A stretch of 64,000 nt of DNA from Bacteroidota bacterium (GTDB lineage: Bacteria; Bacteroidota; Bacteroidia; UKL13-3), in assembly GCA_027484685.1 (NCBI GenBank), contig JAIXSO010000013.1, positions 62,001 through 126,000 on the forward strand, read 5' to 3'. A program made the translations under genes and the position numbers. Shown in pieces: positions 1 to 64,000 of this stretch. Below the pieces are notes generated by a model, which was given only the letters and a program-made list of their open reading frames with translations, had not been told where the DNA came from and made no database searches. Numbering within the stretch: position 1 is the first letter of the stretch; every line of letters starts with the position of its first letter.

Positions 1-842
1 ATATCTGAAATATGAACATAACTTTGTTTTAAATTAGCCTCTAGTTTTACATTGCTAATAAAGTTATTTGCCATGCTATCGTAATTAGCATAACGCATAC
101 AAGCATAATCCTTAATTTTACTTTTGTTTAGCTGTAAATCAAGGTTGGCAAACTCCATGGTAGTAGGCGAAATGATAGTTTTGCAAGCCATTTTTTTTAT
201 TTGCAAACCACCTTTTTCCATTCCACTTAAATTTTGTAAAAAAAAATGAAGCGAGTCTTCAATAATTTTAAAATGCGATGCTTTTATGTCAATATTGTAA
301 AAATCTTCATCAAAAGGATTAAACCCTGGTTGATCCCATTTTGCGGTATAATCAATCATTTTGAATCGACAGTTTTTTCCATTTACCTCATCAAAAATGA
401 GTTTAAATTTTTGAGCGTTGGGGTCAGGCGGCATGGTATCATTTGGATCTAAAATATTGAATAAAACATCAATATTAAAAGTTTTATCGGGGTAAGTAAT
501 TATTTTACACATACCTCCATTAATATTTACTTTGGAAAGTGTAAACTTACTTGAGTCAAGTTCAACTCCACCTAAATCAAACTGTAAGTTTTTTACAAAA
601 AATAAAGTGTCCTTTTTTTGATCGCCCCAATAAATATTATCCAAACTAAAAGTTGTCCAACCATCGTAATTAAATCTACCGATAGAAATTTCGCATTTAA
701 AGGCTTTACTTAAGTAGTTATCAGCTTTTTGGATTATAAAATTTTGAAAAGTTCCACTGTTAAAAATAAGGTAGCCCAATAGCAATAGGGAAAAGAAAAT
801 TCCTATAAATGTGTACGATATTTTAATTAATAGCTTTTTCAA
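1..842 (-). CDS. TamB-like translocation/assembly protein, N-terminal part (runs off the window)
   Basis: An open frame read on the minus strand from 842 continues to base 1 without a stop (280 codons). It begins with a basic stretch and a single membrane helix (about residues 8-24, rich in Ile, Phe and Leu), then beta-rich sequence containing 'KADNYLSKAF' and 'SIGRFNYDGW'. This is typical of the AsmA/TamB N-terminus, where an inner-membrane anchor precedes a periplasmic beta-taco that carries lipid or outer-membrane protein cargo to the outer membrane. The only plausible start is a TTG at 842; no in-frame ATG lies between it and the upstream stop. It is divergent from tsaD, an arrangement I believe is common in Bacteroidota. 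The family call is good; the exact role is inferred because the C-terminal domain is outside the window. Confidence 0.75.
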   Translation of the reverse strand, partial: MKKLLIKISYTFIGIFFSLLLLGYLIFNSGTFQNFIIQKADNYLSKAFKCEISIGRFNYDGWTTFSLDNIYWGDQKKDTLFFVKNLQFDLGGVELDSSKFTLSKVNINGGMCKIITYPDKTFNIDVLFNILDPNDTMPPDPNAQKFKLIFDEVNGKNCRFKMIDYTAKWDQPGFNPFDEDFYNIDIKASHFKIIEDSLHFFLQNLSGMEKGGLQIKKMACKTIISPTTMEFANLDLQLNKSKIKDYACMRYANYDSMANNFISNVKLEANLKQSYVHISD

Positions 843-853
843 TGTAGTTTTGT

Positions 854-861
854 CAAATATA
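854..861 (-). promoter_or_regulatory. Bacteroidota -7 box for the tamB-like gene
   Basis: Read on the minus strand this is TATATTTG, an exact match to the Bacteroidota -7 consensus TAnnTTTG. The expected transcription start lies only a few bases upstream of the TTG start at 842, so the mRNA would be almost leaderless. No convincing -33 TTTG is seen at ideal spacing. Confidence 0.45.
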
Positions 862-914
862 TAATAATTTATTTAAAGAGAATAAATTACCCTTATCAAA
901 ATTTGAACCATAAA

Positions 915-1916
915 ATGTCATTAACCAATATTACTATACTTGCCATCGAATCAAGCTGCGATGATACTGCTGTTTCTATCATAAAAAATGGAAAAATATT
1001 AAGCAATGTAGTTGCAGGGCAAAAAGTGCATGAACAATATGGAGGTGTGGTTCCAGAATTGGCTAGCAGAGCGCATCAAGCAAATATAGTTCCGGTATTA
1101 GATGTAGCCATAAAACAAGCTAATATTCAATTATCTGAATTGCTTGCCATAGCATTTACTCAAAACCCAGGTTTAATTGGTTCGTTAATGGTTGGTTGCA
1201 GTTTTGCAAAATCGTTGGCACAAACTTTAAATATTCCGCTTATAGCTGTTAACCACATGCAGGCACATGTTCTAGCTCATTTTATTGATGAACCCAAACC
1301 TACCTTTCCTTTTTTATGCTTAACCGTAAGTGGTGGTCACACACAGATAGCTGTTTTTAAAAACTATTTTGAAAGTGAAATCATAGGAAAAACCATTGAT
1401 GATGCAGCAGGTGAGGCTTTTGATAAAGCGGCTAAAATGCTAAGCCTTCCTTATCCAGGTGGGCCTTTAATTGATAAATATGCCCAACAAGGAAAAGTGG
1501 TTTATGAATTTGCAAAACCCAATATTCCAGAACTTGACTACAGTTTTAGCGGTTTAAAAACTTCGTTTTTGTATTTCTTAAAAAATGAAATGGCTAAAAA
1601 CGAAAATTTTATTAATGAGAATAGAGATAATTTGTGTGCTTCTATACAATATAGTATTGTTACTCATCTGATGAAAAAATTGGTTTTAGCTAGTAAGAAA
1701 ACAGGAATAAAAAATATTGCTTTAGCAGGTGGAGTTTCAGCAAATAGCGGATTACGCAAGGCCATAGAAGATGCTGGAAAAAAATACCAATGGAAAACCT
1801 TTATTCCTGCTTTTGAGTATTGTACCGATAATGCTGCCATGATTGCCATGACTGCCCATTACAAATACTTAAATAATGAATTTGTAAACTTAGAAACTGC
1901 ACCAAGTGCAAGGTGA
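915..1916 (+). CDS. tsaD: tRNA N6-adenosine threonylcarbamoyltransferase TsaD
   Basis: TsaD transfers the threonylcarbamoyl group from threonylcarbamoyl-AMP to A37 of ANN-decoding tRNAs, with TsaB and TsaE. The 333-residue protein shows the ASKHA/Kae1 features: N-terminal 'ILAIESSCDDTA', the metal-binding motif H114-M-Q-A-H118, a phosphate loop around 'LTVSGGHTQ', and 'LAGGVSANSGLR' plus 'CTDNAAMIA' near the C-terminus. Length matches the family (about 335-340). A TTG at 903 would add four residues, but the ATG at 915 gives the usual N-terminus. It is cytosolic and divergent from the tamB-like gene with a 72-base spacer. Confidence 0.97.
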   Translation: MSLTNITILAIESSCDDTAVSIIKNGKILSNVVAGQKVHEQYGGVVPELASRAHQANIVPVLDVAIKQANIQLSELLAIAFTQNPGLIGSLMVGCSFAKSLAQTLNIPLIAVNHMQAHVLAHFIDEPKPTFPFLCLTVSGGHTQIAVFKNYFESEIIGKTIDDAAGEAFDKAAKMLSLPYPGGPLIDKYAQQGKVVYEFAKPNIPELDYSFSGLKTSFLYFLKNEMAKNENFINENRDNLCASIQYSIVTHLMKKLVLASKKTGIKNIALAGGVSANSGLRKAIEDAGKKYQWKTFIPAFEYCTDNAAMIAMTAHYKYLNNEFVNLETAPSAR

Positions 1917-2016
1917 TAAAAACAAGTTAAAACTTGTTTTTTTACAAATCTCTTACAAAAAATTTGTTTTTTTAATTTGCTTTTATATTTTGCATTTATA
2001 AAATATAGTAAAAGAT

Positions 2017-2685
2017 ATGAAAAAAATAATTCTGAATTCTCTTCTCTTAATTCAAGTCTTGTCATTAAATGCAACAGGTAAAGATAAGTTAACTCTATTA
2101 AATAAAAATCCTGATGATGAAATAAAAGATGTTCATAACATTATTAAATTAAATTTAGGACAAACAGGAAATGTTGGTGCGTTTGGAATGTTTTACGAAA
2201 GGATGTTAAACAAAAATGTTAGTGCTTCAATAGGAATTTTTGGTAAATATAACTCTGCTTCAATTGGAGGTAATGGTTTTTTGAGTGGCTCTGAGAAAAC
2301 ATCAGGTTTTGGATTTATGCCTGAAGTAAGATATTATGCTATACCCAATTACCATGCTCCAAGAGGTTTGTATTTAGGCGCGTTTTACAACTATTTTAGT
2401 GAAAAATATGAAGTAAAAAATTATGATTTTAATAATGATGAAACCAATGGTTCGATAACAACTAATTATACTGCTTTTGGAGCCAAAATAGGATGGATGT
2501 TTAGAATCAAATCGGCTTTTGTAATTGATTTAGGTTTTGGTCCTGCTTTTGAAACGGTAGATTCTCCTTCATTCTATGATATTAAGTTAAATAATGGCAC
2601 TGTTATAGATAAAAGAAGGGCACCTAACTCAACTTCTTCTGGCCTAACAGGAGTATTCAGTTTTTCTTTAGGATATGCATTTTAA
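2017..2685 (+). CDS. Predicted outer-membrane beta-barrel protein, copy 1
   Basis: The 222-residue protein has an N-terminal signal peptide (Lys-rich start, then a Leu/Ile-rich core ending near 'LSLNATG'). Alternating beta segments rich in Gly and aromatics follow, and the last residue is Phe ('SFSLGYAF'), the outer-membrane beta-signal expected for BAM substrates. It resembles the DUF3575-like small barrels of Bacteroidota. It is followed 42 bases later by a paralogue with the same layout: pairing of 'FYERML' with 'QYERSI', 'GFMPEVRYY' with 'GFSPEFRFY', and the same GYAF ending. Function is unknown; size suggests 8-10 strands. Confidence 0.7.
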   Translation: MKKIILNSLLLIQVLSLNATGKDKLTLLNKNPDDEIKDVHNIIKLNLGQTGNVGAFGMFYERMLNKNVSASIGIFGKYNSASIGGNGFLSGSEKTSGFGFMPEVRYYAIPNYHAPRGLYLGAFYNYFSEKYEVKNYDFNNDETNGSITTNYTAFGAKIGWMFRIKSAFVIDLGFGPAFETVDSPSFYDIKLNNGTVIDKRRAPNSTSSGLTGVFSFSLGYAF

Positions 2686-2727
2686 AAATTCAATTTTTTA
2701 TAATTAACAAATAAATAACAAACTAAA

Positions 2728-3435
2728 ATGAAAAAAAATTTAATCATCGTTGCTTGCCTAACATTGTTTAGTGCTAAATTATTTGCAGTAGAGCCTATCT
2801 ATAGTTTCAAACCTAAAAATCCTTCCATGGTGGAGTCTCCATACAGTTTAACAGGTTACAAAAAGTTGAAACAAACTTACAGTAGTGAGCCTCAAAATGT
2901 GGTAAAACTTAAATTATTCCCAATGATTTTTAGTCTTTTTACATTACAGTATGAAAGATCAATCAAAGAAAATATGTCAGTAGCTTGTGATTTCAGCTTT
3001 TTGAGAAGAACATCTTCAAGTACTGATGTGAGTGGTGAATCAATTTCTACAACTATTTCTGCTTTTGGCTTTAGTCCAGAATTCAGATTTTATCCTTCAG
3101 GCGATGCCAGCCAAGGTTTTTTTGTTGGTCCTTATGCTACTTATTTAAATATGGGTATTAAAGGTGAATACACCAATTCAAATGGAGCAAAAGGTACAGG
3201 TGAAATTAGTGGCATTACTGCTGTTGGTGGCGGTGTTTTATTGGGTTGGAAATGGTTAATTAAAGATGCTTTTGTAATAGAAAGTCATTTAGGATATAAC
3301 TACTTAAGTTTTAGTACTCCAAGCACAGTTGACGTTACTTACACTGATGGTACTAATGGTGTTGAAAAAGTGGATGCATTAAATTTTGCAGGAGGTTTAC
3401 CAACGGCAGGTCTTTCTTTAGGTTATGCATTCTAA
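2728..3435 (+). CDS. Predicted outer-membrane beta-barrel protein, copy 2
   Basis: A 235-residue paralogue of the preceding gene. It has a signal peptide cleaved near 'AKLFAVEP', a beta-strand-rich body ('FGFSPEFRFYPSGD', 'GWKWLIKDAFVIESHLGYNYL') and a C-terminal 'LSLGYAF' aromatic ending. The two genes are probably co-transcribed (42-base gap) and end at a hairpin terminator. They diverge strongly outside the barrel core, so the duplication is not recent. The substrate or structural role is not evident from sequence. Confidence 0.7.
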   Translation: MKKNLIIVACLTLFSAKLFAVEPIYSFKPKNPSMVESPYSLTGYKKLKQTYSSEPQNVVKLKLFPMIFSLFTLQYERSIKENMSVACDFSFLRRTSSSTDVSGESISTTISAFGFSPEFRFYPSGDASQGFFVGPYATYLNMGIKGEYTNSNGAKGTGEISGITAVGGGVLLGWKWLIKDAFVIESHLGYNYLSFSTPSTVDVTYTDGTNGVEKVDALNFAGGLPTAGLSLGYAF

Positions 3436-3459
3436 CTAATTGAAAATAATTATTTTATT

Positions 3460-3491
3460 AAACCTGAGCAAATTTTTGTTCAGGTTTTTTT
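3460..3491 (+). terminator. Rho-independent terminator after the beta-barrel pair
   Basis: The arms AACCTGAGCAAA and TTTGTTCAGGTT (one G-U pair) are followed by a run of seven T. It lies 25 bases after the second barrel gene. Confidence 0.8.
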
Positions 3492-3544
3492 ATGTTTAAT
3501 TTCTACTGGTATTTTAAACTGAAAATATTGGTAAAAGGAAAATA

Positions 3545-3580
3545 AAAAAGGGCAATTAACTATAGTTAATTGCCCTTTTT
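3545..3580 (-). terminator. Terminator of the pheT-to-rny run (bidirectional)
   Basis: A perfect hairpin, AAAAAGGGCAATTAAC with its complement, is flanked by A and T runs. It can therefore terminate on either strand; on the minus strand it closes transcription of rny. Confidence 0.8.
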
Positions 3581-3600
3581 ACATGTATTTAATTGGCTAA

Positions 3601-5142
3601 TTACTTAGCATAATTTACTGCTCTTCTTTCGCGTATAACAGTTACTTTAATCTGACCAGGATAAGTCATTTCAGTTTGAATACGGTTAGATAATTGTAAT
3701 GAAATCATTTCTGATTCTTCATCAGTTACTTTTTCGCTTTCAACCATTACGCGTAATTCACGGCCTGCTTGAATTGCAAATGCTTTTTCTACACCTTTAA
3801 AGCTTAAAGCCATATCTTCCAATGTTTTTAAGCGTTTCATATAGTTTTCAGTATCTTCACGTCTTGCACCTGGTCTAGCTCCACTTATGGCATCACAAGC
3901 TTGAACAATTGGCGATAACATACTTGTCATCTCAATTTCATCGTGATGGGCACCAATAGCGTTTACTACTTCAGGATGTTCTTTGTATTTTTCGGCTAAC
4001 TTCATACCTAATAATGCATGTGGAGTTTCTGCATCGTCATCTGGTACTTTACCTATATCGTGTAATAAACCTGCACGTTTGGCTAATTTTACATTTAAGC
4101 CCAATTCGGCTGCCATGGTAGCGCATAAGTTTGCTACTTCTCTACTGTGCATTAATAAGTTTTGGCCATAACTACTTCTGTATTTCATTCTACCAACCAT
4201 TCTTATCAATTCAGGGTGTAAACCATGAATTCCTAAATCAATACAAGTACGTTCGCCTATTTCTACTATTTCATCTTCAATTTGTTTTTTAGTTTTAGCA
4301 ACTACTTCCTCAATTCGCGCTGGGTGAATACGTCCATCGGTAACCAAGCGGTGAATTGCCAAACGAGCAATTTCGCGTCTAATTGGATCAAAACATGAAA
4401 GAATAATTGCCTCTGGGGTATCATCAACAATAAATTCCACACCTGTTGCTGCTTCTAATGCTCTGATATTTCTTCCTTCTCTACCAATAATACGGCCTTT
4501 TAATTCATCGCTTTCTATATTAAATACAGAGATTGCATTTTCAATAGCATGTTCCGCTGCAGTACGTTGAATAGTCCCTAAAATAATTTTTTTAGCTTCT
4601 TTATTAGCTGTTAATTTAGCCTCGTCAACAATATCTTTAACCCTACTCAAGGCTTCAGTTCTTGCTTGTTCAGTTAAAGTTTCAACCAATTGTTTTTTAG
4701 CTTCATCCGCAGTTAAACCAGCAATTTTCTCTAATTGCTTTTGTTGATTTAATAATGTTTTTTCAGCTTCTTGTTGTTTTAACTTTACGGTTTCTTGTTG
4801 CTTAGTTAAAGTTTGCTTAATTTGTTCTAATTCAGCATCTTTCTTAGTAACAGCATCCGTTTTTTGCTTTAAACTGTTTTCAACTTGTTTTAGTCTGTTT
4901 TCGTTTTGAGCAATTTCGCTGTTTCGTTTGTTTACTTCTTTTTCGTGTTCCGATTTTAACTGAATAAATCGTTCTTTGGCTTCAAGCTCTTTTTTCTTTT
5001 TGTTAATTTCTGCTTGTGCCTCTGCTTCTTTCAGTAGCGAGTTGGCTTTGTTTTTTAGCAAATTGTTATTTACTATAAACATAATAGCCGCTCCTCCACC
5101 AAATGTAAGCATAGCAATAATTACTACTAAATAAATTTCCAT
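3601..5142 (-). CDS. rny: Ribonuclease Y
   Basis: A membrane-anchored endoribonuclease that initiates mRNA decay. The 513 residues give the standard order: one N-terminal membrane helix (residues 3-23), a long Lys/Glu/Gln-rich coiled coil (about 30-200), a KH RNA-binding domain with the loop I-G-R-E-G-R-N (219-225), and an HD phosphodiesterase domain starting at His332 ('HSREVANLC') with the catalytic pair His361-Asp362 in 'LLHDIGKV'. The C-terminus '[18 protein letters not shown]' is typical. It sits downstream of zapA with a 90-base gap and ends at a strong terminator. Confidence 0.97.
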
Positions 5143-5232
5143 TTGTTTTTGGTTTAACTTTTTATTTTAATTCATAATACTGACTCCAACAGGGTGTTAT
5201 AGTCAATAAAGTTAAACAGCTAAAACTAGCTT

Positions 5233-5520
5233 TTACAGTTGAACAGAAGCCAATAGTTGCTTTATTTCAAGCAATTCTTTGTTAGTTTGCTCCGTGTTTG
5301 CTTCCAATTGCAAACTCATTTTTTGATACTCAGCAGCCAATTCTAAAGCGAACATGGCCAATGCATCTTGGTTATCTTTTAACGAAAATTGTTCGCCATA
5401 GGCTTGCACTTTTTCATTTATCATTTTGCTTATAGCCCTAATATTTTGCTCATCGCTTGCAGCAATGGTTAGCGGATATTTGCGCCCAGCTATACTGATA
5501 TTTATTGATATTTCGTTCAA
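5233..5520 (-). CDS. zapA: Cell division protein ZapA
   Basis: The 95-residue protein has the ZapA layout: an N-terminal globular part with 'ISINISIAGRKYPLTIAASDE' (about residues 4-24), then 'ALAMFALELAAEYQK' and a C-terminal coiled coil. ZapA binds and bundles FtsZ at the Z-ring. Upstream on the same strand, 13 bases away, is a small coiled-coil gene that carries a frameshift; downstream is rny. The order pheT, small coiled-coil protein, zapA, rny is one I recall as common in Bacteroidota, supporting the call. Confidence 0.9.
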   Translation of the reverse strand: MNEISINISIAGRKYPLTIAASDEQNIRAISKMINEKVQAYGEQFSLKDNQDALAMFALELAAEYQKMSLQLEANTEQTNKELLEIKQLLASVQL

Positions 5521-5533
5521 ACTGTTAAGTAAT

Positions 5534-5825
5534 TTAAGTGCTTAACATTTTTATACATTCATCTATTAGTTTTATTTTTTCAGTTAATTCTGTTTTCAAC
5601 TGTTTTTTTTCTAAATCCGATAAATGCATTTCACTCGCAAGTTTAATAATTTTATTGTTATCTTCTAACTGTTCTATACTATTTTTTTGATTTTGTATAA
5701 ATTTTTTTTAACTCCTCATTCTCATTTTTTAACTCCATATTGCTAATGCTCAATTTTTTATTTTGCGCTAGCAGCTTTAAAACTTTCAGTTTTATTTCAG
5801 TTGTTAACAATGAATTTTGATTCAT
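5534..5825 (-). pseudogene. Small coiled-coil protein upstream of zapA, interrupted by a one-base frameshift
   Basis: On the minus strand an ATG at 5825 opens a frame reading 'MNQNSLLTTEIKLKVLKLL' and on to 'ENEELKK', then meets TAG about 48 codons in. If one A is dropped from the A8 run (T8 at 5702-5709), the frame continues through 'FIQNQKNSIEQLEDNNKIIKL' as 'ASEMHLSDLEKKQLKTELTE' and 'KIKLIDECIKMLST' to a TAA at 5534. This gives a 96-residue, wholly helical, Lys/Glu-rich protein. Its C-terminus (Leu-Ile-Asp-Glu-Cys-Ile) resembles the conserved end of small Bacteroidota coiled-coil proteins encoded before zapA. It is either a disrupted gene, a slippage-expressed gene or an assembly error. 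Confidence 0.75.
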
Positions 5826-5846
5826 TTTTCAGTTTTTGATAAATTT

Positions 5847-8300
5847 TTATGCTCTTAAACTAGCTCCAACTTCTTTTTCAAAGTTCTTAATTAATTTTTT
5901 CATAACCGAATCAATTTCATCTTCGGTTAAGGTTTTGTTTTCATCTTGCAGCATAAAACTTAAAGCGTAACTTTTTTTACCGCTTTCTATTTTATCACCT
6001 TTGTATACATCAAAAACATTTACTTGCTTGATTAAATTACTATCTGTTTTTACTGCGATTTTTTCTAATTGAGCATAATTAATTGCATCATCAATTAACA
6101 AAGCTAAATCGCGCCTAACGGCTGGAAACGCTGGAACTAACTTAATGGTAGTTTTTTCGTTTTTACTTAATTCTACTAATAAATCAACATTGATATCAGC
6201 ATAAAAAACAGGCGCATTTAAATCAAATTTATCAGCTAATTTTTGATTTACAGTTCCCATTACAGCAATTTGTTTTTGCTTATAATTTACTGCTACCGCA
6301 TAATCAAAATTGGCATTTTCAGTTAACACCAACTCCAATTTAGTTAATTTACTTTTAGCTAAAATATTTTGAACAAATCCTTTGATAATATAATAGTTAG
6401 CTTGCTTGTTATTTTGATTCCAATTTTCGTTTTCTATAGAACCTGTCATGGCTAAAACCAGGTGCGATTGCTCCACATAATTTTCTAGTAAATTAATTCC
6501 ACCAGCTTCTGTTTTATTGCCCTTAAAGTATGTTTTGCCAAATTCATAAAACTTTAAATTGCTTAATTTACGGTTATTATTGTATTGCAAAGCTTCCAAA
6601 ACACTTGGTAACATATTTAAACGCATAATGTCTAAATCGCTGCTTAACGGATTCAACATTTTAACTGCATTTTGCAATTCATCCTCGCTGAAATAAGCCG
6701 ATTTTGTTAAGGTATTAGTAGCAATTTCGTTAAAACCATTTGCACTTAAATAATCAGCTAAGTTGTTTTTTAGTTTAACTTTTTGTTCAGTTTCATTGTA
6801 CGAAATAGTTGATTTAATATCGTTCCCAATTTCAATATTGTTTAAACCATAAATGCGTAAAATTTCTTCAGTAACATCGGCAGGTCTAGTAACATCAGAA
6901 CGATAAGGAGGAATTGAAATGGTTAATACATCACCTTTATCAGCTATTATTTCAATATCTAAAGCAGTTAAAATCTGTATGACTCTCTCTTTTTCAATTT
7001 CTTTTCCAATTAATTGATTTGATTTGGTCAATGAAAATTCAATAACTGTATTTTCAATTTTTGTCGGATAAACGTCAATGATTGGTGAACTAATATTACC
7101 ACCAGCTATTTCGATAATTAAATTAGCAACGCGTTTTAAGGCTATTTCGGTTATATTAGGGTCAGTTCCTCTTTCATATCTAAAACTTGCATCGGTACTC
7201 AAACCATGTGCTTTTGCAGCTTTTCTAATAGTGGCAGCATCAAAATAAGCACTTTCTAAAAATATATTTTTTGTAGTATCCGAAATTCCAGAATCTAATC
7301 CACCAAAAACCCCTGCTAATGCCAGTGGTTTTTCTGCATCACAAATCATGCACTCATGTCCTTTTAAAGTGCGTTCTGTTTTATCTAAAGTAGTAAATTT
7401 ACTGTCAACTACGGCTTTTTTCACTATTATTTGATTTCCTTTAATTTTATCAGCATCAAAAGCATGTAAAGGTTGTCCTAATTCATGTAAAACATAATTG
7501 GTAGCATCCACAATATTGTTTATTGGGCTAATGCCAATGGCGCGCAATCTATTTTGCATCCATTCAGGCGAAGGTTTTACTTCAATATTTGAAATACTCA
7601 ATCCAGTGTAACGTTTGCAACCTTCGGTATCTTCTATTGTTAAGGATACTGCTTGTTGGCTTCTATCATCTGGCTCCTGGCTTCTAGCTGCTTGCAATTC
7701 GCAATCCACACTTCGCACTTCGCATTTCGTAATTGCCCTTAAATCTCTCGCAGTACCCAAATGACTGGCAGCATCGCCTCTATTAGCTGTTAAGCCTATT
7801 TCAAAAACAAAATCGTTATAAACTTTAAAATATTCAGATGCAGGTTTTCCTACTACGTAGTTGTCGGGTAAAATTAAAATACCATCATGACTTTCGCCTA
7901 AACCAATTTCATCCTCAGCACAAATCATTCCCTCGCTCACTTCGCCTCTAATTTTGGATTTACTGATTTTGAAAGGTTCGCCTTTGCTTGGGTATAAAGT
8001 TGCTCCAACTGTTGCCACCAATACTTTTTGACCAGCGGCCACATTGGGTGCTCCGCAAACAATTTGTTTATCTTCGCCCGTGCCAATATCTACTTTACAA
8101 ACACTTAATTTGTCGGCATTTGGATGTTTTTCTCTTTCTTTAACAAAGCCAATAACAATGCCTTCTAAACCACCTTTAATGCTTTGGTAATTTTCAACAT
8201 GTTCTACTTCTAGTCCGCAACCAGTAAGCATTTGGCTTACTTCGTTAGGGGTTGAATTTATATTAATAATATCTTTTAACCAGTTATAACTTATTTTCAT
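5847..8300 (-). CDS. pheT: Phenylalanine-tRNA ligase beta subunit
   Basis: The beta subunit of the heterotetrameric PheRS, which charges tRNA-Phe. The 817 residues show an N-terminal EMAP-type tRNA-binding domain ('KEREKHPNADKLSVCKVDIG', about 55-75), the B3/B4 editing domain ('GLSTDASFRYERGTDP'), the B5 domain ('PPYRSDVTRPADVTEEILRI'), a catalytic-like core and a C-terminal anticodon-binding FDX-ACB domain ('FPAVRRDLALLIDD', 'DVYKGDKIESGKKSYALSF'). Unusually, about 28 residues between the tRNA-binding domain and B3/B4 ('ELQAARSQEPDDRSQQA' and flanks) are encoded by a 12-unit array of degenerate 7-bp repeats (7649-7732). The array keeps the frame and looks like non-coding repeat DNA. Otherwise it appears intact and functional. 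Confidence 0.96.
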   Translation of the reverse strand: MKISYNWLKDIININSTPNEVSQMLTGCGLEVEHVENYQSIKGGLEGIVIGFVKEREKHPNADKLSVCKVDIGTGEDKQIVCGAPNVAAGQKVLVATVGATLYPSKGEPFKISKSKIRGEVSEGMICAEDEIGLGESHDGILILPDNYVVGKPASEYFKVYNDFVFEIGLTANRGDAASHLGTARDLRAITKCEVRSVDCELQAARSQEPDDRSQQAVSLTIEDTEGCKRYTGLSISNIEVKPSPEWMQNRLRAIGISPINNIVDATNYVLHELGQPLHAFDADKIKGNQIIVKKAVVDSKFTTLDKTERTLKGHECMICDAEKPLALAGVFGGLDSGISDTTKNIFLESAYFDAATIRKAAKAHGLSTDASFRYERGTDPNITEIALKRVANLIIEIAGGNISSPIIDVYPTKIENTVIEFSLTKSNQLIGKEIEKERVIQILTALDIEIIADKGDVLTISIPPYRSDVTRPADVTEEILRIYGLNNIEIGNDIKSTISYNETEQKVKLKNNLADYLSANGFNEIATNTLTKSAYFSEDELQNAVKMLNPLSSDLDIMRLNMLPSVLEALQYNNNRKLSNLKFYEFGKTYFKGNKTEAGGINLLENYVEQSHLVLAMTGSIENENWNQNNKQANYYIIKGFVQNILAKSKLTKLELVLTENANFDYAVAVNYKQKQIAVMGTVNQKLADKFDLNAPVFYADINVDLLVELSKNEKTTIKLVPAFPAVRRDLALLIDDAINYAQLEKIAVKTDSNLIKQVNVFDVYKGDKIESGKKSYALSFMLQDENKTLTEDEIDSVMKKLIKNFEKEVGASLRA
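7649..7732. repeat. In-frame heptad-repeat array inside pheT
   Basis: Twelve consecutive 7-bp units on the plus strand, such as CTGGCTC, CTGGCTT, TTCGCAC and TTCGCAT, total 84 nt, which is exactly 28 codons. The phase is unbroken across the array although units drift from one core (CTGGCTT-like) to another (TTCGCAC-like). It falls in an inter-domain linker of PheT and introduces no stop codon. Confidence 0.75.
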
Positions 8301-8379
8301 TAATGAATAATTGTAATTGTTTTATAAAAATTTGTGTGCGAAAATAACAAAATGCAGGATAGGATTGCTATTTTTGAAT

Positions 8380-8739
8380 ATGAAAAAAACTTTAGTAATA
8401 GGTGCAAGCCCTAATCCTGATAGATATGCCTACTTGGCAACCGAAATGCTTAAGGAGTACAAACATCCTGTTTATGCATTTGGCTTAAAAAAAGGAATGA
8501 TTAATGAAACCGAAATACAAACTGAATGGCCTATTAATGAAGAATTTGATACTGTAACTTTGTATGTTGGCCCGCAAAATCAAGCCGATTATTTTAATAA
8601 GGTAGTGAGTTTAAAACCTAAGCGAGTAATTTTTAATCCTGGAACCGAAAATAAGGAATTTGAAAATTTATTGATTCAAAATAATATTGAACACATTGAA
8701 GCTTGTACTTTGGTGATGTTACGAACCAAACAGTTTTGA
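8380..8739 (+). CDS. CoA-binding domain protein (YccU-like)
   Basis: A 119-residue single-domain Rossmann-like protein beginning 'KKTLVIGASPNPDRYAYLA', the nucleotide-binding loop of the CoA-binding/YccU family. It ends with 'ACTLVMLRT', which resembles the conserved 'C.(M/L)' region of that family. The ATG at 8380 is chosen because it places the beta1-loop at residue 3; the upstream TTG-started extension is not family-like. It is divergent from pheT. Such proteins are thought to bind CoA and their physiological role is not settled. Confidence 0.85.
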   Translation: MKKTLVIGASPNPDRYAYLATEMLKEYKHPVYAFGLKKGMINETEIQTEWPINEEFDTVTLYVGPQNQADYFNKVVSLKPKRVIFNPGTENKEFENLLIQNNIEHIEACTLVMLRTKQF

Positions 8740-8771
8740 TTCTTAAATTATTGTTTTCTTAAAGTAATTTA

Positions 8772-8806
8772 TGAACTGTGATTATTATATCAAAAATCAC
8801 AGTTCA
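8772..8806. terminator. Convergent-gene hairpin
   Basis: Perfect 12-bp arms TGAACTGTGATT and AATCACAGTTCA lie between two convergent genes. U-tracts are weak on both sides, so termination is likely but not certain. Confidence 0.55.
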
Positions 8807-8820
8807 TTAATCAAAAATTA

Positions 8821-10032
8821 TTAAACGTTTTCTTTTTGGAATAAAGCAGGAACGGTTTTTAAAATTAGTTTTATATCATTCCAAAACGAATAAGTTTTGG
8901 CATACTGATTATCTAATTCCATACGTTCTTCTTCGCTCATTGGTCCGCCTTTTCCACGTTTGGTTACTTGCCATAAACCAGTAATACCAGCAGGAGCAAT
9001 AAAACGTAATGCAAATTGATCGGTAGTAATTTTTTCAGCCTCGTACATTGGCAATGGTCTATTACCAACTATACTCATATCGCCTTTAAGTACATTGTAC
9101 AATTGCGGTAATTCGTCAATACTGGTATTTCTAATAAATTTACCAATTCTGGTAATACGCGGATCATTCTCAATTTTTATAAATGTAGCCCCTTGTTTTG
9201 TTTTGTTATTTTCAAGGTACGATTTTTCACAAATTTGAACTCCATCCATGTATAATGGCGATTGGCAGCTAGTATTGTTAGCTTTACAGTTTTCGCACAA
9301 ATAGTTTTTCAAATCGTAATTATGCGAAACACTTGTAACTTCCTCTTTAACATCGTTATTGGCATATTGATTTAAGTGCTTTAAATCTTTTAGCATGTTA
9401 TCTGCTCCTTGGCGCATACTTCTAAATTTATAAAATTTAAAAACATTATAACCTGTTCCAACACGTTTGCTGTAATAAAAAACAGGCCCTTTACTTTCTA
9501 TTCTAATTAATATAGCAATGATTAAAAATACTGGAGATAAAGCCAATAAAGCCAATCCTGAAACTACAATATCAAAAACACGTTTCATAAACGGCATTGA
9601 GTAATCAGCAAAATCGTTTTTACTATTTTGAATAGAGTGATGATAACGAGGTGGGTGAGTTATGATGTAATTCGCTCTTTGTAAAAACTCATCTTTATTA
9701 ATTGGAACATCAAAAATATCGGCAAAATGTTCATAAAGAGCCACATGTTTGTTGCTATCGTTTATTCTTTCTACAATTAAAAAAAATGGAACATTAGCAG
9801 TTTTCGGAATGTTTTTACAATTTTTTCGTAAAGTAATTCCATTAACACCCAATAAATCAAACCCACTTACAATCAATTTTACAGGAGGATTTTTATTAGT
9901 CCATTGTATAAATTGAAAAGCGTTATCAAAGCAATAAATTTCAAAATAATCTTTAAACATTGCCGAAAAATTGGCAATAAATGAAACATCATCTAAAATT
10001 AATGCAATACTAGGTTTAGTTGAAACTGTCAT
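8821..10032 (-). CDS. Polyprenyl-phosphate sugar-1-phosphate transferase with N-terminal degenerate receiver domain
   Basis: The 403-residue protein is a fusion. Residues 1-125 have a CheY-like fold pattern ('LILDDVSFIANF', 'IVSGFDLLGVNG', 'DVPINKDEFLQRA'), but the phosphoacceptor Asp position is Gly57 and the conserved Lys before Pro is Val, so it should not be phosphorylated normally. Residues 148-403 are a WcaJ/PglC-type priming transferase: membrane helix 152-177, 'KFYKFRSMR', catalytic D306-E307-L308-P309-Q310, and 'SIVGNRPLP'. These enzymes load the first sugar phosphate onto undecaprenyl phosphate at the inner membrane for exopolysaccharide or glycan synthesis. An insert in the catalytic domain holds Cys246, 249, 256 and 268, a possible metal site. 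It is last in an operon after two response-regulator genes (6-base gap). Confidence 0.88.
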   Translation of the reverse strand: MTVSTKPSIALILDDVSFIANFSAMFKDYFEIYCFDNAFQFIQWTNKNPPVKLIVSGFDLLGVNGITLRKNCKNIPKTANVPFFLIVERINDSNKHVALYEHFADIFDVPINKDEFLQRANYIITHPPRYHHSIQNSKNDFADYSMPFMKRVFDIVVSGLALLALSPVFLIIAILIRIESKGPVFYYSKRVGTGYNVFKFYKFRSMRQGADNMLKDLKHLNQYANNDVKEEVTSVSHNYDLKNYLCENCKANNTSCQSPLYMDGVQICEKSYLENNKTKQGATFIKIENDPRITRIGKFIRNTSIDELPQLYNVLKGDMSIVGNRPLPMYEAEKITTDQFALRFIAPAGITGLWQVTKRGKGGPMSEEERMELDNQYAKTYSFWNDIKLILKTVPALFQKENV

Positions 10033-10038
10033 TTGAGT

Positions 10039-10422
10039 TTAAATTTTTTTTATTCTACGTAAAATATTAGCAATTCTTGCTTCTAATTCTTCAGGATTAA
10101 ATGGCTTAACCAAATAATCATCAGCACCTGCTTTTAAACATTTAATTTTATCAGCGCTTCCTTCATTTCCACTAAGCATAATTAATGGAATATCCTTAAA
10201 AAAACCACTATTTCTTATTTGAGCAATAAATTCCATACCATTCATATCTGGCATATTTACATCGGCTACAATAACATCAGGCAACTGACCTTGTTGCATC
10301 CATTCTAATGCCGAGTTTCCATCGGTTTTTGAAACTACATTAAATGTTTTACCAAAATAAAAATCTAGTATCTTTAAAATACTCAATTCATCATCAAGGG
10401 CTAGTAATGTTTTTTTATTCAT
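10039..10422 (-). CDS. Single-domain response regulator (receiver)
   Basis: A 127-residue stand-alone CheY-like receiver. It has the acidic pair in 'LALDDELSIL' (Asp10-Asp11), phosphoacceptor Asp54 in 'IVADVNMPDMNG', the switch Ser in 'IMLSGNEG', and the conserved Lys in 'YLVKPFNPEE'. All active-site residues are present, unlike the receiver-like domain of the adjacent transferase. It has no output domain, so it may act by protein contact, plausibly with the pseudo-receiver transferase 6 bases downstream (inference). The sigma-54 regulator gene ends 9 bases upstream. Confidence 0.93.
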   Translation of the reverse strand: MNKKTLLALDDELSILKILDFYFGKTFNVVSKTDGNSALEWMQQGQLPDVIVADVNMPDMNGMEFIAQIRNSGFFKDIPLIMLSGNEGSADKIKCLKAGADDYLVKPFNPEELEARIANILRRIKKI

Positions 10423-10431
10423 AGTTATATT

Positions 10432-11802
10432 TTATTTTTTTATTTTATCAAAAGTTTCTGATTTTAACATTCTGTAAATAGTTGATTTTCCAATATTTAG
10501 CTTTTTAGCAACCATTAATACATTGTTATCATATTTTTCTAAATAGTTTTTAATAATCAAGTTATTGTAATCATCTAAACTCATTTCTTGAATCAAAATA
10601 TTATTTAATGATTTTTCAGTATTAAAAGTTAAGTCAGATTCTTGAATTACTCCATTATCGCACATAACACATGCCAATTCAACTATAGCTTTTAACTCGC
10701 GTATATTACCAGGAAAATGATAGTTGAATAACTTTTTTTGGGCCTCAGTGCTCATGGTTATTTTCTTAATTTTATTTTCCTTGCAATAGTCATCAATAAA
10801 GTGTTTGCAAAGTAATATAATATCGTTTCCACGTTCGTTAAGTGGAGGTAAGGCTATTTGCAAACCTAATAAACGATAGTATAAATCCTCTCTAAAGCGG
10901 CCTTCTTTAACTTCAGTGGCCAGGTTACGATGCGTAGCAACAATTATTCTTACATCTAAAGGAATACTTTGGTTTCCACCTACACGAGTCACTTCTTTTT
11001 CTTGTAAAACACGCAAAAGTTTGGCTTGCATGGTGATATCCATTTCGCCAATTTCATCTAAAAAAATAGTTCCTTTATTGGCTTGCTCGAATTTACCAAT
11101 TCTGCGTGCATCAGCTCCTGTAAAGGCCCCCTTTTCATGCCCAAAAAGTTCCGATTCAATTAAATCTTTTGGAATGGCCGCAATATTAACAGCCACTAAG
11201 GGCATTTTTTTTCTATCGCTATGGTAATGAATAGCTTTTGCAACTAGCTCTTTACCTGTGCCAGTTTCACCAGTAACACTAACCACAATTTTACTTGCAG
11301 CAGCTTTTTCAATTAAGGCAAAACATTTTTTTATGGCATCTGAATTACCAATAATGGTATTACTAAAATCGTATTTTTTTGCAACTTCTTCGCGCAGCGA
11401 TACAATTTCTTCTTTAAGCGAAGCATTAGAACGTGCATTTTGAATGGTATTTAATAAACGGTGTTTGGTGTCTTCGTCTTTTAAAATATAATCGTACACA
11501 CCTAATTTTAGCAATTGAACAGCAGTTTGTACATCTTCTTGCCCTGAAATTACAATTATTTGAACATCAGGAAGTTGGTCTTTTAGTTTTCTTATTAATT
11601 CATCACCCTTAATATCAGGCAACGAATAGTCAACAGTAATTAAATCTGGCTTTTTATGTAGGTTAGCCAAAACATCTTTCGAGTTAAAAAATGATTCAAC
11701 TACGTACTCAGGATTTAGAGATACAGTGTATTGTAAAAAATTATTGTACCACTTATCATCTTCTACAATGAAAACTTTATATGAGCTATTTTTGTATGAC
11801 AT
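10432..11802 (-). CDS. Sigma-54-dependent response regulator (NtrC family)
   Basis: A 456-residue transcription activator. Order: receiver (phosphoacceptor Asp58 in 'LITVDYSLPDIKG'), AAA+ domain with Walker A 'GETGTGKELVAKA', the sigma-54 contact loop 'GAFTGA', Walker B 'GTIFLDEIGEM' and arginine-finger region 'VRIIVATHRNL', then a Fis-type helix-turn-helix ('VAKKLNIGKSTIYRMLKSE'). It should activate sigma-54 promoters after phosphorylation. The ATG at 11802 is preferred over a TTG three codons upstream. It is first gene of the operon with a single receiver and a sugar transferase, implying control of surface polysaccharide priming (inference). No partner kinase is nearby. Confidence 0.95.
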   Translation of the reverse strand: MSYKNSSYKVFIVEDDKWYNNFLQYTVSLNPEYVVESFFNSKDVLANLHKKPDLITVDYSLPDIKGDELIRKLKDQLPDVQIIVISGQEDVQTAVQLLKLGVYDYILKDEDTKHRLLNTIQNARSNASLKEEIVSLREEVAKKYDFSNTIIGNSDAIKKCFALIEKAAASKIVVSVTGETGTGKELVAKAIHYHSDRKKMPLVAVNIAAIPKDLIESELFGHEKGAFTGADARRIGKFEQANKGTIFLDEIGEMDITMQAKLLRVLQEKEVTRVGGNQSIPLDVRIIVATHRNLATEVKEGRFREDLYYRLLGLQIALPPLNERGNDIILLCKHFIDDYCKENKIKKITMSTEAQKKLFNYHFPGNIRELKAIVELACVMCDNGVIQESDLTFNTEKSLNNILIQEMSLDDYNNLIIKNYLEKYDNNVLMVAKKLNIGKSTIYRMLKSETFDKIKK

Positions 11803-11837
11803 GTGTTGCAATTTAATTGAAAATTATTAATTTGAAA

Positions 11838-11845
11838 CAAAGTTA
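11838..11845 (-). promoter_or_regulatory. Bacteroidota -7 box of the signalling operon
   Basis: On the minus strand it reads TAACTTTG, an exact TAnnTTTG match. It lies about 36 bases before the ATG at 11802. A weak TTG-containing -33 region is present upstream at roughly the right spacing. Confidence 0.45.
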
Positions 11846-11954
11846 CAAAATGGGAAAAATATAACTCAAGGTATATTTTTTAGTTATTCACATCAAAAAA
11901 TGACTGTATTATTTTGTAAAAAGATAGCTTTTTGTGTAATATTCTGCAATTCAA

Positions 11955-12689
11955 TTACATGTCAGAAAGCCGCTTTTTGAATATTTGTATCATTTCTGCT
12001 TTTGTATTTTCAGTGAATTTTGAATTGTATATAAGTTTGTACTCTTTTCCCATTTCAATGCTATCATAAAGTTTGGCTATAACACTTCTACTATAAAAAA
12101 TAGCAATCAATTCGTTTTTATAAAATACAATTAGTATGCGGGGTTCTTTTTTTTGTAGGACAAAATTGGGTTCATAAATAATATATGATTGGTATTTTTG
12201 TCCTGTATCTTGCGCTTCGTATTTAAATTTTTGAAGGTGGGTAACAAATGTATCAAGCTGTGCATTTTGTTTAGCAACTGCCAATATTTTATTTAATTCT
12301 GTTTCAGGCACAGAGCTAGGATTAATGCATGCCTGCGAAATAATTCCACTTAAATCAAAAACGTATGCTGTATCGAGTTCTGCAATAAATTTATAAGGGG
12401 TAAAATCTTGTAAGGCAACGCCTATAATTTTTCCAGATTCATTATAAAGTTTGGCTTTGCCTAAAATTTGTTGATCATCGTAAACATTGGCTTTTTTAAC
12501 CCATACACGTAATAATATTTGCTGGAAATTGGCATCAATTGGCTTGCAATCAAACCAAGTATTTCCGTATAATTGGAATAAGTCCTTACCATTTTTGGTT
12601 TCTTTAACTGAACAATAGCCATAAGTAACCTCGGCTTTGGTATTTAAGCCAAATGCTAATAAAATAAAAACGCAGCTACACCTAAGCAT
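11955..12689 (-). CDS. Exported protein of unknown function
   Basis: The 244-residue protein has a signal peptide ('MLRCSCVFILLAFGLNTKA', cleavage probably after 'TKA'), then 'EVTYGYCSVKETKNGKDLFQ' and a mixed alpha/beta body with few charged repeats. I recognise no family. The ATG at 12689 is chosen because it directly starts the signal peptide; a TTG start further up would run into the dedA coding end. It follows dedA on the same strand by 40 bases and may be co-transcribed. A periplasmic or surface location is inferred from the signal peptide. Confidence 0.65.
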   Translation of the reverse strand: MLRCSCVFILLAFGLNTKAEVTYGYCSVKETKNGKDLFQLYGNTWFDCKPIDANFQQILLRVWVKKANVYDDQQILGKAKLYNESGKIIGVALQDFTPYKFIAELDTAYVFDLSGIISQACINPSSVPETELNKILAVAKQNAQLDTFVTHLQKFKYEAQDTGQKYQSYIIYEPNFVLQKKEPRILIVFYKNELIAIFYSRSVIAKLYDSIEMGKEYKLIYNSKFTENTKAEMIQIFKKRLSDM

Positions 12690-12729
12690 AGCCACGTTTA
12701 TATTTCGTTTTAAAAGTTTTTTATATGTC

Positions 12730-13386
12730 TTATTTTTTTGCTGCAAGTTGATTTTTAATTACGCCTATAATTACAGGAAGTACCGAAGCGAAAACAATGC
12801 CAAGTACTATTTTCTCAAAGTTTTTTTGTACCCAAGGTATATTTCCTAAAAAATAACCTGCTAAAGTTATTACTGTAACCCAAAGTATTGCACCAATCAC
12901 ACAAAAAGTGATGTAACGACTGTATTTCATACTACCAACACCAGCTACAAATGGAGCAAATGTGCGCACAATTGGAACAAAACGAGCTACAATAATGGCC
13001 ATTGAACCATGTTTTTCGTAAAACGATTCAGTTTTTTGGATGTATTCTTTCTTAATTGTAAAAATGCCAAAAAGTTTTGCCCCTTCGCCTTTTTTAGCTA
13101 AAAATTTACCAATAAAATAATTGGTATTATCACCCATTAAAGCAGCTGTTATTAGTAAAATTATAATCAAAACTACATTTAAATTATTGGTTGGGTTACC
13201 AGCTAAAACTCCTGCAGTAAATAATAACGAATCGCCAGGTAATAAAGGTAAAACAACCAAGCCTGTTTCGCAAAACACAATTAAAAATAGTAAGCCATAT
13301 ATAAGGCTTCCGTTTTCCGATACAAATAATTCTAAAAACCCTTTGGTATTGGTTAATAGTTCTTTAAAAATTTCAAGTATTTCCAT
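12730..13386 (-). CDS. DedA/VTT-domain integral membrane protein
   Basis: The 218-residue polytopic membrane protein has the DedA family signatures: 'FCETGLVVLPLLPGDSLLF', 'GDNTNYFIGKFLAKKG', 'ARFVPIVRTFAPFVAGVGSM' (the conserved F-x-R-x(4)-R region) and 'GAILWVTVITLAGYFLGN'. Bacterial DedA proteins are required for membrane homeostasis, and some flip undecaprenyl phosphate or other phospholipids. It is divergent from clpP with a 206-base spacer. Confidence 0.93.
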   Translation of the reverse strand: MEILEIFKELLTNTKGFLELFVSENGSLIYGLLFLIVFCETGLVVLPLLPGDSLLFTAGVLAGNPTNNLNVVLIIILLITAALMGDNTNYFIGKFLAKKGEGAKLFGIFTIKKEYIQKTESFYEKHGSMAIIVARFVPIVRTFAPFVAGVGSMKYSRYITFCVIGAILWVTVITLAGYFLGNIPWVQKNFEKIVLGIVFASVLPVIIGVIKNQLAAKK

Positions 13387-13592
13387 ACCGCAATTTTATA
13401 ATTTATCATCAATTTAGCTGCATTAATATTTTGTTTTTTTCCACTTATAAAAACAATTTGTATAAAATATACTTTAAAGATTTAATTCACATCGGGATTA
13501 GCCTTTTTGTCAGCAAAAATAAATGGCACTTTGCTTGACAATATTAAACATCAATATATATTTGACCAAAAACAAAAATTAAATTATAACAC

Positions 13593-14291
13593 ATGGATGT
13601 AGGAAAAGAATTTAGAAAATATGCCATAAAACACCAAGGCATTAGCAGTTTAAAAGTAGATGCTTACATGGAAAGTATTCCGCATGGTATGCAAAACATG
13701 ACTAGAACTGTAATTGAAGAACGCCCTATGAACTTTAGAGAAATTGATGTTTTCTCTCGTTTAATGGCCGACAGAATTTTATTTTTAGGAACTGCTATTG
13801 ACGATTACATAGCCAATATTGTTCAAGCGCAATTATTGTTCTTAGAATCGATGGACGCAAGAAGAGATATTCAAATGTATATCAATAGTCCAGGTGGTTC
13901 TGTTTATGCAGGTTTAGGAATTTATGATACCATGCAGTGGATTCAACCTGATGTGGCAACTATTTGTACTGGTTTAGCTGCTTCAATGGGTGCTGTACTG
14001 CAATGTGCTGGTGCCAAAGGTAAGCGTACTGCTTTGCGTCATGCTCGTATTATGATTCACCAACCATTGGGTGGAGCACAAGGACAAGCCAGTGATATTG
14101 AAATTACAGCTCGTGAAATTCAAAAATTGAAAAAAGAATTATACGATATTATTTCGCACCACAGTGGTCAGCCATTTGAAAAAGTAGAAGCTGATAGCGA
14201 CCGCGATTACTGGATGATTGCTGAAGAAGCAAAAGCCTATGGTATGCTTGACGATGTATTAATTAAACCTAAAAAAGAAGAAACTAAGTAG
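13593..14291 (+). CDS. clpP: ATP-dependent Clp protease proteolytic subunit
   Basis: The serine protease tetradecamer subunit that works with ClpX/ClpC unfoldases. The 232 residues contain the oxyanion motif '[17 protein letters not shown]', nucleophile Ser131 in '[10 protein letters not shown]', catalytic His156 in 'IMIHQPLGG' and Asp205 in 'DSDRDYWM'. The N-terminal extension (about 30 residues before the core) is usual in Bacteroidota. The TAG stop is immediately followed by a five-unit heptad repeat, and then by a palindrome-rich spacer. Confidence 0.97.
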
Positions 14292-14326
14292 GTTTGTGAT
14301 CTATGATTTGTGAATTTTGAAATTTT
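14292..14326. repeat. Heptad-period array directly after the clpP stop
   Basis: Five 7-bp units start at the base after TAG, for example GTTTGTG, ATTTGTG and AATTTTG. The period is visible but units are degenerate. Confidence 0.5.
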
Positions 14327-14396
14327 TTCCGTTTGGTGTTCTTACCAAATAAAAAAGTGGATTAGTGGCGATATCAACCACTAACATGGCATTACA

Positions 14397-14578
14397 GTTC
14401 CGTAGGAACGATACTATTGTAACAACGGTCCCGATTAATCGGGATTAACCCGTTGAAAAAACAAACAAGCCTAACTGCACGAAACCCCAAAATCTTTGCG
14501 AAAGCCTCAAGCTTTCGCAAAGATTTTGGGGTTTCGTTGTATTTATCTAAATCATTAATCCCCGAATTTCATTCGGGG
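14397..14578. repeat. Cluster of palindromes between clpP and the cryptochrome gene
   Basis: The 450-base spacer holds no convincing gene but four inverted repeats: GTTCC-GTA-GGAAC (14397-14409), CCCGATTAATCGGG (14430-14443, enclosed by AACGG and CCGTT), a very large hairpin (14479-14537), and CCCCGAAT-TTC-ATTCGGGG (14560-14578). The composition is more GC-rich than neighbouring spacers. It looks like a composite of non-autonomous repeat elements; no transposase is adjacent. Confidence 0.75.
14479..14537. repeat. Perfect 27-bp-arm palindrome
   Basis: The left arm runs 14479-14505 and the right arm 14511-14537, perfectly complementary, around the 5-base loop CTCAA. The arm core is CCCCAAAATCTTTGCG. 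No T-run follows, so it is not a standard terminator, though it would block or pause transcription and could form a cruciform. Confidence 0.9.
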
Positions 14579-14744
14579 CTATACATACTAAACGCAATCA
14601 ATTTATCGGTAGCGTCTTCTCTTAAATCTACGCACATACGATAACTCTATTTAACTTCCCTCGAACTGACCAGCATTTTAAGGCATTTGAAATAACCTCT
14701 TTTTTGTTAAAAACATTTTGGCTGTTTTTCTTGTATTTAATTTC

Positions 14745-16202
14745 ATGGAAAATAATGTTTTGGTATGGTTTAGAAACGATTTGCGCTTGCACGACAATGA
14801 AGCATTATTCAATGCAATCAATACACAAAAGCCAGTTTTGGCTGTTTATGTTTTTGATGAAAATCAATACAAAAACACCAATTTAGGTTTTCCAAAAACA
14901 GGAAGCTTTAGAGCGCAATTTATTATTGAATCAGTTCAAAATTTAAAAGAAAACCTTAAAAGTATTGGAATAGAGTTACTTGTTTATAAAGGTAAATCCG
15001 TTGAAATTATTACCAATATTTGCAATGATTTTAACATAACAGAAATCCACTATCAACAAGAAAATACTGATGAGGAAATTCAAGTTGAAAAGAATTTGTT
15101 AAAAACTTTGCATCCTTCTGTCAAGTTAAAAGGTATTTGGGGTAAAACACTTTTTCATATCCATGATATTCCGTTTAGCATTAATCAATTGCCTGAACTT
15201 TTTACCAATTTTAGAAAAAAAGTAGAAGCTCAAAGCGAAGTAAATAAACTATTTTCTAATTCTGTAATCAACAATAAATTGGTTTTTGAAAATAAAACCC
15301 AAGTACCAACCTTAAGCGAGTTAGGATTGCCATCTATCACTATTAGCAATAAAGCAGTAATACAATTTAAAGGTGGAGAAACCGAAGCACTAAACCGATT
15401 GAACCATTACTTTTTTGAAACCAAGAGTTTAGCTACTTATAAAATTACACGTAACGAAATGTTGGGCGCTAATTATAGTAGTAAATTTTCGGCTTGGCTA
15501 GCTTTGGGCTGCATTAGTCCCAGGTTTATTTACCATCAAATAAAATTATTCGAAAGTAAAATTGAGTCCAACGATTCCACTTATTGGTTGTTTTTTGAGT
15601 TATTGTGGCGCGATTACTTCCAATTTATAGCTGTAAAACATGGTAATAAAATTTTTAAATTAACCGGTTTAAACGATTTACAAATACCCTGGAATAATCA
15701 TAAAACTGACTTTGAAAAATGGAAATTAGGACAAACTGGCTTTCCGTTAATTGATGCCAATATGCAAGAATTGCTTCAAACTGGTTTTATGAGTAATAGG
15801 GGAAGGCAAAATGTGGCTAGTTTTTTAACCAAAAATTTAGGTATAAATTGGCTTTGGGGTGCTAAATGGTTTGAAAGTTTATTGATTGATTACGATGCTG
15901 CTAGCAATTATGTCAATTGGGCTTACCAAGCCGGAGTGGGCAACGATGCAAGGCAGTTTCGATACTTCAATATTGAAAAACAAAGTTTAGATTACGACCC
16001 ACAGGGTAAATACGTAAAACATTGGCTTAACGGAATTAAGAACTTACCCAATTCAAAAGCGTTATTTCCTTACAAACTTTCAGTAGAAGAGCAGAGTCAG
16101 TATTGTTTTAAATTGAATGAACAATATTTCGAGCCTATTGTTAATTTGGTAAAATCTGCTGATGAGCAAAAAATAAAATATGAAAAGGTGATGAGAAACT
16201 AG
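14745..16202 (+). CDS. DASH-type cryptochrome / deoxyribodipyrimidine photolyase
   Basis: A 485-residue FAD-dependent blue-light enzyme. The N-terminal alpha/beta antenna domain starts 'NNVLVWFRNDLRLHDNEAL'. The segment 'FSINQLPELFTNFRKKVE' is typical of cry-DASH. The FAD domain contains 'TYKITRNEMLGANYSSKFSAW', 'ELLWRDYFQF', 'MQELLQTGFMSNRGRQNVASF', and 'DYDAASNYVNWAYQAGVGND'. Cry-DASH proteins repair cyclobutane pyrimidine dimers, mainly in single-stranded DNA. The ATG at 14745 is chosen over an upstream TTG because it immediately precedes the canonical first strand. It appears monocistronic. Confidence 0.94.
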   Translation: MENNVLVWFRNDLRLHDNEALFNAINTQKPVLAVYVFDENQYKNTNLGFPKTGSFRAQFIIESVQNLKENLKSIGIELLVYKGKSVEIITNICNDFNITEIHYQQENTDEEIQVEKNLLKTLHPSVKLKGIWGKTLFHIHDIPFSINQLPELFTNFRKKVEAQSEVNKLFSNSVINNKLVFENKTQVPTLSELGLPSITISNKAVIQFKGGETEALNRLNHYFFETKSLATYKITRNEMLGANYSSKFSAWLALGCISPRFIYHQIKLFESKIESNDSTYWLFFELLWRDYFQFIAVKHGNKIFKLTGLNDLQIPWNNHKTDFEKWKLGQTGFPLIDANMQELLQTGFMSNRGRQNVASFLTKNLGINWLWGAKWFESLLIDYDAASNYVNWAYQAGVGNDARQFRYFNIEKQSLDYDPQGKYVKHWLNGIKNLPNSKALFPYKLSVEEQSQYCFKLNEQYFEPIVNLVKSADEQKIKYEKVMRN

Positions 16203-16319
16203 GCGTTTTTGAAACAAACAATAAAAAATAAATTTAATTACAATGTTAAATTTCTATTTTATAATCAAATAAGATGTCAAAATCGGAAATTTTAAATAAA
16301 ATTGTACTAAAAAATAAAT

Positions 16320-19300
16320 ATGAAAAAAAATATACTTAAGAGCACCCTAATAAAGGGCTTAATGTTCTTTATGTTTGGAATTGGATATTCAAAATCTTTT
16401 TCGCAAGTCAGGGAGTGGACAAATGGGCCAGGTACGACTAGCTGGAATACCACCAATTGGAATGGCTCAACATTAGGTGGCTTTTACGGTCAACTAGAAT
16501 GGAGAGGTGGCGGAAATGTTACTAGTAATAATGACATCGGTTCCATTTCACAATGGCGTCTGTATTTTATAGGTTCTAAAGCATATACATTAACAGGAAG
16601 CTCAGTCAGTCTTTTTGATAATAGTGGTGCTTTTAGTTGGATATTAAATGATGCAACTGTTGCACAAAATATAAATCTACCTATTAATTTTGCTGATGTT
16701 GGCTCTAGATATTCATATATTACTAATAGAAGCTCTGGTTCTTTGACGTTTGGTTCAGGAAACAATATTGGTATTACAGGTGCAAGTATTACCGCACTCA
16801 GAATTGCGGGTAATAATACATCCGCCTCTATTACTTTTAATGGTACTATTTCAGGTTCAAGACCCATAGATATTGGTAGAGATGATGCCAATGCAGATCA
16901 AGTGAATACTAGAGTTGTATTTAATGGTAACAATTCTTCTTATTCTGGTGTGACTACACTTTATGCAGGCACACTTACCATTCCTTCAAATTCAGCATTA
17001 GGTTCTGGGTTGTTAATACTTGGAAATAGCTTATCAGCCACAAGTACATTAGCAATTACTACATCAACTGAGAGGTCGCAAGGAATACAGATAAACAATA
17101 CATCATCAGCATCAGTAATTGATGTGGCTTCTGGACAGACTTTTGAACTAACAGGTGTATTATCGGGAGGTGCTACCAACACCACTAAGTTTGGAAAATC
17201 AGGAACAGGAACTTTAACTTTATCTGGCACTGCCACTTATAATGGTCAAATTCAAATAGGTGAAGGTTCGGTAATTGCAAATAGTAACACAGCCATTAGC
17301 ACTAATGTTACAACTAATGCACGTGGCATTGATTTAGGATTAAATGTGGGCGATGTTTCAACAAGTAATAACGTATCATTATTAGCAAATAATAATTTTA
17401 CGGTTGGTAATTCAATATATGTGGCTTCTAACGCGAGCAACGCTACTCGGACTATTGGCTTAAACGGTTCTGGCGCTGCGACTTTTAGTAATGAAATATA
17501 TATGGATGGTATTTTAACCATAGCTGGTGGAAGTGGCTCCGTTAACTTAAGTGGCAGACTCACCAATACAGGCGGAATTATCGCTAGTTCAGGTATTGTT
17601 AATTTAACAGCAAGTAATAATAATTATTCTGGTACAAGCACCATTAATAGCGGTGCAGAATTAAGATTAAATCCTTCAGCTAATGCTACTTTTTCCTCAC
17701 AAATAGTTTTAAATGGAGGTACTTTGAGTACCACAAGTATTACATCTACAAGAACTTTTACAAGTTCAAGTACTTTAAACTTAAATGCATCTTCTACCAT
17801 TGCATTAGGAACAGGCAACCACACATTAACTTTTGCCAATAGCAGTGCTATTACATGGAATGGAACTACTTTAACTATTACAGGTTGGGGTGGTACTGCT
17901 GGTCAGACTAATACAAATGGAGGTAAAATATTTGTTGGTGTAGGTGGATTAACTGGTGACCAACTTGCCAAAATTTCCTTTTTAGGATATCCAGGTACAC
18001 CTATTATTTTAGGTAGTGGAGAATTAGTTCCTCAAAGTCCACTTGTTACTTTTTCAAATACACAATTTACTGGAGCTCGTAATATTACCCGAGGCATAAC
18101 CGAAGTTCCAATATATAGGTTTGAAGTAAATGTTACAGGTGTTAATGCAACTTTGAATTCATTGTCATTTACCACGCCAGTAACAGCAGCAGATGGGAAT
18201 AGCAATTATGTAAATACAGATATTACTAATTTTAAAGCATTTTTAACTACTAATACAATATTTAGCAATTCAAATCAATTGGGTTCAACTTCACCATCTG
18301 GCAAAACACAACAAAATGCTGGTGAAACTCTTATAAATTTTACAAGTTTAGCAACTACTTTAAATGTTGGTACAACTTATTATATATGGCTAACAGCTGA
18401 TGTATTAAACGGTGCTGTTGCTGGAAGAAGAATTGTAGTAAATGCCCCAACAGTAGGTATTACAGGCTCGGTAAGTGGAACTAACAGTGCTACTGGAGTG
18501 CAAACTATTGAAGCAGTTGCTACAAATTATTACCTAAATGTGGGTGGCAGTGTAACTACATCATCTAATTATTTTACTCAACCAAATGGTGGAGGTACTT
18601 CAATGACTGCTAATTCATTAACATACACATCTAATGATGTTATTTTAAACATACCTATTTCAGTTACTAACACTGGAGATTTTACTTTAGGAAATGGTTC
18701 AAAAATCGTAGTTCAAAATGGAGGTAGTTTAACAGTAGGTAGTGCTAATACCATAACTGGAACTATTGATGTAAATGATGGTGGAACATTAACTTTTAAT
18801 AATACAAATATTTCATCTACTTTAGGTACATTAGGTAGCACTAGTACCATAATATATGGTGCAAGTGGTGCACAAGCAGTTACTACTAGAAATTATGGAA
18901 ACTTAACCGTTAGCGGTGGTAATACTAAAACCATTAGTGGCGCTGCTGCAGTAAGTGGAACTTTAACTATTAATGGTACTGTATTAGCTTTGGGAATCAA
19001 CAGTTTAGCTCCAAATACTTTAACTTTAGATGGTTTAGGTACTAAAAATGGTTCTTGGGGGTCTACTGCTGGTTCAGCTACTTATAAAAATGCTACTTAT
19101 TTTGGTACTACTGGCACAGGAACAGTTACCCCTAGTATCAATACTGCTGCAACTGCAAGTTTTAGTAATATTTCTACAAGCCAAAGTATTAGTTATGGAA
19201 CAGCAACTGTTTCGTTAAGCGGTAAAGTAGCATCAGGGGCTATTTATCCTGCTAATGGCGAAACAGTATCAGTAACTATTAATGGAGTAGCACAAACTAC

Positions 19301-21245
19301 CACCACCACCAGTGGTGATGGATCGTTCGCAATCAATCACACTACTAGTACTTTACCAGTTTCTGCATCACCTTATACTATTACTTATGCTTACACAGGG
19401 GCTGCAAATGGCTTCTTACAAGCAGCAACTAACGAAACAAGTACAGCTTTAACCGTAAATGCAGCTACCAACAATTGGATAGGTGGAACAGGTACTTGGA
19501 GCACACCAGCAAATTGGAGTTTAAGCAGAGTGCCTAATTCGTTAAACGATAATATTACCATAAGTAGCGGAACTCCCACTATGGATGCTAATTACATTTT
19601 AGGTGCGGGTAGAACTTTAACCATAAGTGGAACAGGCGCATTGGTAATTAGCCCAAGTGGTTCAATAACTATTGCTGGTGCAGCTGATTTTGGAGCAAGA
19701 CCAGTTACAGTGCAATCTGATGCTACAGGAACAGGCTCAATAGGAACTATATCAGGTACTTTAAATAACGCATCAAATGTATCTGTAGAAAGATATATTT
19801 CAGGCGCTGGACGTTATTGGAGATTTTTATCTTCACCAATTCAATCAGCAACAGTGTCTAATTGGATGAGTCAGTTTTATGTCACTGGTCCTTGTACTTT
19901 GGCACCTACTAGTGGTTTAGGAAGTTTAAACGATCAAGGTTGGCATACTTCACAAGCTAATATTGATTATCCTGGTGCATATAATGCATCTACCAACAAT
20001 AGAGCTGTAAGAAACACATCAATCAGACAATATGTAGAAGCAAACGCTACAAGTAGTTCTGCTTCGGGTCTAAATGCAGGTTGGGCTGATGTTGCAACAA
20101 ATACTGCTTTAACTCCAGGTAAAGGTTTCAGAGCTTTTATTAGAGGACCAATAGGCAATACAGGTCAATTAAATGGAACTGTAACAGGGCAGGCAGCGTT
20201 TACCCTTTCTTTAAATGGTACCGTTAATCAGGGTGCTGTAAACGCACCTACTTTAACTTATTCGGGTACTGGTTTAGGTTGGAATTTAGTGGGAAATCCT
20301 TACCCATGCGCTTACAATTGGAGCGACAATGCAACGGTAAAAACTAATATAGTAAATACTGTTCATGTGTTTGATGCAACTTCAAATGGTTACAAAAGTT
20401 ATAATACATCATCAGGTGGAACTTTGTCAAATGGTGTTATTCCTTCAGGTGCAGCATTTTTTGTTCAAGCCACAGGAAGTGGAGCTGCTTTAACCTTTAA
20501 CGAGGCTGCAAAAATTACTGGTACTGCACCAATTGGGGTTCATAAAGGAGCAAAAGCCAATGAATTTTCAATTAAGTATTCAAAAGACACTACTGAAAAT
20601 GATGAGTTTATATTAATGGTAATTGATAATGCTACTTTAAATAGCGATAGTTACGATATTATTAAATTAAGAAACGAAAACTTAAATTTATCTGCTTATG
20701 GAGAGGATAGTACGCAATTAACTTTGTCAGCTATTCCTTCAGTCGTTTCAGAAACAAGGGTAAAATTAAATGTAGAAGCTACAACTATTGGTACTTATAA
20801 TTTTGATTTTAAAAACATGGATAATTTCCAAAACGATATAACAGTTCATTTATTTGATAGATATACTAACAAAACCATTGATGTTAAAAAAAATACCAAA
20901 TACACTTTTGATATGGGTCCAGCTACTAACCAATGGGGTAATAATCGATTTGAGTTGATAATGAATTTAGACAAAACCAATGTAGAAGAATTTAGCTTAT
21001 TAAACAAAACTCACATGTTGGTTTACCCTAACCCTGCTAGTGATGTATTGAATATCAATATTAACAATGCCAATTTCAAAAACTCAGAAATAGCGGTTTA
21101 TAATATATCAGGAATTGAAGTAATAAAAACCAATATGGCTAGCAATAATTCTCAGTTAAATATTGAAAGTTTAAGTAATGGTGTTTATTTTGTAAAAGTA
21201 AGCAACCAAAACGGATTTAATAAAACAGTAAAATTTGTAAAATAG
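16320..21245 (+). CDS. Giant T9SS-exported surface protein with autotransporter-type beta repeats, copy 1
   Basis: The 1641-residue protein has a signal peptide ending near 'YSKSFSQ', then several autotransporter-associated beta-strand repeats ('NNSSYSGVTTLYAGTLTI', 'GTGTLTLSGTATYNGQIQIG', 'NNNYSGTSTINSGAELRL'), a middle beta-rich region, a 'WIGGTGTWSTPANWS' module, and a large C-terminal module beginning near 'VERYISGAGRYWRFLSSPIQ'. It ends with a type A T9SS sorting domain ('LVYPNPASDVLNI' to 'NGFNKTVKFVK'). T9SS tails direct export across the outer membrane and often attachment to the cell surface. Ser/Thr/Asn-rich composition suggests an adhesin or matrix protein (inference). A paralogue sits at 21872, and each is followed by a near-identical small gene. 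Confidence 0.9.
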   Translation: MKKNILKSTLIKGLMFFMFGIGYSKSFSQVREWTNGPGTTSWNTTNWNGSTLGGFYGQLEWRGGGNVTSNNDIGSISQWRLYFIGSKAYTLTGSSVSLFDNSGAFSWILNDATVAQNINLPINFADVGSRYSYITNRSSGSLTFGSGNNIGITGASITALRIAGNNTSASITFNGTISGSRPIDIGRDDANADQVNTRVVFNGNNSSYSGVTTLYAGTLTIPSNSALGSGLLILGNSLSATSTLAITTSTERSQGIQINNTSSASVIDVASGQTFELTGVLSGGATNTTKFGKSGTGTLTLSGTATYNGQIQIGEGSVIANSNTAISTNVTTNARGIDLGLNVGDVSTSNNVSLLANNNFTVGNSIYVASNASNATRTIGLNGSGAATFSNEIYMDGILTIAGGSGSVNLSGRLTNTGGIIASSGIVNLTASNNNYSGTSTINSGAELRLNPSANATFSSQIVLNGGTLSTTSITSTRTFTSSSTLNLNASSTIALGTGNHTLTFANSSAITWNGTTLTITGWGGTAGQTNTNGGKIFVGVGGLTGDQLAKISFLGYPGTPIILGSGELVPQSPLVTFSNTQFTGARNITRGITEVPIYRFEVNVTGVNATLNSLSFTTPVTAADGNSNYVNTDITNFKAFLTTNTIFSNSNQLGSTSPSGKTQQNAGETLINFTSLATTLNVGTTYYIWLTADVLNGAVAGRRIVVNAPTVGITGSVSGTNSATGVQTIEAVATNYYLNVGGSVTTSSNYFTQPNGGGTSMTANSLTYTSNDVILNIPISVTNTGDFTLGNGSKIVVQNGGSLTVGSANTITGTIDVNDGGTLTFNNTNISSTLGTLGSTSTIIYGASGAQAVTTRNYGNLTVSGGNTKTISGAAAVSGTLTINGTVLALGINSLAPNTLTLDGLGTKNGSWGSTAGSATYKNATYFGTTGTGTVTPSINTAATASFSNISTSQSISYGTATVSLSGKVASGAIYPANGETVSVTINGVAQTTTTTSGDGSFAINHTTSTLPVSASPYTITYAYTGAANGFLQAATNETSTALTVNAATNNWIGGTGTWSTPANWSLSRVPNSLNDNITISSGTPTMDANYILGAGRTLTISGTGALVISPSGSITIAGAADFGARPVTVQSDATGTGSIGTISGTLNNASNVSVERYISGAGRYWRFLSSPIQSATVSNWMSQFYVTGPCTLAPTSGLGSLNDQGWHTSQANIDYPGAYNASTNNRAVRNTSIRQYVEANATSSSASGLNAGWADVATNTALTPGKGFRAFIRGPIGNTGQLNGTVTGQAAFTLSLNGTVNQGAVNAPTLTYSGTGLGWNLVGNPYPCAYNWSDNATVKTNIVNTVHVFDATSNGYKSYNTSSGGTLSNGVIPSGAAFFVQATGSGAALTFNEAAKITGTAPIGVHKGAKANEFSIKYSKDTTENDEFILMVIDNATLNSDSYDIIKLRNENLNLSAYGEDSTQLTLSAIPSVVSETRVKLNVEATTIGTYNFDFKNMDNFQNDITVHLFDRYTNKTIDVKKNTKYTFDMGPATNQWGNNRFELIMNLDKTNVEEFSLLNKTHMLVYPNPASDVLNININNANFKNSEIAVYNISGIEVIKTNMASNNSQLNIESLSNGVYFVKVSNQNGFNKTVKFVK

Positions 21246-21297
21246 ACCATAGTAAATAGACCATAGACCATAGAAAGAAAACTATGGTCTATGGTCC
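21246..21297 (+). repeat. Heptad array and 15-bp-arm hairpin after T9SS gene 1
   Basis: From the base after the TAG stop, 7-bp units ACCATAG and TAAATAG repeat in perfect phase. Two ACCATAG units (from 21259) pair with their reverse complement (21282-21296) around an 8-base A-rich loop. The hairpin lies between the giant gene and the small gene and could attenuate transcription or protect mRNA ends. Confidence 0.75.
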
Positions 21298-21321
21298 ATT
21301 AACCAATAACTAATCAAGAAA

Positions 21322-21534
21322 ATGAAAATCTTTAATCAAGCTAAAAGCATGAACATATCAAAATTAATAATGGCAGTAGCCATAGTAGTAGCTGTAAGTT
21401 TTGCAGCTAATGCACAACCGGGTAGCGGTGGAGGAGGATTTGATGATGAGCCTCAAGATGTACCTGTAGATGGAGGTATTGTATTATTAGCAGCGGCAGG
21501 TGCTGCTTATGGGTTTAAAAAAATCAAGAAATAG
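21322..21534 (+). CDS. Small exported protein with C-terminal sorting-signal-like tail, copy 1
   Basis: The 70-residue protein has a signal peptide ending 'SFAANA', giving a mature chain of about 39 residues: Gly-rich start 'QPGSGGGG', acidic 'FDDEPQD', the motif 'VPVDGG', a short hydrophobic helix 'IVLLAAAGAAYG' and a basic end 'FKKIKK'. Motif plus helix plus basic cluster is the architecture of PEP-CTERM-like or LPXTG-like sorting tails, and it resembles the small Bacteroidota proteins annotated as 'PID-CTERM' (from memory). An internal ATG at 21349 is an alternative start that aligns with copy 2. It is paired with a T9SS giant; processing is unknown. Confidence 0.75.
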   Translation: MKIFNQAKSMNISKLIMAVAIVVAVSFAANAQPGSGGGGFDDEPQDVPVDGGIVLLAAAGAAYGFKKIKK

Positions 21535-21871
21535 AGTATATGTTATAATTTTTAGACTGTTGAATATGTTTTATTTATTATAGGAGTAAGGTGGCTAAAG
21601 ATAGTTGTTGCCAAACAGTTTTTAAATAAACTTAAATAGCTGACAGGTTTTTAAACACCTCAACTCTTTTAAAACCGTTATTTTTCGCTTGGAATCCCTA
21701 TCAACTGCTGCTGTTTAGTTGGTTGGAACCCAACCAACGGATAAATTACCTTAAAATTCTAAAAATCACCAATATTAAAAATAATTTTGTACTAAAATAA
21801 AATATCAGCTGTTAAAATAAATAAGTTGTAAAATTAGAAATAGTTAAATAAAATTGTAATAAAATAAAGAT
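21535..21871 (+). other. Spacer between the two T9SS cassettes
   Basis: 337 bases with no plausible gene. It contains a perfect 9-bp-arm hairpin GTTGGTTGG-AAC-CCAACCAAC (21718-21738) without a clear T-run. At the 3' end it has a leader closely matching that of the first T9SS gene: both share TTAAATAAAATTGTA shortly before the ATG, including a TAAAATTG that is one base from the -7 consensus. Confidence 0.6.
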
Positions 21872-24800
21872 ATGGAAAAAAATATACAAAGAAAATTAAA
21901 CAATATCCTTTTTAAAGGATTGATGGTTTTGGTGTTTGGGATAATTGGGAAGGTTAGTTGGGGGCAGAATATATTTTCTGGAGAACCCGTTCAAGTTGTA
22001 GGTCAAATGAATGCATATTCTACTGCAACTTCTTCTAATTCCTCTTACAGAAGGGTTTCAGTAAGTACAGGCACGCCAACAGATGGAAGAGGGCAATGGG
22101 TAAAAACTTATAACGTACAAAGTAGTGGTGGCGATTTCACTCCAAGAAATATGACAGGCGGATCTTCAAATGGATTTCTATTTATTTCTGGACCTTCGAG
22201 TGGTGGAAATTGTGGCGGAAGATACAATAATAGGTGGGTGTTTAGTGGGGTTGGAATATCTAGTGTCGATGCTGTTAATGGTATTTCTCAATATTCAAGT
22301 ACTTGTACAGGAATTGATATGGGGTTAAATATGTCAACGGTAGGAAGATATACTTTTGTTTTTAATGACGTTGGATACACAGGTACTAATGCTAAATTTT
22401 ATGTTGCATACACTTTAAACGCGCCCGTTAATGTTTCTAGAAGTTCACAAACTTTAAATTCAAATAGGTCAGCAAACGTTTCAATAACAACTAATACAAC
22501 ACCTTCTTCAGGAGAAAATGTTTATATAAGATACACAACATCTGCTGATTTTTCAAGTTCTAATTCCAGCGTAATTGTTCAAGCAAGTGGAAGTGGAACT
22601 TCATGGTCTGCAACTATACCACCAGCCACCGCAGCGTCAACTGTAAGGTATTACATTTTTACTTCAACTATTAGTTTGAGTGCATTAAATTCAATGATTG
22701 AAATAGATAAATCTTTATCTGTGCTTAATTTAGATGACAATTCAGGTTCAAACTATACTTACTCATTTAATAATCCTATGACGTCTGTTCGCACTGGTGA
22801 TTTAAACGATCCAGGCACTTTTGGTGTTTCCCAAATTTTTGATGGAGTGAATGTTAATATTGCAACTGGTCATACAATTACTTGTACCGCTAACCAAACT
22901 GTTGGAGCAATATCAATTGCATCCACCGGGAACTTAACCGTTAATGCAAATCAAACTTTACAAATAGCAGGTGGGGTAACTGGTTTAGGAACGTTTAATG
23001 TAAATGGTTTACTACAAATTAACTCAAATGGTTTTACAAATATAGCCCCAACTTATGGATCTTCTTCAACATTGATTTATGCTGCTTCGGGTTTTTATGG
23101 AAGAGGTACTGAATGGAGTGCAATAACTGGAGCTGGATATCCTAATAATGTTCAAATAAATAGTGGTACAACGCTAAATTTAGGAGCAAATTCTGGTACT
23201 GGAACTGCGCGTCAGTGTGCAGGTAACTTAACCATAAATTCTGGTGGTACATTATCGATGAATGAAAGTGGGGCTGTTATGACCGCAGCGCTTACAGTAA
23301 GAGGTAATTTTACAAATAATGGAACCATAACTTTATCTGGTTCTAGTGGTGGAGATTTAATTTTATTTGGAAATTTGGATGATAATGGAACATTTACAGC
23401 TAATCAAAGAGCCATATTTTTTGACGGAAGTAATACACAAACAATAAATTCTACCACTGATCCACTTGATATTGATGTAATGCGTGTTCAAAAAACAGGT
23501 GGGGAAATTGTTGTGGGAACTAATTTATTGGTTGACGAAACCAATGATCCATTTCAAGTAACTACCCCTGCAAGTGTAATAAACTTAAATGGTAGAAATT
23601 TAACAATTGGAAAAGCGGGCACAACTTCTGCCATCTCTATGGTATCTGGTTCTTCTATTAAATGTAACACATCGTCATCAATAAATATTTTTGGAAATGG
23701 AACCCTAGGCACACTAAGATTTGATCCAAGTAATAATACATTGAGAAATTTGACCATAAATAGTGGAACAACAAGATTAGTTACTTTGGGTAATGCCTTA
23801 AACATAGTTGGTGGTTCAACCCCTGGGGTTGTAACAGTTGGTTCTGGTTCTACTTTAAATACTGGTGGCTTTTTAACTTTAAAATCAGATGCAAGTGGAA
23901 CAGCAAGTATTGGTAACTCTGCTGGAACTATTTCAGGAAATGTTACAGTAGAGCGTTACATATCTTCATCAGGTCGCAGATGGAGATTTTTATCAAGTCC
24001 AGTTCAATCAAGAACTATAGCAAATTGGAGAGATCAATTTGCTATTACTGGTCCAGGTACATTAATTGGTACTACAGTTGGAAATTTAAATTCAAATGGA
24101 TGGCACCAAACTTATAATAATATTACAAATGCTACTCCTAATACTACAACTTCTGTAAGATCTTATGTGGAAGCAAACTCAACTTCTGGAAATCTAAACT
24201 TAGGTTGGGCAGATGTTACAACTGGAACAGCTTTATCAGCTGGGCAAGGATTTAGGGCATTTATTAGAGGGCCAATTTCGGGAGTGGCAACTCAATTAGG
24301 GGTTAATGGAAATTCTACAACACAAGATGCATTAACTCTTTCATTAACTGGTTTAATCAACTCGGGTGATATTACTCCACCTGCATCATCTAGAACTTAT
24401 GGAGGTGTTGGACGTGGTTGGAATTTATTAGGAAATCCTTATCCATGTGCATATAATTTCAACGCACATTATGATGCAGCAATTGGAACAGAAATTGCAA
24501 ATATTGATCCTACTGTTTATGCATACAACTCAACAGCAGGAACGCCTGGGTATGTTAGTTATAATGCATCAAGTAATACATCAGCAGGTTTAACTGACGG
24601 AATTATTCCTTCTGGAGCAGGTTTCTTTATACAGGCTACTGGGACACCAACTTTTGTTTTTAAAGAAACGTATAAAACTACAGTTGTACCAGTTTCGCTT
24701 CATAAAACAAATATCAGCAATGTTGAGTTTGGAATTAAATACTCAAAAGATACACTTCAAGGTGATTACATGGTAGTGAAAATGTTTGATGGAGCTACTT

Positions 24801-25423
24801 TAAACAGCGAATTATATGATATTAAAAAACTAAAAAATGAAGATTTAAATTTATCAGCTTATGGCGAAGATACCATTCAATTAACTGCAAGTTGTATTCC
24901 TTTCATTTTCGGTGAAACGCGCATTAAATTAAATGTTGAAGCTGCAGAAGTTGGTTCATACAAATTTGATTTTACCAATATGGATAATTTTGATGCTGGT
25001 GTTAGTGTAACTTTATTAGACAAATACACAAATAAAACCACCAATGTAAAAGCAAATACTCTTTATACCTTTGAAATGGGACCGAATGAAAACCAATGGG
25101 GTAAAAACCGTTTTGAGTTAATTTTAAATGGCAAAGCTACAACTGGTATTAATAATAATATTGATGGTAATTCTTCTATTACTTCTACCAATCTTTCTGT
25201 TTACCCTAACCCTGCTACTGATTTGTTAAACATTAATATTAGCAATGCTAATTTTAAAAATTCAGAAGTGGTGGTTTATAATATATCAGGAGCTGAAGTT
25301 TTAAAAACCAATATGGCTGCTAATAATGCTCAATTAAATATTGAAAGTTTAAGCAATGGTGTTTATTTTGTAAAAGTAAGTAACCAAAACGGATTTAATA
25401 AAACAGTAAAATTTGTAAAGTAG
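21872..25423 (+). CDS. Giant T9SS-exported surface protein, copy 2
   Basis: A 1183-residue paralogue of the 16320 gene. The N-terminus is related ('LFKGLMVLVFGIIGKVSWGQ' signal peptide), the middle differs (no clear autotransporter beta-repeat run; 'ITTNTTPSSGENVYIRY' beta-sandwich-like region), and the C-terminal 450 residues match closely. They share the 'VERYISSSGRRWRFLSSPVQ' module, 'NLLGNPYPCAYNF', 'LNLSAYGED', and a type A T9SS sorting domain ('LSVYPNPATDLLNI' to 'NGFNKTVKFVK'). The final codons are almost identical in DNA to copy 1. The role is inferred to be a surface or secreted structural protein. Confidence 0.9.
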   Translation: MEKNIQRKLNNILFKGLMVLVFGIIGKVSWGQNIFSGEPVQVVGQMNAYSTATSSNSSYRRVSVSTGTPTDGRGQWVKTYNVQSSGGDFTPRNMTGGSSNGFLFISGPSSGGNCGGRYNNRWVFSGVGISSVDAVNGISQYSSTCTGIDMGLNMSTVGRYTFVFNDVGYTGTNAKFYVAYTLNAPVNVSRSSQTLNSNRSANVSITTNTTPSSGENVYIRYTTSADFSSSNSSVIVQASGSGTSWSATIPPATAASTVRYYIFTSTISLSALNSMIEIDKSLSVLNLDDNSGSNYTYSFNNPMTSVRTGDLNDPGTFGVSQIFDGVNVNIATGHTITCTANQTVGAISIASTGNLTVNANQTLQIAGGVTGLGTFNVNGLLQINSNGFTNIAPTYGSSSTLIYAASGFYGRGTEWSAITGAGYPNNVQINSGTTLNLGANSGTGTARQCAGNLTINSGGTLSMNESGAVMTAALTVRGNFTNNGTITLSGSSGGDLILFGNLDDNGTFTANQRAIFFDGSNTQTINSTTDPLDIDVMRVQKTGGEIVVGTNLLVDETNDPFQVTTPASVINLNGRNLTIGKAGTTSAISMVSGSSIKCNTSSSINIFGNGTLGTLRFDPSNNTLRNLTINSGTTRLVTLGNALNIVGGSTPGVVTVGSGSTLNTGGFLTLKSDASGTASIGNSAGTISGNVTVERYISSSGRRWRFLSSPVQSRTIANWRDQFAITGPGTLIGTTVGNLNSNGWHQTYNNITNATPNTTTSVRSYVEANSTSGNLNLGWADVTTGTALSAGQGFRAFIRGPISGVATQLGVNGNSTTQDALTLSLTGLINSGDITPPASSRTYGGVGRGWNLLGNPYPCAYNFNAHYDAAIGTEIANIDPTVYAYNSTAGTPGYVSYNASSNTSAGLTDGIIPSGAGFFIQATGTPTFVFKETYKTTVVPVSLHKTNISNVEFGIKYSKDTLQGDYMVVKMFDGATLNSELYDIKKLKNEDLNLSAYGEDTIQLTASCIPFIFGETRIKLNVEAAEVGSYKFDFTNMDNFDAGVSVTLLDKYTNKTTNVKANTLYTFEMGPNENQWGKNRFELILNGKATTGINNNIDGNSSITSTNLSVYPNPATDLLNINISNANFKNSEVVVYNISGAEVLKTNMAANNAQLNIESLSNGVYFVKVSNQNGFNKTVKFVK

Positions 25424-25451
25424 TTGATTAGTTGATGGTTGTCAGTTGATA
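25424..25451. repeat. Heptad array directly after T9SS gene 2
   Basis: Four 7-bp units begin at the base following the TAG stop: TTGATTA, GTTGATG, GTTGTCA, then GTTGATA. The phase is kept. Confidence 0.6.
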
Positions 25452-25495
25452 GGAAAAAACTGCCAATTATTCAATTTCAACAAACTCAATAAAAT

Positions 25496-25563
25496 GTCAT
25501 TGCGAGGAACGAAGCAATCTAATTGTGATTCCGATTTGTCGGAAGCTTCGTTTCTTGCAATGA
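25496..25563. repeat. REP-like palindromic element
   Basis: The outer arms GTCATTGCGAGGAACGAAGC and GCTTCGTTTCTTGCAATGAC pair with only two G-U type mismatches, around an inner hairpin TTCCGA-TTTG-TCGGAA. The GTCATTGCGAGGAACGAAGC core is a sequence I recall as widespread intergenic repeat DNA in bacteria. It lies between T9SS gene 2 and its small partner gene. Confidence 0.7.
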
Positions 25564-25603
25564 CGAATCAAGAAAACAATTCAACAAAAAAACGATCAAC
25601 AAG

Positions 25604-25792
25604 ATGAAAAACATATCAAAAATAATAATGGCAGTAGCCATAGTAGCTGCAGTTAGTTTTGCAGCTAATGCTCAACCAGGAAGTGGTGGAGGAGGATTTG
25701 ATGATGAGCCTCAAGATGTACCAGTAGATGGCGGAATTGCTTTATTGGCAGTTGCTGGAGCTGCTTACGGATATAAAAAATTGAAAAAGTAA
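25604..25792 (+). CDS. Small exported protein with C-terminal sorting-signal-like tail, copy 2
   Basis: A 62-residue protein nearly identical to the 21322 product from the signal peptide onward. It has the hydrophobic signal 'MAVAIVAAVSFAANA', the mature Gly-rich/acidic segment 'QPGSGGGGFDDEPQDVPVDG' and a hydrophobic stretch, ending 'YGYKKLKK'. The mature part differs from copy 1 at only a few positions, although the partner giant proteins have diverged over most of their length, so the small protein is under strong constraint or was homogenised. It is possibly an inner-membrane-tethered peptide or a substrate of a sorting protease (inference). It ends 18 bases before a strong bidirectional terminator. 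Confidence 0.75.
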   Translation: MKNISKIIMAVAIVAAVSFAANAQPGSGGGGFDDEPQDVPVDGGIALLAVAGAAYGYKKLKK

Positions 25793-25810
25793 AAGCTATT
25801 ACATCAAACA

Positions 25811-25848
25811 AAAAAAGGCGTTGAATTTTTAAATTCAACGCCTTTTTT
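25811..25848. terminator. Bidirectional terminator
   Basis: A perfect hairpin AAGGCGTTGAATTT with its complement is flanked by A6 and T6 runs. It serves the small exported protein gene on the plus strand and the TonB gene on the minus strand. Confidence 0.9.
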
Positions 25849-25864
25849 ATTTTAAATATCATGA

Positions 25865-26737
25865 TTAATCAAATGTGAAACTTACAGTCATTGTTCCAAA
25901 TTGCTCAGCTGGTCCATCAGGTTTTGGTGTAAACTTGGTATCTAATGCTGCTTGCTTGGCCACCTTTAGTTTATCCAAATTTAGTGTAGTAGTCCCACGT
26001 GCTCCTGGTTCTGCTTTTATTACATTTCCTTGCCTATCAACAGTAATATTAACTACCACTATTCCTACATCGTTTGAGTTGGTGGAGATAACAGGTTTTT
26101 TTGCTAATCTACGTCCTCCTAAACTATATTTAAATCCTCCACTTGCAGGGCCACTAGGTCCGTCTCCATCTCCACCAGGTCCGTCTCCCCCGCCTCCTGG
26201 TCCACCATTTCCCGTTCCACCTAAAACACCATCAGGTGTTCCTTCAGGTCGGCCTTCATTTCCTGGTTCTGTGCCACTTCCATAACCTCCAGCTGTATTG
26301 TTGGCATTATTTCTTCTTTTAAACATTGAATTGGGATTGGTTTTAGGCAATTCAACAATGTCTTTAGGTTTTTCAGTTGGCGGTGTAATTACAGGTTTGT
26401 TAGGTTCAGTTTTTTTATCGTTTACTTTAGCTACCACATCTACATCATCATCTGTACTTTGGCTAAGTTCATCAGGAGTTGTTTGGCTTTCCAAAGGTGT
26501 ATAGGTTTCATTTTGCTGAGGATCTTGCACCGGGCTAGTACTTTCACCACCCATGTTTTCTTGACCAAGTAACATAGCTGGGCCCCCGCCATCAGCCCAA
26601 GGTGGATTAGGTGGCACCAAAACAAAAAAGTACAATGCCAAAAATATGGCACCATGAATAAATAGGGTACCTGCTAAACCAACCCAGTTGTGGTTATTTG
26701 ATTGGTTTTGAATATAGTATGTTTGGTTTTGTTGCAT
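25865..26737 (-). CDS. TonB-family energy transducer with Gly/Pro-rich linker
   Basis: The 290-residue protein has a short cytoplasmic N-terminus, one membrane helix (about 20-41, 'AGTLFIHGAIFLALYFFVLV'), a Pro/Glu/Thr-rich then very Gly-rich periplasmic spacer (around 150-190), and a C-terminal domain with 'GIVVVNITVDRQGNVIKAEP' and 'FTPKPDGPAEQFGTMTVSF', the TonB C-terminal fold. It would transmit proton-motive force from ExbB/ExbD to outer-membrane receptors. No exbB/exbD is adjacent. It lacks the classical 'YP' ending motif but matches Bacteroidota TonB-like proteins. Confidence 0.82.
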   Translation of the reverse strand: MQQNQTYYIQNQSNNHNWVGLAGTLFIHGAIFLALYFFVLVPPNPPWADGGGPAMLLGQENMGGESTSPVQDPQQNETYTPLESQTTPDELSQSTDDDVDVVAKVNDKKTEPNKPVITPPTEKPKDIVELPKTNPNSMFKRRNNANNTAGGYGSGTEPGNEGRPEGTPDGVLGGTGNGGPGGGGDGPGGDGDGPSGPASGGFKYSLGGRRLAKKPVISTNSNDVGIVVVNITVDRQGNVIKAEPGARGTTTLNLDKLKVAKQAALDTKFTPKPDGPAEQFGTMTVSFTFD

Positions 26738-26995
26738 ATTATTTGTAAATAATTGTATATAAACTTATATAACAAATTTATAAACGATTTTGTTATGTTT
26801 TTATTGATTAGTAACAAAAAAAATGTTCAATGTATTTATTTCATAACATCCTTTTTAAGTATAATTTTAATAAATAAATTTAAAACTAAATGAAAAAAAT
26901 TGTTTATTGCTAGTTCATTTATTTTATCAAACAAAGATTACAAATCACTATTGTAATTTGATAGCACTTGTTTGAATAAATTTTATTCTAAAAAT

Positions 26996-28453
26996 ATGTA
27001 TAAAAATAGACTTGTTATTGCTTTGCTATTAATATTACCATTGGCCGCAAGTGCTCAAATAAAGTTAAGTTTGTTAGAGGCAGTTCAAATGGCTAAGGAC
27101 AAAAGTTTACAAGCTAGTATTAATTTAAATTTGTTTTATGCAGCTCAAGTTAATTATAAATCAGCATCGGCCAATAGGCTACCTTTAATAAATGGCTATT
27201 TAAACGCACCGGGTTTGGATAGAAGCTTAGGGCAGGTTTTTCAGCCTGATGGAACCATCAAATTTGTGGAGCGCACACAGGCTTTATCTTTCGGAAGTAT
27301 TTCATTACAACAAAATTTAATGGCAACTGGAGGTGTTATTTCTATTTCATCTGCTTTAACTCGTTTTGATTTATTATCGCAAAATGGATTTACTACCTGG
27401 CAAGCATCTCCACTCATTGTATCTATCAGTCAGCCATTATTAAGGTTTAACGAATTAAAATTTCAATGGCAATTGGCCAAATTAAGGTATAAACAAAACT
27501 CGCGTTTATTTGCCGAAAGGTCAGAAGATTTATCAATACAAATTACGCAAACCTATTTTGATGCAGTAAATGCTGAAGCCGAGTTAATGTTAGCCGAGTT
27601 TAATTTAAATGTAAACGATACGCTTTTGCGCATGGCCAAAGGCAGGTACAACTTAGGTAAAATAGGAGAGGATGATTTATTGCAAACTGAGCTACGATTG
27701 ATGAATGCTCAAAATAGTTTTGACCAAGCTAAATTAAACTATACATCAAGTATGAATCAATTAAGGATTATTTTAGGTTTATCTAAAAATGTTGAATTGC
27801 AATTGAGCCCAGAAACCAATTTACCTTTTTTTGAACCTGATATTGAAAAGGCAGTTAGCAATGCTATTAAAAGCCGAAGCGATTTTGTGCAAATAAATAT
27901 TGAACAAAAACAAATTGAAGGGAATCTACGCAGGGCCAAATTGAATCAATTGCCTAATGCCGAGTTAAATGCTACTTATGGTTTAAGCCAAACCGCCAGT
28001 CAGTTAGAAAATAGTTATAAAAACCCGGCAGAACAACAACGAATAAGTTTTGGATTGAATTTACCATTGATGAATTGGGGAAGATTTAGAAACGATTATA
28101 AAGAAGCAAAATATCAGTTTAAAGCCAAAGATGCGCAGCTACAATTAGCTTACCTAAATTTGGAGCAAGATGTAATTTTTTTAGTAATGCAATATAAGCA
28201 ATTAAAGCAGCGTGTACTCATAAGTGCCAAAGCCGATACCATAGCTCAAAAGCGTTATGAAGTAGCCAAAAACAGGTATTTTATTGGCAAAATAGATAAT
28301 ACCAATTTGAATATAGCTCAAACCGAAAAAGACATGGCTAGAAACGAATATTATAGAACTTTAAAAGAATATTGGTTAAGCTATTACCGATTAAGAAGAA
28401 CTACTCTATATGATTTTGAAAAACAAGAAAGTTTGTTTACAGAAGAAAAATAA
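26996..28453 (+). CDS. TolC-family outer-membrane efflux protein
   Basis: A 485-residue protein with a signal peptide ('LVIALLLILPLAASAQ') and two repeated long helical segments characteristic of OEP/TolC channels: 'EDLSIQITQTYFDAVNAEAEL', later 'LQLAYLNLEQDVIFLVMQY'. It includes 'NLGKIGEDDLLQTELRLMNA' and 'FIGKIDNTNLNIAQTEKDMA', the turn regions repeated in each half. TolC trimers form the outer-membrane exit of efflux or secretion complexes. No adaptor or pump is adjacent, so the substrate cannot be assigned. The ATG at 26996 is preferred over a TTG 24 bases upstream because it starts the signal peptide. Confidence 0.92.
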   Translation: MYKNRLVIALLLILPLAASAQIKLSLLEAVQMAKDKSLQASINLNLFYAAQVNYKSASANRLPLINGYLNAPGLDRSLGQVFQPDGTIKFVERTQALSFGSISLQQNLMATGGVISISSALTRFDLLSQNGFTTWQASPLIVSISQPLLRFNELKFQWQLAKLRYKQNSRLFAERSEDLSIQITQTYFDAVNAEAELMLAEFNLNVNDTLLRMAKGRYNLGKIGEDDLLQTELRLMNAQNSFDQAKLNYTSSMNQLRIILGLSKNVELQLSPETNLPFFEPDIEKAVSNAIKSRSDFVQINIEQKQIEGNLRRAKLNQLPNAELNATYGLSQTASQLENSYKNPAEQQRISFGLNLPLMNWGRFRNDYKEAKYQFKAKDAQLQLAYLNLEQDVIFLVMQYKQLKQRVLISAKADTIAQKRYEVAKNRYFIGKIDNTNLNIAQTEKDMARNEYYRTLKEYWLSYYRLRRTTLYDFEKQESLFTEEK

Positions 28454-28488
28454 AAAAGCCACCATTTTGATTAAGTGGTGGCTTTTTT
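28452..28488. terminator. Bidirectional terminator
   Basis: AAAAAAGCCACCA pairs with TGGTGGCTTTTTT between the convergent tolC-like and USP genes. Confidence 0.9.
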
Positions 28489-28506
28489 CTTAAGTAATTT
28501 TATTCT

Positions 28507-29292
28507 TTATAATCTAGCTTCACTAACTACTAAATCTTTAGTGTTAACGCTTAATACAGGTAAGTGAGCATTCTTTATAAATTGCTCCGAAAACTTGCCC
28601 GAAAAGAAAGATTTAAAGTTAATTTCTTGTTCAGTCATTATAATAACCAAATCAGCATTAATTTCTTTGGCATAGGCCAAGGTTTGTTCTGTAATATTTC
28701 CTCCTAAACGAATTTCTATTTCGTTGTCAATTCCATTTTCAGCCACCTTATTACTTACTTGACGGCTGTAATTATTAACTGCTACTTCGCTGTCTTTGCT
28801 TTTATCAGTACTTACACCTAATATGTGTACATACGAATTGAATTTTTGCGCCATAGTAATGGTAGCAGGTCCTTTTTGGCGAGTTTCAAAACTTGTGTCT
28901 ATTGGAATAAGTATCTTATCAAAATTTTTATAAGTATAATTTCCAGGAATGGTAAGTACAGGTTTATCAGCATGTTCAATTACTTTACAAGTGTCTGAAA
29001 CCGAAAATAAACCATCATTATTCTCTTTGGTTTTATTACTTACAATTAATAAATCAGGAGCAATTTCTGAAAATCTATTTGATAAATCTTTTGCTACTGC
29101 ACTGTTTCTGTTTTCAACCTCATAGGTAATACCAGTCAATTTAGAGGCGTATTCAAATTCAGTATTATCGTATATTAAAAAATGTAATTTAGCCTCAAAT
29201 TTGCGCGCTAATGAAGCACTAAGTTCTACTATAGAATCGGTATTTGCACCATGATTGCATGCAACAGCTATGGTTGAAAATTTTAGTATCAT
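28507..29292 (-). CDS. Universal stress protein, two tandem USP domains
   Basis: A 261-residue cytosolic protein with two Rossmann-like UspA domains: residues 1-120 ('KFSTIAVACNHGANTDSIVEL', ending 'ADKPVLTIPG') and 125-255 ('FDKILIPIDTSFETR', ending 'NAHLPVLSVN'). The second domain's ATP-binding loop G-x2-G-x9-G(S/T) is only partly present, so nucleotide binding is doubtful. USPs of this size are frequent in Bacteroidota and linked to stress survival; the exact function is unknown. Confidence 0.9.
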   Translation of the reverse strand: MILKFSTIAVACNHGANTDSIVELSASLARKFEAKLHFLIYDNTEFEYASKLTGITYEVENRNSAVAKDLSNRFSEIAPDLLIVSNKTKENNDGLFSVSDTCKVIEHADKPVLTIPGNYTYKNFDKILIPIDTSFETRQKGPATITMAQKFNSYVHILGVSTDKSKDSEVAVNNYSRQVSNKVAENGIDNEIEIRLGGNITEQTLAYAKEINADLVIIMTEQEINFKSFFSGKFSEQFIKNAHLPVLSVNTKDLVVSEARL

Positions 29293-29377
29293 AATAATTT
29301 ACATATTAAAATTTGTAATAATCTGCTTACAATGTATTACTTTAAATGATATAAGTCAAATTTTATTTTTTTAATGT

Positions 29378-30067
29378 TTATTTTCCACCAGTCATTAAGC
29401 GTTTATAATACTCCTTAGCTACTATAAAATCAGGGTATTCGCGAATGGCAGCTTCAAAATATTTTTTTGCACTTAACATATCTCTATCTTTTTGTGCAGC
29501 CATAATTGCACGCATATTAAACAAAGCAGCTTTTAAAGGCACTTTTTGTTTTTCTGTTTCACTAATCATAAAGTCAATACTATCGCTGGTAGTTAAGGCT
29601 AATTGGTCTAATTCCTTTAAATTATTTTCTACAGCTTTAAAATTACCAGTTCCAAAATGAGTAGCAGTTATACGATATAAATATTCAGGCTTTTTATTTA
29701 AAGAATACAGCTGATTATAAATACTCATTTGTTCTTCTATATTGCCCATTTGCTCAGCACATAATGCCTTTATAAGCAATAAACGTTCACTTTTAGGATT
29801 GCGCTTAATGGCAGCTGCTGCCGCATCGTTGCATGCCATAATATTATTGGTAGCTACGTACAATTCTGGTAAAGTATCAGCATATAAAATTTGGGTACTA
29901 TCTTCAATTAAAATCATTTGTGCAGCAACAATAGCAGTTGGAAAATCTTTGCTATTCATACTTTTATCAAATAATTTTTTATAGTTATCTACGGCTTTTG
30001 AGCCTGATTTATTATTACACGATGCCAAGGCTGCTATGGCATAAAAAGCTAAAATTATTTTTTTCAT
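29378..30067 (-). CDS. TPR-type lipoprotein of unknown function
   Basis: A 229-residue lipoprotein with signal sequence and lipobox 'LASC' (Cys16), followed by helical pairs resembling tetratricopeptide repeats: 'DFPTAIVAAQMILI', 'AAAAAIKRNPKSERLLLIKALCAEQMG', 'LSAKKYFEAAIREYPDFIVAKEYY'. Likely attached to the inner or outer membrane as a scaffold. It lies between the E1 gene and the USP gene on the same strand, with 54- and 85-base gaps. Confidence 0.8.
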   Translation of the reverse strand: MKKIILAFYAIAALASCNNKSGSKAVDNYKKLFDKSMNSKDFPTAIVAAQMILIEDSTQILYADTLPELYVATNNIMACNDAAAAAIKRNPKSERLLLIKALCAEQMGNIEEQMSIYNQLYSLNKKPEYLYRITATHFGTGNFKAVENNLKELDQLALTTSDSIDFMISETEKQKVPLKAALFNMRAIMAAQKDRDMLSAKKYFEAAIREYPDFIVAKEYYKRLMTGGK

Positions 30068-30121
30068 TTATTTTTTTTCTGTTTTGGGTAAATTAATTAC
30101 CAAGTTGTTTAAAATTATTTA

Positions 30122-32524
30122 TTATAAAAATTTAGGGAAGTAGCCAGGTTCGTAATCGCTCATCATATAACAAACTACTTCAAATATTTCTTCCGCATTT
30201 GGTTTACTCCAGTAGTCGCCATCGGTTCCATAAGGTGGGCGGTGTGCTTTAGCTGAAATAGTTATTGGTTTATAATCAAGGTATTGGTAAGCACCTTGAT
30301 TTTCTAAAACTTGCTGCATCATATAAGCAGTTGCTCCACCTGGTACATCTTCATCTAAGAAAATTACCTTATTGGTTTTCTTAATCGATTCAACAATGCT
30401 GTGGTTAATATCAAAAGGTAATAAAGTTTGTACGTCAATTAGTTCCACACTTATTCCAATTTCCGCTAATTGTTTTATAGCTTCTTCGGCCACACGTGTA
30501 GTACTACCGTAAGTAACTATGGTTACATCCGAACCTTGCATTAATACTTCTGGTTTACCTAAAGCAACTGTAAATTCAGGTAAATTGTCAGGCATTTTTT
30601 CTTTTAAACGATAGCCGTTCAAACATTCAATAACCAAAGCAGGCTCATCGCTTTTCATTAAGGTATTGTACATACCTGCCGCTTGAGTCATATTACGAGG
30701 AACACAAACATACATGCCTCTCAATGAATTGATGATCATTCCAATTGGAGAACCTGAATGCCAAATCCCTTCTAATCTGTGTCCACGAGTACGAACAATT
30801 AAGGGAGCTTTTTGGCCGCCTTTGGTTCTGTATTGTAAAGTGGCTAAATCATCGCTTAATGGTTGTAACCCATACAATAAATAATCTAAATATTGAATTT
30901 CAGCTATTGGTCGTAAACCACGTAAAGCGGTTCCAATACCTTGGCCAATAATGGTTAATTCTCTAATTCCGGTATCACTTACGCGACTTTCGCCATGTTT
31001 TTCTTGTAATCCTGCAAAACCTTGGTTTACATCACCAATTTTTCCTACATCTTCGCCAAAAGCCAAAACGCGCGGGTCGGTTGATAGTAAATTATCAAAA
31101 CAAGCCACCATAATTTCTCTTCCATCTACCACTTTTGAGTCATCTGAGTATACTGCAGCAACTTCATTTACCAATAGAGCATTTTGTTTTGATTGGCTGT
31201 GTAAGTAGGAATTATAACGTTCTTCGTTGCTTTTTAAATAAAGGTTTTTAAAGCTTGTCAAACGCTCACGCTCCATACTTTGGATTTTATAGGTAAGACG
31301 TAATGCTTTATTTATTGCTACAGCAATATCTTTTCTAATTGGATCATTGATACTTTTTAGTTCGGTAACTAAATCGTTTATAGCACTAATTTGTGAAGCG
31401 TTTGCTAAATCAGTTAATAATTCTGAAGCCTCAGCAATTTCGGTTTTTATTGGGTTTAAATAAGCTTCCCATGCAGCTTTTTTGCTAACGTTTACATGAA
31501 TTTGAGCTTCGTTTTCAATGGTGCTTAATTCTTCTTCAGAAGCTAAACCATTTTCAATAATCCACTTTTTAAATTGTGCGTTGCAATCATATTCAGCTTC
31601 CCAAGCCAAACGCTCTTTCGATTTATAACGTTCATGCGAACCACTTGTACTGTGTCCTTGCGGTTGAGTTAATTCGTTAACATGTATTAAACAAGGAACA
31701 TGTTCTTGTCTTGCAATGTTTGCAGCTTTTTCGTAAGCACTACATAAGGCTACATAATCCCAACCTTTTACAGTAAAAATTTGGTATCCTGCATTTTCTG
31801 AATCGCGTTGAAAACCTTTTAAAATTTCGCTGATATTTTCTTTGGTGGTTTGGTATTTAGCTGGAACTGAAATTCCAAAAGCATCGTCCCAAACAGAAAC
31901 CACCATAGGCACTTGTAAAACACCTCCAGCATTAATAGCTTCAAAGAAATGGCCTTCGCTGCTACTGGCATTTCCAATAGTTCCCCAAGCTACTTCGTTT
32001 CCGTTGTTGCTAAAATTATTTTGACCAATTTCGTTGGCGTGAGTTCTGTAATATTTGCTAGCTTGCGCTAAGCCAACCAAGCGAATCATTTGTCCAGCTG
32101 TTGGAGAAATATCGCTAGATGAGTTTTTTAAGTTTTTTAAATCTTTCCAATTTCCTTCTGCATCAATGCTTCTAGTGCCGTAATGACCATTCATCATTCG
32201 GCCTGCGCTTGCTGGTTCTGCATCTACATCGGTATTGGCATAAAGTTGGGCAAAAAATTCTTGAACGGTAAGTAAACCTGCGGCCATCATAAAAGTTTGG
32301 TCGCGGTAGTAACCACTTCTAAAATCACCATTTTTAAATGCTTTTGCCATAGCTATTTGAGGCAATTCTTTACCATCACCAAAAATACCAAATTTGGCTT
32401 TTCCTGTTAACACTTCTTTGCGCCCAAGTAAACTAGCTTGGCGACTGGTGTAAACTATTTTATAATCTTCTAAAACTATTGCTTTAAAATCAGAAAATGA
32501 GAGGTTGGCTTGCATGCTATTCAT
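30122..32524 (-). CDS. 2-oxoacid dehydrogenase E1, fused alpha and beta subunits
   Basis: The 800-residue ThDP-dependent E1 component joins an alpha-type domain (residues about 1-430; 'GYYRDQTFMMAAG', ThDP/Mg region 'GTIGNASSSEGHFFEAINAG', 'GHSTSGSHERY') to a beta-type domain (about 455-800; 'REIMVACFDNLLSTDPRVLAFGEDVG', 'QYLDYLLYGLQPLSDDLATL', 'LIDVQTLLPFD'). It decarboxylates a 2-oxoacid and passes the acyl group to an E2 lipoyl protein; Bacteroidota fused E1s are often annotated as branched-chain or pyruvate type. The substrate is not resolvable here. The ATG at 32524 is preferred to the TTG at 32533. No E2 or E3 gene is adjacent. Confidence 0.92.
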   Translation of the reverse strand: MNSMQANLSFSDFKAIVLEDYKIVYTSRQASLLGRKEVLTGKAKFGIFGDGKELPQIAMAKAFKNGDFRSGYYRDQTFMMAAGLLTVQEFFAQLYANTDVDAEPASAGRMMNGHYGTRSIDAEGNWKDLKNLKNSSSDISPTAGQMIRLVGLAQASKYYRTHANEIGQNNFSNNGNEVAWGTIGNASSSEGHFFEAINAGGVLQVPMVVSVWDDAFGISVPAKYQTTKENISEILKGFQRDSENAGYQIFTVKGWDYVALCSAYEKAANIARQEHVPCLIHVNELTQPQGHSTSGSHERYKSKERLAWEAEYDCNAQFKKWIIENGLASEEELSTIENEAQIHVNVSKKAAWEAYLNPIKTEIAEASELLTDLANASQISAINDLVTELKSINDPIRKDIAVAINKALRLTYKIQSMERERLTSFKNLYLKSNEERYNSYLHSQSKQNALLVNEVAAVYSDDSKVVDGREIMVACFDNLLSTDPRVLAFGEDVGKIGDVNQGFAGLQEKHGESRVSDTGIRELTIIGQGIGTALRGLRPIAEIQYLDYLLYGLQPLSDDLATLQYRTKGGQKAPLIVRTRGHRLEGIWHSGSPIGMIINSLRGMYVCVPRNMTQAAGMYNTLMKSDEPALVIECLNGYRLKEKMPDNLPEFTVALGKPEVLMQGSDVTIVTYGSTTRVAEEAIKQLAEIGISVELIDVQTLLPFDINHSIVESIKKTNKVIFLDEDVPGGATAYMMQQVLENQGAYQYLDYKPITISAKAHRPPYGTDGDYWSKPNAEEIFEVVCYMMSDYEPGYFPKFL

Positions 32525-32663
32525 TGAATACAAAAATTATATTGTGTCAAACCTAATTGTTTTTCACAATTTTATCAAACATGTGGAATTATTAAGGATA
32601 AATAGTTGGCTAATATTGCTTATTAGCTGTATTTCAGTATCAAATTTTGGTTAACTAATTTTA

Positions 32664-33980
32664 TTAATAATAAAAAACTAACCAAACTATTACCAAAACT
32701 GGTAATAAATATGGAATACTATATTTAAAAATATATTCACCAAAGGTTGGCATTTTTACGCCCGCTTTATCAGCAATTGATTTTACCATAAAGTTTGGTC
32801 CATTTCCAATATAGGTCATGGCACCAAAAAACACTGCTCCGGTTGATAATGCAGATAGGAAATCAATATTATTTGAACTTAAAAATGTTTTTACATCGCT
32901 CATATTTTCAATACTAAATCCAAATTTTGAAAGCACTACTGCAAATACATTTAAGTAAGTTGGCGCATTATCTAACATCGATGAAAAAACCCCGCTAAAC
33001 CAATAAGCTACGCTAACAGTAATTTTACTACTTATTTCTGGCGATTGAGCTGCGTGTTCAAGCCATTGCAAAGCAGGAATCATGGTTAAAAAAATACCAA
33101 TAAATAGCCAAGCAACTTCCTTAATGGGTTCAAACGAAAAATCATTACTTTCTAATGCTTTTTTATCGCTTAATTTATAACATAAAAAGGCTGCACTTAA
33201 TTGAATTATTTCGCGTATAAACGATATTTTTTTTCCTTCAACATCAATATGTGGCAAACCATCAATTAGATTAGGGTCAATAAAAATGCTTGCTATACCA
33301 ATTGCTAACCAAATAAAATTTCGTTTGCCATTAATTAAGATTTTATTGGTGTAATGTGCGCTTACATCCACATCATCTAATTTGGTATTTTTTCTATCAA
33401 CTAAATAAAAAACAAATAAGATTAAGGTTATTGCTAAAGCCCATTTAGGTAATAAATGAATAAATGTCCATTCAAATGGAACACCTTTTAAATAACCCAT
33501 AAATAGGGGAGGATCGCCAATTGGAGTAAGTAAACCGCCTAAGTTTGAAACAATAAAAATAAAAAACACAATATGATAAGGTTGAAGTCTATATCTGTTA
33601 ATACGCATAAACGGTTTAATAAGTAAAACCGATGCTCCTGTGGTTCCTAATAAATTGGTCAAAATAGCCGCTAAAAATAGAAACAAAATATTGGTTAAAG
33701 GTTTACTTTCTACATCAATAAATGCAAAAATTCCGCCACTCGATACAAATAATATAGTTAATAAACTGATAAACGACATATATTCGGCCATGGTTTCGAG
33801 CGGATGCAAAAAATTATCCATAGCAATGCCATAATACAAAAACACAATGGCACCTAAACCTACACTTACTTTTGAATAATGATGATGCCAAAATTTTTCT
33901 AAAAAAATAGGCCCAATGGCTATTAAAAGTAATAACAGAACAAAAGGAAAAACTAAAATTATTGGTGGAAGTTGATGCAT
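32664..33980 (-). CDS. NhaD-like sodium:proton antiporter / CitMHS superfamily transporter
   Basis: A 438-residue polytopic inner-membrane protein with about 12 hydrophobic segments. Signature segments are 'LTNLLGTTGASVLLIKPFMR', 'FIVSNLGGLLTPIGDPPLFMGY' (re-entrant Gly/Pro loop of the ion transporter superfamily) and a symmetric second loop 'SSMLDNAPTYLNVF' with 'MTYIGNGPNFMVKSIAD'. These match Bacteroidota 'sodium:proton antiporter' proteins of the citrate-transporter-like fold. The ATG at 33980 is used because the longer form starts with TTG. Confidence 0.88.
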   Translation of the reverse strand: MHQLPPIILVFPFVLLLLLIAIGPIFLEKFWHHHYSKVSVGLGAIVFLYYGIAMDNFLHPLETMAEYMSFISLLTILFVSSGGIFAFIDVESKPLTNILFLFLAAILTNLLGTTGASVLLIKPFMRINRYRLQPYHIVFFIFIVSNLGGLLTPIGDPPLFMGYLKGVPFEWTFIHLLPKWALAITLILFVFYLVDRKNTKLDDVDVSAHYTNKILINGKRNFIWLAIGIASIFIDPNLIDGLPHIDVEGKKISFIREIIQLSAAFLCYKLSDKKALESNDFSFEPIKEVAWLFIGIFLTMIPALQWLEHAAQSPEISSKITVSVAYWFSGVFSSMLDNAPTYLNVFAVVLSKFGFSIENMSDVKTFLSSNNIDFLSALSTGAVFFGAMTYIGNGPNFMVKSIADKAGVKMPTFGEYIFKYSIPYLLPVLVIVWLVFYY

Positions 33981-34056
33981 TTTAAATTTGTGGACTAATT
34001 TTTGAAAGTAAATTTTAAATAATTTATTTAATTGCAATTAATTAAACATGGCAAAT

Positions 34057-34440
34057 ATGAAAAAACTATTGATAATATTATCATTTTTATTTTTAAGTAA
34101 TGCACAAGCAACAATATTGTTTGCTGGTCCATACTTGTTTTTACAAAACGCTAATGAAGAGCAAAAAATTGAAAAACTGATTGCTTATGTAGAAAAAAGT
34201 GATGCTTTATTTATTAGAAATGGAACAGAGTATTCGGCAAAGGACGCAGCAGAGCATTTGCGAATGAAGCGAAAAAAAGCTGGTTCTAAAGTTAAAACAG
34301 CAAAAGACTTTATTGACTTAATTGCCAGTAAATCTTACATGAGTGGTGAGCCTTACAAAATGAAATTTAAAAGTGGAGCCATTATAAACACAAGAGATAT
34401 GCTTTACAACGAGCTTCGAAAACTTGAAAAAAATAACTAA
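34057..34440 (+). CDS. DUF5329 family exported protein
   Basis: A 127-residue protein with a signal peptide ('LLIILSFLFLSNAQA') and a mature part with 'EEQKIEKLIAYVEKSDALFI', 'NGTEYSAKDAAEHLRMK', 'TAKDFIDLIASKSYMSGEPY', which matches my memory of DUF5329. The function is unknown; it is probably periplasmic. An ATG three codons upstream (34048) is an equally possible start. It is convergent with the thioredoxin-like gene and shares a terminator. Confidence 0.8.
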   Translation: MKKLLIILSFLFLSNAQATILFAGPYLFLQNANEEQKIEKLIAYVEKSDALFIRNGTEYSAKDAAEHLRMKRKKAGSKVKTAKDFIDLIASKSYMSGEPYKMKFKSGAIINTRDMLYNELRKLEKNN

Positions 34441-34477
34441 AAAAAAGCCGATTCGTAACTTACGAATCGGCTTTTTT
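34441..34477. terminator. Bidirectional terminator
   Basis: AAAAAAGCCGATTCGTAA and its complement with a T6 tail, between convergent genes. Confidence 0.9.
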
Positions 34478-34479
34478 GT

Positions 34480-35988
34480 TTACTTATTAAGTTCTTTTTC
34501 AAACTTTTCAGCATTGTTTACAAACTCTTTTATTTGGTCTGCTGCAATGCGTTTTGCGATTATCTTTTTATCTTTATCTAAAATGTATAAAACTGGAGTG
34601 CTGTACACATCATAATATTGGCGGAAATTAGTTTCGTTCAATGGGTCGTATAAGTTTAATTTCCAAGGTAATTTTTGTTCAATTAAATATTTTTTCCAAT
34701 CATCAATGTTTTCAGTTAAACTAACTGAAAATACATCAAACTTTAACGGTGTTTTTGGTGCAATGCCTTTGTTTAACTCTTTATATGTTTCAACTATTTT
34801 TGGCATTTCTTCTTTACAATGTCCGCAGGTAGCATTCCAAAAAATTACCAAAGTATATTTTGAATCCATATTGTATAAACTATGGTAACGGCCGTTGGTA
34901 TCAAGCATATTTAAGTTTTTGGCTTTTTTACCAATTAAGTTATGACGTAATTTATCGCATTTGTCTTTCATTTTCCAAATCAATAAACTATCAACCCAAT
35001 ATGCTTTTCCTTTGGCATAATAATTATCTATTAAATGTACAAATACAGCGTCCATTCCCATGTATTGCGAAGCTTCGTAGTAGTTCGTAGTCCAAAATAA
35101 ACAGAATTTAAAGTTTTCTTTTCCTTTTTCTGCCAATCGTAATACTTGGTCTGCGCTTTTAATAATACTATCAGGAATTTGAGGGGTAATTTTTAAAATA
35201 AATGTTTCAAATTTTGGGAAGAAAATTGGAGTACGTGTTATCCTATCATCACTAAAATCAAAATTATCAAAGTAATGTGTTTTGTAATATTGGTATTGGA
35301 AATTAGAATCAATTATTTCACCTTTTTCGTTTTTAGGCGCATCAGGTACATCCACATCTTGCATCATTCTAAAAATTTTACTAATCAATAAATTAGGTTG
35401 TGTTTCTAAAATGCGTTTACGCTCATCGTTTAATTGTTTCATCAATTCGCGGTATTCAGCCACCAAAGCATCTTCTTTTGTTTTGTTATTGCTTTCTTTT
35501 GCTTGCTTTATACTTGCTTCAAGTTCATTTGCTTTTTTGCCAATGCTAGTAGTAAATTTTGAATAGGTAAAAAAGGCCTCATTTTCAGGCGAGCCAACTA
35601 CCTTCATTTTTTCAATATAACCCGATGTATCGGTTTCTAAGCTAAAATTTTGTTCTGTTACTATAAAATCAAACAACAATGACTTATCAGCTGTGGCTAT
35701 TAAATACACCCCACCTTCTAAAGTAGCATCGCCCATAAAAGTCATTTTCCCATTTTTATCGGTAACGGCACTATCTCTTAAATATTGCTTATCGCCAAAG
35801 TAATAACCTAGGTAAAATAACTTATTAGGAAAACCTTTTAAGGTAACTGTAATTTGATGTCCACCTTTGGTTGTATTGGTTTTAGTTTCGGTAGTCTTAG
35901 TTGATTTTTTTGTAGCCTTTTTTTGAGCAAAAGCCACCATGCTTATAATTGATAAAAAAACGAGTAATGATATTTTTAAAATACGCAT
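34480..35988 (-). CDS. Periplasmic TlpA-type thioredoxin-fold protein with N-terminal DUF4369-like domain
   Basis: The 502-residue protein has a signal peptide ('SLLVFLSIISMVAFAQ'), a low-complexity Lys/Thr linker, a beta-rich DUF4369-like domain (about 45-135), a helical middle section (DUF5106-like) and a C-terminal thioredoxin fold. The redox motif is Cys-Gly-His-Cys in 'FWNATCGHCKEEMPK' and the cis-Pro is in 'VYSTPVLYILDKD'. It should act as a periplasmic or membrane-associated thiol-disulfide oxidoreductase, as in cytochrome c maturation or disulfide reduction. It appears monocistronic. Confidence 0.9.
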   Translation of the reverse strand: MRILKISLLVFLSIISMVAFAQKKATKKSTKTTETKTNTTKGGHQITVTLKGFPNKLFYLGYYFGDKQYLRDSAVTDKNGKMTFMGDATLEGGVYLIATADKSLLFDFIVTEQNFSLETDTSGYIEKMKVVGSPENEAFFTYSKFTTSIGKKANELEASIKQAKESNNKTKEDALVAEYRELMKQLNDERKRILETQPNLLISKIFRMMQDVDVPDAPKNEKGEIIDSNFQYQYYKTHYFDNFDFSDDRITRTPIFFPKFETFILKITPQIPDSIIKSADQVLRLAEKGKENFKFCLFWTTNYYEASQYMGMDAVFVHLIDNYYAKGKAYWVDSLLIWKMKDKCDKLRHNLIGKKAKNLNMLDTNGRYHSLYNMDSKYTLVIFWNATCGHCKEEMPKIVETYKELNKGIAPKTPLKFDVFSVSLTENIDDWKKYLIEQKLPWKLNLYDPLNETNFRQYYDVYSTPVLYILDKDKKIIAKRIAADQIKEFVNNAEKFEKELNK

Positions 35989-36125
35989 ATATTTTGGTTT
36001 TATTTTGGTGTAAAATTAATAAAAAACTAGGCTTATTACTACCTATTGGTAAGTTTAATAAATTTTTAAGTATAGCATTGGTGTTATGTTATTGATATAA
36101 AATAGTAAACATCATAAATTTTAGA

Positions 36126-36156
36126 TTTGTTAAAGCGCAAGTGTTTAATAGATTTG
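36126..36156 (+). promoter_or_regulatory. Bacteroidota housekeeping promoter for the hydroxybutyryl-CoA dehydrogenase gene
   Basis: A -33 TTTG (36126-36129) lies exactly 19 bases before TAGATTTG (36149-36156), an ideal match to the Bacteroidota consensus. The ATG is at 36191, implying a leader of about 25-30 bases. Confidence 0.75.
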
Positions 36157-36190
36157 CCTTCCGAAAAATTTAACATATATAAATAACACC

Positions 36191-37087
36191 ATGAAAAATA
36201 TTACTGTAATTGGTTCAGGTACAATGGGAAATGGAATTGCCCACACATTTGCTCAATTTGGCTACCAAGTAAATTTAATAGATGTAAACGAAGCTGCTTT
36301 GCAAAAAGCATTGGCTACTATATCAAAAAATTTAGACCGTCAGGTTACAAAAGGCTCCATAACTGAAGCTGATAAAGCAGCTACATTAGCCAATATAACT
36401 ACTTATACTAATTTAAAAGATGCTGCCAGCAATGCTGATTTAGTAGTAGAAGCTGCCAGCGAAAATATGGCTATAAAATTAGATATATTTAAGCAATTAG
36501 ATGAAATTTGTCCAGCTCATACCATTTTAGCATCTAACACTTCATCTATATCAATTACAAAAATAGCAAGTGTTACCAAACGTGCCGATAAAGTAATAGG
36601 TATGCACTTTATGAATCCAGTTCCGGTAATGAAATTGGTAGAAGTAATTAACGGTTTTAAAACAAGCGAAGAAGTTACCGCAACTATTATTGAATTATCG
36701 AAAGCAGTTGGTAAAATACCAGCTTTGGCAAACGATTATGCTGGCTTTATAGCAAATCGTATTTTGATGCCAATGATTAATGAAGCAATTTTCTGTTTAC
36801 AACAAGGAGTTGGTTCAGTTGAATCAATTGATACAGTTATGAAATTAGGTATGGCTCATCCAATGGGCCCATTACAATTAGCCGATTTTATTGGTTTAGA
36901 TGTTTGCTTGGCTATTATGAATGTATTACACGAAGGTTTAGGCGATCATAGATATGCTCCATCTCCTTTATTGGTAAACATGGTAACTGCTGGTAACTTA
37001 GGTGTTAAATCAGGTGAAGGCTTTTATCTATACACAGCAGGTAGTAAAGATTTAGTAGTTAGCGAAAGATTTAAAAATCACAGATAA
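36191..37087 (+). CDS. 3-hydroxybutyryl-CoA dehydrogenase
   Basis: A 298-residue NAD(P)-dependent enzyme. The Rossmann motif is 'ITVIGSGTMGNGIAHTFAQ', the catalytic His is in 'VIGMHFMNPVPVMKLVEV', and the C-terminal dimerisation domain holds 'NRILMPMINEAIFCLQQGV' and 'GLDVCLAIMNVL'. It interconverts 3-hydroxybutyryl-CoA and acetoacetyl-CoA in fatty acid or butyrate-type metabolism. Length matches the family, with a strong promoter upstream and terminator downstream, so it is a single-gene unit. Confidence 0.94.
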   Translation: MKNITVIGSGTMGNGIAHTFAQFGYQVNLIDVNEAALQKALATISKNLDRQVTKGSITEADKAATLANITTYTNLKDAASNADLVVEAASENMAIKLDIFKQLDEICPAHTILASNTSSISITKIASVTKRADKVIGMHFMNPVPVMKLVEVINGFKTSEEVTATIIELSKAVGKIPALANDYAGFIANRILMPMINEAIFCLQQGVGSVESIDTVMKLGMAHPMGPLQLADFIGLDVCLAIMNVLHEGLGDHRYAPSPLLVNMVTAGNLGVKSGEGFYLYTAGSKDLVVSERFKNHR

Positions 37088-37107
37088 TCAATCAACTTGA
37101 TACAAAT

Positions 37108-37147
37108 AAAAAAGCCTTGCAATAAATTTATTGCAAGGCTTTTTTTT
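37108..37147. terminator. Bidirectional terminator
   Basis: AAAAAAGCCTTGCAATAAA and its complement, followed by T7, between convergent genes. Confidence 0.9.
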
Positions 37148-37161
37148 ATTTGTTATTCTTA

Positions 37162-37716
37162 TTAGTAGTAATTTAATTCAAAAATTATAAAACCACCTTT
37201 ACCATTGGGTTTAAACCAAAGTTGTCCATCGTTTCCAGCCATACAGCCATTTTTGTTTCTAAATAGTTCAAATGGATTTTGCTCTAACAATTCTCTTTTA
37301 TATTCAGGAGTAAATATTTTAAAGTAATTAGCCAAAAACTCTTTTTTTGTTGTCATATCGCGCAAAGGAAACTTAATGTGCTTAGCTACTTGTTCCTTTT
37401 CGTCATACTTAATATTTAACTGCAAATTTTGGTAAAATTTAATGGCAGCATTTCCATTTTTAAATCCGGCATCGCTCCAACTCATACAAACGGTGCTGTC
37501 AATAAATAATTGCTTTCTGTTTTGGTAAACATTTGGCAATTCGTTATTTTCTGCAGTGTAATTTAGATGAGGAGTTTTTGGATCGTAAGTTAAAACCTTA
37601 ATATTAGGTTTCCATTCTACCGTATCTTTCTTTCCATAGGCAGGTTGCTCGTTTTGTTTACACGAGTTTCCCAAAATTGCAAAAGCAATTATAAAAAAAG
37701 GAATAAGCTTTTTCAT
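37162..37716 (-). CDS. Lipoprotein of unknown function
   Basis: A 184-residue protein with a lipoprotein signal ('IIAFAILGNSC', lipobox Cys19). The mature part contains 'TYDPKTPHLNYTAENNELPN' and 'NKNGCMAGNDGQLWFKPNGK'. No family is recognised. It starts 11 bases after purB ends on the same strand and is likely co-transcribed with it. Confidence 0.65.
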   Translation of the reverse strand: MKKLIPFFIIAFAILGNSCKQNEQPAYGKKDTVEWKPNIKVLTYDPKTPHLNYTAENNELPNVYQNRKQLFIDSTVCMSWSDAGFKNGNAAIKFYQNLQLNIKYDEKEQVAKHIKFPLRDMTTKKEFLANYFKIFTPEYKRELLEQNPFELFRNKNGCMAGNDGQLWFKPNGKGGFIIFELNYY

Positions 37717-37727
37717 AATATTAAAAT

Positions 37728-39065
37728 TTAAACACCAGTATAATTGAAAGGTGTAATATTAAGTAATTCTGCCTTTACTTCATTGCTTACATTCAACATA
37801 TTAATAAACGTTTGTATGCTATTTAAGTCAATTTTAGCATTTGTTCTGGTTAAGTCTTTTAATGCTTCGTATGGTTTTGGATAACCTTCTCTACGTAAAA
37901 CAGTTTGAATAGCTTCGGCAACTACAGCCCAATTTTCGTCCAAATCTTTATCAATTGCAGTATTATTTAAAAGTAATTTATTTAATCCTTTAAGTATTGA
38001 TTTGTAAGCAATTAAACTATGTGCCAATGGCACACCAACATTGCGTAAAACGGTGCTATCTGTTAAATCGCGTTGTAATCTACTAACAGGTAGTTTGGCC
38101 GATAAATGTTCAAAAATGGCATTTGCAAAACCTAAATTTCCTTCAGCATTTTCAAAATCAATTGGGTTAACTTTATGTGGCATAGCACTACTCCCAATTT
38201 CGCCAGCTTTAAGTTGTTGTTTAAAATACTCCATAGAAATGTATTGCCAAACATCTCTTGTAAAGTCAATCAAAATGGTGTTAATACGTTTTAAGCAATC
38301 AAACAAAGCTGCTAAATTATCGTAATGTTCAATTTGAGTAGTAGGGTAGGAGCGATTTAACCCTAATGAAGTGCAAAAATTATTTCCAAACTCATGCCAA
38401 TTAATATGCGGATACGCCAAATGGTGAGCGTTAAAATTTCCAGTTGCACCGCCAAACTTAGCCGAAAACGGAATTTGTTTTAAATGATTTAATTGTTCGT
38501 TCAAACGGCTGCAAAACACCATCCATTCTTTTCCTAATTTAGTTGGCGATGCTGGCTGTCCATGTGTTTTAGCCAACATTGGAATTTCGGCCCACTCATT
38601 AGCTTGTTCTTTTAGTTTTTCAAAAACTAAATTTATATTTGGTAAAATTATTTTTTCTAAAGCATCTTTTATGCTTAAAGGTATGGCAGTATTATTAATA
38701 TCTTGGCTAGTTAACCCAAAATGAATAAATTCGCTAGCATTTTGTAAGTTAAGCTTTTCAAGCTGTTCTTTTATAAAATACTCAACCGCTTTAACATCGT
38801 GGTTGGTAGTTTTTTCAATGTTTTTTATTGATTCAGCATCAGTAATTGAAAAATTTAAATAAATATTTCTTAATGCAGTTTCATTAATGGTGTGGTTGCT
38901 AAACTGAGGTAAGTTTTGTTTGTGTAAAAAAATAAAATATTCAATTTCAATTAATACCCTGTATTTAATTAATGCAAATTCTGAAAAGTAATTTGATAAA
39001 TCGGCTGTTTGGTTTCTGTATCTACCATCAATTGGTGAGGTAGCTGTTAAGTTTTCAAGAATCAT
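37728..39065 (-). CDS. purB: Adenylosuccinate lyase
   Basis: The 445-residue fumarase/aspartase superfamily enzyme acts at two steps of purine synthesis (SAICAR to AICAR, adenylosuccinate to AMP). It has N-terminal 'ATSPIDGRYRNQTADLSNYF', 'EKTTNHDVKAVEYFIKEQL', the His region 'TKTHGQPASPTKLGKEW'-like ('AKTHGQPASPTKLGKEW'), and the signature loop 'GEIGSSAMPHKVNPIDFENAEG' region with the catalytic Ser in 'GSSAMPHKVNP'. It matches the PurB subfamily in length. It is preceded by a carboxypeptidase-regulatory-domain gene 14 bases upstream. Confidence 0.96.
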   Translation of the reverse strand: MILENLTATSPIDGRYRNQTADLSNYFSEFALIKYRVLIEIEYFIFLHKQNLPQFSNHTINETALRNIYLNFSITDAESIKNIEKTTNHDVKAVEYFIKEQLEKLNLQNASEFIHFGLTSQDINNTAIPLSIKDALEKIILPNINLVFEKLKEQANEWAEIPMLAKTHGQPASPTKLGKEWMVFCSRLNEQLNHLKQIPFSAKFGGATGNFNAHHLAYPHINWHEFGNNFCTSLGLNRSYPTTQIEHYDNLAALFDCLKRINTILIDFTRDVWQYISMEYFKQQLKAGEIGSSAMPHKVNPIDFENAEGNLGFANAIFEHLSAKLPVSRLQRDLTDSTVLRNVGVPLAHSLIAYKSILKGLNKLLLNNTAIDKDLDENWAVVAEAIQTVLRREGYPKPYEALKDLTRTNAKIDLNSIQTFINMLNVSNEVKAELLNITPFNYTGV

Positions 39066-39079
39066 TCTAATTGATTTTG

Positions 39080-39736
39080 TTATTTTTTCTTTTTGGTTGA
39101 TAATGAGTTTAAAAATCTATACCAGCTTCCAATATCTGCAATTGGAATTGGTTGTGGTTGGCCATTATAATACAGTCTTTCTGCTTGAGCTTGTTGGTAC
39201 CACCTGTTATTTTCTATGCCATCGGCCAAAATACCTTTTTGTAAGCTGCTGTAAGGTACTCTACCCAAATTTTCGTAAGCTAGCGATAAATTACTGTTTG
39301 GAATTTTTACTTTGGCAAAATAATAATCTAATTCTTGTGGTGTTGAGTAGGGTCTTATAACTACATCGCGTAAAAAGAAAGTATCTTCTTCCATCCTAAT
39401 TACGGTGGTTAGTTTATTGTTTTCTATGTTATTAGGTAAACTGTAGTACATTTTTTTCTGTCCTAAAGCAGTAAAAACTATTTTATCGGTTTGTTTACAT
39501 ACCAAACTAAAAAAACCACTCATGTCAGAGTAAACGCCTCTGTTAGTGCCTTCTATTCTTACAGTTACATAAGGTAGTACCTGCATACTATCAAAACTAA
39601 CTATAAATCCGCTAAGCTGAACCAAATCGTTTGTGGTAGTGGTGGTACTTGTTGTTTGAGTAGTTTGACTTTTAGCTTTCATAGACAATGCATAAAGACT
39701 AAAAATGCACATAAAATATTTAAAGTATAATTTCAT
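39080..39736 (-). CDS. Exported protein with carboxypeptidase-regulatory-like domain
   Basis: A 218-residue protein with a signal peptide ('CIFSLYALSMKAKSQ'), a Thr-rich linker and a CarboxypepD_reg-like beta domain ('LSGFIVSFDSMQVLPYVTV', 'IEGTNRGVYSDMSGFFSLV') of the kind found at the N-terminus of Bacteroidota TonB receptors. A helical C-terminus follows. It has no barrel, so it is a stand-alone exported protein. The function is unknown. It sits between chrA and purB in a minus-strand run with gaps under 15 bases. Confidence 0.75.
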   Translation of the reverse strand: MKLYFKYFMCIFSLYALSMKAKSQTTQTTSTTTTTNDLVQLSGFIVSFDSMQVLPYVTVRIEGTNRGVYSDMSGFFSLVCKQTDKIVFTALGQKKMYYSLPNNIENNKLTTVIRMEEDTFFLRDVVIRPYSTPQELDYYFAKVKIPNSNLSLAYENLGRVPYSSLQKGILADGIENNRWYQQAQAERLYYNGQPQPIPIADIGSWYRFLNSLSTKKKK

Positions 39737-39739
39737 AAT

Positions 39740-40927
39740 TTAATAAATAAAACTTGCTAATACACACAAAACTACAATTATTGGACTTGGAACTTTGGTT
39801 GTCAAAAGTAAAAATAAAGTCAATAAAAGTACTATCATATTTGGTTGATTTAAAACAACTGGTTTAAATAACAAATAAGCTGAGGCTATAACCAGGCCAG
39901 CACTTGCAGCATTAATGCCTTCTATAGCATTTTTTACTGGAGTAAAATTTTTTAATTGATTCCAAATTGGGTAAATAAAAAATATAAGAAATGTTCCTGG
40001 TAAAAAAATGGCGATTGTTCCAATAACAGCTCCTAATAGTTGCCCCCAAACACCCATTTCTTGCAATGCCATTGCATTACAATAAGTAGCAATACTAAAC
40101 ACTGGGCCTGGCATAGCTTGTACCAATCCAACTCCAGCCAAAAATTCGCTTGGATTTAAATAATGTTTTATTTCTACAAATTGGTTATACATCATGGGAA
40201 GTAATACATGCCCACCACCAAATACAATGCTACCATAACGATAAGTATTTTCGAAAAGTAATACCAGTTTGTTTTGGCTAATTGCTCCTAGCGATGCAGC
40301 AAGAACCAATACGGCTATAAACAATATAAAGTTACTCCAATTTATATTTTTTATTGGTTTTACTTTATTGCGTTTTTCTTTATTAATTTGGCTTGAAACT
40401 GTACCACCAAAAAGTAAAAGTACTGGAAACAAATAAGGCGTTTGAAATAAAATGGCAACTGTAGCTGAGATAATTAATAAAAACCAATGAAATGTTTTTG
40501 AAATAAACATTTGAATAATTTGATAGGCAGCATAAATAATAAAACCTACCGCCATTGGTTGAATGTACTTTAAAAAGTTAAGTTTTGGATTATCAATATT
40601 ATATATATGAATAATTACCGCAAAAATGGTCATTATTAAACTAGCAGGTAATACCCAAACTGCTAGTGTAAAAAATGCCAAAGTTGGTCCACCAATTTTA
40701 AAGCCTATAGCAGTAATAGTTTGAGTAGAAGTTGGCCCTGGCAACATGCTACAAAATGAGTTTAGTTCTTTTAAATCATCAGTGTTTATGTAGTTCTTTT
40801 TATCAACTAATCGCTTTTGAAACATAACCAAATGAACTTGAGGGCCTCCAAATGCAGTTAAAGCAAGCTTTAATACATCAAGCAAAAACAATATGTTTCT
40901 AAATTTTTTAAATTTTGTGCCGCTCAT
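39740..40927 (-). CDS. Chromate transporter (ChrA-like, two-domain)
   Basis: A 395-residue membrane protein with two homologous halves. The first starts 'KLALTAFGGPQVHLVMFQKR' with 'SFCSMLPGPTSTQTITAIGF'. The second has 'GSIVFGGGHVLLPMMYNQF' with 'GVGLVQAMPGPVFSIATYC'. The paired F-G-G-(P/G)-x-(H/V) and PGP motifs define the CHR family of chromate/sulfate transporters. Many family members outside chromate-resistant strains have an unproven substrate. The ATG at 40927 is favoured; the longer frame adds a non-family extension. Confidence 0.9.
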   Translation of the reverse strand: MSGTKFKKFRNILFLLDVLKLALTAFGGPQVHLVMFQKRLVDKKNYINTDDLKELNSFCSMLPGPTSTQTITAIGFKIGGPTLAFFTLAVWVLPASLIMTIFAVIIHIYNIDNPKLNFLKYIQPMAVGFIIYAAYQIIQMFISKTFHWFLLIISATVAILFQTPYLFPVLLLFGGTVSSQINKEKRNKVKPIKNINWSNFILFIAVLVLAASLGAISQNKLVLLFENTYRYGSIVFGGGHVLLPMMYNQFVEIKHYLNPSEFLAGVGLVQAMPGPVFSIATYCNAMALQEMGVWGQLLGAVIGTIAIFLPGTFLIFFIYPIWNQLKNFTPVKNAIEGINAASAGLVIASAYLLFKPVVLNQPNMIVLLLTLFLLLTTKVPSPIIVVLCVLASFIY

Positions 40928-41010
40928 TTTAAATACCAAAAATAGTATTGAAATTGGAAACCACAACGTATTTTTTTCTTGAGCTTAAAGTTTACCACTA
41001 AAACTAAATA

Positions 41011-41047
41011 AAAAAGGGCTTTAAAATTGATGTTTTAAAGCCCTTTT
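41011..41047 (-). terminator. Terminator after folE
   Basis: AAAAAGGGCTTTAAAA pairs with TTTTAAAGCCCTTTTT around a 6-base loop, 17 bases after the folE stop in the direction of transcription. Confidence 0.9.
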
Positions 41048-41063
41048 TGGAATTTTTTGTATA

Positions 41064-41732
41064 TTATTTTGAGTCTAACATAATATATTTCATCAACTCT
41101 TCGCGGGTTTTGGTATCTAAAAATTTACCTGAAAACTCACTTGTAACAGTGCTACTGTGCACATCTTGAACTCCTCGCATGGCTACACACATGTGATCTG
41201 CCTCGATTATAACTGCTACACTATCAGTATTTAGTTCTTCTTTAAGCATATTTACAATTTGAATTGTCATACGCTCTTGAACTTGAGGTCTTTGTGCAAA
41301 ATATCTTACCATTCTATTTAACTTTGATAATCCAACTACTTTACCATTTGGTATGTAAGCAACATGGGCTTTACCTGTAATTGGCACAAAATGATGCTCG
41401 CAAACGCTATGGAAGGAGATGTTTTTTTCAAGCAGAATATTCTTGTAGTTATATCTGTTTTCAAAAAGCTTTACTTCGGGTTTGTTTTTAGGATTTAAAC
41501 CACTAAAAATTTCTTTAACATACATTTTTGCAACTCTATTTGGCGTTCCACTTAAACTATCATCGCTTAAGTCTAAACCCAATATTTGCATTATTTCTTT
41601 AAAATGTTTGCTAATCAATTCTATTTTTAAATCATCATCTAATTTAAATGCATCTTCTCTAAGTGGAGTTTCTAACGAAAATCCAACATGGTCATCTCCA
41701 ATTGCATCATTATTAATATTTTTAGTTTCCAT
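41064..41732 (-). CDS. folE: GTP cyclohydrolase I
   Basis: The 222-residue enzyme converts GTP to dihydroneopterin triphosphate. It carries 'LSGTPNRVAKMYVKEIFSGL', the zinc ligands Cys111 and His114 in 'FHSVCEHHFVPITGKAHVAY', 'VVGLSKLNRMVRYFAQRPQVQERM', and the third ligand Cys in 'EADHMCVAMRGV'. The ATG at 41732 overlaps the last 11 bases of the upstream queD gene, so translation is likely coupled. FolE product feeds QueD directly, suggesting a queuosine or pterin role (inference). Confidence 0.95.
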   Translation of the reverse strand: METKNINNDAIGDDHVGFSLETPLREDAFKLDDDLKIELISKHFKEIMQILGLDLSDDSLSGTPNRVAKMYVKEIFSGLNPKNKPEVKLFENRYNYKNILLEKNISFHSVCEHHFVPITGKAHVAYIPNGKVVGLSKLNRMVRYFAQRPQVQERMTIQIVNMLKEELNTDSVAVIIEADHMCVAMRGVQDVHSSTVTSEFSGKFLDTKTREELMKYIMLDSK

Positions 41733-42132
41733 TGTATTCAACAAAGTTTCGTTCGGTTTCATATAAAATAACTTTTAGTTTTAAATTTTGATCTAATTTT
41801 TCTCTCAGTAATTGCCAAATAACAATAGCTATATTTTCTGCAGTTGGATTTAAAGTCTTAAAAAAATCGGTATCAAGGTTTAAATTTTTGTGGTCAAATC
41901 TATCTTCTATTTCTTCTTTTACAATATCTTTTAGGTATTTCATGTCTATTAGATAACCTGTTTCTTCATCCACTTGACCAGTTACTGAGACTATTAAGTC
42001 GTAATTATGGCCATGATAGTTGGCATTATTGCAAGCACCAAAAAATGCTTTGTTTTTTTCGTCACTCCAACTAGGCACATTTAGTCTATGTGCTGCGTTA
42101 AAGTGAGTTTTTCTCGATACTGTAATTTCCAT
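41722..42132 (-). CDS. queD: 6-pyruvoyl-tetrahydropterin synthase / 6-carboxytetrahydropterin synthase QueD
   Basis: A 136-residue T-fold enzyme. Zinc ligands are His15 ('HFNAAHRL'), His40 and His42 ('NYHGHNYDL'), with catalytic Cys34 in 'FGACNNANYHGH' and 'DHKNLN' downstream. It acts on dihydroneopterin triphosphate, making the 6-carboxy product for queuosine (QueD) or 6-pyruvoyl product for biopterin (PTPS); sequence alone does not separate these. It overlaps folE by 11 bases in one operon, which supports sequential reactions. Confidence 0.92.
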   Translation of the reverse strand: MEITVSRKTHFNAAHRLNVPSWSDEKNKAFFGACNNANYHGHNYDLIVSVTGQVDEETGYLIDMKYLKDIVKEEIEDRFDHKNLNLDTDFFKTLNPTAENIAIVIWQLLREKLDQNLKLKVILYETERNFVEYNGN

Positions 42133-42519
42133 TAAGTTGTATAGTGCGCTAATTACTGTTTTTATTTATGTACTCATTAACTACAAGTAATTATATTTTG
42201 TTTCAAAATAAGAACATTTTTTTTCTTTTCTGTATTTATTATTTCATGTTAATTTTTTTATTACTTATTTTTAATAATTTGCAAGCTAGTTTAAATTATT
42301 TATACATAATTTAGTTTTTGTAATTTTAATTTTTCATAAATTTCAAGAAAATAAATATACTTTTTGTAAAAAAATCGTAATCATATAAATTTTATTATTT
42401 GAAAATCAATGAATTGTGATTTTGTTTAACTTATTTAGTAAAAACATGAACAAAATGTTTGCATTTGTAAATTTAATACCTCAATCTTGTTGAACAAAAT
42501 AATAAAACTATTAAACAAT
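42133..42519. other. AT-rich divergent spacer before the sigma-factor gene
   Basis: 387 bases, almost all A/T, with no plausible coding frame and no strong hairpin. TTTG at 42421 and AATGTTTG at 42454-42461 resemble promoter parts but are 29 bases apart, which is too far for the standard promoter. The region separates queD (minus strand) from the sigma-factor gene (plus strand). Confidence 0.5.
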
Positions 42520-43065
42520 ATGACAGCTATTCATTTTAAAAATGTAGTACAACGTGAAGCTAAAAGTTTAAGAAAATATGCTTATCAGCTTACAAGAAAT
42601 GTGGAAGATACTAACGATTTAGTTCAAGAAACTATGCTTAAGGCTTATACCTATCAAGAAAAATTTGAAGAAGGTACTAATCTTAAAGGTTGGTTATACA
42701 CTATTATGAAAAATACGTTTATAAATAACTACAGACGTATGCTGAAAAGAAATACTTTTATTGACAATACAGATAATGAGTTTTTTATTGATTCGTTTGC
42801 AATAACTGAGGTTAATAAAGGTGAACAAAAATTTATTATGAAAGACATTGAAGAGGCAATTGACAGATTACCACTCAATCTGAAAAAACCTTTTACCATG
42901 AGCTACAAAGGTTTTAAATATCATGAAATTGCTTCTTTGTTAAATATTCCAATTGGAACTGTTAAAACTAGAATATTTGTGGCTAAACGCCAATTAAGAG
43001 ACGAACTAGGGGGTTACGCAAAATCGTTTGGATACGATAAATACCAAGAAGAAGAAGCAGCATAA
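42520..43065 (+). CDS. RNA polymerase sigma-70 family factor (ECF-like)
   Basis: The 181-residue protein has region 2 ('[20 protein letters not shown]', '[12 protein letters not shown]', '[19 protein letters not shown]') and region 4 ('[20 protein letters not shown]', HTH '[20 protein letters not shown]'). It lacks regions 1 and 3, which defines an ECF-type factor. No anti-sigma gene is adjacent; the long AT-rich upstream spacer may hold complex control. The ATG at 42520 replaces a TTG-initiated longer frame. Confidence 0.93.
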
Positions 43066-43098
43066 TTAAAGCTTTCTTCACCTAATAGTTTTATATTT

Positions 43099-43136
43099 AA
43101 AAAGCTGATTCAATATTTAATTGAATCAGCTTTTTT
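43099..43136 (+). terminator. Terminator after the sigma-factor gene
   Basis: AAAAAGCTGATTCAAT and its complement with T6, 33 bases after the stop. Confidence 0.9.
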
Positions 43137-43154
43137 GTTGCAATAGTTTATAAT

Positions 43155-43188
43155 AAAAAAGCCATCAAATTAATTTGATGGCTTTTTT
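43155..43188 (-). terminator. Terminator after clpC
   Basis: AAAAAAGCCATCAAATT and its complement, with A/T tails on both sides, 12 bases after the clpC stop. Confidence 0.9.
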
Positions 43189-43199
43189 ATTATTTAAAA

Positions 43200-45785
43200 C
43201 TACTCTTCCGTTTTATCAATTGGAGCATCTTTCTTTTTACGCTCTTTTTTCTTAATAGTTGTAATTTTCAACTCATCGGCATTTGCCTCTTTGTCGTAGT
43301 CTACTTCTATTGTTTCGCCTTCACCTGTTTGTTGTAATAATAATTGCTCTGCAATTCCATCTTCTACATACTTTTGAATTGTTCTTGCCAAAGGTCTTGC
43401 TCCTAAATCTGCATCAAATCCTTTTTCAGCTAAAAATGCTTTTGCTGATTCGGTTATACTAAATTTAAATCCTAATTCTTCAACACGGCTAATTAGTTTA
43501 CTTAAGTTAATATCTAAAATTTTAGTAATTGATTCTTTATCTAATGAGTTAAACACAATTACATCATCTACTCTATTTAAAAACTCAGGCGAGAAGAAAC
43601 GTTTTAAAGCATTTTCAATTACCAATTTTGAATCTTTTTGCGCATTAGCATCTTTACTTGGCGTACCAAAACCGACACCTGCACCAAAATCTTTTAACTG
43701 GCGGCTACCAATGTTCGAAGTCATGATAATGATGGTATTTCTAAAATCAATTTTGCGACCTAAACTATCAGTTAAAAAGCCCTCATCCAAAACTTGTAAT
43801 AACAAGTTAAATACATCTGGATGTGCTTTTTCTACTTCATCCAATAAAATAACTGCATAAGGTTTTCTCCTAACTTTTTCGGTTAACTGACCACCTTCTT
43901 CGTAACCAATGTATCCTGGAGGCGCTCCAACCAAACGGCTAACAGCAAATTTCTCCATATACTCACTCATATCAATACGAATCATGGCGTCATCGGTATC
44001 AAATAAGTAGCGAGCTAATACTTTTACCATTTCGGTTTTTCCAACACCTGTTGGACCTAAAAATATAAACGAACCAATTGGTTTATTTGGATTCTTTAAA
44101 CCAGAACGGCTGCGTTGAACAGCTTTTGCTAATTTTTTAATTGCATCGTCTTGTCCAATTACTTTACCACTTAATTCAGTTCCCATTTTTAACAAACGCT
44201 CGCCTTCGCTTTGCGCAATGCGTTTTACAGGAATTCCAGTCATCATAGCTATCACTTCGGCTACATCGTCTTCACTAACATTATAACGTTGGTTTTTCGA
44301 TTCTTCTTCCCACTTAGCTTTTTCAGTTTCAAGTTGCTCCAATAAATGTTTTTCTTTATCTCGTAGTTTAGCAGCCTCTTCATATTTTTGGCTTTTCACT
44401 ACTTGATTTTTTTCTACTTTTATATCTTCAACTTGTTTTTCAAGCTCAATAATAGCAGCAGGAACATGAATATTGCTTAAATGAACACGCGCACCTACTT
44501 CGTCTAATACATCAATTGCTTTATCTGGCAAATGTCTATCAACCATATAACGAGTACTCATACTCACACAAGCATTAATAGCTTCTGGCGTGTAAGTTAC
44601 ACTGTGGTGAGCTTCGTATTTATCTTTAATATTGGTCAATATTTGAATAGATTCTTCAGGAGTAGCAGGTTCAACCATTACTATTTGGAATCTGCGTTCT
44701 AAAGCACCATCTTTTTCAATATATTGGCGGTATTCATCTAAAGTGGTAGCACCAATACATTGTATTTCGCCACGGGCTAAAGCAGGTTTAAACATATTTG
44801 ATGCATCTAAACTTCCGCTTGCACCTCCCGCGCCAACTATGGTGTGTATTTCGTCAATAAATAAAATTACATCTGGACTTTTTTCCAATTCATTCATTAC
44901 TGCTTTCATGCGCTCTTCAAACTGGCCACGGTATTTTGTGCCTGCCACCATGCTAGCCATATCAAGCATTACCACTCTTTTATTAAATAAAATGCGGCTA
45001 ACTTTACGTTGAATAATTCGTAAAGCTAAACCTTCGGCAATGGCAGTTTTACCCACACCTGGTTCGCCAATTAATACAGGATTATTCTTTTTCCTACGCG
45101 ATAAAATTTGTGAAACTCTTTCAATTTCTTTTTCGCGGCCAACAATGGCATCAATTTTACCTTCTTCGGCAGCTTTGGTTAAATCTCTACCAAAATTATC
45201 TAATACAGGTGTTTTTGATTTTGGATCAATTCTACGTGTAGGTTCTTGTTTGCGCTCAGGTTCTCTTCCTGCGCCAGCGCCAGCAAAATAATCATCTTCA
45301 TCAGCTGGTAGTTCATTACGAGGATTTGATTTTTTGCTATCAAAATCTTCATCAATTCTGTTTTCAATAGCTTGTTTAAAAATATCGTAATTAATACCAA
45401 ATTGCGATAAAATTTGAGAAGCCAAATTATCTTCATCTCTTAATATAGAAAGCAATAAATGCTCGGTTCCTATAATATCTGTTTTAAAGATTTTAGCTTC
45501 TAAATAAGTAATTTTTAATACTTTTTCTGCCTGCTTTGTAAGCGGTATATTAACAAAATTGGTATTATTACTTGCAGTACTTCTAATCGAGTCTTCAATT
45601 GTTCTTTTTAACTTTGAGTTATCTACACCCAAAGCCTTCAAAATTTTTAAAGCCTTGCCTTCGCCTTCTCTAATAAGGCCTAATAATAAGTGTTCAGTTC
45701 CAATATAATCATGGCCCAAGCGAATTGCTTCTTCTCGGCTATAACTAATTACATCTTTTACACGTGGTGAAAATTTAGCTTCCAT
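43200..45785 (-). CDS. clpC: ATP-dependent Clp protease ATP-binding subunit ClpC
   Basis: An 861-residue Hsp100 unfoldase. Order: two Clp-N repeats ('SYSREEAIRLGHDYIGTEHL' onward), first AAA+ with Walker A 'GEPGVGKTA' and 'FIDEIHTIVGAG', a UVR motif in the middle domain ('KNQVVKSQKYEEAAKLRDKE'), and second AAA+ with 'GPTGVGKTE' and 'LLDEVEKAHPDVFN', plus the ClpP-contact loop region 'GVGFG'. It feeds substrates to ClpP (encoded at 13593) for degradation. The ATG at 45785 gives the family N-terminus; an ATG eight codons upstream is possible. Confidence 0.95.
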   Translation of the reverse strand: MEAKFSPRVKDVISYSREEAIRLGHDYIGTEHLLLGLIREGEGKALKILKALGVDNSKLKRTIEDSIRSTASNNTNFVNIPLTKQAEKVLKITYLEAKIFKTDIIGTEHLLLSILRDEDNLASQILSQFGINYDIFKQAIENRIDEDFDSKKSNPRNELPADEDDYFAGAGAGREPERKQEPTRRIDPKSKTPVLDNFGRDLTKAAEEGKIDAIVGREKEIERVSQILSRRKKNNPVLIGEPGVGKTAIAEGLALRIIQRKVSRILFNKRVVMLDMASMVAGTKYRGQFEERMKAVMNELEKSPDVILFIDEIHTIVGAGGASGSLDASNMFKPALARGEIQCIGATTLDEYRQYIEKDGALERRFQIVMVEPATPEESIQILTNIKDKYEAHHSVTYTPEAINACVSMSTRYMVDRHLPDKAIDVLDEVGARVHLSNIHVPAAIIELEKQVEDIKVEKNQVVKSQKYEEAAKLRDKEKHLLEQLETEKAKWEEESKNQRYNVSEDDVAEVIAMMTGIPVKRIAQSEGERLLKMGTELSGKVIGQDDAIKKLAKAVQRSRSGLKNPNKPIGSFIFLGPTGVGKTEMVKVLARYLFDTDDAMIRIDMSEYMEKFAVSRLVGAPPGYIGYEEGGQLTEKVRRKPYAVILLDEVEKAHPDVFNLLLQVLDEGFLTDSLGRKIDFRNTIIIMTSNIGSRQLKDFGAGVGFGTPSKDANAQKDSKLVIENALKRFFSPEFLNRVDDVIVFNSLDKESITKILDINLSKLISRVEELGFKFSITESAKAFLAEKGFDADLGARPLARTIQKYVEDGIAEQLLLQQTGEGETIEVDYDKEANADELKITTIKKKERKKKDAPIDKTEE

Positions 45786-45973
45786 GTTATAATTCCAAAA
45801 TTTTTTCATTTAACTATTAACTAGTCAAATTCGGTTCCAAATATGTTGTATGCAATTTAGTAAGCTGAACTAATAATTTTTACTTAATTATTAACAAACT
45901 AAATTTAGTTGTACATTTATTTTATTATCAACGGCTTATTATGCTATTTGTTTCAAAATAACGAAAAACAAAA

Positions 45974-47191
45974 TTACCAATTCATGGCAACTTCGTTTCT
46001 GGTAATATCTGCCATTGTTTCACGTTTTCTTATTAAATGAGCTTGGTTGTTGTAAATTAAAACTTCGGCAGGTCTAAACCTAGCATTGTAGTTGCTACTC
46101 ATGGTTATTCCGTATGCGCCAGCATTTAAAAAACACAAAATATCGCCTTCTGATACTTCATTTAATTTCCTATCCCAAGCAAATGTGTCAGTTTCGCAAA
46201 TGTAACCAACCACAGTGTAAATTCTTTCTTTGCCTTCTGGGTTACTTAAATTTACGATATGATGATACGAATCGTAAAGCATTGGTCTAATTAAATGGTT
46301 CAATCCACTATTTACGCCAACAAAAACGGTAGCAGTAGTTTGTTTAATTACATTTGCTTGTACTAAGAAGTAACCACTTTCGCTCACCAAAAATTTTCCT
46401 GGTTCAAACCAAAGTTCTAAATCTTTGCCATATTCTTTGCAAAACTCGGTAAAACGGTTGCTTAAACTTTTTCCTAATTCTTCTATATCGGTAGTAATAT
46501 CGTTTGGTTTGTAAGCTACTTTAAAACCACTTCCAAAATCAATAAAATCTAATTCAGTAAAATCTTTAGCTGCATCAAATAAAATTTCGGCACCTTGTAA
46601 AAACACGCCAGCGTCCAAAATATCACTTCCTGTATGCATGTGTAAACCATTAACATGAATGTTATGCGATTTTACCACACGCAAAACATGGCGTAATTGG
46701 TAAACAGAAATTCCAAATTTTGAATCAATATGTCCAGTTGAAATTTTACTATTTCCTCCAGCCAAAATATGTGGATTTAAACGAATGCAGCAAGGCACTG
46801 AATGTCCGTATTTACTACCAAATTGCTCTAAAATGGAGATATTGTCAATATTGATGTGAACGCCTAATTCTACTGCTTGCTCTATTTCTTCAAAACCAAC
46901 ACAATTAGGAGTAAAAATAATTTCGTTAGGCAAAAAACCTGCGTTCAAACCCAAATGTACTTCGTTAATTGATACTGTATCTAAGCCACTGCCTTGTTGT
47001 TTTAATAATTGTAAAATGGCCGAATTATTTAAAGCCTTACATGCGTACTTTATCTTTATATTTAATGGTTTAAATGCGTTAACTAACTTGTTATATTGGT
47101 TAATAATGGTTTCTGCGTGATACACGTAAACAGGCGCATCATAAGTTTGCGCAATCTGCAATAATTGTTCGTTAAGTTCTTGATTAATCAT
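45974..47191 (-). CDS. lysA: Diaminopimelate decarboxylase
   Basis: A 405-residue PLP enzyme catalysing meso-diaminopimelate to lysine, the last step of lysine synthesis. It shows the alanine-racemase-like barrel with PLP lysine Lys52 in 'KIKYACKALNN', 'CIRLNPHILAGGNSKISTGH', the His-rich 'GLHMHTGSDI', 'FEPGKFLVSESGYFL', and the active-site Cys region 'VGYICETDTFAWDR'. The ATG at 47191 is chosen because the longer frame starts at a TTG inside an apparent terminator. It is monocistronic or follows the 47312 gene after that terminator. Confidence 0.95.
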   Translation of the reverse strand: MINQELNEQLLQIAQTYDAPVYVYHAETIINQYNKLVNAFKPLNIKIKYACKALNNSAILQLLKQQGSGLDTVSINEVHLGLNAGFLPNEIIFTPNCVGFEEIEQAVELGVHINIDNISILEQFGSKYGHSVPCCIRLNPHILAGGNSKISTGHIDSKFGISVYQLRHVLRVVKSHNIHVNGLHMHTGSDILDAGVFLQGAEILFDAAKDFTELDFIDFGSGFKVAYKPNDITTDIEELGKSLSNRFTEFCKEYGKDLELWFEPGKFLVSESGYFLVQANVIKQTTATVFVGVNSGLNHLIRPMLYDSYHHIVNLSNPEGKERIYTVVGYICETDTFAWDRKLNEVSEGDILCFLNAGAYGITMSSNYNARFRPAEVLIYNNQAHLIRKRETMADITRNEVAMNW

Positions 47192-47231
47192 TAAAATTTG
47201 TTGAATAAAATACGAGGCTGCAATATGCAAC

Positions 47232-47268
47232 AAAAAAGGCAATTTACAATTGAGTAAACTGCCTTTTT
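47232..47268 (-). terminator. Terminator between the 47312 gene and lysA
   Basis: An A6 run with GGCAATTTAC pairs with GTAAACTGCC and T5 across a 6-base loop, allowing one mismatch. Confidence 0.75.
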
Positions 47269-47311
47269 AAGTTTTTTATTTATGAATTTATTTGTTGTTT
47301 CAATTCACCAT

Positions 47312-47995
47312 TTAATATGAATCGGGATTTGAATGAACCAAGAATCCTAAAGTTTTATTGGTTGGCATTCCACTGCTATAACTCATTAAGTTTTTTTGTT
47401 CTAATGAAATAAACTGCATGTTATCAAAATTGGGAACCAATAAATCAAAATTAAGTGCAAAATTAATTGATTCAACAATAATTTTGTGAGCAAATTCAGC
47501 ATTAAATACTTGTTTTTCAAAGTCGTTAAACAAAAATGAAAGTTGTTTTTTTCCTTCTAAGAAAAAATGATTTTCAAAGTTGATAAAAAATCTTCCAACT
47601 AAAAATCCAGCATCAGCTTCGCGGTTGTATTTAATTGAATCACTTAAAAAATTATACACCTGAATTAATCCACAAAATTCTCTTAATTTATTTTGGTGAA
47701 CATATTTTGATTTTGAAATAAAATGTTCATTATTAAAATCAAACACATTAGTATGCATCATAAATACCAACGTATCTCCACTAAATTTTAGATGAAATTC
47801 AAAAGGAGTTTTTTCAATAAAACTAACTTCTACGTGTTTATCTACTTCGGCTATTGGTGGAGCTAATTCGGCCACAATAGCTTTAACACTGGCTTTAAAA
47901 ATTTCAAAAGCGTCTTTGGTATTTCTAAAAGCAAGTTGCTTGGTAGATGATTTTAAAAGAAGCGTATCTTTAATTTTTTCTAATTCAATATCCAT
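47312..47995 (-). CDS. Conserved-looking cytosolic protein of unknown function
   Basis: A 227-residue protein with no signal peptide or membrane helix. It contains 'TKDAFEIFKASVKAIVAEL', 'EKTPFEFHLKFSGDTLVFMM', 'RFFINFENHFFLEGKKQLSF', and many Phe residues. I do not recognise a family. It starts 5 bases after the DUF4783 gene ends on the same strand, so it is probably its operon partner. Confidence 0.65.
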   Translation of the reverse strand: MDIELEKIKDTLLLKSSTKQLAFRNTKDAFEIFKASVKAIVAELAPPIAEVDKHVEVSFIEKTPFEFHLKFSGDTLVFMMHTNVFDFNNEHFISKSKYVHQNKLREFCGLIQVYNFLSDSIKYNREADAGFLVGRFFINFENHFFLEGKKQLSFLFNDFEKQVFNAEFAHKIIVESINFALNFDLLVPNFDNMQFISLEQKNLMSYSSGMPTNKTLGFLVHSNPDSY

Positions 47996-48000
47996 TTCTA

Positions 48001-48366
48001 TTATTCTCTTTCAACTTTAAGTTCGTGAATTAAGTTGTCTTTCATAAAAATATACAACCTTAATTTTAAACCAGAGGCAGTTTCGTAACTTGCAATAGCA
48101 TACTTAGCTCCTTGCCCTGAGGCTCCTCTGTGTTTAATGGTGATTACTTTCGAAGGATACTTATCAAAAAATTTTTTCAACATTTGTTCTGCCTGTGCTT
48201 TGCTACAAAGGCTTTCAGTTTCCAGTAAAGTTATTTCAACATTTGCGTTTAAATATTTACTTACTGCATCGCTATTATTTGTTTTTATGGTTGCTACTAC
48301 ATCATCAAAAACATCGGCTTTACTAATAAAAGGAATAAATAACAATAAAAATAATATACGTTTCAT
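48001..48366 (-). CDS. DUF4783-like exported protein
   Basis: A 121-residue protein with a signal peptide ('LLFLLLFIPFISKA') and an NTF2-like alpha/beta mature domain ('DVVATIKTNNSDAVSKYLNA', 'SKAQAEQMLKKFFDKYP', 'LRLYIFMKDNLIHELKVE') matching DUF4783 of Bacteroidota in pattern. It is periplasmic with unknown function. The ATG at 48366 directly precedes the signal peptide; the longer frame upstream overlaps AT-rich spacer and is not used. Confidence 0.78.
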   Translation of the reverse strand: MKRILFLLLFIPFISKADVFDDVVATIKTNNSDAVSKYLNANVEITLLETESLCSKAQAEQMLKKFFDKYPSKVITIKHRGASGQGAKYAIASYETASGLKLRLYIFMKDNLIHELKVERE

Positions 48367-48552
48367 AAATTTAATTGCTTGTAAAAAATTATGATGCAAG
48401 CATAAACAAAATTTAACTAAAACCGTGCCATAGTTTAAAAAAAATACCCAAACAGCATGATTTTGTAGACAATTTTTTTGAAGCAACATTAACTTAATTA
48501 TGCAATGCAAATTGAAAATTATATTTTGCCACGTTTTTAAAAATAATATTAA

Positions 48553-51399
48553 ATGAAATTTATTTACGCTATAATAGCTTTATTTATTATAAATACTTAC
48601 AGTTTAGCTCAAAACACGGGTTTAATAACGGGTAAAATTGTAGATGCCAAGCGAAACGAAACGTTAATTGGGGTTACCATTGTGGTTAAAGGTACTTCGT
48701 ATGCTACGCAAACTAACTCCGATGGTATTTTTACTTTAAAAAATATAAAAGCAGGAGAGTATAATATTGAAATAAAATATTTAGGTTTTAAAACTGTTTT
48801 AAAAACAGAAGTAAAGGTTAAAGCTGGCCAAACTACCAATATTGGAACCATTGAAATGGCAGTGGCCAGTACCAATATGGATGAAATAGTAATTGTAGGT
48901 AAAAAACCCTTGATTGATGTTGATAAACCACAAACTATCAATACTATAAGTCAAGATAATATTGAATTAGCTCCATCTCGTCAGTTACAGCAAATAGTTA
49001 ATACCCAGCCAGGTGTGGTTCAATCGCCTGCTGGAGTTAATATTCGCGGTGGAAGAACTTATGAAACAGGAACTTATATTGATGGTGTAAATGTTACCGA
49101 TCCTTTGGCTGGAACTGGTTTTGGATTGGATATTGGTTCAAATGCCATTAGTGAAATAGAAATTACTACTGGCGGAATTGGAGCAGAAGTGGGCGATGCT
49201 ACGGCTGGTGTTATTAGCACTAAAACCAAGCGTGGGGGCGATAAATACGAAGTAAATGCAAGTTATAAACGCGATGATTTTGGTTTTAACCGAAACTCTC
49301 GTGCTAACTGGAATAGCCAAGTGGCAGAATTAAACTTAAGTGGTCCGTTAATGAAAAAAACACTTAAGAATAAGGTGAAATTTTCGGTAGCTTTAAGAAC
49401 TGCTTTTACTGATGAGTTTTATAAAAATCCAGCTAATCAAGTTGTTTCTTCATTATATAATAATACCAATCTTACACCATTCCAAGATAACAGGTGGAGT
49501 GCTTTTGTAAAATTAAATTACGACTTAAAAAATAATAAAAAGTTTACTTTTAGTTTATTGCGTTCAATTACCGTCAATCAAGATATAAATATGTTGCGTA
49601 TTTTTGGTAATGATGTGCCTTTTCAACCTGGTTATCAATACAATTTTAGTAAGCAAATGGATAATGCTAATACATTTACCCACGATGCTTATATGCAAGT
49701 AATAAACTACAAACAATCGGTAAATAAACGCTTTAGTTTTGATGTAACAGGTTCAAGATTTTTTGTACAATTAAGAGCAGATGCAAATGGAAGAGATTGG
49801 AGACCTAAAAATGTAGATCAAGTTTTTGATGCTGGTTCAATCAATTTATTTCCAACAACCATATTTACACCTACTGCTGGTAGCGAAGTGGTTTTTGTGC
49901 AATTGCCCGATGGATTTAATAATAACAACGGAATTGCCAGTTTATGGCATCATCATTATTTAGAAGAATATGTTTTAAAAAGTCAAGGAAATATTTTTTC
50001 GCGTAATTCTCAAAACAAATTAACTTTTGGTTTTGAAATGAAATTTCAAGAAATGCTTTGGATTGACATCATTCGTCCATGGATTGGCGCACCAATAACG
50101 CTTGCTGATGGTAGTCAATCGCAATCTTTTAGGTTAGGACAACAAAGTGATGTTTGGAAAGTGAATCCACGTAGAGGTGGTTTTTACATTACCGACCAAA
50201 TAAAATACAAAGGCTTGGTGGCAAGTATTGGTGGTAGGTTTGAATATTGGGCACCAGGAAAATACATTGATGATGCAGTGGCAGATCAACGCTCACCAAT
50301 TAGAGATGAAATTAGACAAGATTATTTAGCATTTAGTACACAAATTGGCGATGCTAGGTATAAATTCCGTTTTTTACCTAAAATATCTGCAAGTTTTCCA
50401 ATTGCTGAAAACAAAATGTTGTATTTTAATTATGGACACACCACTATTTTGCCTCATCCATCATTTATTTATCCAGGTCTAAATCCACTTTATCAAGATA
50501 GAAGTACTGCAGCCGCAGTGGGTAATCCTAATTTAAATCCTGAAGTAGATATTAGTTATGAAATTGGTTTACGTTCGCAATTAACAAATAATGATGCACT
50601 TACAATTTCTGCATTTTGGAAAGATAAGTACGAGTTTATTACCACAGCATCGGTAATTGTTAAGGATATAACTGGTCGTGATGTAACAAGAACTATGCGT
50701 ATTAATTCTGACTTTGCCAGAAGCAGAGGATTGGAGTTAGGTTATATAAAACGTATTGGTAATTGGTACCAAGGTCAAGCATCATTTGCTTATATGGTTA
50801 CTACAGGTCAAAGTGCTAGTGCCAACGAAAAGTTAAAGGAATTATTAGCAAGTGGAACCATTGAAGATACCAAAGAATATTATTTACCTTGGGATATTCC
50901 AATTGATTTTAAAACCAATCACGTATTTAAAATTAATCGTAAAAAAGGTTTATTCGGAAAAAGTTGGTTAAACAATATGAGTTTTTATTTTGAAACGGTT
51001 ACACGTTCTGGAATGAGATATACGCCAGCTATTTTTTCAAGAAATGATCCTCAAACTGGACGACCTATTTATGTTACTGATCCTAATCCTGACGCTCGTT
51101 GGAGTAAAACTGGAGAATACTGGTTTTGGGCTGATTTTACATTTACTAAATTTATTAAAATTAAAAAAATGAACTTAGCATGGAATGTTCAAATAAGTAA
51201 TATTTTTGATAATCAAAATGCTGCAATTATTAATCCAGTAACCGGTACGGCTTATCAAAATGGTGATAATGTTCCTGATACTTGGACTGACCCAAGATTT
51301 ATAGATCCAAGATTAGGAAATGGAGGTCCTGCACCTACCAATCCTGCACGTTTTTTACAACAACGCCACATTGTGTTAGGTGTTTCTGTTAAATTCTAA
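48553..51399 (+). CDS. TonB-dependent outer-membrane receptor with carboxypeptidase-regulatory N-terminal domain
   Basis: The 948-residue protein has a signal peptide ('IIALFIINTYSLAQ'), a CarboxypepD_reg-like domain (about 22-100; 'GKIVDAKRNETLIGVTIVVK', 'GIFTLKNIKAGEYNIEIKYL'), a plug domain (about 120-225; 'RQLQQIVNTQPGVVQSPAGV', 'IRGGRTYETGTYIDGVNV', 'ISEIEITTGGIGAEVGDATA') and a 22-strand barrel ending 'HIVLGVSVKF'. It imports a ligand using TonB energy. No SusD partner is adjacent, so it is not a classic polysaccharide locus receptor. The ligand is unknown. Confidence 0.93.
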   Translation: MKFIYAIIALFIINTYSLAQNTGLITGKIVDAKRNETLIGVTIVVKGTSYATQTNSDGIFTLKNIKAGEYNIEIKYLGFKTVLKTEVKVKAGQTTNIGTIEMAVASTNMDEIVIVGKKPLIDVDKPQTINTISQDNIELAPSRQLQQIVNTQPGVVQSPAGVNIRGGRTYETGTYIDGVNVTDPLAGTGFGLDIGSNAISEIEITTGGIGAEVGDATAGVISTKTKRGGDKYEVNASYKRDDFGFNRNSRANWNSQVAELNLSGPLMKKTLKNKVKFSVALRTAFTDEFYKNPANQVVSSLYNNTNLTPFQDNRWSAFVKLNYDLKNNKKFTFSLLRSITVNQDINMLRIFGNDVPFQPGYQYNFSKQMDNANTFTHDAYMQVINYKQSVNKRFSFDVTGSRFFVQLRADANGRDWRPKNVDQVFDAGSINLFPTTIFTPTAGSEVVFVQLPDGFNNNNGIASLWHHHYLEEYVLKSQGNIFSRNSQNKLTFGFEMKFQEMLWIDIIRPWIGAPITLADGSQSQSFRLGQQSDVWKVNPRRGGFYITDQIKYKGLVASIGGRFEYWAPGKYIDDAVADQRSPIRDEIRQDYLAFSTQIGDARYKFRFLPKISASFPIAENKMLYFNYGHTTILPHPSFIYPGLNPLYQDRSTAAAVGNPNLNPEVDISYEIGLRSQLTNNDALTISAFWKDKYEFITTASVIVKDITGRDVTRTMRINSDFARSRGLELGYIKRIGNWYQGQASFAYMVTTGQSASANEKLKELLASGTIEDTKEYYLPWDIPIDFKTNHVFKINRKKGLFGKSWLNNMSFYFETVTRSGMRYTPAIFSRNDPQTGRPIYVTDPNPDARWSKTGEYWFWADFTFTKFIKIKKMNLAWNVQISNIFDNQNAAIINPVTGTAYQNGDNVPDTWTDPRFIDPRLGNGGPAPTNPARFLQQRHIVLGVSVKF

Positions 51400-51424
51400 A
51401 ATAGATTTATTGTATAAACAAATG

Positions 51425-51456
51425 AAGAGGTTGCCTAACAAGCAGCCTCTTTTTTT
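51425..51456 (+). terminator. Terminator after the TonB-dependent receptor gene
   Basis: GAGGTTGC and GCAGCCTC arms (one G-U) enclose a 7-base loop and are followed by T7. Confidence 0.85.
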
Positions 51457-51460
51457 ATAT

Positions 51461-51530
51461 CATAACTTAATTATAAAGTATGAATTATAAAGTATAAATG
51501 ATAAAGTGTGAAGTATTAAATGAATGAGTA
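51461..51530. repeat. Heptad-period array downstream of the TonB receptor terminator
   Basis: About ten 7-bp units in phase, for example AAAGTAT (twice), GAATTAT, AAATGAT, AAAGTGT and GAAGTAT. There is no coding frame of note. The rest of the spacer to 51690 is unremarkable. Confidence 0.65.
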
Positions 51531-51690
51531 AAAGTTATCAGAATAGCCTTGTGGAAGCGAAATTATAAAGCAAAATAAATATTTCATCTTGACCAAACTC
51601 CCAAGGGGACGAGCCTATTTGTTAAATTATAAAAAGGTTGAATAACTAATAGAAAAATTTTAACTGTAGTTCAAGTTTTTAAGTTACAGT

Positions 51691-52827
51691 TTATTTAAAC
51701 TTGTTTCTTAAATCGGTCATTGGCTTTTCAAAGAACACAAATATAAGTGTTGATACACCAAGGCATAAAGCCCAAAATAACAAATAAACCAATAGCGCAG
51801 TGGTAAAATTCCAATTGGCTCCACCGTTTGAATAGTATTTAAAACTTTCGGCAAATAAACCGCCATTTGTAAGGTATAATGAGTACGAAATAATAGAAAT
51901 ACCTGTAATAGGTTTTGCTAAAAATTGGTATTTGGTTTGTTTGTATTCCGACAAATAAGGAATAATAAACGAAATAAAAATACTTAGCATAGGCGAGAAC
52001 AAAACGTTTGACAATAAACTTTGATGGTCGTCAGTTATTTTTTTCTGAAAGGTCATTAAAACGGCTATTCCCACTAAACCTATAATAAGTGCAGGAACAC
52101 TTATTTTTTTCCAAAACGAGTGATAATAATGTGCTATATAAGCCAATATAAAACCAAAGTAAATGGCATCTAATCTTATTAAAGCTACTTCTCTAAAATG
52201 ATAACTCCAACGGTAATCGGGTTGTAAAAAGTATTTTGAATAAATAATCCGCAAAATAGTTACCATTACAATGAGTAAAACACTGATATTTAAAAAATAC
52301 GTTGCTTTTCCTTTGTTGTTTTTACCAAACCATAATACCGAAACGCTTAATAATAAAGGCGAAATTAAGTACGAAATTTCTTCAATACATAAACTCCACG
52401 ATTCTTCAAAAAAGTAAGGAGGGTAGTTCCAAATGTTTTGTAAAAAGAAAAAATACCTCCATAAAGTATCTGGTCTATCTAAAAAGTAAAATAATACATA
52501 AACCATTAATATTAAATAGTAGGTAGGTAGGGTTCTAAACCAACGCCTAATCCAGAAGTTTTTTACAGCACTAAAATCGAGTGAAAAGTTGTTTTTTTCA
52601 AATTGTTTTAAAAGAATTCCTCCAATTAAAAAACCACTTAATACAAAAAATAATTCAACACCTAAAATGCCACTTCCATGTAAAATTGCTCTTAAAGGTT
52701 TTGGAAAGGTGGCTGTCATCCAGCGGGCGTGGCCTAATACCACTAATACGATGGCCGCAAATCGCAATAAATCTAATCCAAAAATTCTATTGTCTGTTTT
52801 AAATATATCAGCAAAACGTTTATACAT
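51691..52827 (-). CDS. Acyltransferase 3 family membrane protein (OafA/YrhL-like)
   Basis: A 378-residue polytopic protein beginning 'FGLDLLRFAAIVLVVLGHAR', with the conserved Arg/His in the first helix (the family's catalytic region), 'GSGILGVELFFVLSGFLIGG', and about ten membrane segments. Family members O-acetylate or otherwise acylate surface polysaccharides, lipid A or peptidoglycan. No SGNH domain is fused. The substrate is unknown; it is not operonic with polysaccharide genes here. Confidence 0.92.
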   Translation of the reverse strand: MYKRFADIFKTDNRIFGLDLLRFAAIVLVVLGHARWMTATFPKPLRAILHGSGILGVELFFVLSGFLIGGILLKQFEKNNFSLDFSAVKNFWIRRWFRTLPTYYLILMVYVLFYFLDRPDTLWRYFFFLQNIWNYPPYFFEESWSLCIEEISYLISPLLLSVSVLWFGKNNKGKATYFLNISVLLIVMVTILRIIYSKYFLQPDYRWSYHFREVALIRLDAIYFGFILAYIAHYYHSFWKKISVPALIIGLVGIAVLMTFQKKITDDHQSLLSNVLFSPMLSIFISFIIPYLSEYKQTKYQFLAKPITGISIISYSLYLTNGGLFAESFKYYSNGGANWNFTTALLVYLLFWALCLGVSTLIFVFFEKPMTDLRNKFK

Positions 52828-53043
52828 ACTTTAAAAATAAACACAAATAAAAATAATTAATGCCTATTTATTAAATAATACTATATACAATATTGGTTGA
52901 AATACTTAAATATAGACACTTTTTTTAAATAATTGATTATAAGTTTTATAAGAAAACTATTTATTTAAAATTTAAATATACTCAATATATACAAAAGCTA
53001 TTTTTAGCATTATACATAAAAAAAGTAATAAATTTGAAACTAT

Positions 53044-54123
53044 ATGCAAATGATTAAAAGCGTGCAAAATGTTTTGGTGGTATTTATTTTAGTTTTGTTA
53101 TCGTGTAATAAACAAAGTAGTAATACCAATACTAATAATACAGCTAATGAACAATTTATTAAAGGCGTTGATGCCTCCTTTATTCCTGAAATTAGAACTA
53201 CCAATTTAACGTTTTACAATGCAGAAAATGTAAAGGAAGATATGTTGTTAACGCTTAAAAATGCTGGCGTAAATACCATTAGGTTGCGTATTTGGAATAA
53301 TCCAACCAACGGACACAGCAACTTAGCAGAGGTAAAAGCATTTGCCGATGAAGTAAAACAATTAAACATGAAAGTGTGGCTTACTGTGCATTATTCCGAT
53401 ACTTGGGCCGACCCAGGAGCGCAAACCAAACCAATGGCTTGGAGCAATAGTAGTTTTAGTCAGTTAAAAGATAGCGTTTATAATTTTACCAAAACAATTG
53501 TAACCAATATTAACCCTGATTATATTCAAATAGGAAACGAAATTAACAATGGTTTTTTATGGCCCGAAGGAAGCACTAATTATATCAACCAAATGGTGCA
53601 ATTGCTGCAAAGTGGCGCTAAAGCAGTGCGCGATGTAAATGCCAACAGTAAAATTATGATACACCATGCAGGTTATAAAAATGCCGAATGGTTTTTTAGC
53701 CAAATAAAAACAGTTGACTATGATTTGATTGGAATTTCGTATTACCCTACTTGGCACGGCAAAGGATTAGATACTTTGCAAACCAATTTGATAAGCTTAA
53801 ATACTTTATTTAAAAAACCAGTAGTTATAGCCGAAACTTCTTATCCATTTACCTTTGGTTATAACGATTGGACAAACAATATAATTGGCGATAGCAGTCA
53901 AATATTAAAGCAGTTTACAGCTACTGAGCAAGGACAAAAAGAGTACATGCAAGCCATTTTAACTTTAACTAAAATTACTCCAAATGCTATTGGGTTTTGT
54001 TATTGGGGAGCCGATTATGTAAGTTTTAGAGGTAACCAATCCAAAGATGGTTCAAGTTACGAAAACCAAGCATTTTGGAATTTTGACAACAAGGCATTGC
54101 CTGTTTTACAAGTTTTTGAATAA
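53044..54123 (+). CDS. GH53 arabinogalactan endo-beta-1,4-galactanase, lipoprotein
   Basis: A 359-residue lipoprotein (signal with lipobox 'LLSC', Cys21, then an Asn/Ser/Thr linker). The catalytic (beta/alpha)8 domain starts 'IKGVDASFIPEI' and shows 'GVNTIRLRIWNNPTNG', 'MKVWLTVHYSDTWADPG', acid/base Glu166 in 'YIQIGNEINNG' and nucleophile Glu264 in 'PVVIAETSYPF'. GH53 enzymes cleave beta-1,4-galactan side chains of pectin. It probably sits on the outer-membrane surface or in the periplasm. No SusC/SusD or galactosidase genes are adjacent, so it is an isolated enzyme rather than part of a polysaccharide locus. Confidence 0.93.
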   Translation: MQMIKSVQNVLVVFILVLLSCNKQSSNTNTNNTANEQFIKGVDASFIPEIRTTNLTFYNAENVKEDMLLTLKNAGVNTIRLRIWNNPTNGHSNLAEVKAFADEVKQLNMKVWLTVHYSDTWADPGAQTKPMAWSNSSFSQLKDSVYNFTKTIVTNINPDYIQIGNEINNGFLWPEGSTNYINQMVQLLQSGAKAVRDVNANSKIMIHHAGYKNAEWFFSQIKTVDYDLIGISYYPTWHGKGLDTLQTNLISLNTLFKKPVVIAETSYPFTFGYNDWTNNIIGDSSQILKQFTATEQGQKEYMQAILTLTKITPNAIGFCYWGADYVSFRGNQSKDGSSYENQAFWNFDNKALPVLQVFE

Positions 54124-54209
54124 GGAATTGGGAAGGCTAAAGAGTTCCAATGTATGGCTTCTGAGCCTAGTCGAAGCATTTTTTTTCGTCAGCTTTCTAT
54201 TATTTTAGT

Positions 54210-54749
54210 CTATTTGTCTAAAGGTTTCCATTGTCCTTTTTTGAAATAAACGTTATTAAATTTTGGTGAGCAAAATACTAAATAGAAGCTCCAAGCATTG
54301 CGATAAGTTGTAGGATTACTAGTTATAATGTGGTGAGCTGGTTGCTCCATATTTATTATCAGTCGTTCCGAACCATAATATTTGGTTGTTGTAATTGTCC
54401 CCTTGTATGTTTTAAAAATTTTCTCTTTGTCTGTTATATAAAAGTAAATAGAGTCATTCTTTTTTATTTCAAATCTAAAATTGTTGTATTGCCAGTCCGC
54501 TTGTGGTCCACAGAAATAATCACGATTAATTACATATTGTCCATAATAATCTTCTTTTTCTAGTACTGTCTTACTGTTAAACCAAGCTAAGGCTATTACT
54601 GAGCATATAAGTCCTAATATTACAATCCAAAAACCCATTAATATTTTTAAGAATATTCTTTTTGTTGTAATTAACCAAGCCGAAAAAAGTAAACCTGACG
54701 CTGGAAATAGAATAAAGAAAAAAATTGTTCCCCAAAAAAATAATGCCAT
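54210..54749 (-). CDS. Small membrane protein of unknown function
   Basis: A 179-residue protein with two N-terminal membrane helices (about 4-26 and 34-55) and a soluble C-terminal domain containing 'NRDYFCGPQADWQYNNFRFE' and 'KTYKGTITTTKYYGSERLII', probably outside the cytosol. No family is recognised. It is the leftmost gene of a row of minus-strand accessory genes separated by related palindromes. Confidence 0.6.
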   Translation of the reverse strand: MALFFWGTIFFFILFPASGLLFSAWLITTKRIFLKILMGFWIVILGLICSVIALAWFNSKTVLEKEDYYGQYVINRDYFCGPQADWQYNNFRFEIKKNDSIYFYITDKEKIFKTYKGTITTTKYYGSERLIINMEQPAHHIITSNPTTYRNAWSFYLVFCSPKFNNVYFKKGQWKPLDK

Positions 54750-54924
54750 TTTTCATTTATATTTTAGCTGCCACTTTGGGTCAGCGTTTGAATCTCTCTA
54801 AATAGTTATTATTCACAAATTGGATGTAAACATGCGGATAAAAACATGAAAAACAAAGTAAAAATTTAAACTCCCAATGCAAGCGCCCTCGCCTGTATGG
54901 AGAGTTTAGTTTATAGAGAATGTT

Positions 54925-54958
54925 CTTGTTGGTGACGGTTCGCTCAAACACCAACAAG
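54925..54958 (-). repeat. Cassette-boundary palindrome A
   Basis: Arms CTTGTTGGTG and CACCAACAAG are perfect over 10 bp with a 14-base loop. Read on the minus strand the loop and right flank give GCGAACCGTCACC, the shared core of this family. It lies 25 bases beyond the MepB gene stop. Confidence 0.75.
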
Positions 54959-54983
54959 GGCAAAAACACCAACACATTGGAAA

Positions 54984-55499
54984 TTATCTTGTAAACAACT
55001 CCCTAGCCAAGTTAAGGTTAGTTGTATTGTTGTTTTTAATTGTTAAAAAGTATTTTGTTTGCCAACTTTGGGTTTTAGCTGCTTGTTTATTTGTTGCTAT
55101 GTCCCAAGGAGGATAAACCCTAATTCCGCGTTTTCCTTCTTTGCCATCTTGGGTTATTATGCCATTATCTGCTAAAACAGATTTTGGGAAAATAAACTGC
55201 CCTAAGTTATCATCGTTTCTTGAGGTAATAACTATAAAATCAAAATCATCTAATATATTAAAGGGTTCCGTTAATCCGTTGTTATTTCTTTTCCAAATGC
55301 TTACAAACTGACCTGTTTTAGTAGGTGTAATTTTTGAATTTCGGTATTGAATTATTTTTCCATTTAGTATAAACGAACAAGCTGCATACCCCAAACTTTC
55401 TGAACTTAGCTCAAAGTTGGTTAAGCCAAAGCCACATGGGTTATAAACCAATTCTTGGATAACTTTCAAATTATTATCAATTGTATTTTCTATGGTCAT
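54984..55499 (-). CDS. MepB family protein
   Basis: A 171-residue protein with 'NPCGFGLTNFELSSESLGYA' and the highly characteristic segments 'DNLGQFIFPKSVLADNGI' and 'GKEGKRGIRVYPPWD' of MepB. MepB was named for its place in the mepRAB efflux locus of Staphylococcus aureus and has no firmly established biochemical function; it is common as a lone accessory gene. Here it stands alone between palindromes A and B. It is cytosolic, with no signal sequence. Confidence 0.88.
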   Translation of the reverse strand: MTIENTIDNNLKVIQELVYNPCGFGLTNFELSSESLGYAACSFILNGKIIQYRNSKITPTKTGQFVSIWKRNNNGLTEPFNILDDFDFIVITSRNDDNLGQFIFPKSVLADNGIITQDGKEGKRGIRVYPPWDIATNKQAAKTQSWQTKYFLTIKNNNTTNLNLARELFTR

Positions 55500-55540
55500 A
55501 TTTTATTACCGATGCAGCCGTTTTAGTATTGTTTTTTTAC

Positions 55541-55580
55541 TGCCTTTGTTGGTGTTTAGCGAAGCGTCACCATAAAAACA
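55541..55580 (+). repeat. Cassette-boundary palindrome B
   Basis: TGCCTTTGTTGGTG is followed by the core GCGAAGCGTCACC on the plus strand. The right arm is eroded (CACCATAA), so only a 5-bp stem remains. It lies between the dead transposase and the MepB gene. Confidence 0.65.
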
Positions 55581-55587
55581 TATATTT

Positions 55588-56103
55588 TTAAAACAATTCA
55601 TTATATTGTGTTAAAAATTGAAAACTATGAGACAAATTATTATAAAACAACTCAGATGAATAAACATAATTACCTTTTTGGTTGATGATATTCCATTTTT
55701 CATGATATTGATTTTTATTAATATAATTTAGTTTTTGAATAAGCACTTCCTTACTAAATAATTGAATACACAAAGGGTTTCTCTCCCAAATTTGATATTT
55801 TCTATCTTTAGCACTTACTTTAAACTTTTCTAAAACCAATGGATGATTAATGGTTAAATCTGCCTTTATCTGTTGTGCAGTATATTTCATAAAACTTTGT
55901 TGAATTTTATCTAAACTATATTCACTATTTATTTGCCATATTAAATGAATATGATTTGGCATAATAACAAATCCATAAACTTTAACTTTATTCTATATAC
56001 ATAAAAACGCTAAACAATCAATGATTATTTGTTTGTACTTATCTGGCTTTAGCAAATGTTTCCATTCTAAAATGATAGCAGTATAAAAATAGGGATAATT
56101 CAT
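55588..56103 (-). pseudogene. REP-associated tyrosine transposase (Y1 family), inactivated by an internal stop
   Basis: On the minus strand an ATG at 56103 reads 'MNYPYFYTAIILEWKHLLK' and reaches TAG about 37 codons in ('FLCI' then stop). The same frame continues as 'NKVKVYGFVIMPNHIHLIWQ', containing the Y1 transposase HxH metal motif (His-Ile-His), then 'SFMKYTAQQIKADL' and 'LIQKLNYINKNQYHEKW', where the Tyr of 'NYI' is the expected nucleophile. It ends at 55588. The intact protein would be 171 residues. No second homology arm or target-site duplication was identified. Such enzymes mobilise REP palindromes, which is relevant to the repeats around it. Confidence 0.85.
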
Positions 56104-56148
56104 ATTTAAAAATTTATTCAAATTTTAGAAGTTTTTGTTATAGTAATT

Positions 56149-56182
56149 CTTGTTGGTGTTGCTTCGCTAAAACACTCACAAG
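56149..56182 (-). repeat. Cassette-boundary palindrome C
   Basis: Arms CTTGTTGGTG and CACTCACAAG (two mismatches). On the minus strand the core is GCGAAGCAACACC. It lies between the 103-residue protein gene and the dead transposase. Confidence 0.65.
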
Positions 56183-56246
56183 GGCGAATGCAAAGTAAAA
56201 ATACGATTTTGTTGCAAATGAGCAAACCAACGACTGTAATGTTGAA

Positions 56247-56558
56247 TTACATTGAGTATAGTGTTTTTAAAAAAGTGCCATAGGTTCCAATATCAATAAG
56301 TTCTTTTTTTGTCGATTTTATTGCAAGTCCGAACATATGAGTCTCTTCGTCAAAATAAATCTTATAGCCATTTCCGTCTTTTGTCTCTTCTAATATCGTC
56401 CATAGTTCGTAAATATTGGTCAAATCATCTGCGTTTTTATACCTCAGTTTTGTTGGCTCAATTAAACATTTAGTTAAGTCAAGTCCAAACACATTTTTCA
56501 AGTCTGGTTCAACTTGCAATTCAAGACTTATTATCTCTTTTATTTCTGTAGATGTCAT
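56247..56558 (-). CDS. Small cytosolic protein of unknown function
   Basis: A 103-residue acidic protein: 'MTSTEIKEIISLELQVEPDL', 'FGLDLTKCLIEPTKLRY', 'TNIYELWTILEETKDGNGYK', 'IYFDEETHMFGLAIK'. The pattern looks conserved and resembles small immunity-like or SMI1-sized proteins, but I cannot assign a family. It stands alone between palindromes C and D. Confidence 0.6.
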   Translation of the reverse strand: MTSTEIKEIISLELQVEPDLKNVFGLDLTKCLIEPTKLRYKNADDLTNIYELWTILEETKDGNGYKIYFDEETHMFGLAIKSTKKELIDIGTYGTFLKTLYSM

Positions 56559-56587
56559 TAATTGAAAGCTTAGTTTTTAAATATTTT

Positions 56588-56620
56588 ATGTTGGTGCCTA
56601 TTCGCTAATACGCTAATACG
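56588..56620 (-). repeat. Cassette-boundary half-palindrome D
   Basis: ATGTTGGTG is followed by a degenerate loop and a duplicated TTCGCTAATAC-like segment. Only one arm is kept. On the minus strand it reads GCGAATAGGCACC, matching the shared core in 7-8 positions. Confidence 0.45.
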
Positions 56621-56632
56621 AGAGAAAAAAAA

Positions 56633-57090
56633 TCAAATTGAATTTAGTACAGCAATAATATCATCTCCATACTTAGTAATTTTTCTTTCACTAAATCCTT
56701 TCACTTTTAAAAGTTCATCTGTAGTTGTTGGATTTAATTTTGCAATTGCTCCAAGTTGTGAATTATGCGCTATAATATAATGAGGAAAATTTTCTTTAAG
56801 AGCTTCATCTGCTCTCCATATTCTTAATGCTTCATAACGACTTTTTTCTTCTGTATTTAAAGTTGAAAGGTCGAATGTTATTGGTTTTTCTGTTGTTTTT
56901 TCTTGATGTTCTTCTAAAATAGGGGTGTCTAAATAAAAAACAAGAATTGACCAATAGTTTGCTTGTGCAGATATAATATGTTGTGTTGCGGTTTTTTTAC
57001 CGAAACAGTTTGCATAAAAGAATTGATTGCTTCTTCATCTTGATGCAAGTTTTCTTTGTTAAGCCTTATGTGGAAATGTTTTACTTTCAT
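56633..57090 (-). pseudogene. HRDC-domain protein with a one-base frameshift
   Basis: The ATG at 57090 opens 'MKVKHFHIRLNKENLHQDEE' and 'AINSFMQTVSVKK', then the frame fails. Adding one A to the A7 run (T7 at 56992-56998) restores 'TATQHIISAQANYWSILVFY' and the C-terminal HRDC domain: 'EEKSRYEALRIWRADEALKE', 'FPHYIIAHNSQLGAIAKLNP', 'LLKVKGFSERKITKYGDDII'. It ends at 56633, about 152 residues. HRDC domains bind nucleic acid in RecQ-type helicases and RNase D; stand-alone versions with this N-terminus occur in Bacteroidota (from memory). It starts 10 bases after the HNH gene, so is probably in the same operon. Confidence 0.8.
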
Positions 57091-57100
57091 TGTAATTTAT

Positions 57101-58141
57101 TTATAAGTTATCATGTTTTTTTCTATTACAAGGCTCACAAAGTAGTTGTAGATTACGATAACTAGAAGAACCTCCTTTTGAGAAAGGAATTATATGATCG
57201 AATTCTAGTTTTTCATTACTGCCACATTGCACGCACATTCCACTATCTCGTTGCCAAACTTTATCTTTAATATGCTGTTGTATTTGTTCTCGCTTCTGTT
57301 TTACTTTACTTGTCACGCTAGACTCCAAATAAAAACTGTAAACGAAATTTTTTCTTTGGTCAAAAGTCGTATAAACATGTTTCCACTTTAACCATAAATC
57401 ATCTCGACTTTCGGAACGATTCATATCATCATTACTATTTCCTTTAAGTATTATTTTTTCCCAATCATCATCACGTAAATACGCTTGAACAAATTCAAAA
57501 TTATGGCAGTCATTAACTCCCCATTCTTTTATTCTATAATATTCAAAGGGTGAGTTTAAAAAATCAGGGGGGGCTGTTTCGCAATATTCAATACATGATT
57601 TTATATACTTTTCTCTACATCTTTCTTCTTCTTTAAATATTGTATCATCATTATAATTTAATAAATTTTTAGATAAAGCTGAAAAGTCAGGTATAGGATA
57701 GTCTTTATAATATGTATCTACAATATTTAAAATTTCCTCAAATAGAAGTTCATAAACTTGATTTTTTTGAATATCTCTTTTTTGAGGATTGAAATAATAT
57801 GAACCTGCCATCCATGAAGCAATTTGTTTTTGAATTGTAGTAATATTAGTTGTCTTAAACCAATTATATAGTTTTGGTTGTATTGCAACTGCAAAAACTT
57901 GATCGTAAGGAAAGTCAAATATGCCCTTGTTTACCAAATCATGAAACTTTATGAGATTATTATATTCATCTATTGATGTTATATAAAATGAAATATAATT
58001 AGTATTATATTTAGTTCTTAGGTATTTAATATTACTAACTCTTTTTAAAAACTCTATTTTAGTTAGTTTAGCTTTATTATTAATAAAAGCATCAATTAAA
58101 ACAACTTGTCCTTTTAATGTTTCGTTATGGTCGAGATACAT
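57101..58141 (-). CDS. HNH endonuclease with a large N-terminal domain of unknown function
   Basis: A 346-residue protein. The C-terminal 60 residues form an HNH nuclease: 'VWQRDSGMCVQCGSNEKLEF' supplies the first CxxC, 'DHIIPFSKGGSSSYRNLQLL' the Asp-His metal pair and Asn, and 'CEPCNRKK' the second CxxC. The N-terminal 280 residues are mixed alpha/beta, match no family I know, and include a Cys-containing segment 'KYIKSCIEYCETAPPDF'. Placement directly downstream of a cyclase-like gene and upstream of an HRDC gene suggests an effector in a defence module (inference). No toxin-type or restriction partner is recognised. Confidence 0.85.
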   Translation of the reverse strand: MYLDHNETLKGQVVLIDAFINNKAKLTKIEFLKRVSNIKYLRTKYNTNYISFYITSIDEYNNLIKFHDLVNKGIFDFPYDQVFAVAIQPKLYNWFKTTNITTIQKQIASWMAGSYYFNPQKRDIQKNQVYELLFEEILNIVDTYYKDYPIPDFSALSKNLLNYNDDTIFKEEERCREKYIKSCIEYCETAPPDFLNSPFEYYRIKEWGVNDCHNFEFVQAYLRDDDWEKIILKGNSNDDMNRSESRDDLWLKWKHVYTTFDQRKNFVYSFYLESSVTSKVKQKREQIQQHIKDKVWQRDSGMCVQCGSNEKLEFDHIIPFSKGGSSSYRNLQLLCEPCNRKKHDNL

Positions 58142-58164
58142 TTTGTCAAATATTTCTTATGTTA

Positions 58165-58284
58165 TTATTTTCTTTTCAAATCAAGTTGTAACATCTTAAT
58201 CAATAGGATGATTTCTTTGTGTTCTTGTTTGAGTAGCTTTATTAAAATTCCTAAAAAGTCGAAATTATTATTCTGAAAGACCAC
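58165..58284 (-). CDS. Possible 39-residue helical protein between the cyclase-like and HNH genes
   Basis: A GTG-started frame overlaps the last 17 bases of the cyclase-like gene and reads 'VFQNNNFDFLGILIKLLKQ' then 'EHKEIILLIKMLQLDLKRK', ending 23 bases before the HNH start. The predicted product is a single amphipathic or hydrophobic helix. Overlap and spacing would suit a coupled operon gene, but there is no homology evidence. Confidence 0.3.
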   Translation of the reverse strand: MVFQNNNFDFLGILIKLLKQEHKEIILLIKMLQLDLKRK

Positions 58285-59152
58285 TTGAATTTAGGTTTCC
58301 TAAGGTCATAATAAATTTCATTAAAGCTTTACCTTTTGATTTAAAAGCAACTTGAATATGTAAACTATAAATAGATATAGTATTTAATTTTGATTTTATC
58401 TCACCAATTTTTAGGACGTCTAAACATTGTATTAAGTTTTTATTTAGACCAAATAGAATTGAACTATACGTTTCTTTATCGAATTTTGTTTTAAAAATTG
58501 GTATATCAGGGAAATCCTTCTCGGCTTCAAATAACAAACAGGTTTCTATGCTATTTAATTCAGAATTAAACCATGTAATAGTATTATTATCAAGTAAAAA
58601 CCTATTCAACTTATCTTTTGACATTATTCTTGCACAATTAATAATAGCTGGACCATAATAGTTTTTTTTATAACAATACACATTATCATATGTTAGTGAA
58701 TATCTTAAACTAATTTCACCAATAAGATGATGAAGATCGGTGTGTAATTCATTTCCACTATTGTATCGCACGATATTAGCTTGAAAATAGATCGCGAATA
58801 TTAATGCTTCGATAGGAGTATTAAAAAGCTGAAATCCTCCATCTCCTGTATCAATAAATCTATTTTCGAAATCTGACTGAGTTTTGTACTCAAGGAAGAA
58901 ACTTTCATTTTTAAGACAGTTCTTTATTGATAGATAATAAAGTTTTTTAAATAAGTGAGGTACTAATGTCTGTCTAATAGAGTCAAACTGACTATATTGA
59001 TATATATCAAAACCCAATACAGCCTGAGTTTCGATATGCTCTTGTAGGAAATTCTCTATATTGGGCTTATTGATTTGTTTTCGTGATTTAATCCTATCTG
59101 AAACTGATTCTTGAAGGATTTGATCTAATTCCTTGTCATTTAATTCTTTCAT
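58268..59152 (-). CDS. Class III nucleotidyl cyclase-like protein
   Basis: A 294-residue cytosolic protein. Residues 40-215 follow the cyclase-homology pattern: first metal Asp49 in 'VLGFDIYQYSQFD', the beta-hairpin Asp104 in 'FIDTGDGGFQLFNTPIEAL', then 'ISLRYSLTYDNVYCYKKNYY' and 'GPAIINCARIMSKDKLNRFL' corresponding to the 'RIGIH.G.V..GxxVNxAxR' region. Asn172 and Arg175 lie one residue closer than in classical cyclases, so catalysis is uncertain. The fold resembles Pycsar-type pyrimidine cyclases in size and lack of sensor domains. It is first gene in a row with an HNH nuclease and an HRDC protein. It could instead be a non-catalytic family member. Confidence 0.6.
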   Translation of the reverse strand: MKELNDKELDQILQESVSDRIKSRKQINKPNIENFLQEHIETQAVLGFDIYQYSQFDSIRQTLVPHLFKKLYYLSIKNCLKNESFFLEYKTQSDFENRFIDTGDGGFQLFNTPIEALIFAIYFQANIVRYNSGNELHTDLHHLIGEISLRYSLTYDNVYCYKKNYYGPAIINCARIMSKDKLNRFLLDNNTITWFNSELNSIETCLLFEAEKDFPDIPIFKTKFDKETYSSILFGLNKNLIQCLDVLKIGEIKSKLNTISIYSLHIQVAFKSKGKALMKFIMTLGNLNSSGLSE

Positions 59153-59182
59153 ATTACTATTTTTTACATTGATTATTATATT

Positions 59183-59221
59183 CTGCCGTTGTTGGTTTTT
59201 TGCGAAGCGTCACCAACAAAA
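59183..59221 (+). repeat. Cassette-boundary palindrome E
   Basis: Arms TTGTTGGT and ACCAACAA are perfect over 8 bp. The plus-strand core is GCGAAGCGTCACC, identical to that of palindrome B. It lies 30 bases upstream of the cyclase-like gene start. Confidence 0.75.
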
Positions 59222-59435
59222 TTGTTTATTTCCCCTTTAATCAAATAAGCAAAACAAACAACACATTTCACATAATTAATTTTATTTCTTATTATTTTTA
59301 CATCAAATCAAAACAAATGGAAATTAGTTAATAAAGCAAACAAGGTTTGCAAATGTTGAAAAATAAGGAATACCTAATTTCAATTGGCACTTCCATAAAG
59401 CTTTTGGGACTAGCCTTTAGAATAAAATCCTATTA

Positions 59436-59565
59436 TTTCAATCGCCACTTGCTTTAGCTCCTGGAACAAAAATGCCATTATATCAATCGCCACTTGCTTT
59501 AGCTCTTGGATCAAAAATGCCATTATATCAATTACCACTTGCTTTGGCTTGTGGAACCAAAACGC
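59436..59565. repeat. 45-bp tandem repeat, three copies
   Basis: Copies begin near 59441, 59486 and 59531, each with ATCGCCACTTGCTTTAGCTC-like sequence (the third is slightly diverged), spaced exactly 45 bases. A more degenerate copy may precede them. Because 45 is a multiple of three, an open frame runs through with a 15-residue repeat, but nothing else supports coding. Confidence 0.85.
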
Positions 59566-59629
59566 AAAAATTGATTTTCCTTAAAAAAATTACTGCCAAT
59601 TCTAACGTTTTTACTCTGTTAAAAAATTT

Positions 59630-59637
59630 TATATTTG
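59630..59637 (+). promoter_or_regulatory. Bacteroidota -7 box of trhO
   Basis: TATATTTG is an exact TAnnTTTG match. The ATG follows 10 bases after the box, so the transcript would be leaderless or nearly so. Confidence 0.55.
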
Positions 59638-59646
59638 CAGCTTGTT

Positions 59647-60576
59647 ATGAGTGAACCATTAAATTATTTAGTATTAGCATATTATCATTACACACGAATA
59701 GAGGATGCCGAAACATACGCACCTCAACATTTGGCTTATTGCAAAAGCTTAAAAATTCGTGGTAGAATTTATATAGCCCACGAAGGTATAAATGGAACCA
59801 TTAGTGGCACACGCCAAGCTTGCGAGCAATATATGGCCGATTTAAAGGCTGATCCTCGTTTTGAAAAAATAGAATTTAAAATTGACGAAGTAGCCGAGCA
59901 TACTTTTCAGCGTATGCACTGCCGTTATAAAACCGAAATAGTACACAGCGGCTTGCGCGACCCCAATTATATTGATCCAACCAAAGAAACTGGCAAACAC
60001 CTAAAAGGGGAGGAGTTTTTAAACTTAAAAGACCAAGAAGATGTGGTAATTATTGATGTAAGAAGTAATTACGAAACACGTTTAGGTAAATTTAAAAACT
60101 CTATAACGCTCGATATAGAGAATTTTAGAGAGTTTCCCGAAAAGATAGCTGAATTAGAAAGATTTAAAGATAAAAAGGTGATTACTTGTTGCACAGGTGG
60201 TATTAAGTGCGAAAAAGCTTCAGCTCTTTTAATCAAAGAAGGTTTTAAGGATGTGTATCAGTTGCACAATGGCATTATTGGTTATGCCAAAGAAACAGGC
60301 GGAAAAGACTTTGATGGAGTGCTTTATGTATTTGATGGCCGTGTGAGCGTTCCTGTAAATGAGGTTAATCCAACAGTAATATCTAAATGTTTAAAGTGTG
60401 GCGAACCTGCTCCGCGTAATTTAAATTGTGCTAATGTGGAGTGTAATATTCAGTTTAACATGTGCGATACTTGCGCAGAAGAAATGGAAGGAGCTTGCAG
60501 CGATGAATGTAAAGCCCATCCTCGTAAACGTGAATTTAACGGCACCGGCTATTATACCCGTTTTGCAATTGATTAG
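59647..60576 (+). CDS. trhO: tRNA uridine(34) hydroxylase TrhO (rhodanese-related)
   Basis: A 309-residue enzyme that hydroxylates U34 of tRNAs in an oxygen-dependent, prephenate-independent way to give ho5U. It has an N-terminal acylphosphatase-like part ('GRIYIAHEGINGTISGTRQ'), a rhodanese domain ('VVIIDVRSNYETRLGKF') with catalytic Cys182 in 'CCTGGIKCEKASALL', and a C-terminal Cys-rich region ('CLKCGEPAPRNLNC', 'FNMCDTCAEEM', 'CSDEC') probably binding zinc. The ATG at 59647 gives the usual N-terminus. The TAG stop is followed within 5 bases by a heptad array. Confidence 0.95.
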   Translation: MSEPLNYLVLAYYHYTRIEDAETYAPQHLAYCKSLKIRGRIYIAHEGINGTISGTRQACEQYMADLKADPRFEKIEFKIDEVAEHTFQRMHCRYKTEIVHSGLRDPNYIDPTKETGKHLKGEEFLNLKDQEDVVIIDVRSNYETRLGKFKNSITLDIENFREFPEKIAELERFKDKKVITCCTGGIKCEKASALLIKEGFKDVYQLHNGIIGYAKETGGKDFDGVLYVFDGRVSVPVNEVNPTVISKCLKCGEPAPRNLNCANVECNIQFNMCDTCAEEMEGACSDECKAHPRKREFNGTGYYTRFAID

Positions 60577-60580
60577 TTTT

Positions 60581-60629
60581 TAGTTGATAGACCATAGACT
60601 ATTGACCATGTTCTATAAACTATTATTAT
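60581..60629. repeat. Heptad-period array after trhO
   Basis: Seven 7-bp units in phase: TAGTTGA, TAGACCA, then TAGACTA, TTGACCA and weaker units to TTATTAT. It begins 4 bases after the TAG stop. Confidence 0.65.
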
Positions 60630-60761
60630 TGAATTTCTCTTAAATCTGCGGCTATAATAATTTTTAGTTTACTACCTAAACATCTTCAGTAAAAAAAATC
60701 TGCTTCTTCTTTTAAATCTAAGGCAAAAACTTATATTCGAGCAAATTTTTTTTAAGCAGAA

Positions 60762-63209
60762 ATGAATAATAATTTTATGAAAAAAGAATTGCCTCATTTT
60801 GTGGCAGTTGGGGTAATTTTACTTGCCATGTTTTTTTACTTTCAACCATTTTTTGGAGGTAAGGTATTAAAACAATACGATGTAAGCCAATGGCGCGCTA
60901 CCTACGAGGAAACTAGCAAATTTGAAACCCAAACAGGCGAAAGAACTTATTGGACAAACAGTATTTTTGGTGGTATGCCTAATTATTTAATTGGCGCTAC
61001 TTATACTGGCAATTGGACAAATACCATTTATTTTACCTTTCAACAAGTATTTAAACACCCAACTGATACCGTATTTTTACTGTTCATTTGTTTTTATATT
61101 ATGTTATTGGTATTTGAGGTAAATGCTTGGCTAGCCATTATTGGGGCTTTGGCTTTTGCGTTTAGTTCATTTAATTTTATAAATATTGATGCGGGCCATA
61201 TTACAAAAGGAAATGCCATAGCATTTATTCCATTGGTAATAGCTGGTATTCAAATGTGTTTACACAAAAACCGAATTATGGGTGCTTTGCTTACAGGTAT
61301 TGCGCTTTCGTTGCAATTAGCGGCTAACCATTTACAAATTACCTATTACCTTATTTTTATAATTTTAGCTTGGGTTATAGTTGAAATAGTAGATGCGGTA
61401 AAAAACGGTACCATTAAAAATATTTTGTTAAGTGGTGTGTTTTTAGGAGTGGCTGCTTTGGTAGCTGTAGGAACCAATATTACAGGTTTATTAACTACCG
61501 AAGAGTATGGTAAATACAGCTTACGTGCGCCAAGCGAACTCACAGTAGCAGCCGATGGAAAAACTACAGCCGATAATGGAAGTACTGGTTTAGATAAAGA
61601 TTATGCTTTGGCTTGGAGTAATGGTGTAACAGAGCCTTTAACATTGTTAATTCCAAATTTTTATGGAGGAGCAAGTAATGGCGAATTAAGCACTAATAGT
61701 GAAACTTATAAATTACTAAAAGCTGCTGGTTACGATAATGCAAATGCCAAACAAGCTATTAAACAAATGCCTGTTTATTGGGGCGATCAACCATTTACAG
61801 CAGGTCCAATTTATTATGGAGCCATCATTTGTTTCTTGTTTGTGTTTGGAATGATAGTAGTAAAATCAAATGCTAAGTGGTGGATTTTAGCAGCTTCTTT
61901 ATTGGCTATTTTCTTGTCAATGGGTAAAAACTTTATGCCTTTAACCAATATTTTCTTCGATTACTTTCCGTTATACAATAAATTCCGTTCGGTTACCTTT
62001 ATTTTATGTATTACCCAAGCATTGTTTCCGCTTATGGCCTTATTGGGTTTACGCGATTTGGTAAACAATAAAATAAGCAAAAACGATTTAATGAATGGTT
62101 TAAAATTTGGTGGTGGCATAGTAGCAGGTTTGTGTTTGTTATTTTTCATTATGCCTGGATTATTTGCAAGTTTTACAGGTTTAAACGATGCTAAAATGGA
62201 TCCTAAATTAGTTGAGGCTTTGGTAGCAGATAGAGAAAGTATTATGCGTGCCGATGCATTCCGCTCATTTGCTTTAATTGCTGCTGCTTGCGCATTAATT
62301 TGGTTTTATTACAATAAAAAGATCAAAGAATTGGTATTCATAAGCGTTCTAGGATTATTAGTGCTTGGCGATTTATGGCAAGTTGATAAACGTTACTTAA
62401 ACGATAGCGATTTTGAGAAAAAGAAAGCTGCTGTTTTGTTTGAAAAATCGGCTGCTGATGAAGAAATTTTAAAAGATCCAGATCCTAATTACAGAGTTTA
62501 TAATAATACTACCGATTTTGATAAAGATGCCATCACATCGTATTATCACAAAACAATTGGTGGCTACCATGGTGCTAAAATGCGCAGATTCCAAGAGTTA
62601 ATTGAATGGCAATTGGCTAAAAACAACATGGAATGTTACAATATGTTAAACGTTAAGTACATTATTTTAGGCGATTCAACAGGCCAAAAATTTGTACAAC
62701 GTAATTATGCTGCCAATGGCAATGCTTGGTTTGTAAGCAATGTAAAAATGGTAGCTAATGCCGATGAAGAAATTAAAGCATTAACAGGTTTTAGCTCAAA
62801 ACAAACTGCAGTAGTTGACAAACGTTTTGAAGGCGAATTGGCTAATTTTAAAATGAATTTTGATAGCATGGCTTCTATTAAATTTATTAGCTATGCACCT
62901 AATAAATTGGTTTATGAAAGTAATACCTCAACTCCTCAGTTAGCTGTATTTAGCGAGGTGTATTACGATAAAGGTTGGAATGCCTATGTTGATGGAAAAT
63001 TAGTTCCTCACTTTAGAGCTGATTATGTGTTGCGTGCCATGGTAGTTCCTGAAGGTAAACATAGCATTGAGTTTAAATTTGAACCAGCTACCGTTAAAAA
63101 AGGAGAAACCATTGCCTTGGCTTCATCAGCCACTTTATACGTTGGCTTATTGGTTTTATTAGGATTTTATTTTATTAAAAAACCTAAAACCGAAATAGAG
63201 AAAAAATAA
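60762..63209 (+). CDS. YfhO-family membrane protein
   Basis: An 815-residue polytopic inner-membrane protein with about 12 membrane helices in the N-terminal 530 residues and a soluble C-terminal part, ending with a last membrane helix near residues 785-805. Conserved pieces include 'NSIFGGMPNYLIGATYTGNW', 'FINIDAGHITKGNAIAFIPL', 'ANHLQITYYLIFIILAWVIV', and 'NMLNVKYIILGD', typical of Bacteroidota YfhO proteins of the GT-C glycosyltransferase-like fold. It may glycosylate or transfer a lipid-linked sugar to an envelope polymer; the substrate is unknown. Confidence 0.88.
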   Translation: MNNNFMKKELPHFVAVGVILLAMFFYFQPFFGGKVLKQYDVSQWRATYEETSKFETQTGERTYWTNSIFGGMPNYLIGATYTGNWTNTIYFTFQQVFKHPTDTVFLLFICFYIMLLVFEVNAWLAIIGALAFAFSSFNFINIDAGHITKGNAIAFIPLVIAGIQMCLHKNRIMGALLTGIALSLQLAANHLQITYYLIFIILAWVIVEIVDAVKNGTIKNILLSGVFLGVAALVAVGTNITGLLTTEEYGKYSLRAPSELTVAADGKTTADNGSTGLDKDYALAWSNGVTEPLTLLIPNFYGGASNGELSTNSETYKLLKAAGYDNANAKQAIKQMPVYWGDQPFTAGPIYYGAIICFLFVFGMIVVKSNAKWWILAASLLAIFLSMGKNFMPLTNIFFDYFPLYNKFRSVTFILCITQALFPLMALLGLRDLVNNKISKNDLMNGLKFGGGIVAGLCLLFFIMPGLFASFTGLNDAKMDPKLVEALVADRESIMRADAFRSFALIAAACALIWFYYNKKIKELVFISVLGLLVLGDLWQVDKRYLNDSDFEKKKAAVLFEKSAADEEILKDPDPNYRVYNNTTDFDKDAITSYYHKTIGGYHGAKMRRFQELIEWQLAKNNMECYNMLNVKYIILGDSTGQKFVQRNYAANGNAWFVSNVKMVANADEEIKALTGFSSKQTAVVDKRFEGELANFKMNFDSMASIKFISYAPNKLVYESNTSTPQLAVFSEVYYDKGWNAYVDGKLVPHFRADYVLRAMVVPEGKHSIEFKFEPATVKKGETIALASSATLYVGLLVLLGFYFIKKPKTEIEKK

Positions 63210-63295
63210 GGAATAAGTTTTATGCTCGTTATTTAGAAAAACAACTTTTTTAAAAAGACTTGCATTATAATTCATATTTAAGAATATAAAGTTTG

Positions 63296-63358
63296 AACCA
63301 CATAGAACATAGAAACATAGTTTATAAGCTATGTGCCTCTATTCTATGTGGTTTTTTT
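63296..63358 (+). terminator. Terminator after the YfhO-like gene
   Basis: ACCACATAGAA pairs with TTCTATGTGGT, enclosing a second ACATAG/CTATGT hairpin, and T7 follows. The left half is built of ACATAGA-like 7-bp units, echoing the heptad arrays elsewhere. Confidence 0.8.
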
Positions 63359-63438
63359 ATGCAATAATTCAACTAAACAACAATTCATCAATTCAACAAT
63401 AAACCTTATAATTGCACTTCGATTTTTTTAAGATTAAG

Positions 63439-64000
63439 ATGAACTTTATTGAAGAACTAAAATGGCGCGGCATGTTACACGATGTAATGCCTGGAACGGA
63501 AGAATTACTGGGTAAACAAGTTACGCGCGGATATATAGGTTTTGACCCAACTGCCGATAGTTTGCATGTGGGCCATTTAACCCAAATAATGACGTTGATT
63601 CATTTTCAGCGTTCGGGTCATCAGCCTGTGGCTTTAGTGGGCGGTGCTACTGGTATGGTTGGTGATCCTTCTGGTAAAAGCGATGAACGTAATTTACTTT
63701 CAGAAGATATTTTGCGCCATAACGAAGATTGTTTGAAAAAACAATTGAGTCATTTTTTAGACTTTAATGCGGGCGAAAATGGAGCCATTTTAGTAAATAA
63801 TTACGATTGGTTTAAAGGCATTACTTTCCTTGATTTTATTCGCGATATTGGAAAGCACATTACTGTAAACTACATGATGGCTAAAGATTCGGTTAAAAAA
63901 CGTTTGGAAGGCGATACTGGAATGAGTTTTACTGAGTTTACTTACCAATTAGTGCAAGGCTACGATTTTTACTATTTATGGAAAAACCTTAACTGCCAAG
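63439..64000 (+). CDS. tyrS: Tyrosine-tRNA ligase, N-terminal part (runs off the window)
   Basis: A class I aminoacyl-tRNA synthetase, open from the ATG at 63439 to the window end (187 codons). It shows '[20 protein letters not shown]', '[17 protein letters not shown]' with the HIGH-type motif His-Val-Gly-His, '[18 protein letters not shown]', and '[20 protein letters not shown]' with the tyrosine-binding region 'YQLVQGYDF'. The KMSKS loop and S4 domain lie outside. Upstream TATAATTGCAC is one base off the -7 consensus. Confidence 0.97.

Follow-up and report, generated by a model that had tools for sequence, protein, structure and literature searches.

Degenerate 7-bp repeat arrays in the PheT interdomain linker and in other enzyme loops of a Bacteroidota genus

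A run of 7-bp repeats lies within pheT, an essential gene, in the 64-kb window (the whole stretch of 64,000 nucleotides analyzed here). A first-pass annotation of this DNA had proposed the in-frame insertion of an array of the kind seen in spacers. The gene, the array, and the two halves of the array are as follows, with positions counted from the first letter of the window.

5847 to 8300, minus strand: pheT, phenylalanine--tRNA ligase beta subunit, 817 aa, host of the array (TIGR00472, 835 bits)
7649 to 7732, minus strand: degenerate heptad array of 84 bp, PheT residues 190 to 218 (lag-7 periodicity)
7694 to 7732, minus strand: array half lying 5' on the coding strand, with GAAATGC, GAAGTGC, and GAATTGC units, family A (sequence reading)
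7649 to 7693, minus strand: 3' half of the array, with AAGCAGC, TAGAAGC, and CAGGAGC units of the AAGCCAG family, D (genus alignment)

The array corresponds to nucleotides 569 to 652 of the pheT coding sequence and encodes the peptide ITKCEVRSVDCELQAARSQEPDDRSQQAV (residues 190 to 218). Twelve 7-bp steps were discernible, with degenerate units of two families in one register; Tandem Repeats Finder returned only 5.9 copies at 76%. The lag-7 identity of the array (47/70) was the maximum in the 64 kb for any lag from 3 to 12, its 49 lag-7 matches out of 77 were reached by only 10 of all 84-bp segments in the 64 kb, and the top lag-7 segment of that length was at position 7650. Synonymous recoding of the array peptide produced 31.8 ± 3.7 lag-7 matches, compared with 51 observed, and 1 of 20,000 recodings reached 51. 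Because random synonymous recoding almost never matched the observed value, the periodicity is a property of the DNA and not of the peptide, and its origin as a by-product of the peptide is ruled out. The 7-bp array of the first-pass annotation is thus real, being the top lag-7 signal of the 64 kb and not peptide driven.

The annotation's view that the pheT array is in frame and comparable to those of spacers is supported. Similar but weaker arrays were found in three spacers of the window.

21242 to 21314, no strand assigned: intergenic ATAGACC heptads, then AAAGAAAA, then CTATGGT heptads of the inverted family, so that two arrays form a hairpin directly behind an ORF ending at 21242
51469 to 51519, no strand assigned: intergenic TATAAAG/TATGAAT heptads (repeat scan)
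60573 to 60609, no strand assigned: intergenic ATAGACC/ATTGACC heptads (repeat scan)

A 45-bp tandem repeat (positions 59424 to 59562; 3.1 copies at 87%) was also present in the spacer before the ORF at 59635.

Pfam placed the tRNA-binding domain (tRNA_bind) of the query protein at residues 48 to 152 and the B3/4 domain at residues 228 to 400, so that the array codes for the linker between them, as annotated. The AlphaFold model computed from the PheT sequence alone had a pLDDT of 34 and was unusable; a model built with 52 relatives (mean pLDDT, 87) was used instead, in which a helix at residues 180 to 193 was followed by coil to residue 218, with block pLDDT values of 52 to 66 across residues 194 to 218. 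A linker was also aligned at the equivalent position of Escherichia coli PheT. The array thus encodes an interdomain linker that is predicted to be unstructured. The linker is read as permissive, and the array peptide would serve simply as a spacer.

PheT linkers were aligned for nine members of the genus, including the query (G000); the pheT gene of a tenth genome was split across two contigs. All genomes compared are drafts, representing ten species, and several are probably metagenome derived, judging from contig numbers. The linker was found at the same position in nine of nine members and was periodic at 7 bp in eight, the only one without clear periodicity being G002, whose linker had the modal length of 35 aa. 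Between fixed anchors, linkers measured 34 to 36 aa in seven species, 42 aa in the query, and 51 aa in G004. The query linker therefore exceeded the mode by seven codons (21 bp, three units), a surplus contained in the 3' half of the array in the same 7-bp register as the 5' half, and the 5' half (family A) was common to G001, G006, G007, and G003. Linker families varied by species (A/D, B, or C/D). Between the query and its sister species G009, the flanks of the linker were 93 to 97% identical and the linker was 56 to 71% identical; the corresponding values for G006 and G008 were 94 to 97% and 53 to 71%. G009 and G008, which belong to different clades, had linkers that were 87 to 94% identical, compared with 75 to 89% for the remainder of pheT, and had a 40-bp stretch in common that extended over nonrepeat DNA. 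Periodic PheT linkers were not confined to this genus, occurring at loci L095, L098, L099, and L100 of further genera in the family; no such linker was found among the loci read from genus g2 or among the relatives readable beyond the family.

An insertion of 84 bp, or 28 codons, is contradicted by these comparisons, since all nine genus PheTs have the linker and the array-free linker of G002 equals the modal length. The annotation had further expected that only unit counts in multiples of three would be tolerated and that relatives would lack the segment or differ by steps of seven residues. The query, at seven codons (21 bp) above the mode, agrees with this expectation on both points; the lengths of 34, 36, and 51 aa (±1 and +16 residues) do not fall on seven-codon steps, and the linker was never absent. 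Conservation of the segment in sequence and length, which the annotation had named as contrary to its view, was not observed with regard to sequence, as the divergence between G000 and G009 shows. The pheT array does not represent a simple insertion, because this loop and loops of other enzymes hold runs that differ among species at a length that usually stays approximately constant.

The other enzyme loops were found by BLAST searches with the linker alleles, which revealed unit families scattered over the genomes of the genus (up to 30 matches per genome). The majority of the matches read were intergenic and several were within ORFs; about 40 more candidate places lay outside the set of matches read. 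Hosts of coding arrays identified with NCBIfam were PheT, MetG, ValS, HisS, IleS, PurL, and HutH, and further coding arrays were found in MurG, MurC, and MenD, hosts recognized from N-terminal sequence only, and in a FAD-dependent oxidoreductase (FADox). Early in the search, most arrays were in PheT, ValS, HisS, IleS, and MetG; an enrichment in aminoacyl-tRNA synthetases is not claimed, because arrays in MurG, MurC, PurL, MenD, HutH, and FADox then appeared.

Seven loops (PheT, two in MetG, two in ValS, HisS, and FADox) were aligned across the genus. Forty-nine of 61 linkers scored at least 9 at lag 7, compared with 0 to 1 of 61 at lags 5, 8, 10, 11, and 13, a proportion that is not a genome-wide rate because each loop was selected for carrying an array in one or more species. 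At six of the seven loops, there were species pairs with flanks at least 90% identical but linkers at most 65% identical. The units of the MetG loop, for example, were GCACTTC in G007 and G008, ATGGACC in G004, G005, and G002, GAACTTC in G009, and GCAACTG followed by GCCAGAA in G000 and G001. Loops of equal or nearly equal length without a clear array were found for PheT and HisS in G002 and for MetG_2 in G002, G004, G007, and G008. At MetG_1, the whole block was replaced at nearly equal length between G004 and G007. Loop length changed from 15 aa to between 24 and 28 aa at ValS_1, from 15 to 30 aa at MetG_1, and from 15 to 41 aa at FADox, so that insertion happens as well. In this species-level comparison of ten species, the reading frame stayed open at each of the seven loops in every species. 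Alleles were shared across clades at HisS, ValS_1, and FADox; in the case of HisS, the sharing could be due to vertical inheritance plus homogenization. The whole ValS gene of G000 (L285) was further from that of the sister species than other genes are, a sequence divergence that suggests transfer or replacement.

Small palindromes of the type TCCCGATnnnATCGGGA were present in frame inside coding arrays of FADox in G003 (L290), ValS in G006 (L284), MetG in G009 (L304), and PheT in a second genus (L098), and a longer palindrome, TTCGACTCCGCTCAGC..GAGCGAAGTCGAA, was present in FADox of G009. No paper printing the palindrome CCCGATAGCTATCGGG was found in the openly licensed literature.

Seven exact unit families were each found in more than one of the seven unrelated loops, giving 16 sharing pairs, compared with a mean of 0.8 and a maximum of 5 in the null (1,000 letter shuffles), with rotation and strand allowed. 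Unlinked loops and many spacers contained the same few unit families, which occurred in both orientations. To these loops, a census of 1.57 Mb of G007, sampled irrespective of arrays, adds 48 arrays at lag 7, compared with 0 to 2 at lags 4, 5, 6, 9, 10, 11, and 13 and 13 at lag 8. An exact unlinked family mate was present for 39 of 53 arrays (null, 6.3), and 33 of 41 arrays with a score of at least 17 were outside ORFs of at least 120 aa. ORFs of at least 150 aa contained 11 arrays at lag 7 (0 to 2 at lags 5, 8, 10, 11, and 13), some of the 11 being of low complexity or in a doubtful ORF of 420 aa. That open frame (C12:3337-3725; L315) is built for the most part from heptad arrays, contains a repeated RLPRFA motif, and is probably not a gene. 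Identity between units was 0.76 at lag 7 and had fallen to 0.61 by lag 56 (off register, 0.31). Because identity drops with distance, units drift along the array in register, and the copying of all units from one fixed template is disfavored.

Several other features of the census are recorded here. The period-8 arrays of G007 (GATTTAGA, GATTTGTT, and TTAAGTGT; e.g., C16:29418-29534, C7:42740-42832, and C38:19435-19545), 13 in 1.57 Mb, were nearly all intergenic. At C19:5945-6195, a block of approximately 100 bp was directly duplicated within a heptad array, which shows copying on a larger scale within arrays. In a check of phage sequences, the AGCCAG pattern returned 104 stretches and three perfect AAATTCG units occurred in only 3 viral contigs; on the latter count, phages were rejected as a vehicle for the arrays.

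Collectively, the loops and spacers contain arrays at fixed sites that switch unit family, recur across sites and orientations, share alleles across clades, and drift in register. From the comparison of the draft genomes of ten species, we infer, with moderate confidence, that dispersed heptad arrays in permissive loops undergo repeated in-place rewriting, through slippage or template switching and through exchange between arrays or species, under a filter for open frame and loop length. Polymerase slippage or a transient 7-nt misalignment would alter arrays in place, and arrays would swap short patches with one another (ectopically) or between species. Purifying selection would discard frame breaks and stops and maintain loop length, so that loops would act as fixed sites where the unit family changes while the place, the frame, and usually the approximate length persist. 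This mixture is favored because slippage alone would not give shared families, insertion alone would not give array-free loops of the same length, and recombination alone would not give periodicity. The block replacement at MetG_1 (G004 versus G007) counts against rewriting, as slippage alone does not readily produce it and a donor was not found. A stronger version, in which a dedicated or at least highly active process in this group of Bacteroidota writes and overwrites heptad DNA in spacers and loops, drawing on a limited number of families, and loops of essential enzymes change as cassettes more quickly than their flanks, is a tentative idea that we consider unlikely.

Local, microsatellite-like slippage, by which each loop would grow its own array from native sequence with no exchange among loci, is also improbable as the whole explanation. 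It accords with the drift of units along arrays, with the additional 21 bp of the query PheT, and with the proposal of slippage for heptads as the commonest repeats of 5 to 11 nt in most genomes (Mrazek 2007, as cited in PMC4679880 and PMC4692102). Random seeds would, however, yield arbitrary units, not the same few families at unlinked sites in both orientations; furthermore, the majority of length differences do not correspond to multiples of seven codons, and the MetG_1 block was exchanged whole at nearly equal length. A model of mobile heptad arrays that enter tolerant loops in frame, in the manner of Rickettsia palindromic elements, generalizes the idea of the first-pass annotation. It would account for the occurrence of the same families, in both orientations, in spacers and in the loops of other enzymes and for the much greater length of some loops in array-bearing species, and it has a precedent in Rickettsia (PMC10969869). 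We nevertheless regard such mobility as quite unlikely, given array-free loops of equal length, arrays with neither fixed ends nor target duplication, and the reuse of one site with different families, which requires replacement rather than insertion. Interspecies homologous recombination alone, with flanks providing homology and repeats incidental to the swapping of linker alleles, is highly unlikely: it matches the B allele common to G009 and G008, the cross-clade alleles of HisS, ValS_1, and FADox, and the distant ValS gene of G000 but leaves unexplained both the nearly universal 7-bp periodicity of the exchanged linkers and the sharing of families between unrelated loops.

Heptameric repeats are known, but no explanation exists for how they spread and turn over. 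Fixed, orthologous, in-frame loops offer a clean readout of array change; in them, arrays switch family, may hold their length without whole-unit steps, and share families across unlinked sites. Between close species, the linker of an essential enzyme can be exchanged in full, a point relevant to indel-based phylogeny and to loop evolution. The wider multiloop pattern is more interesting than the single pheT array.

Among known systems, phase-variable simple sequence repeats (contingency loci) likewise place tandem repeats in coding DNA, whereas the units here are degenerate, the frame was kept in every species examined, and an on/off switch was not apparent. Rickettsia palindromic elements (Ogata 2000 and 2002, described in the review PMC10969869) are similar in being short dispersed repeats in frame in unrelated housekeeping genes whose proteins tolerate them. 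These elements are MITE-like palindromes of approximately 150 bp with a conserved peptide; in contrast, the heptads are nonpalindromic, their peptide is not conserved, and sites are reused with different units. A palindromic core with defined ends of the Rickettsia type was absent from the arrays, which are direct repeats without fixed ends, some with small palindromes.

Dispersed heptameric repeats include the heptanucleotide repeats of Calothrix, GGGNATC-type repeats in Xanthomonas and Nostoc, and TAACTGA heptamers in Beggiatoaceae, Cyanobacteria, and some Bacteroidetes; they are partly intragenic (68% intergenic in Nostoc PCC 7120), and their length and sequence vary between close relatives (PMC4692102, PMC4679880). 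The arrays described here resemble them in consisting of 7-bp units in tandem, in being dispersed across the genome in either orientation, and in lying partly within genes, and the 1.57 Mb of G007 showed the 7-bp excess, the unlinked family mates, and the mostly intergenic placement of such repeats. A search of the openly licensed literature, which is an incomplete sample, found no report of coding heptad arrays of this kind in Bacteroidetes. The arrays are grouped here with the dispersed heptameric repeats. Unlike the dispersed heptameric repeats in published reports, which center on one or a few unit sequences per genome, mostly intergenic, the arrays of this genus comprise many degenerate families that replace one another, in register, at fixed housekeeping-enzyme loops.
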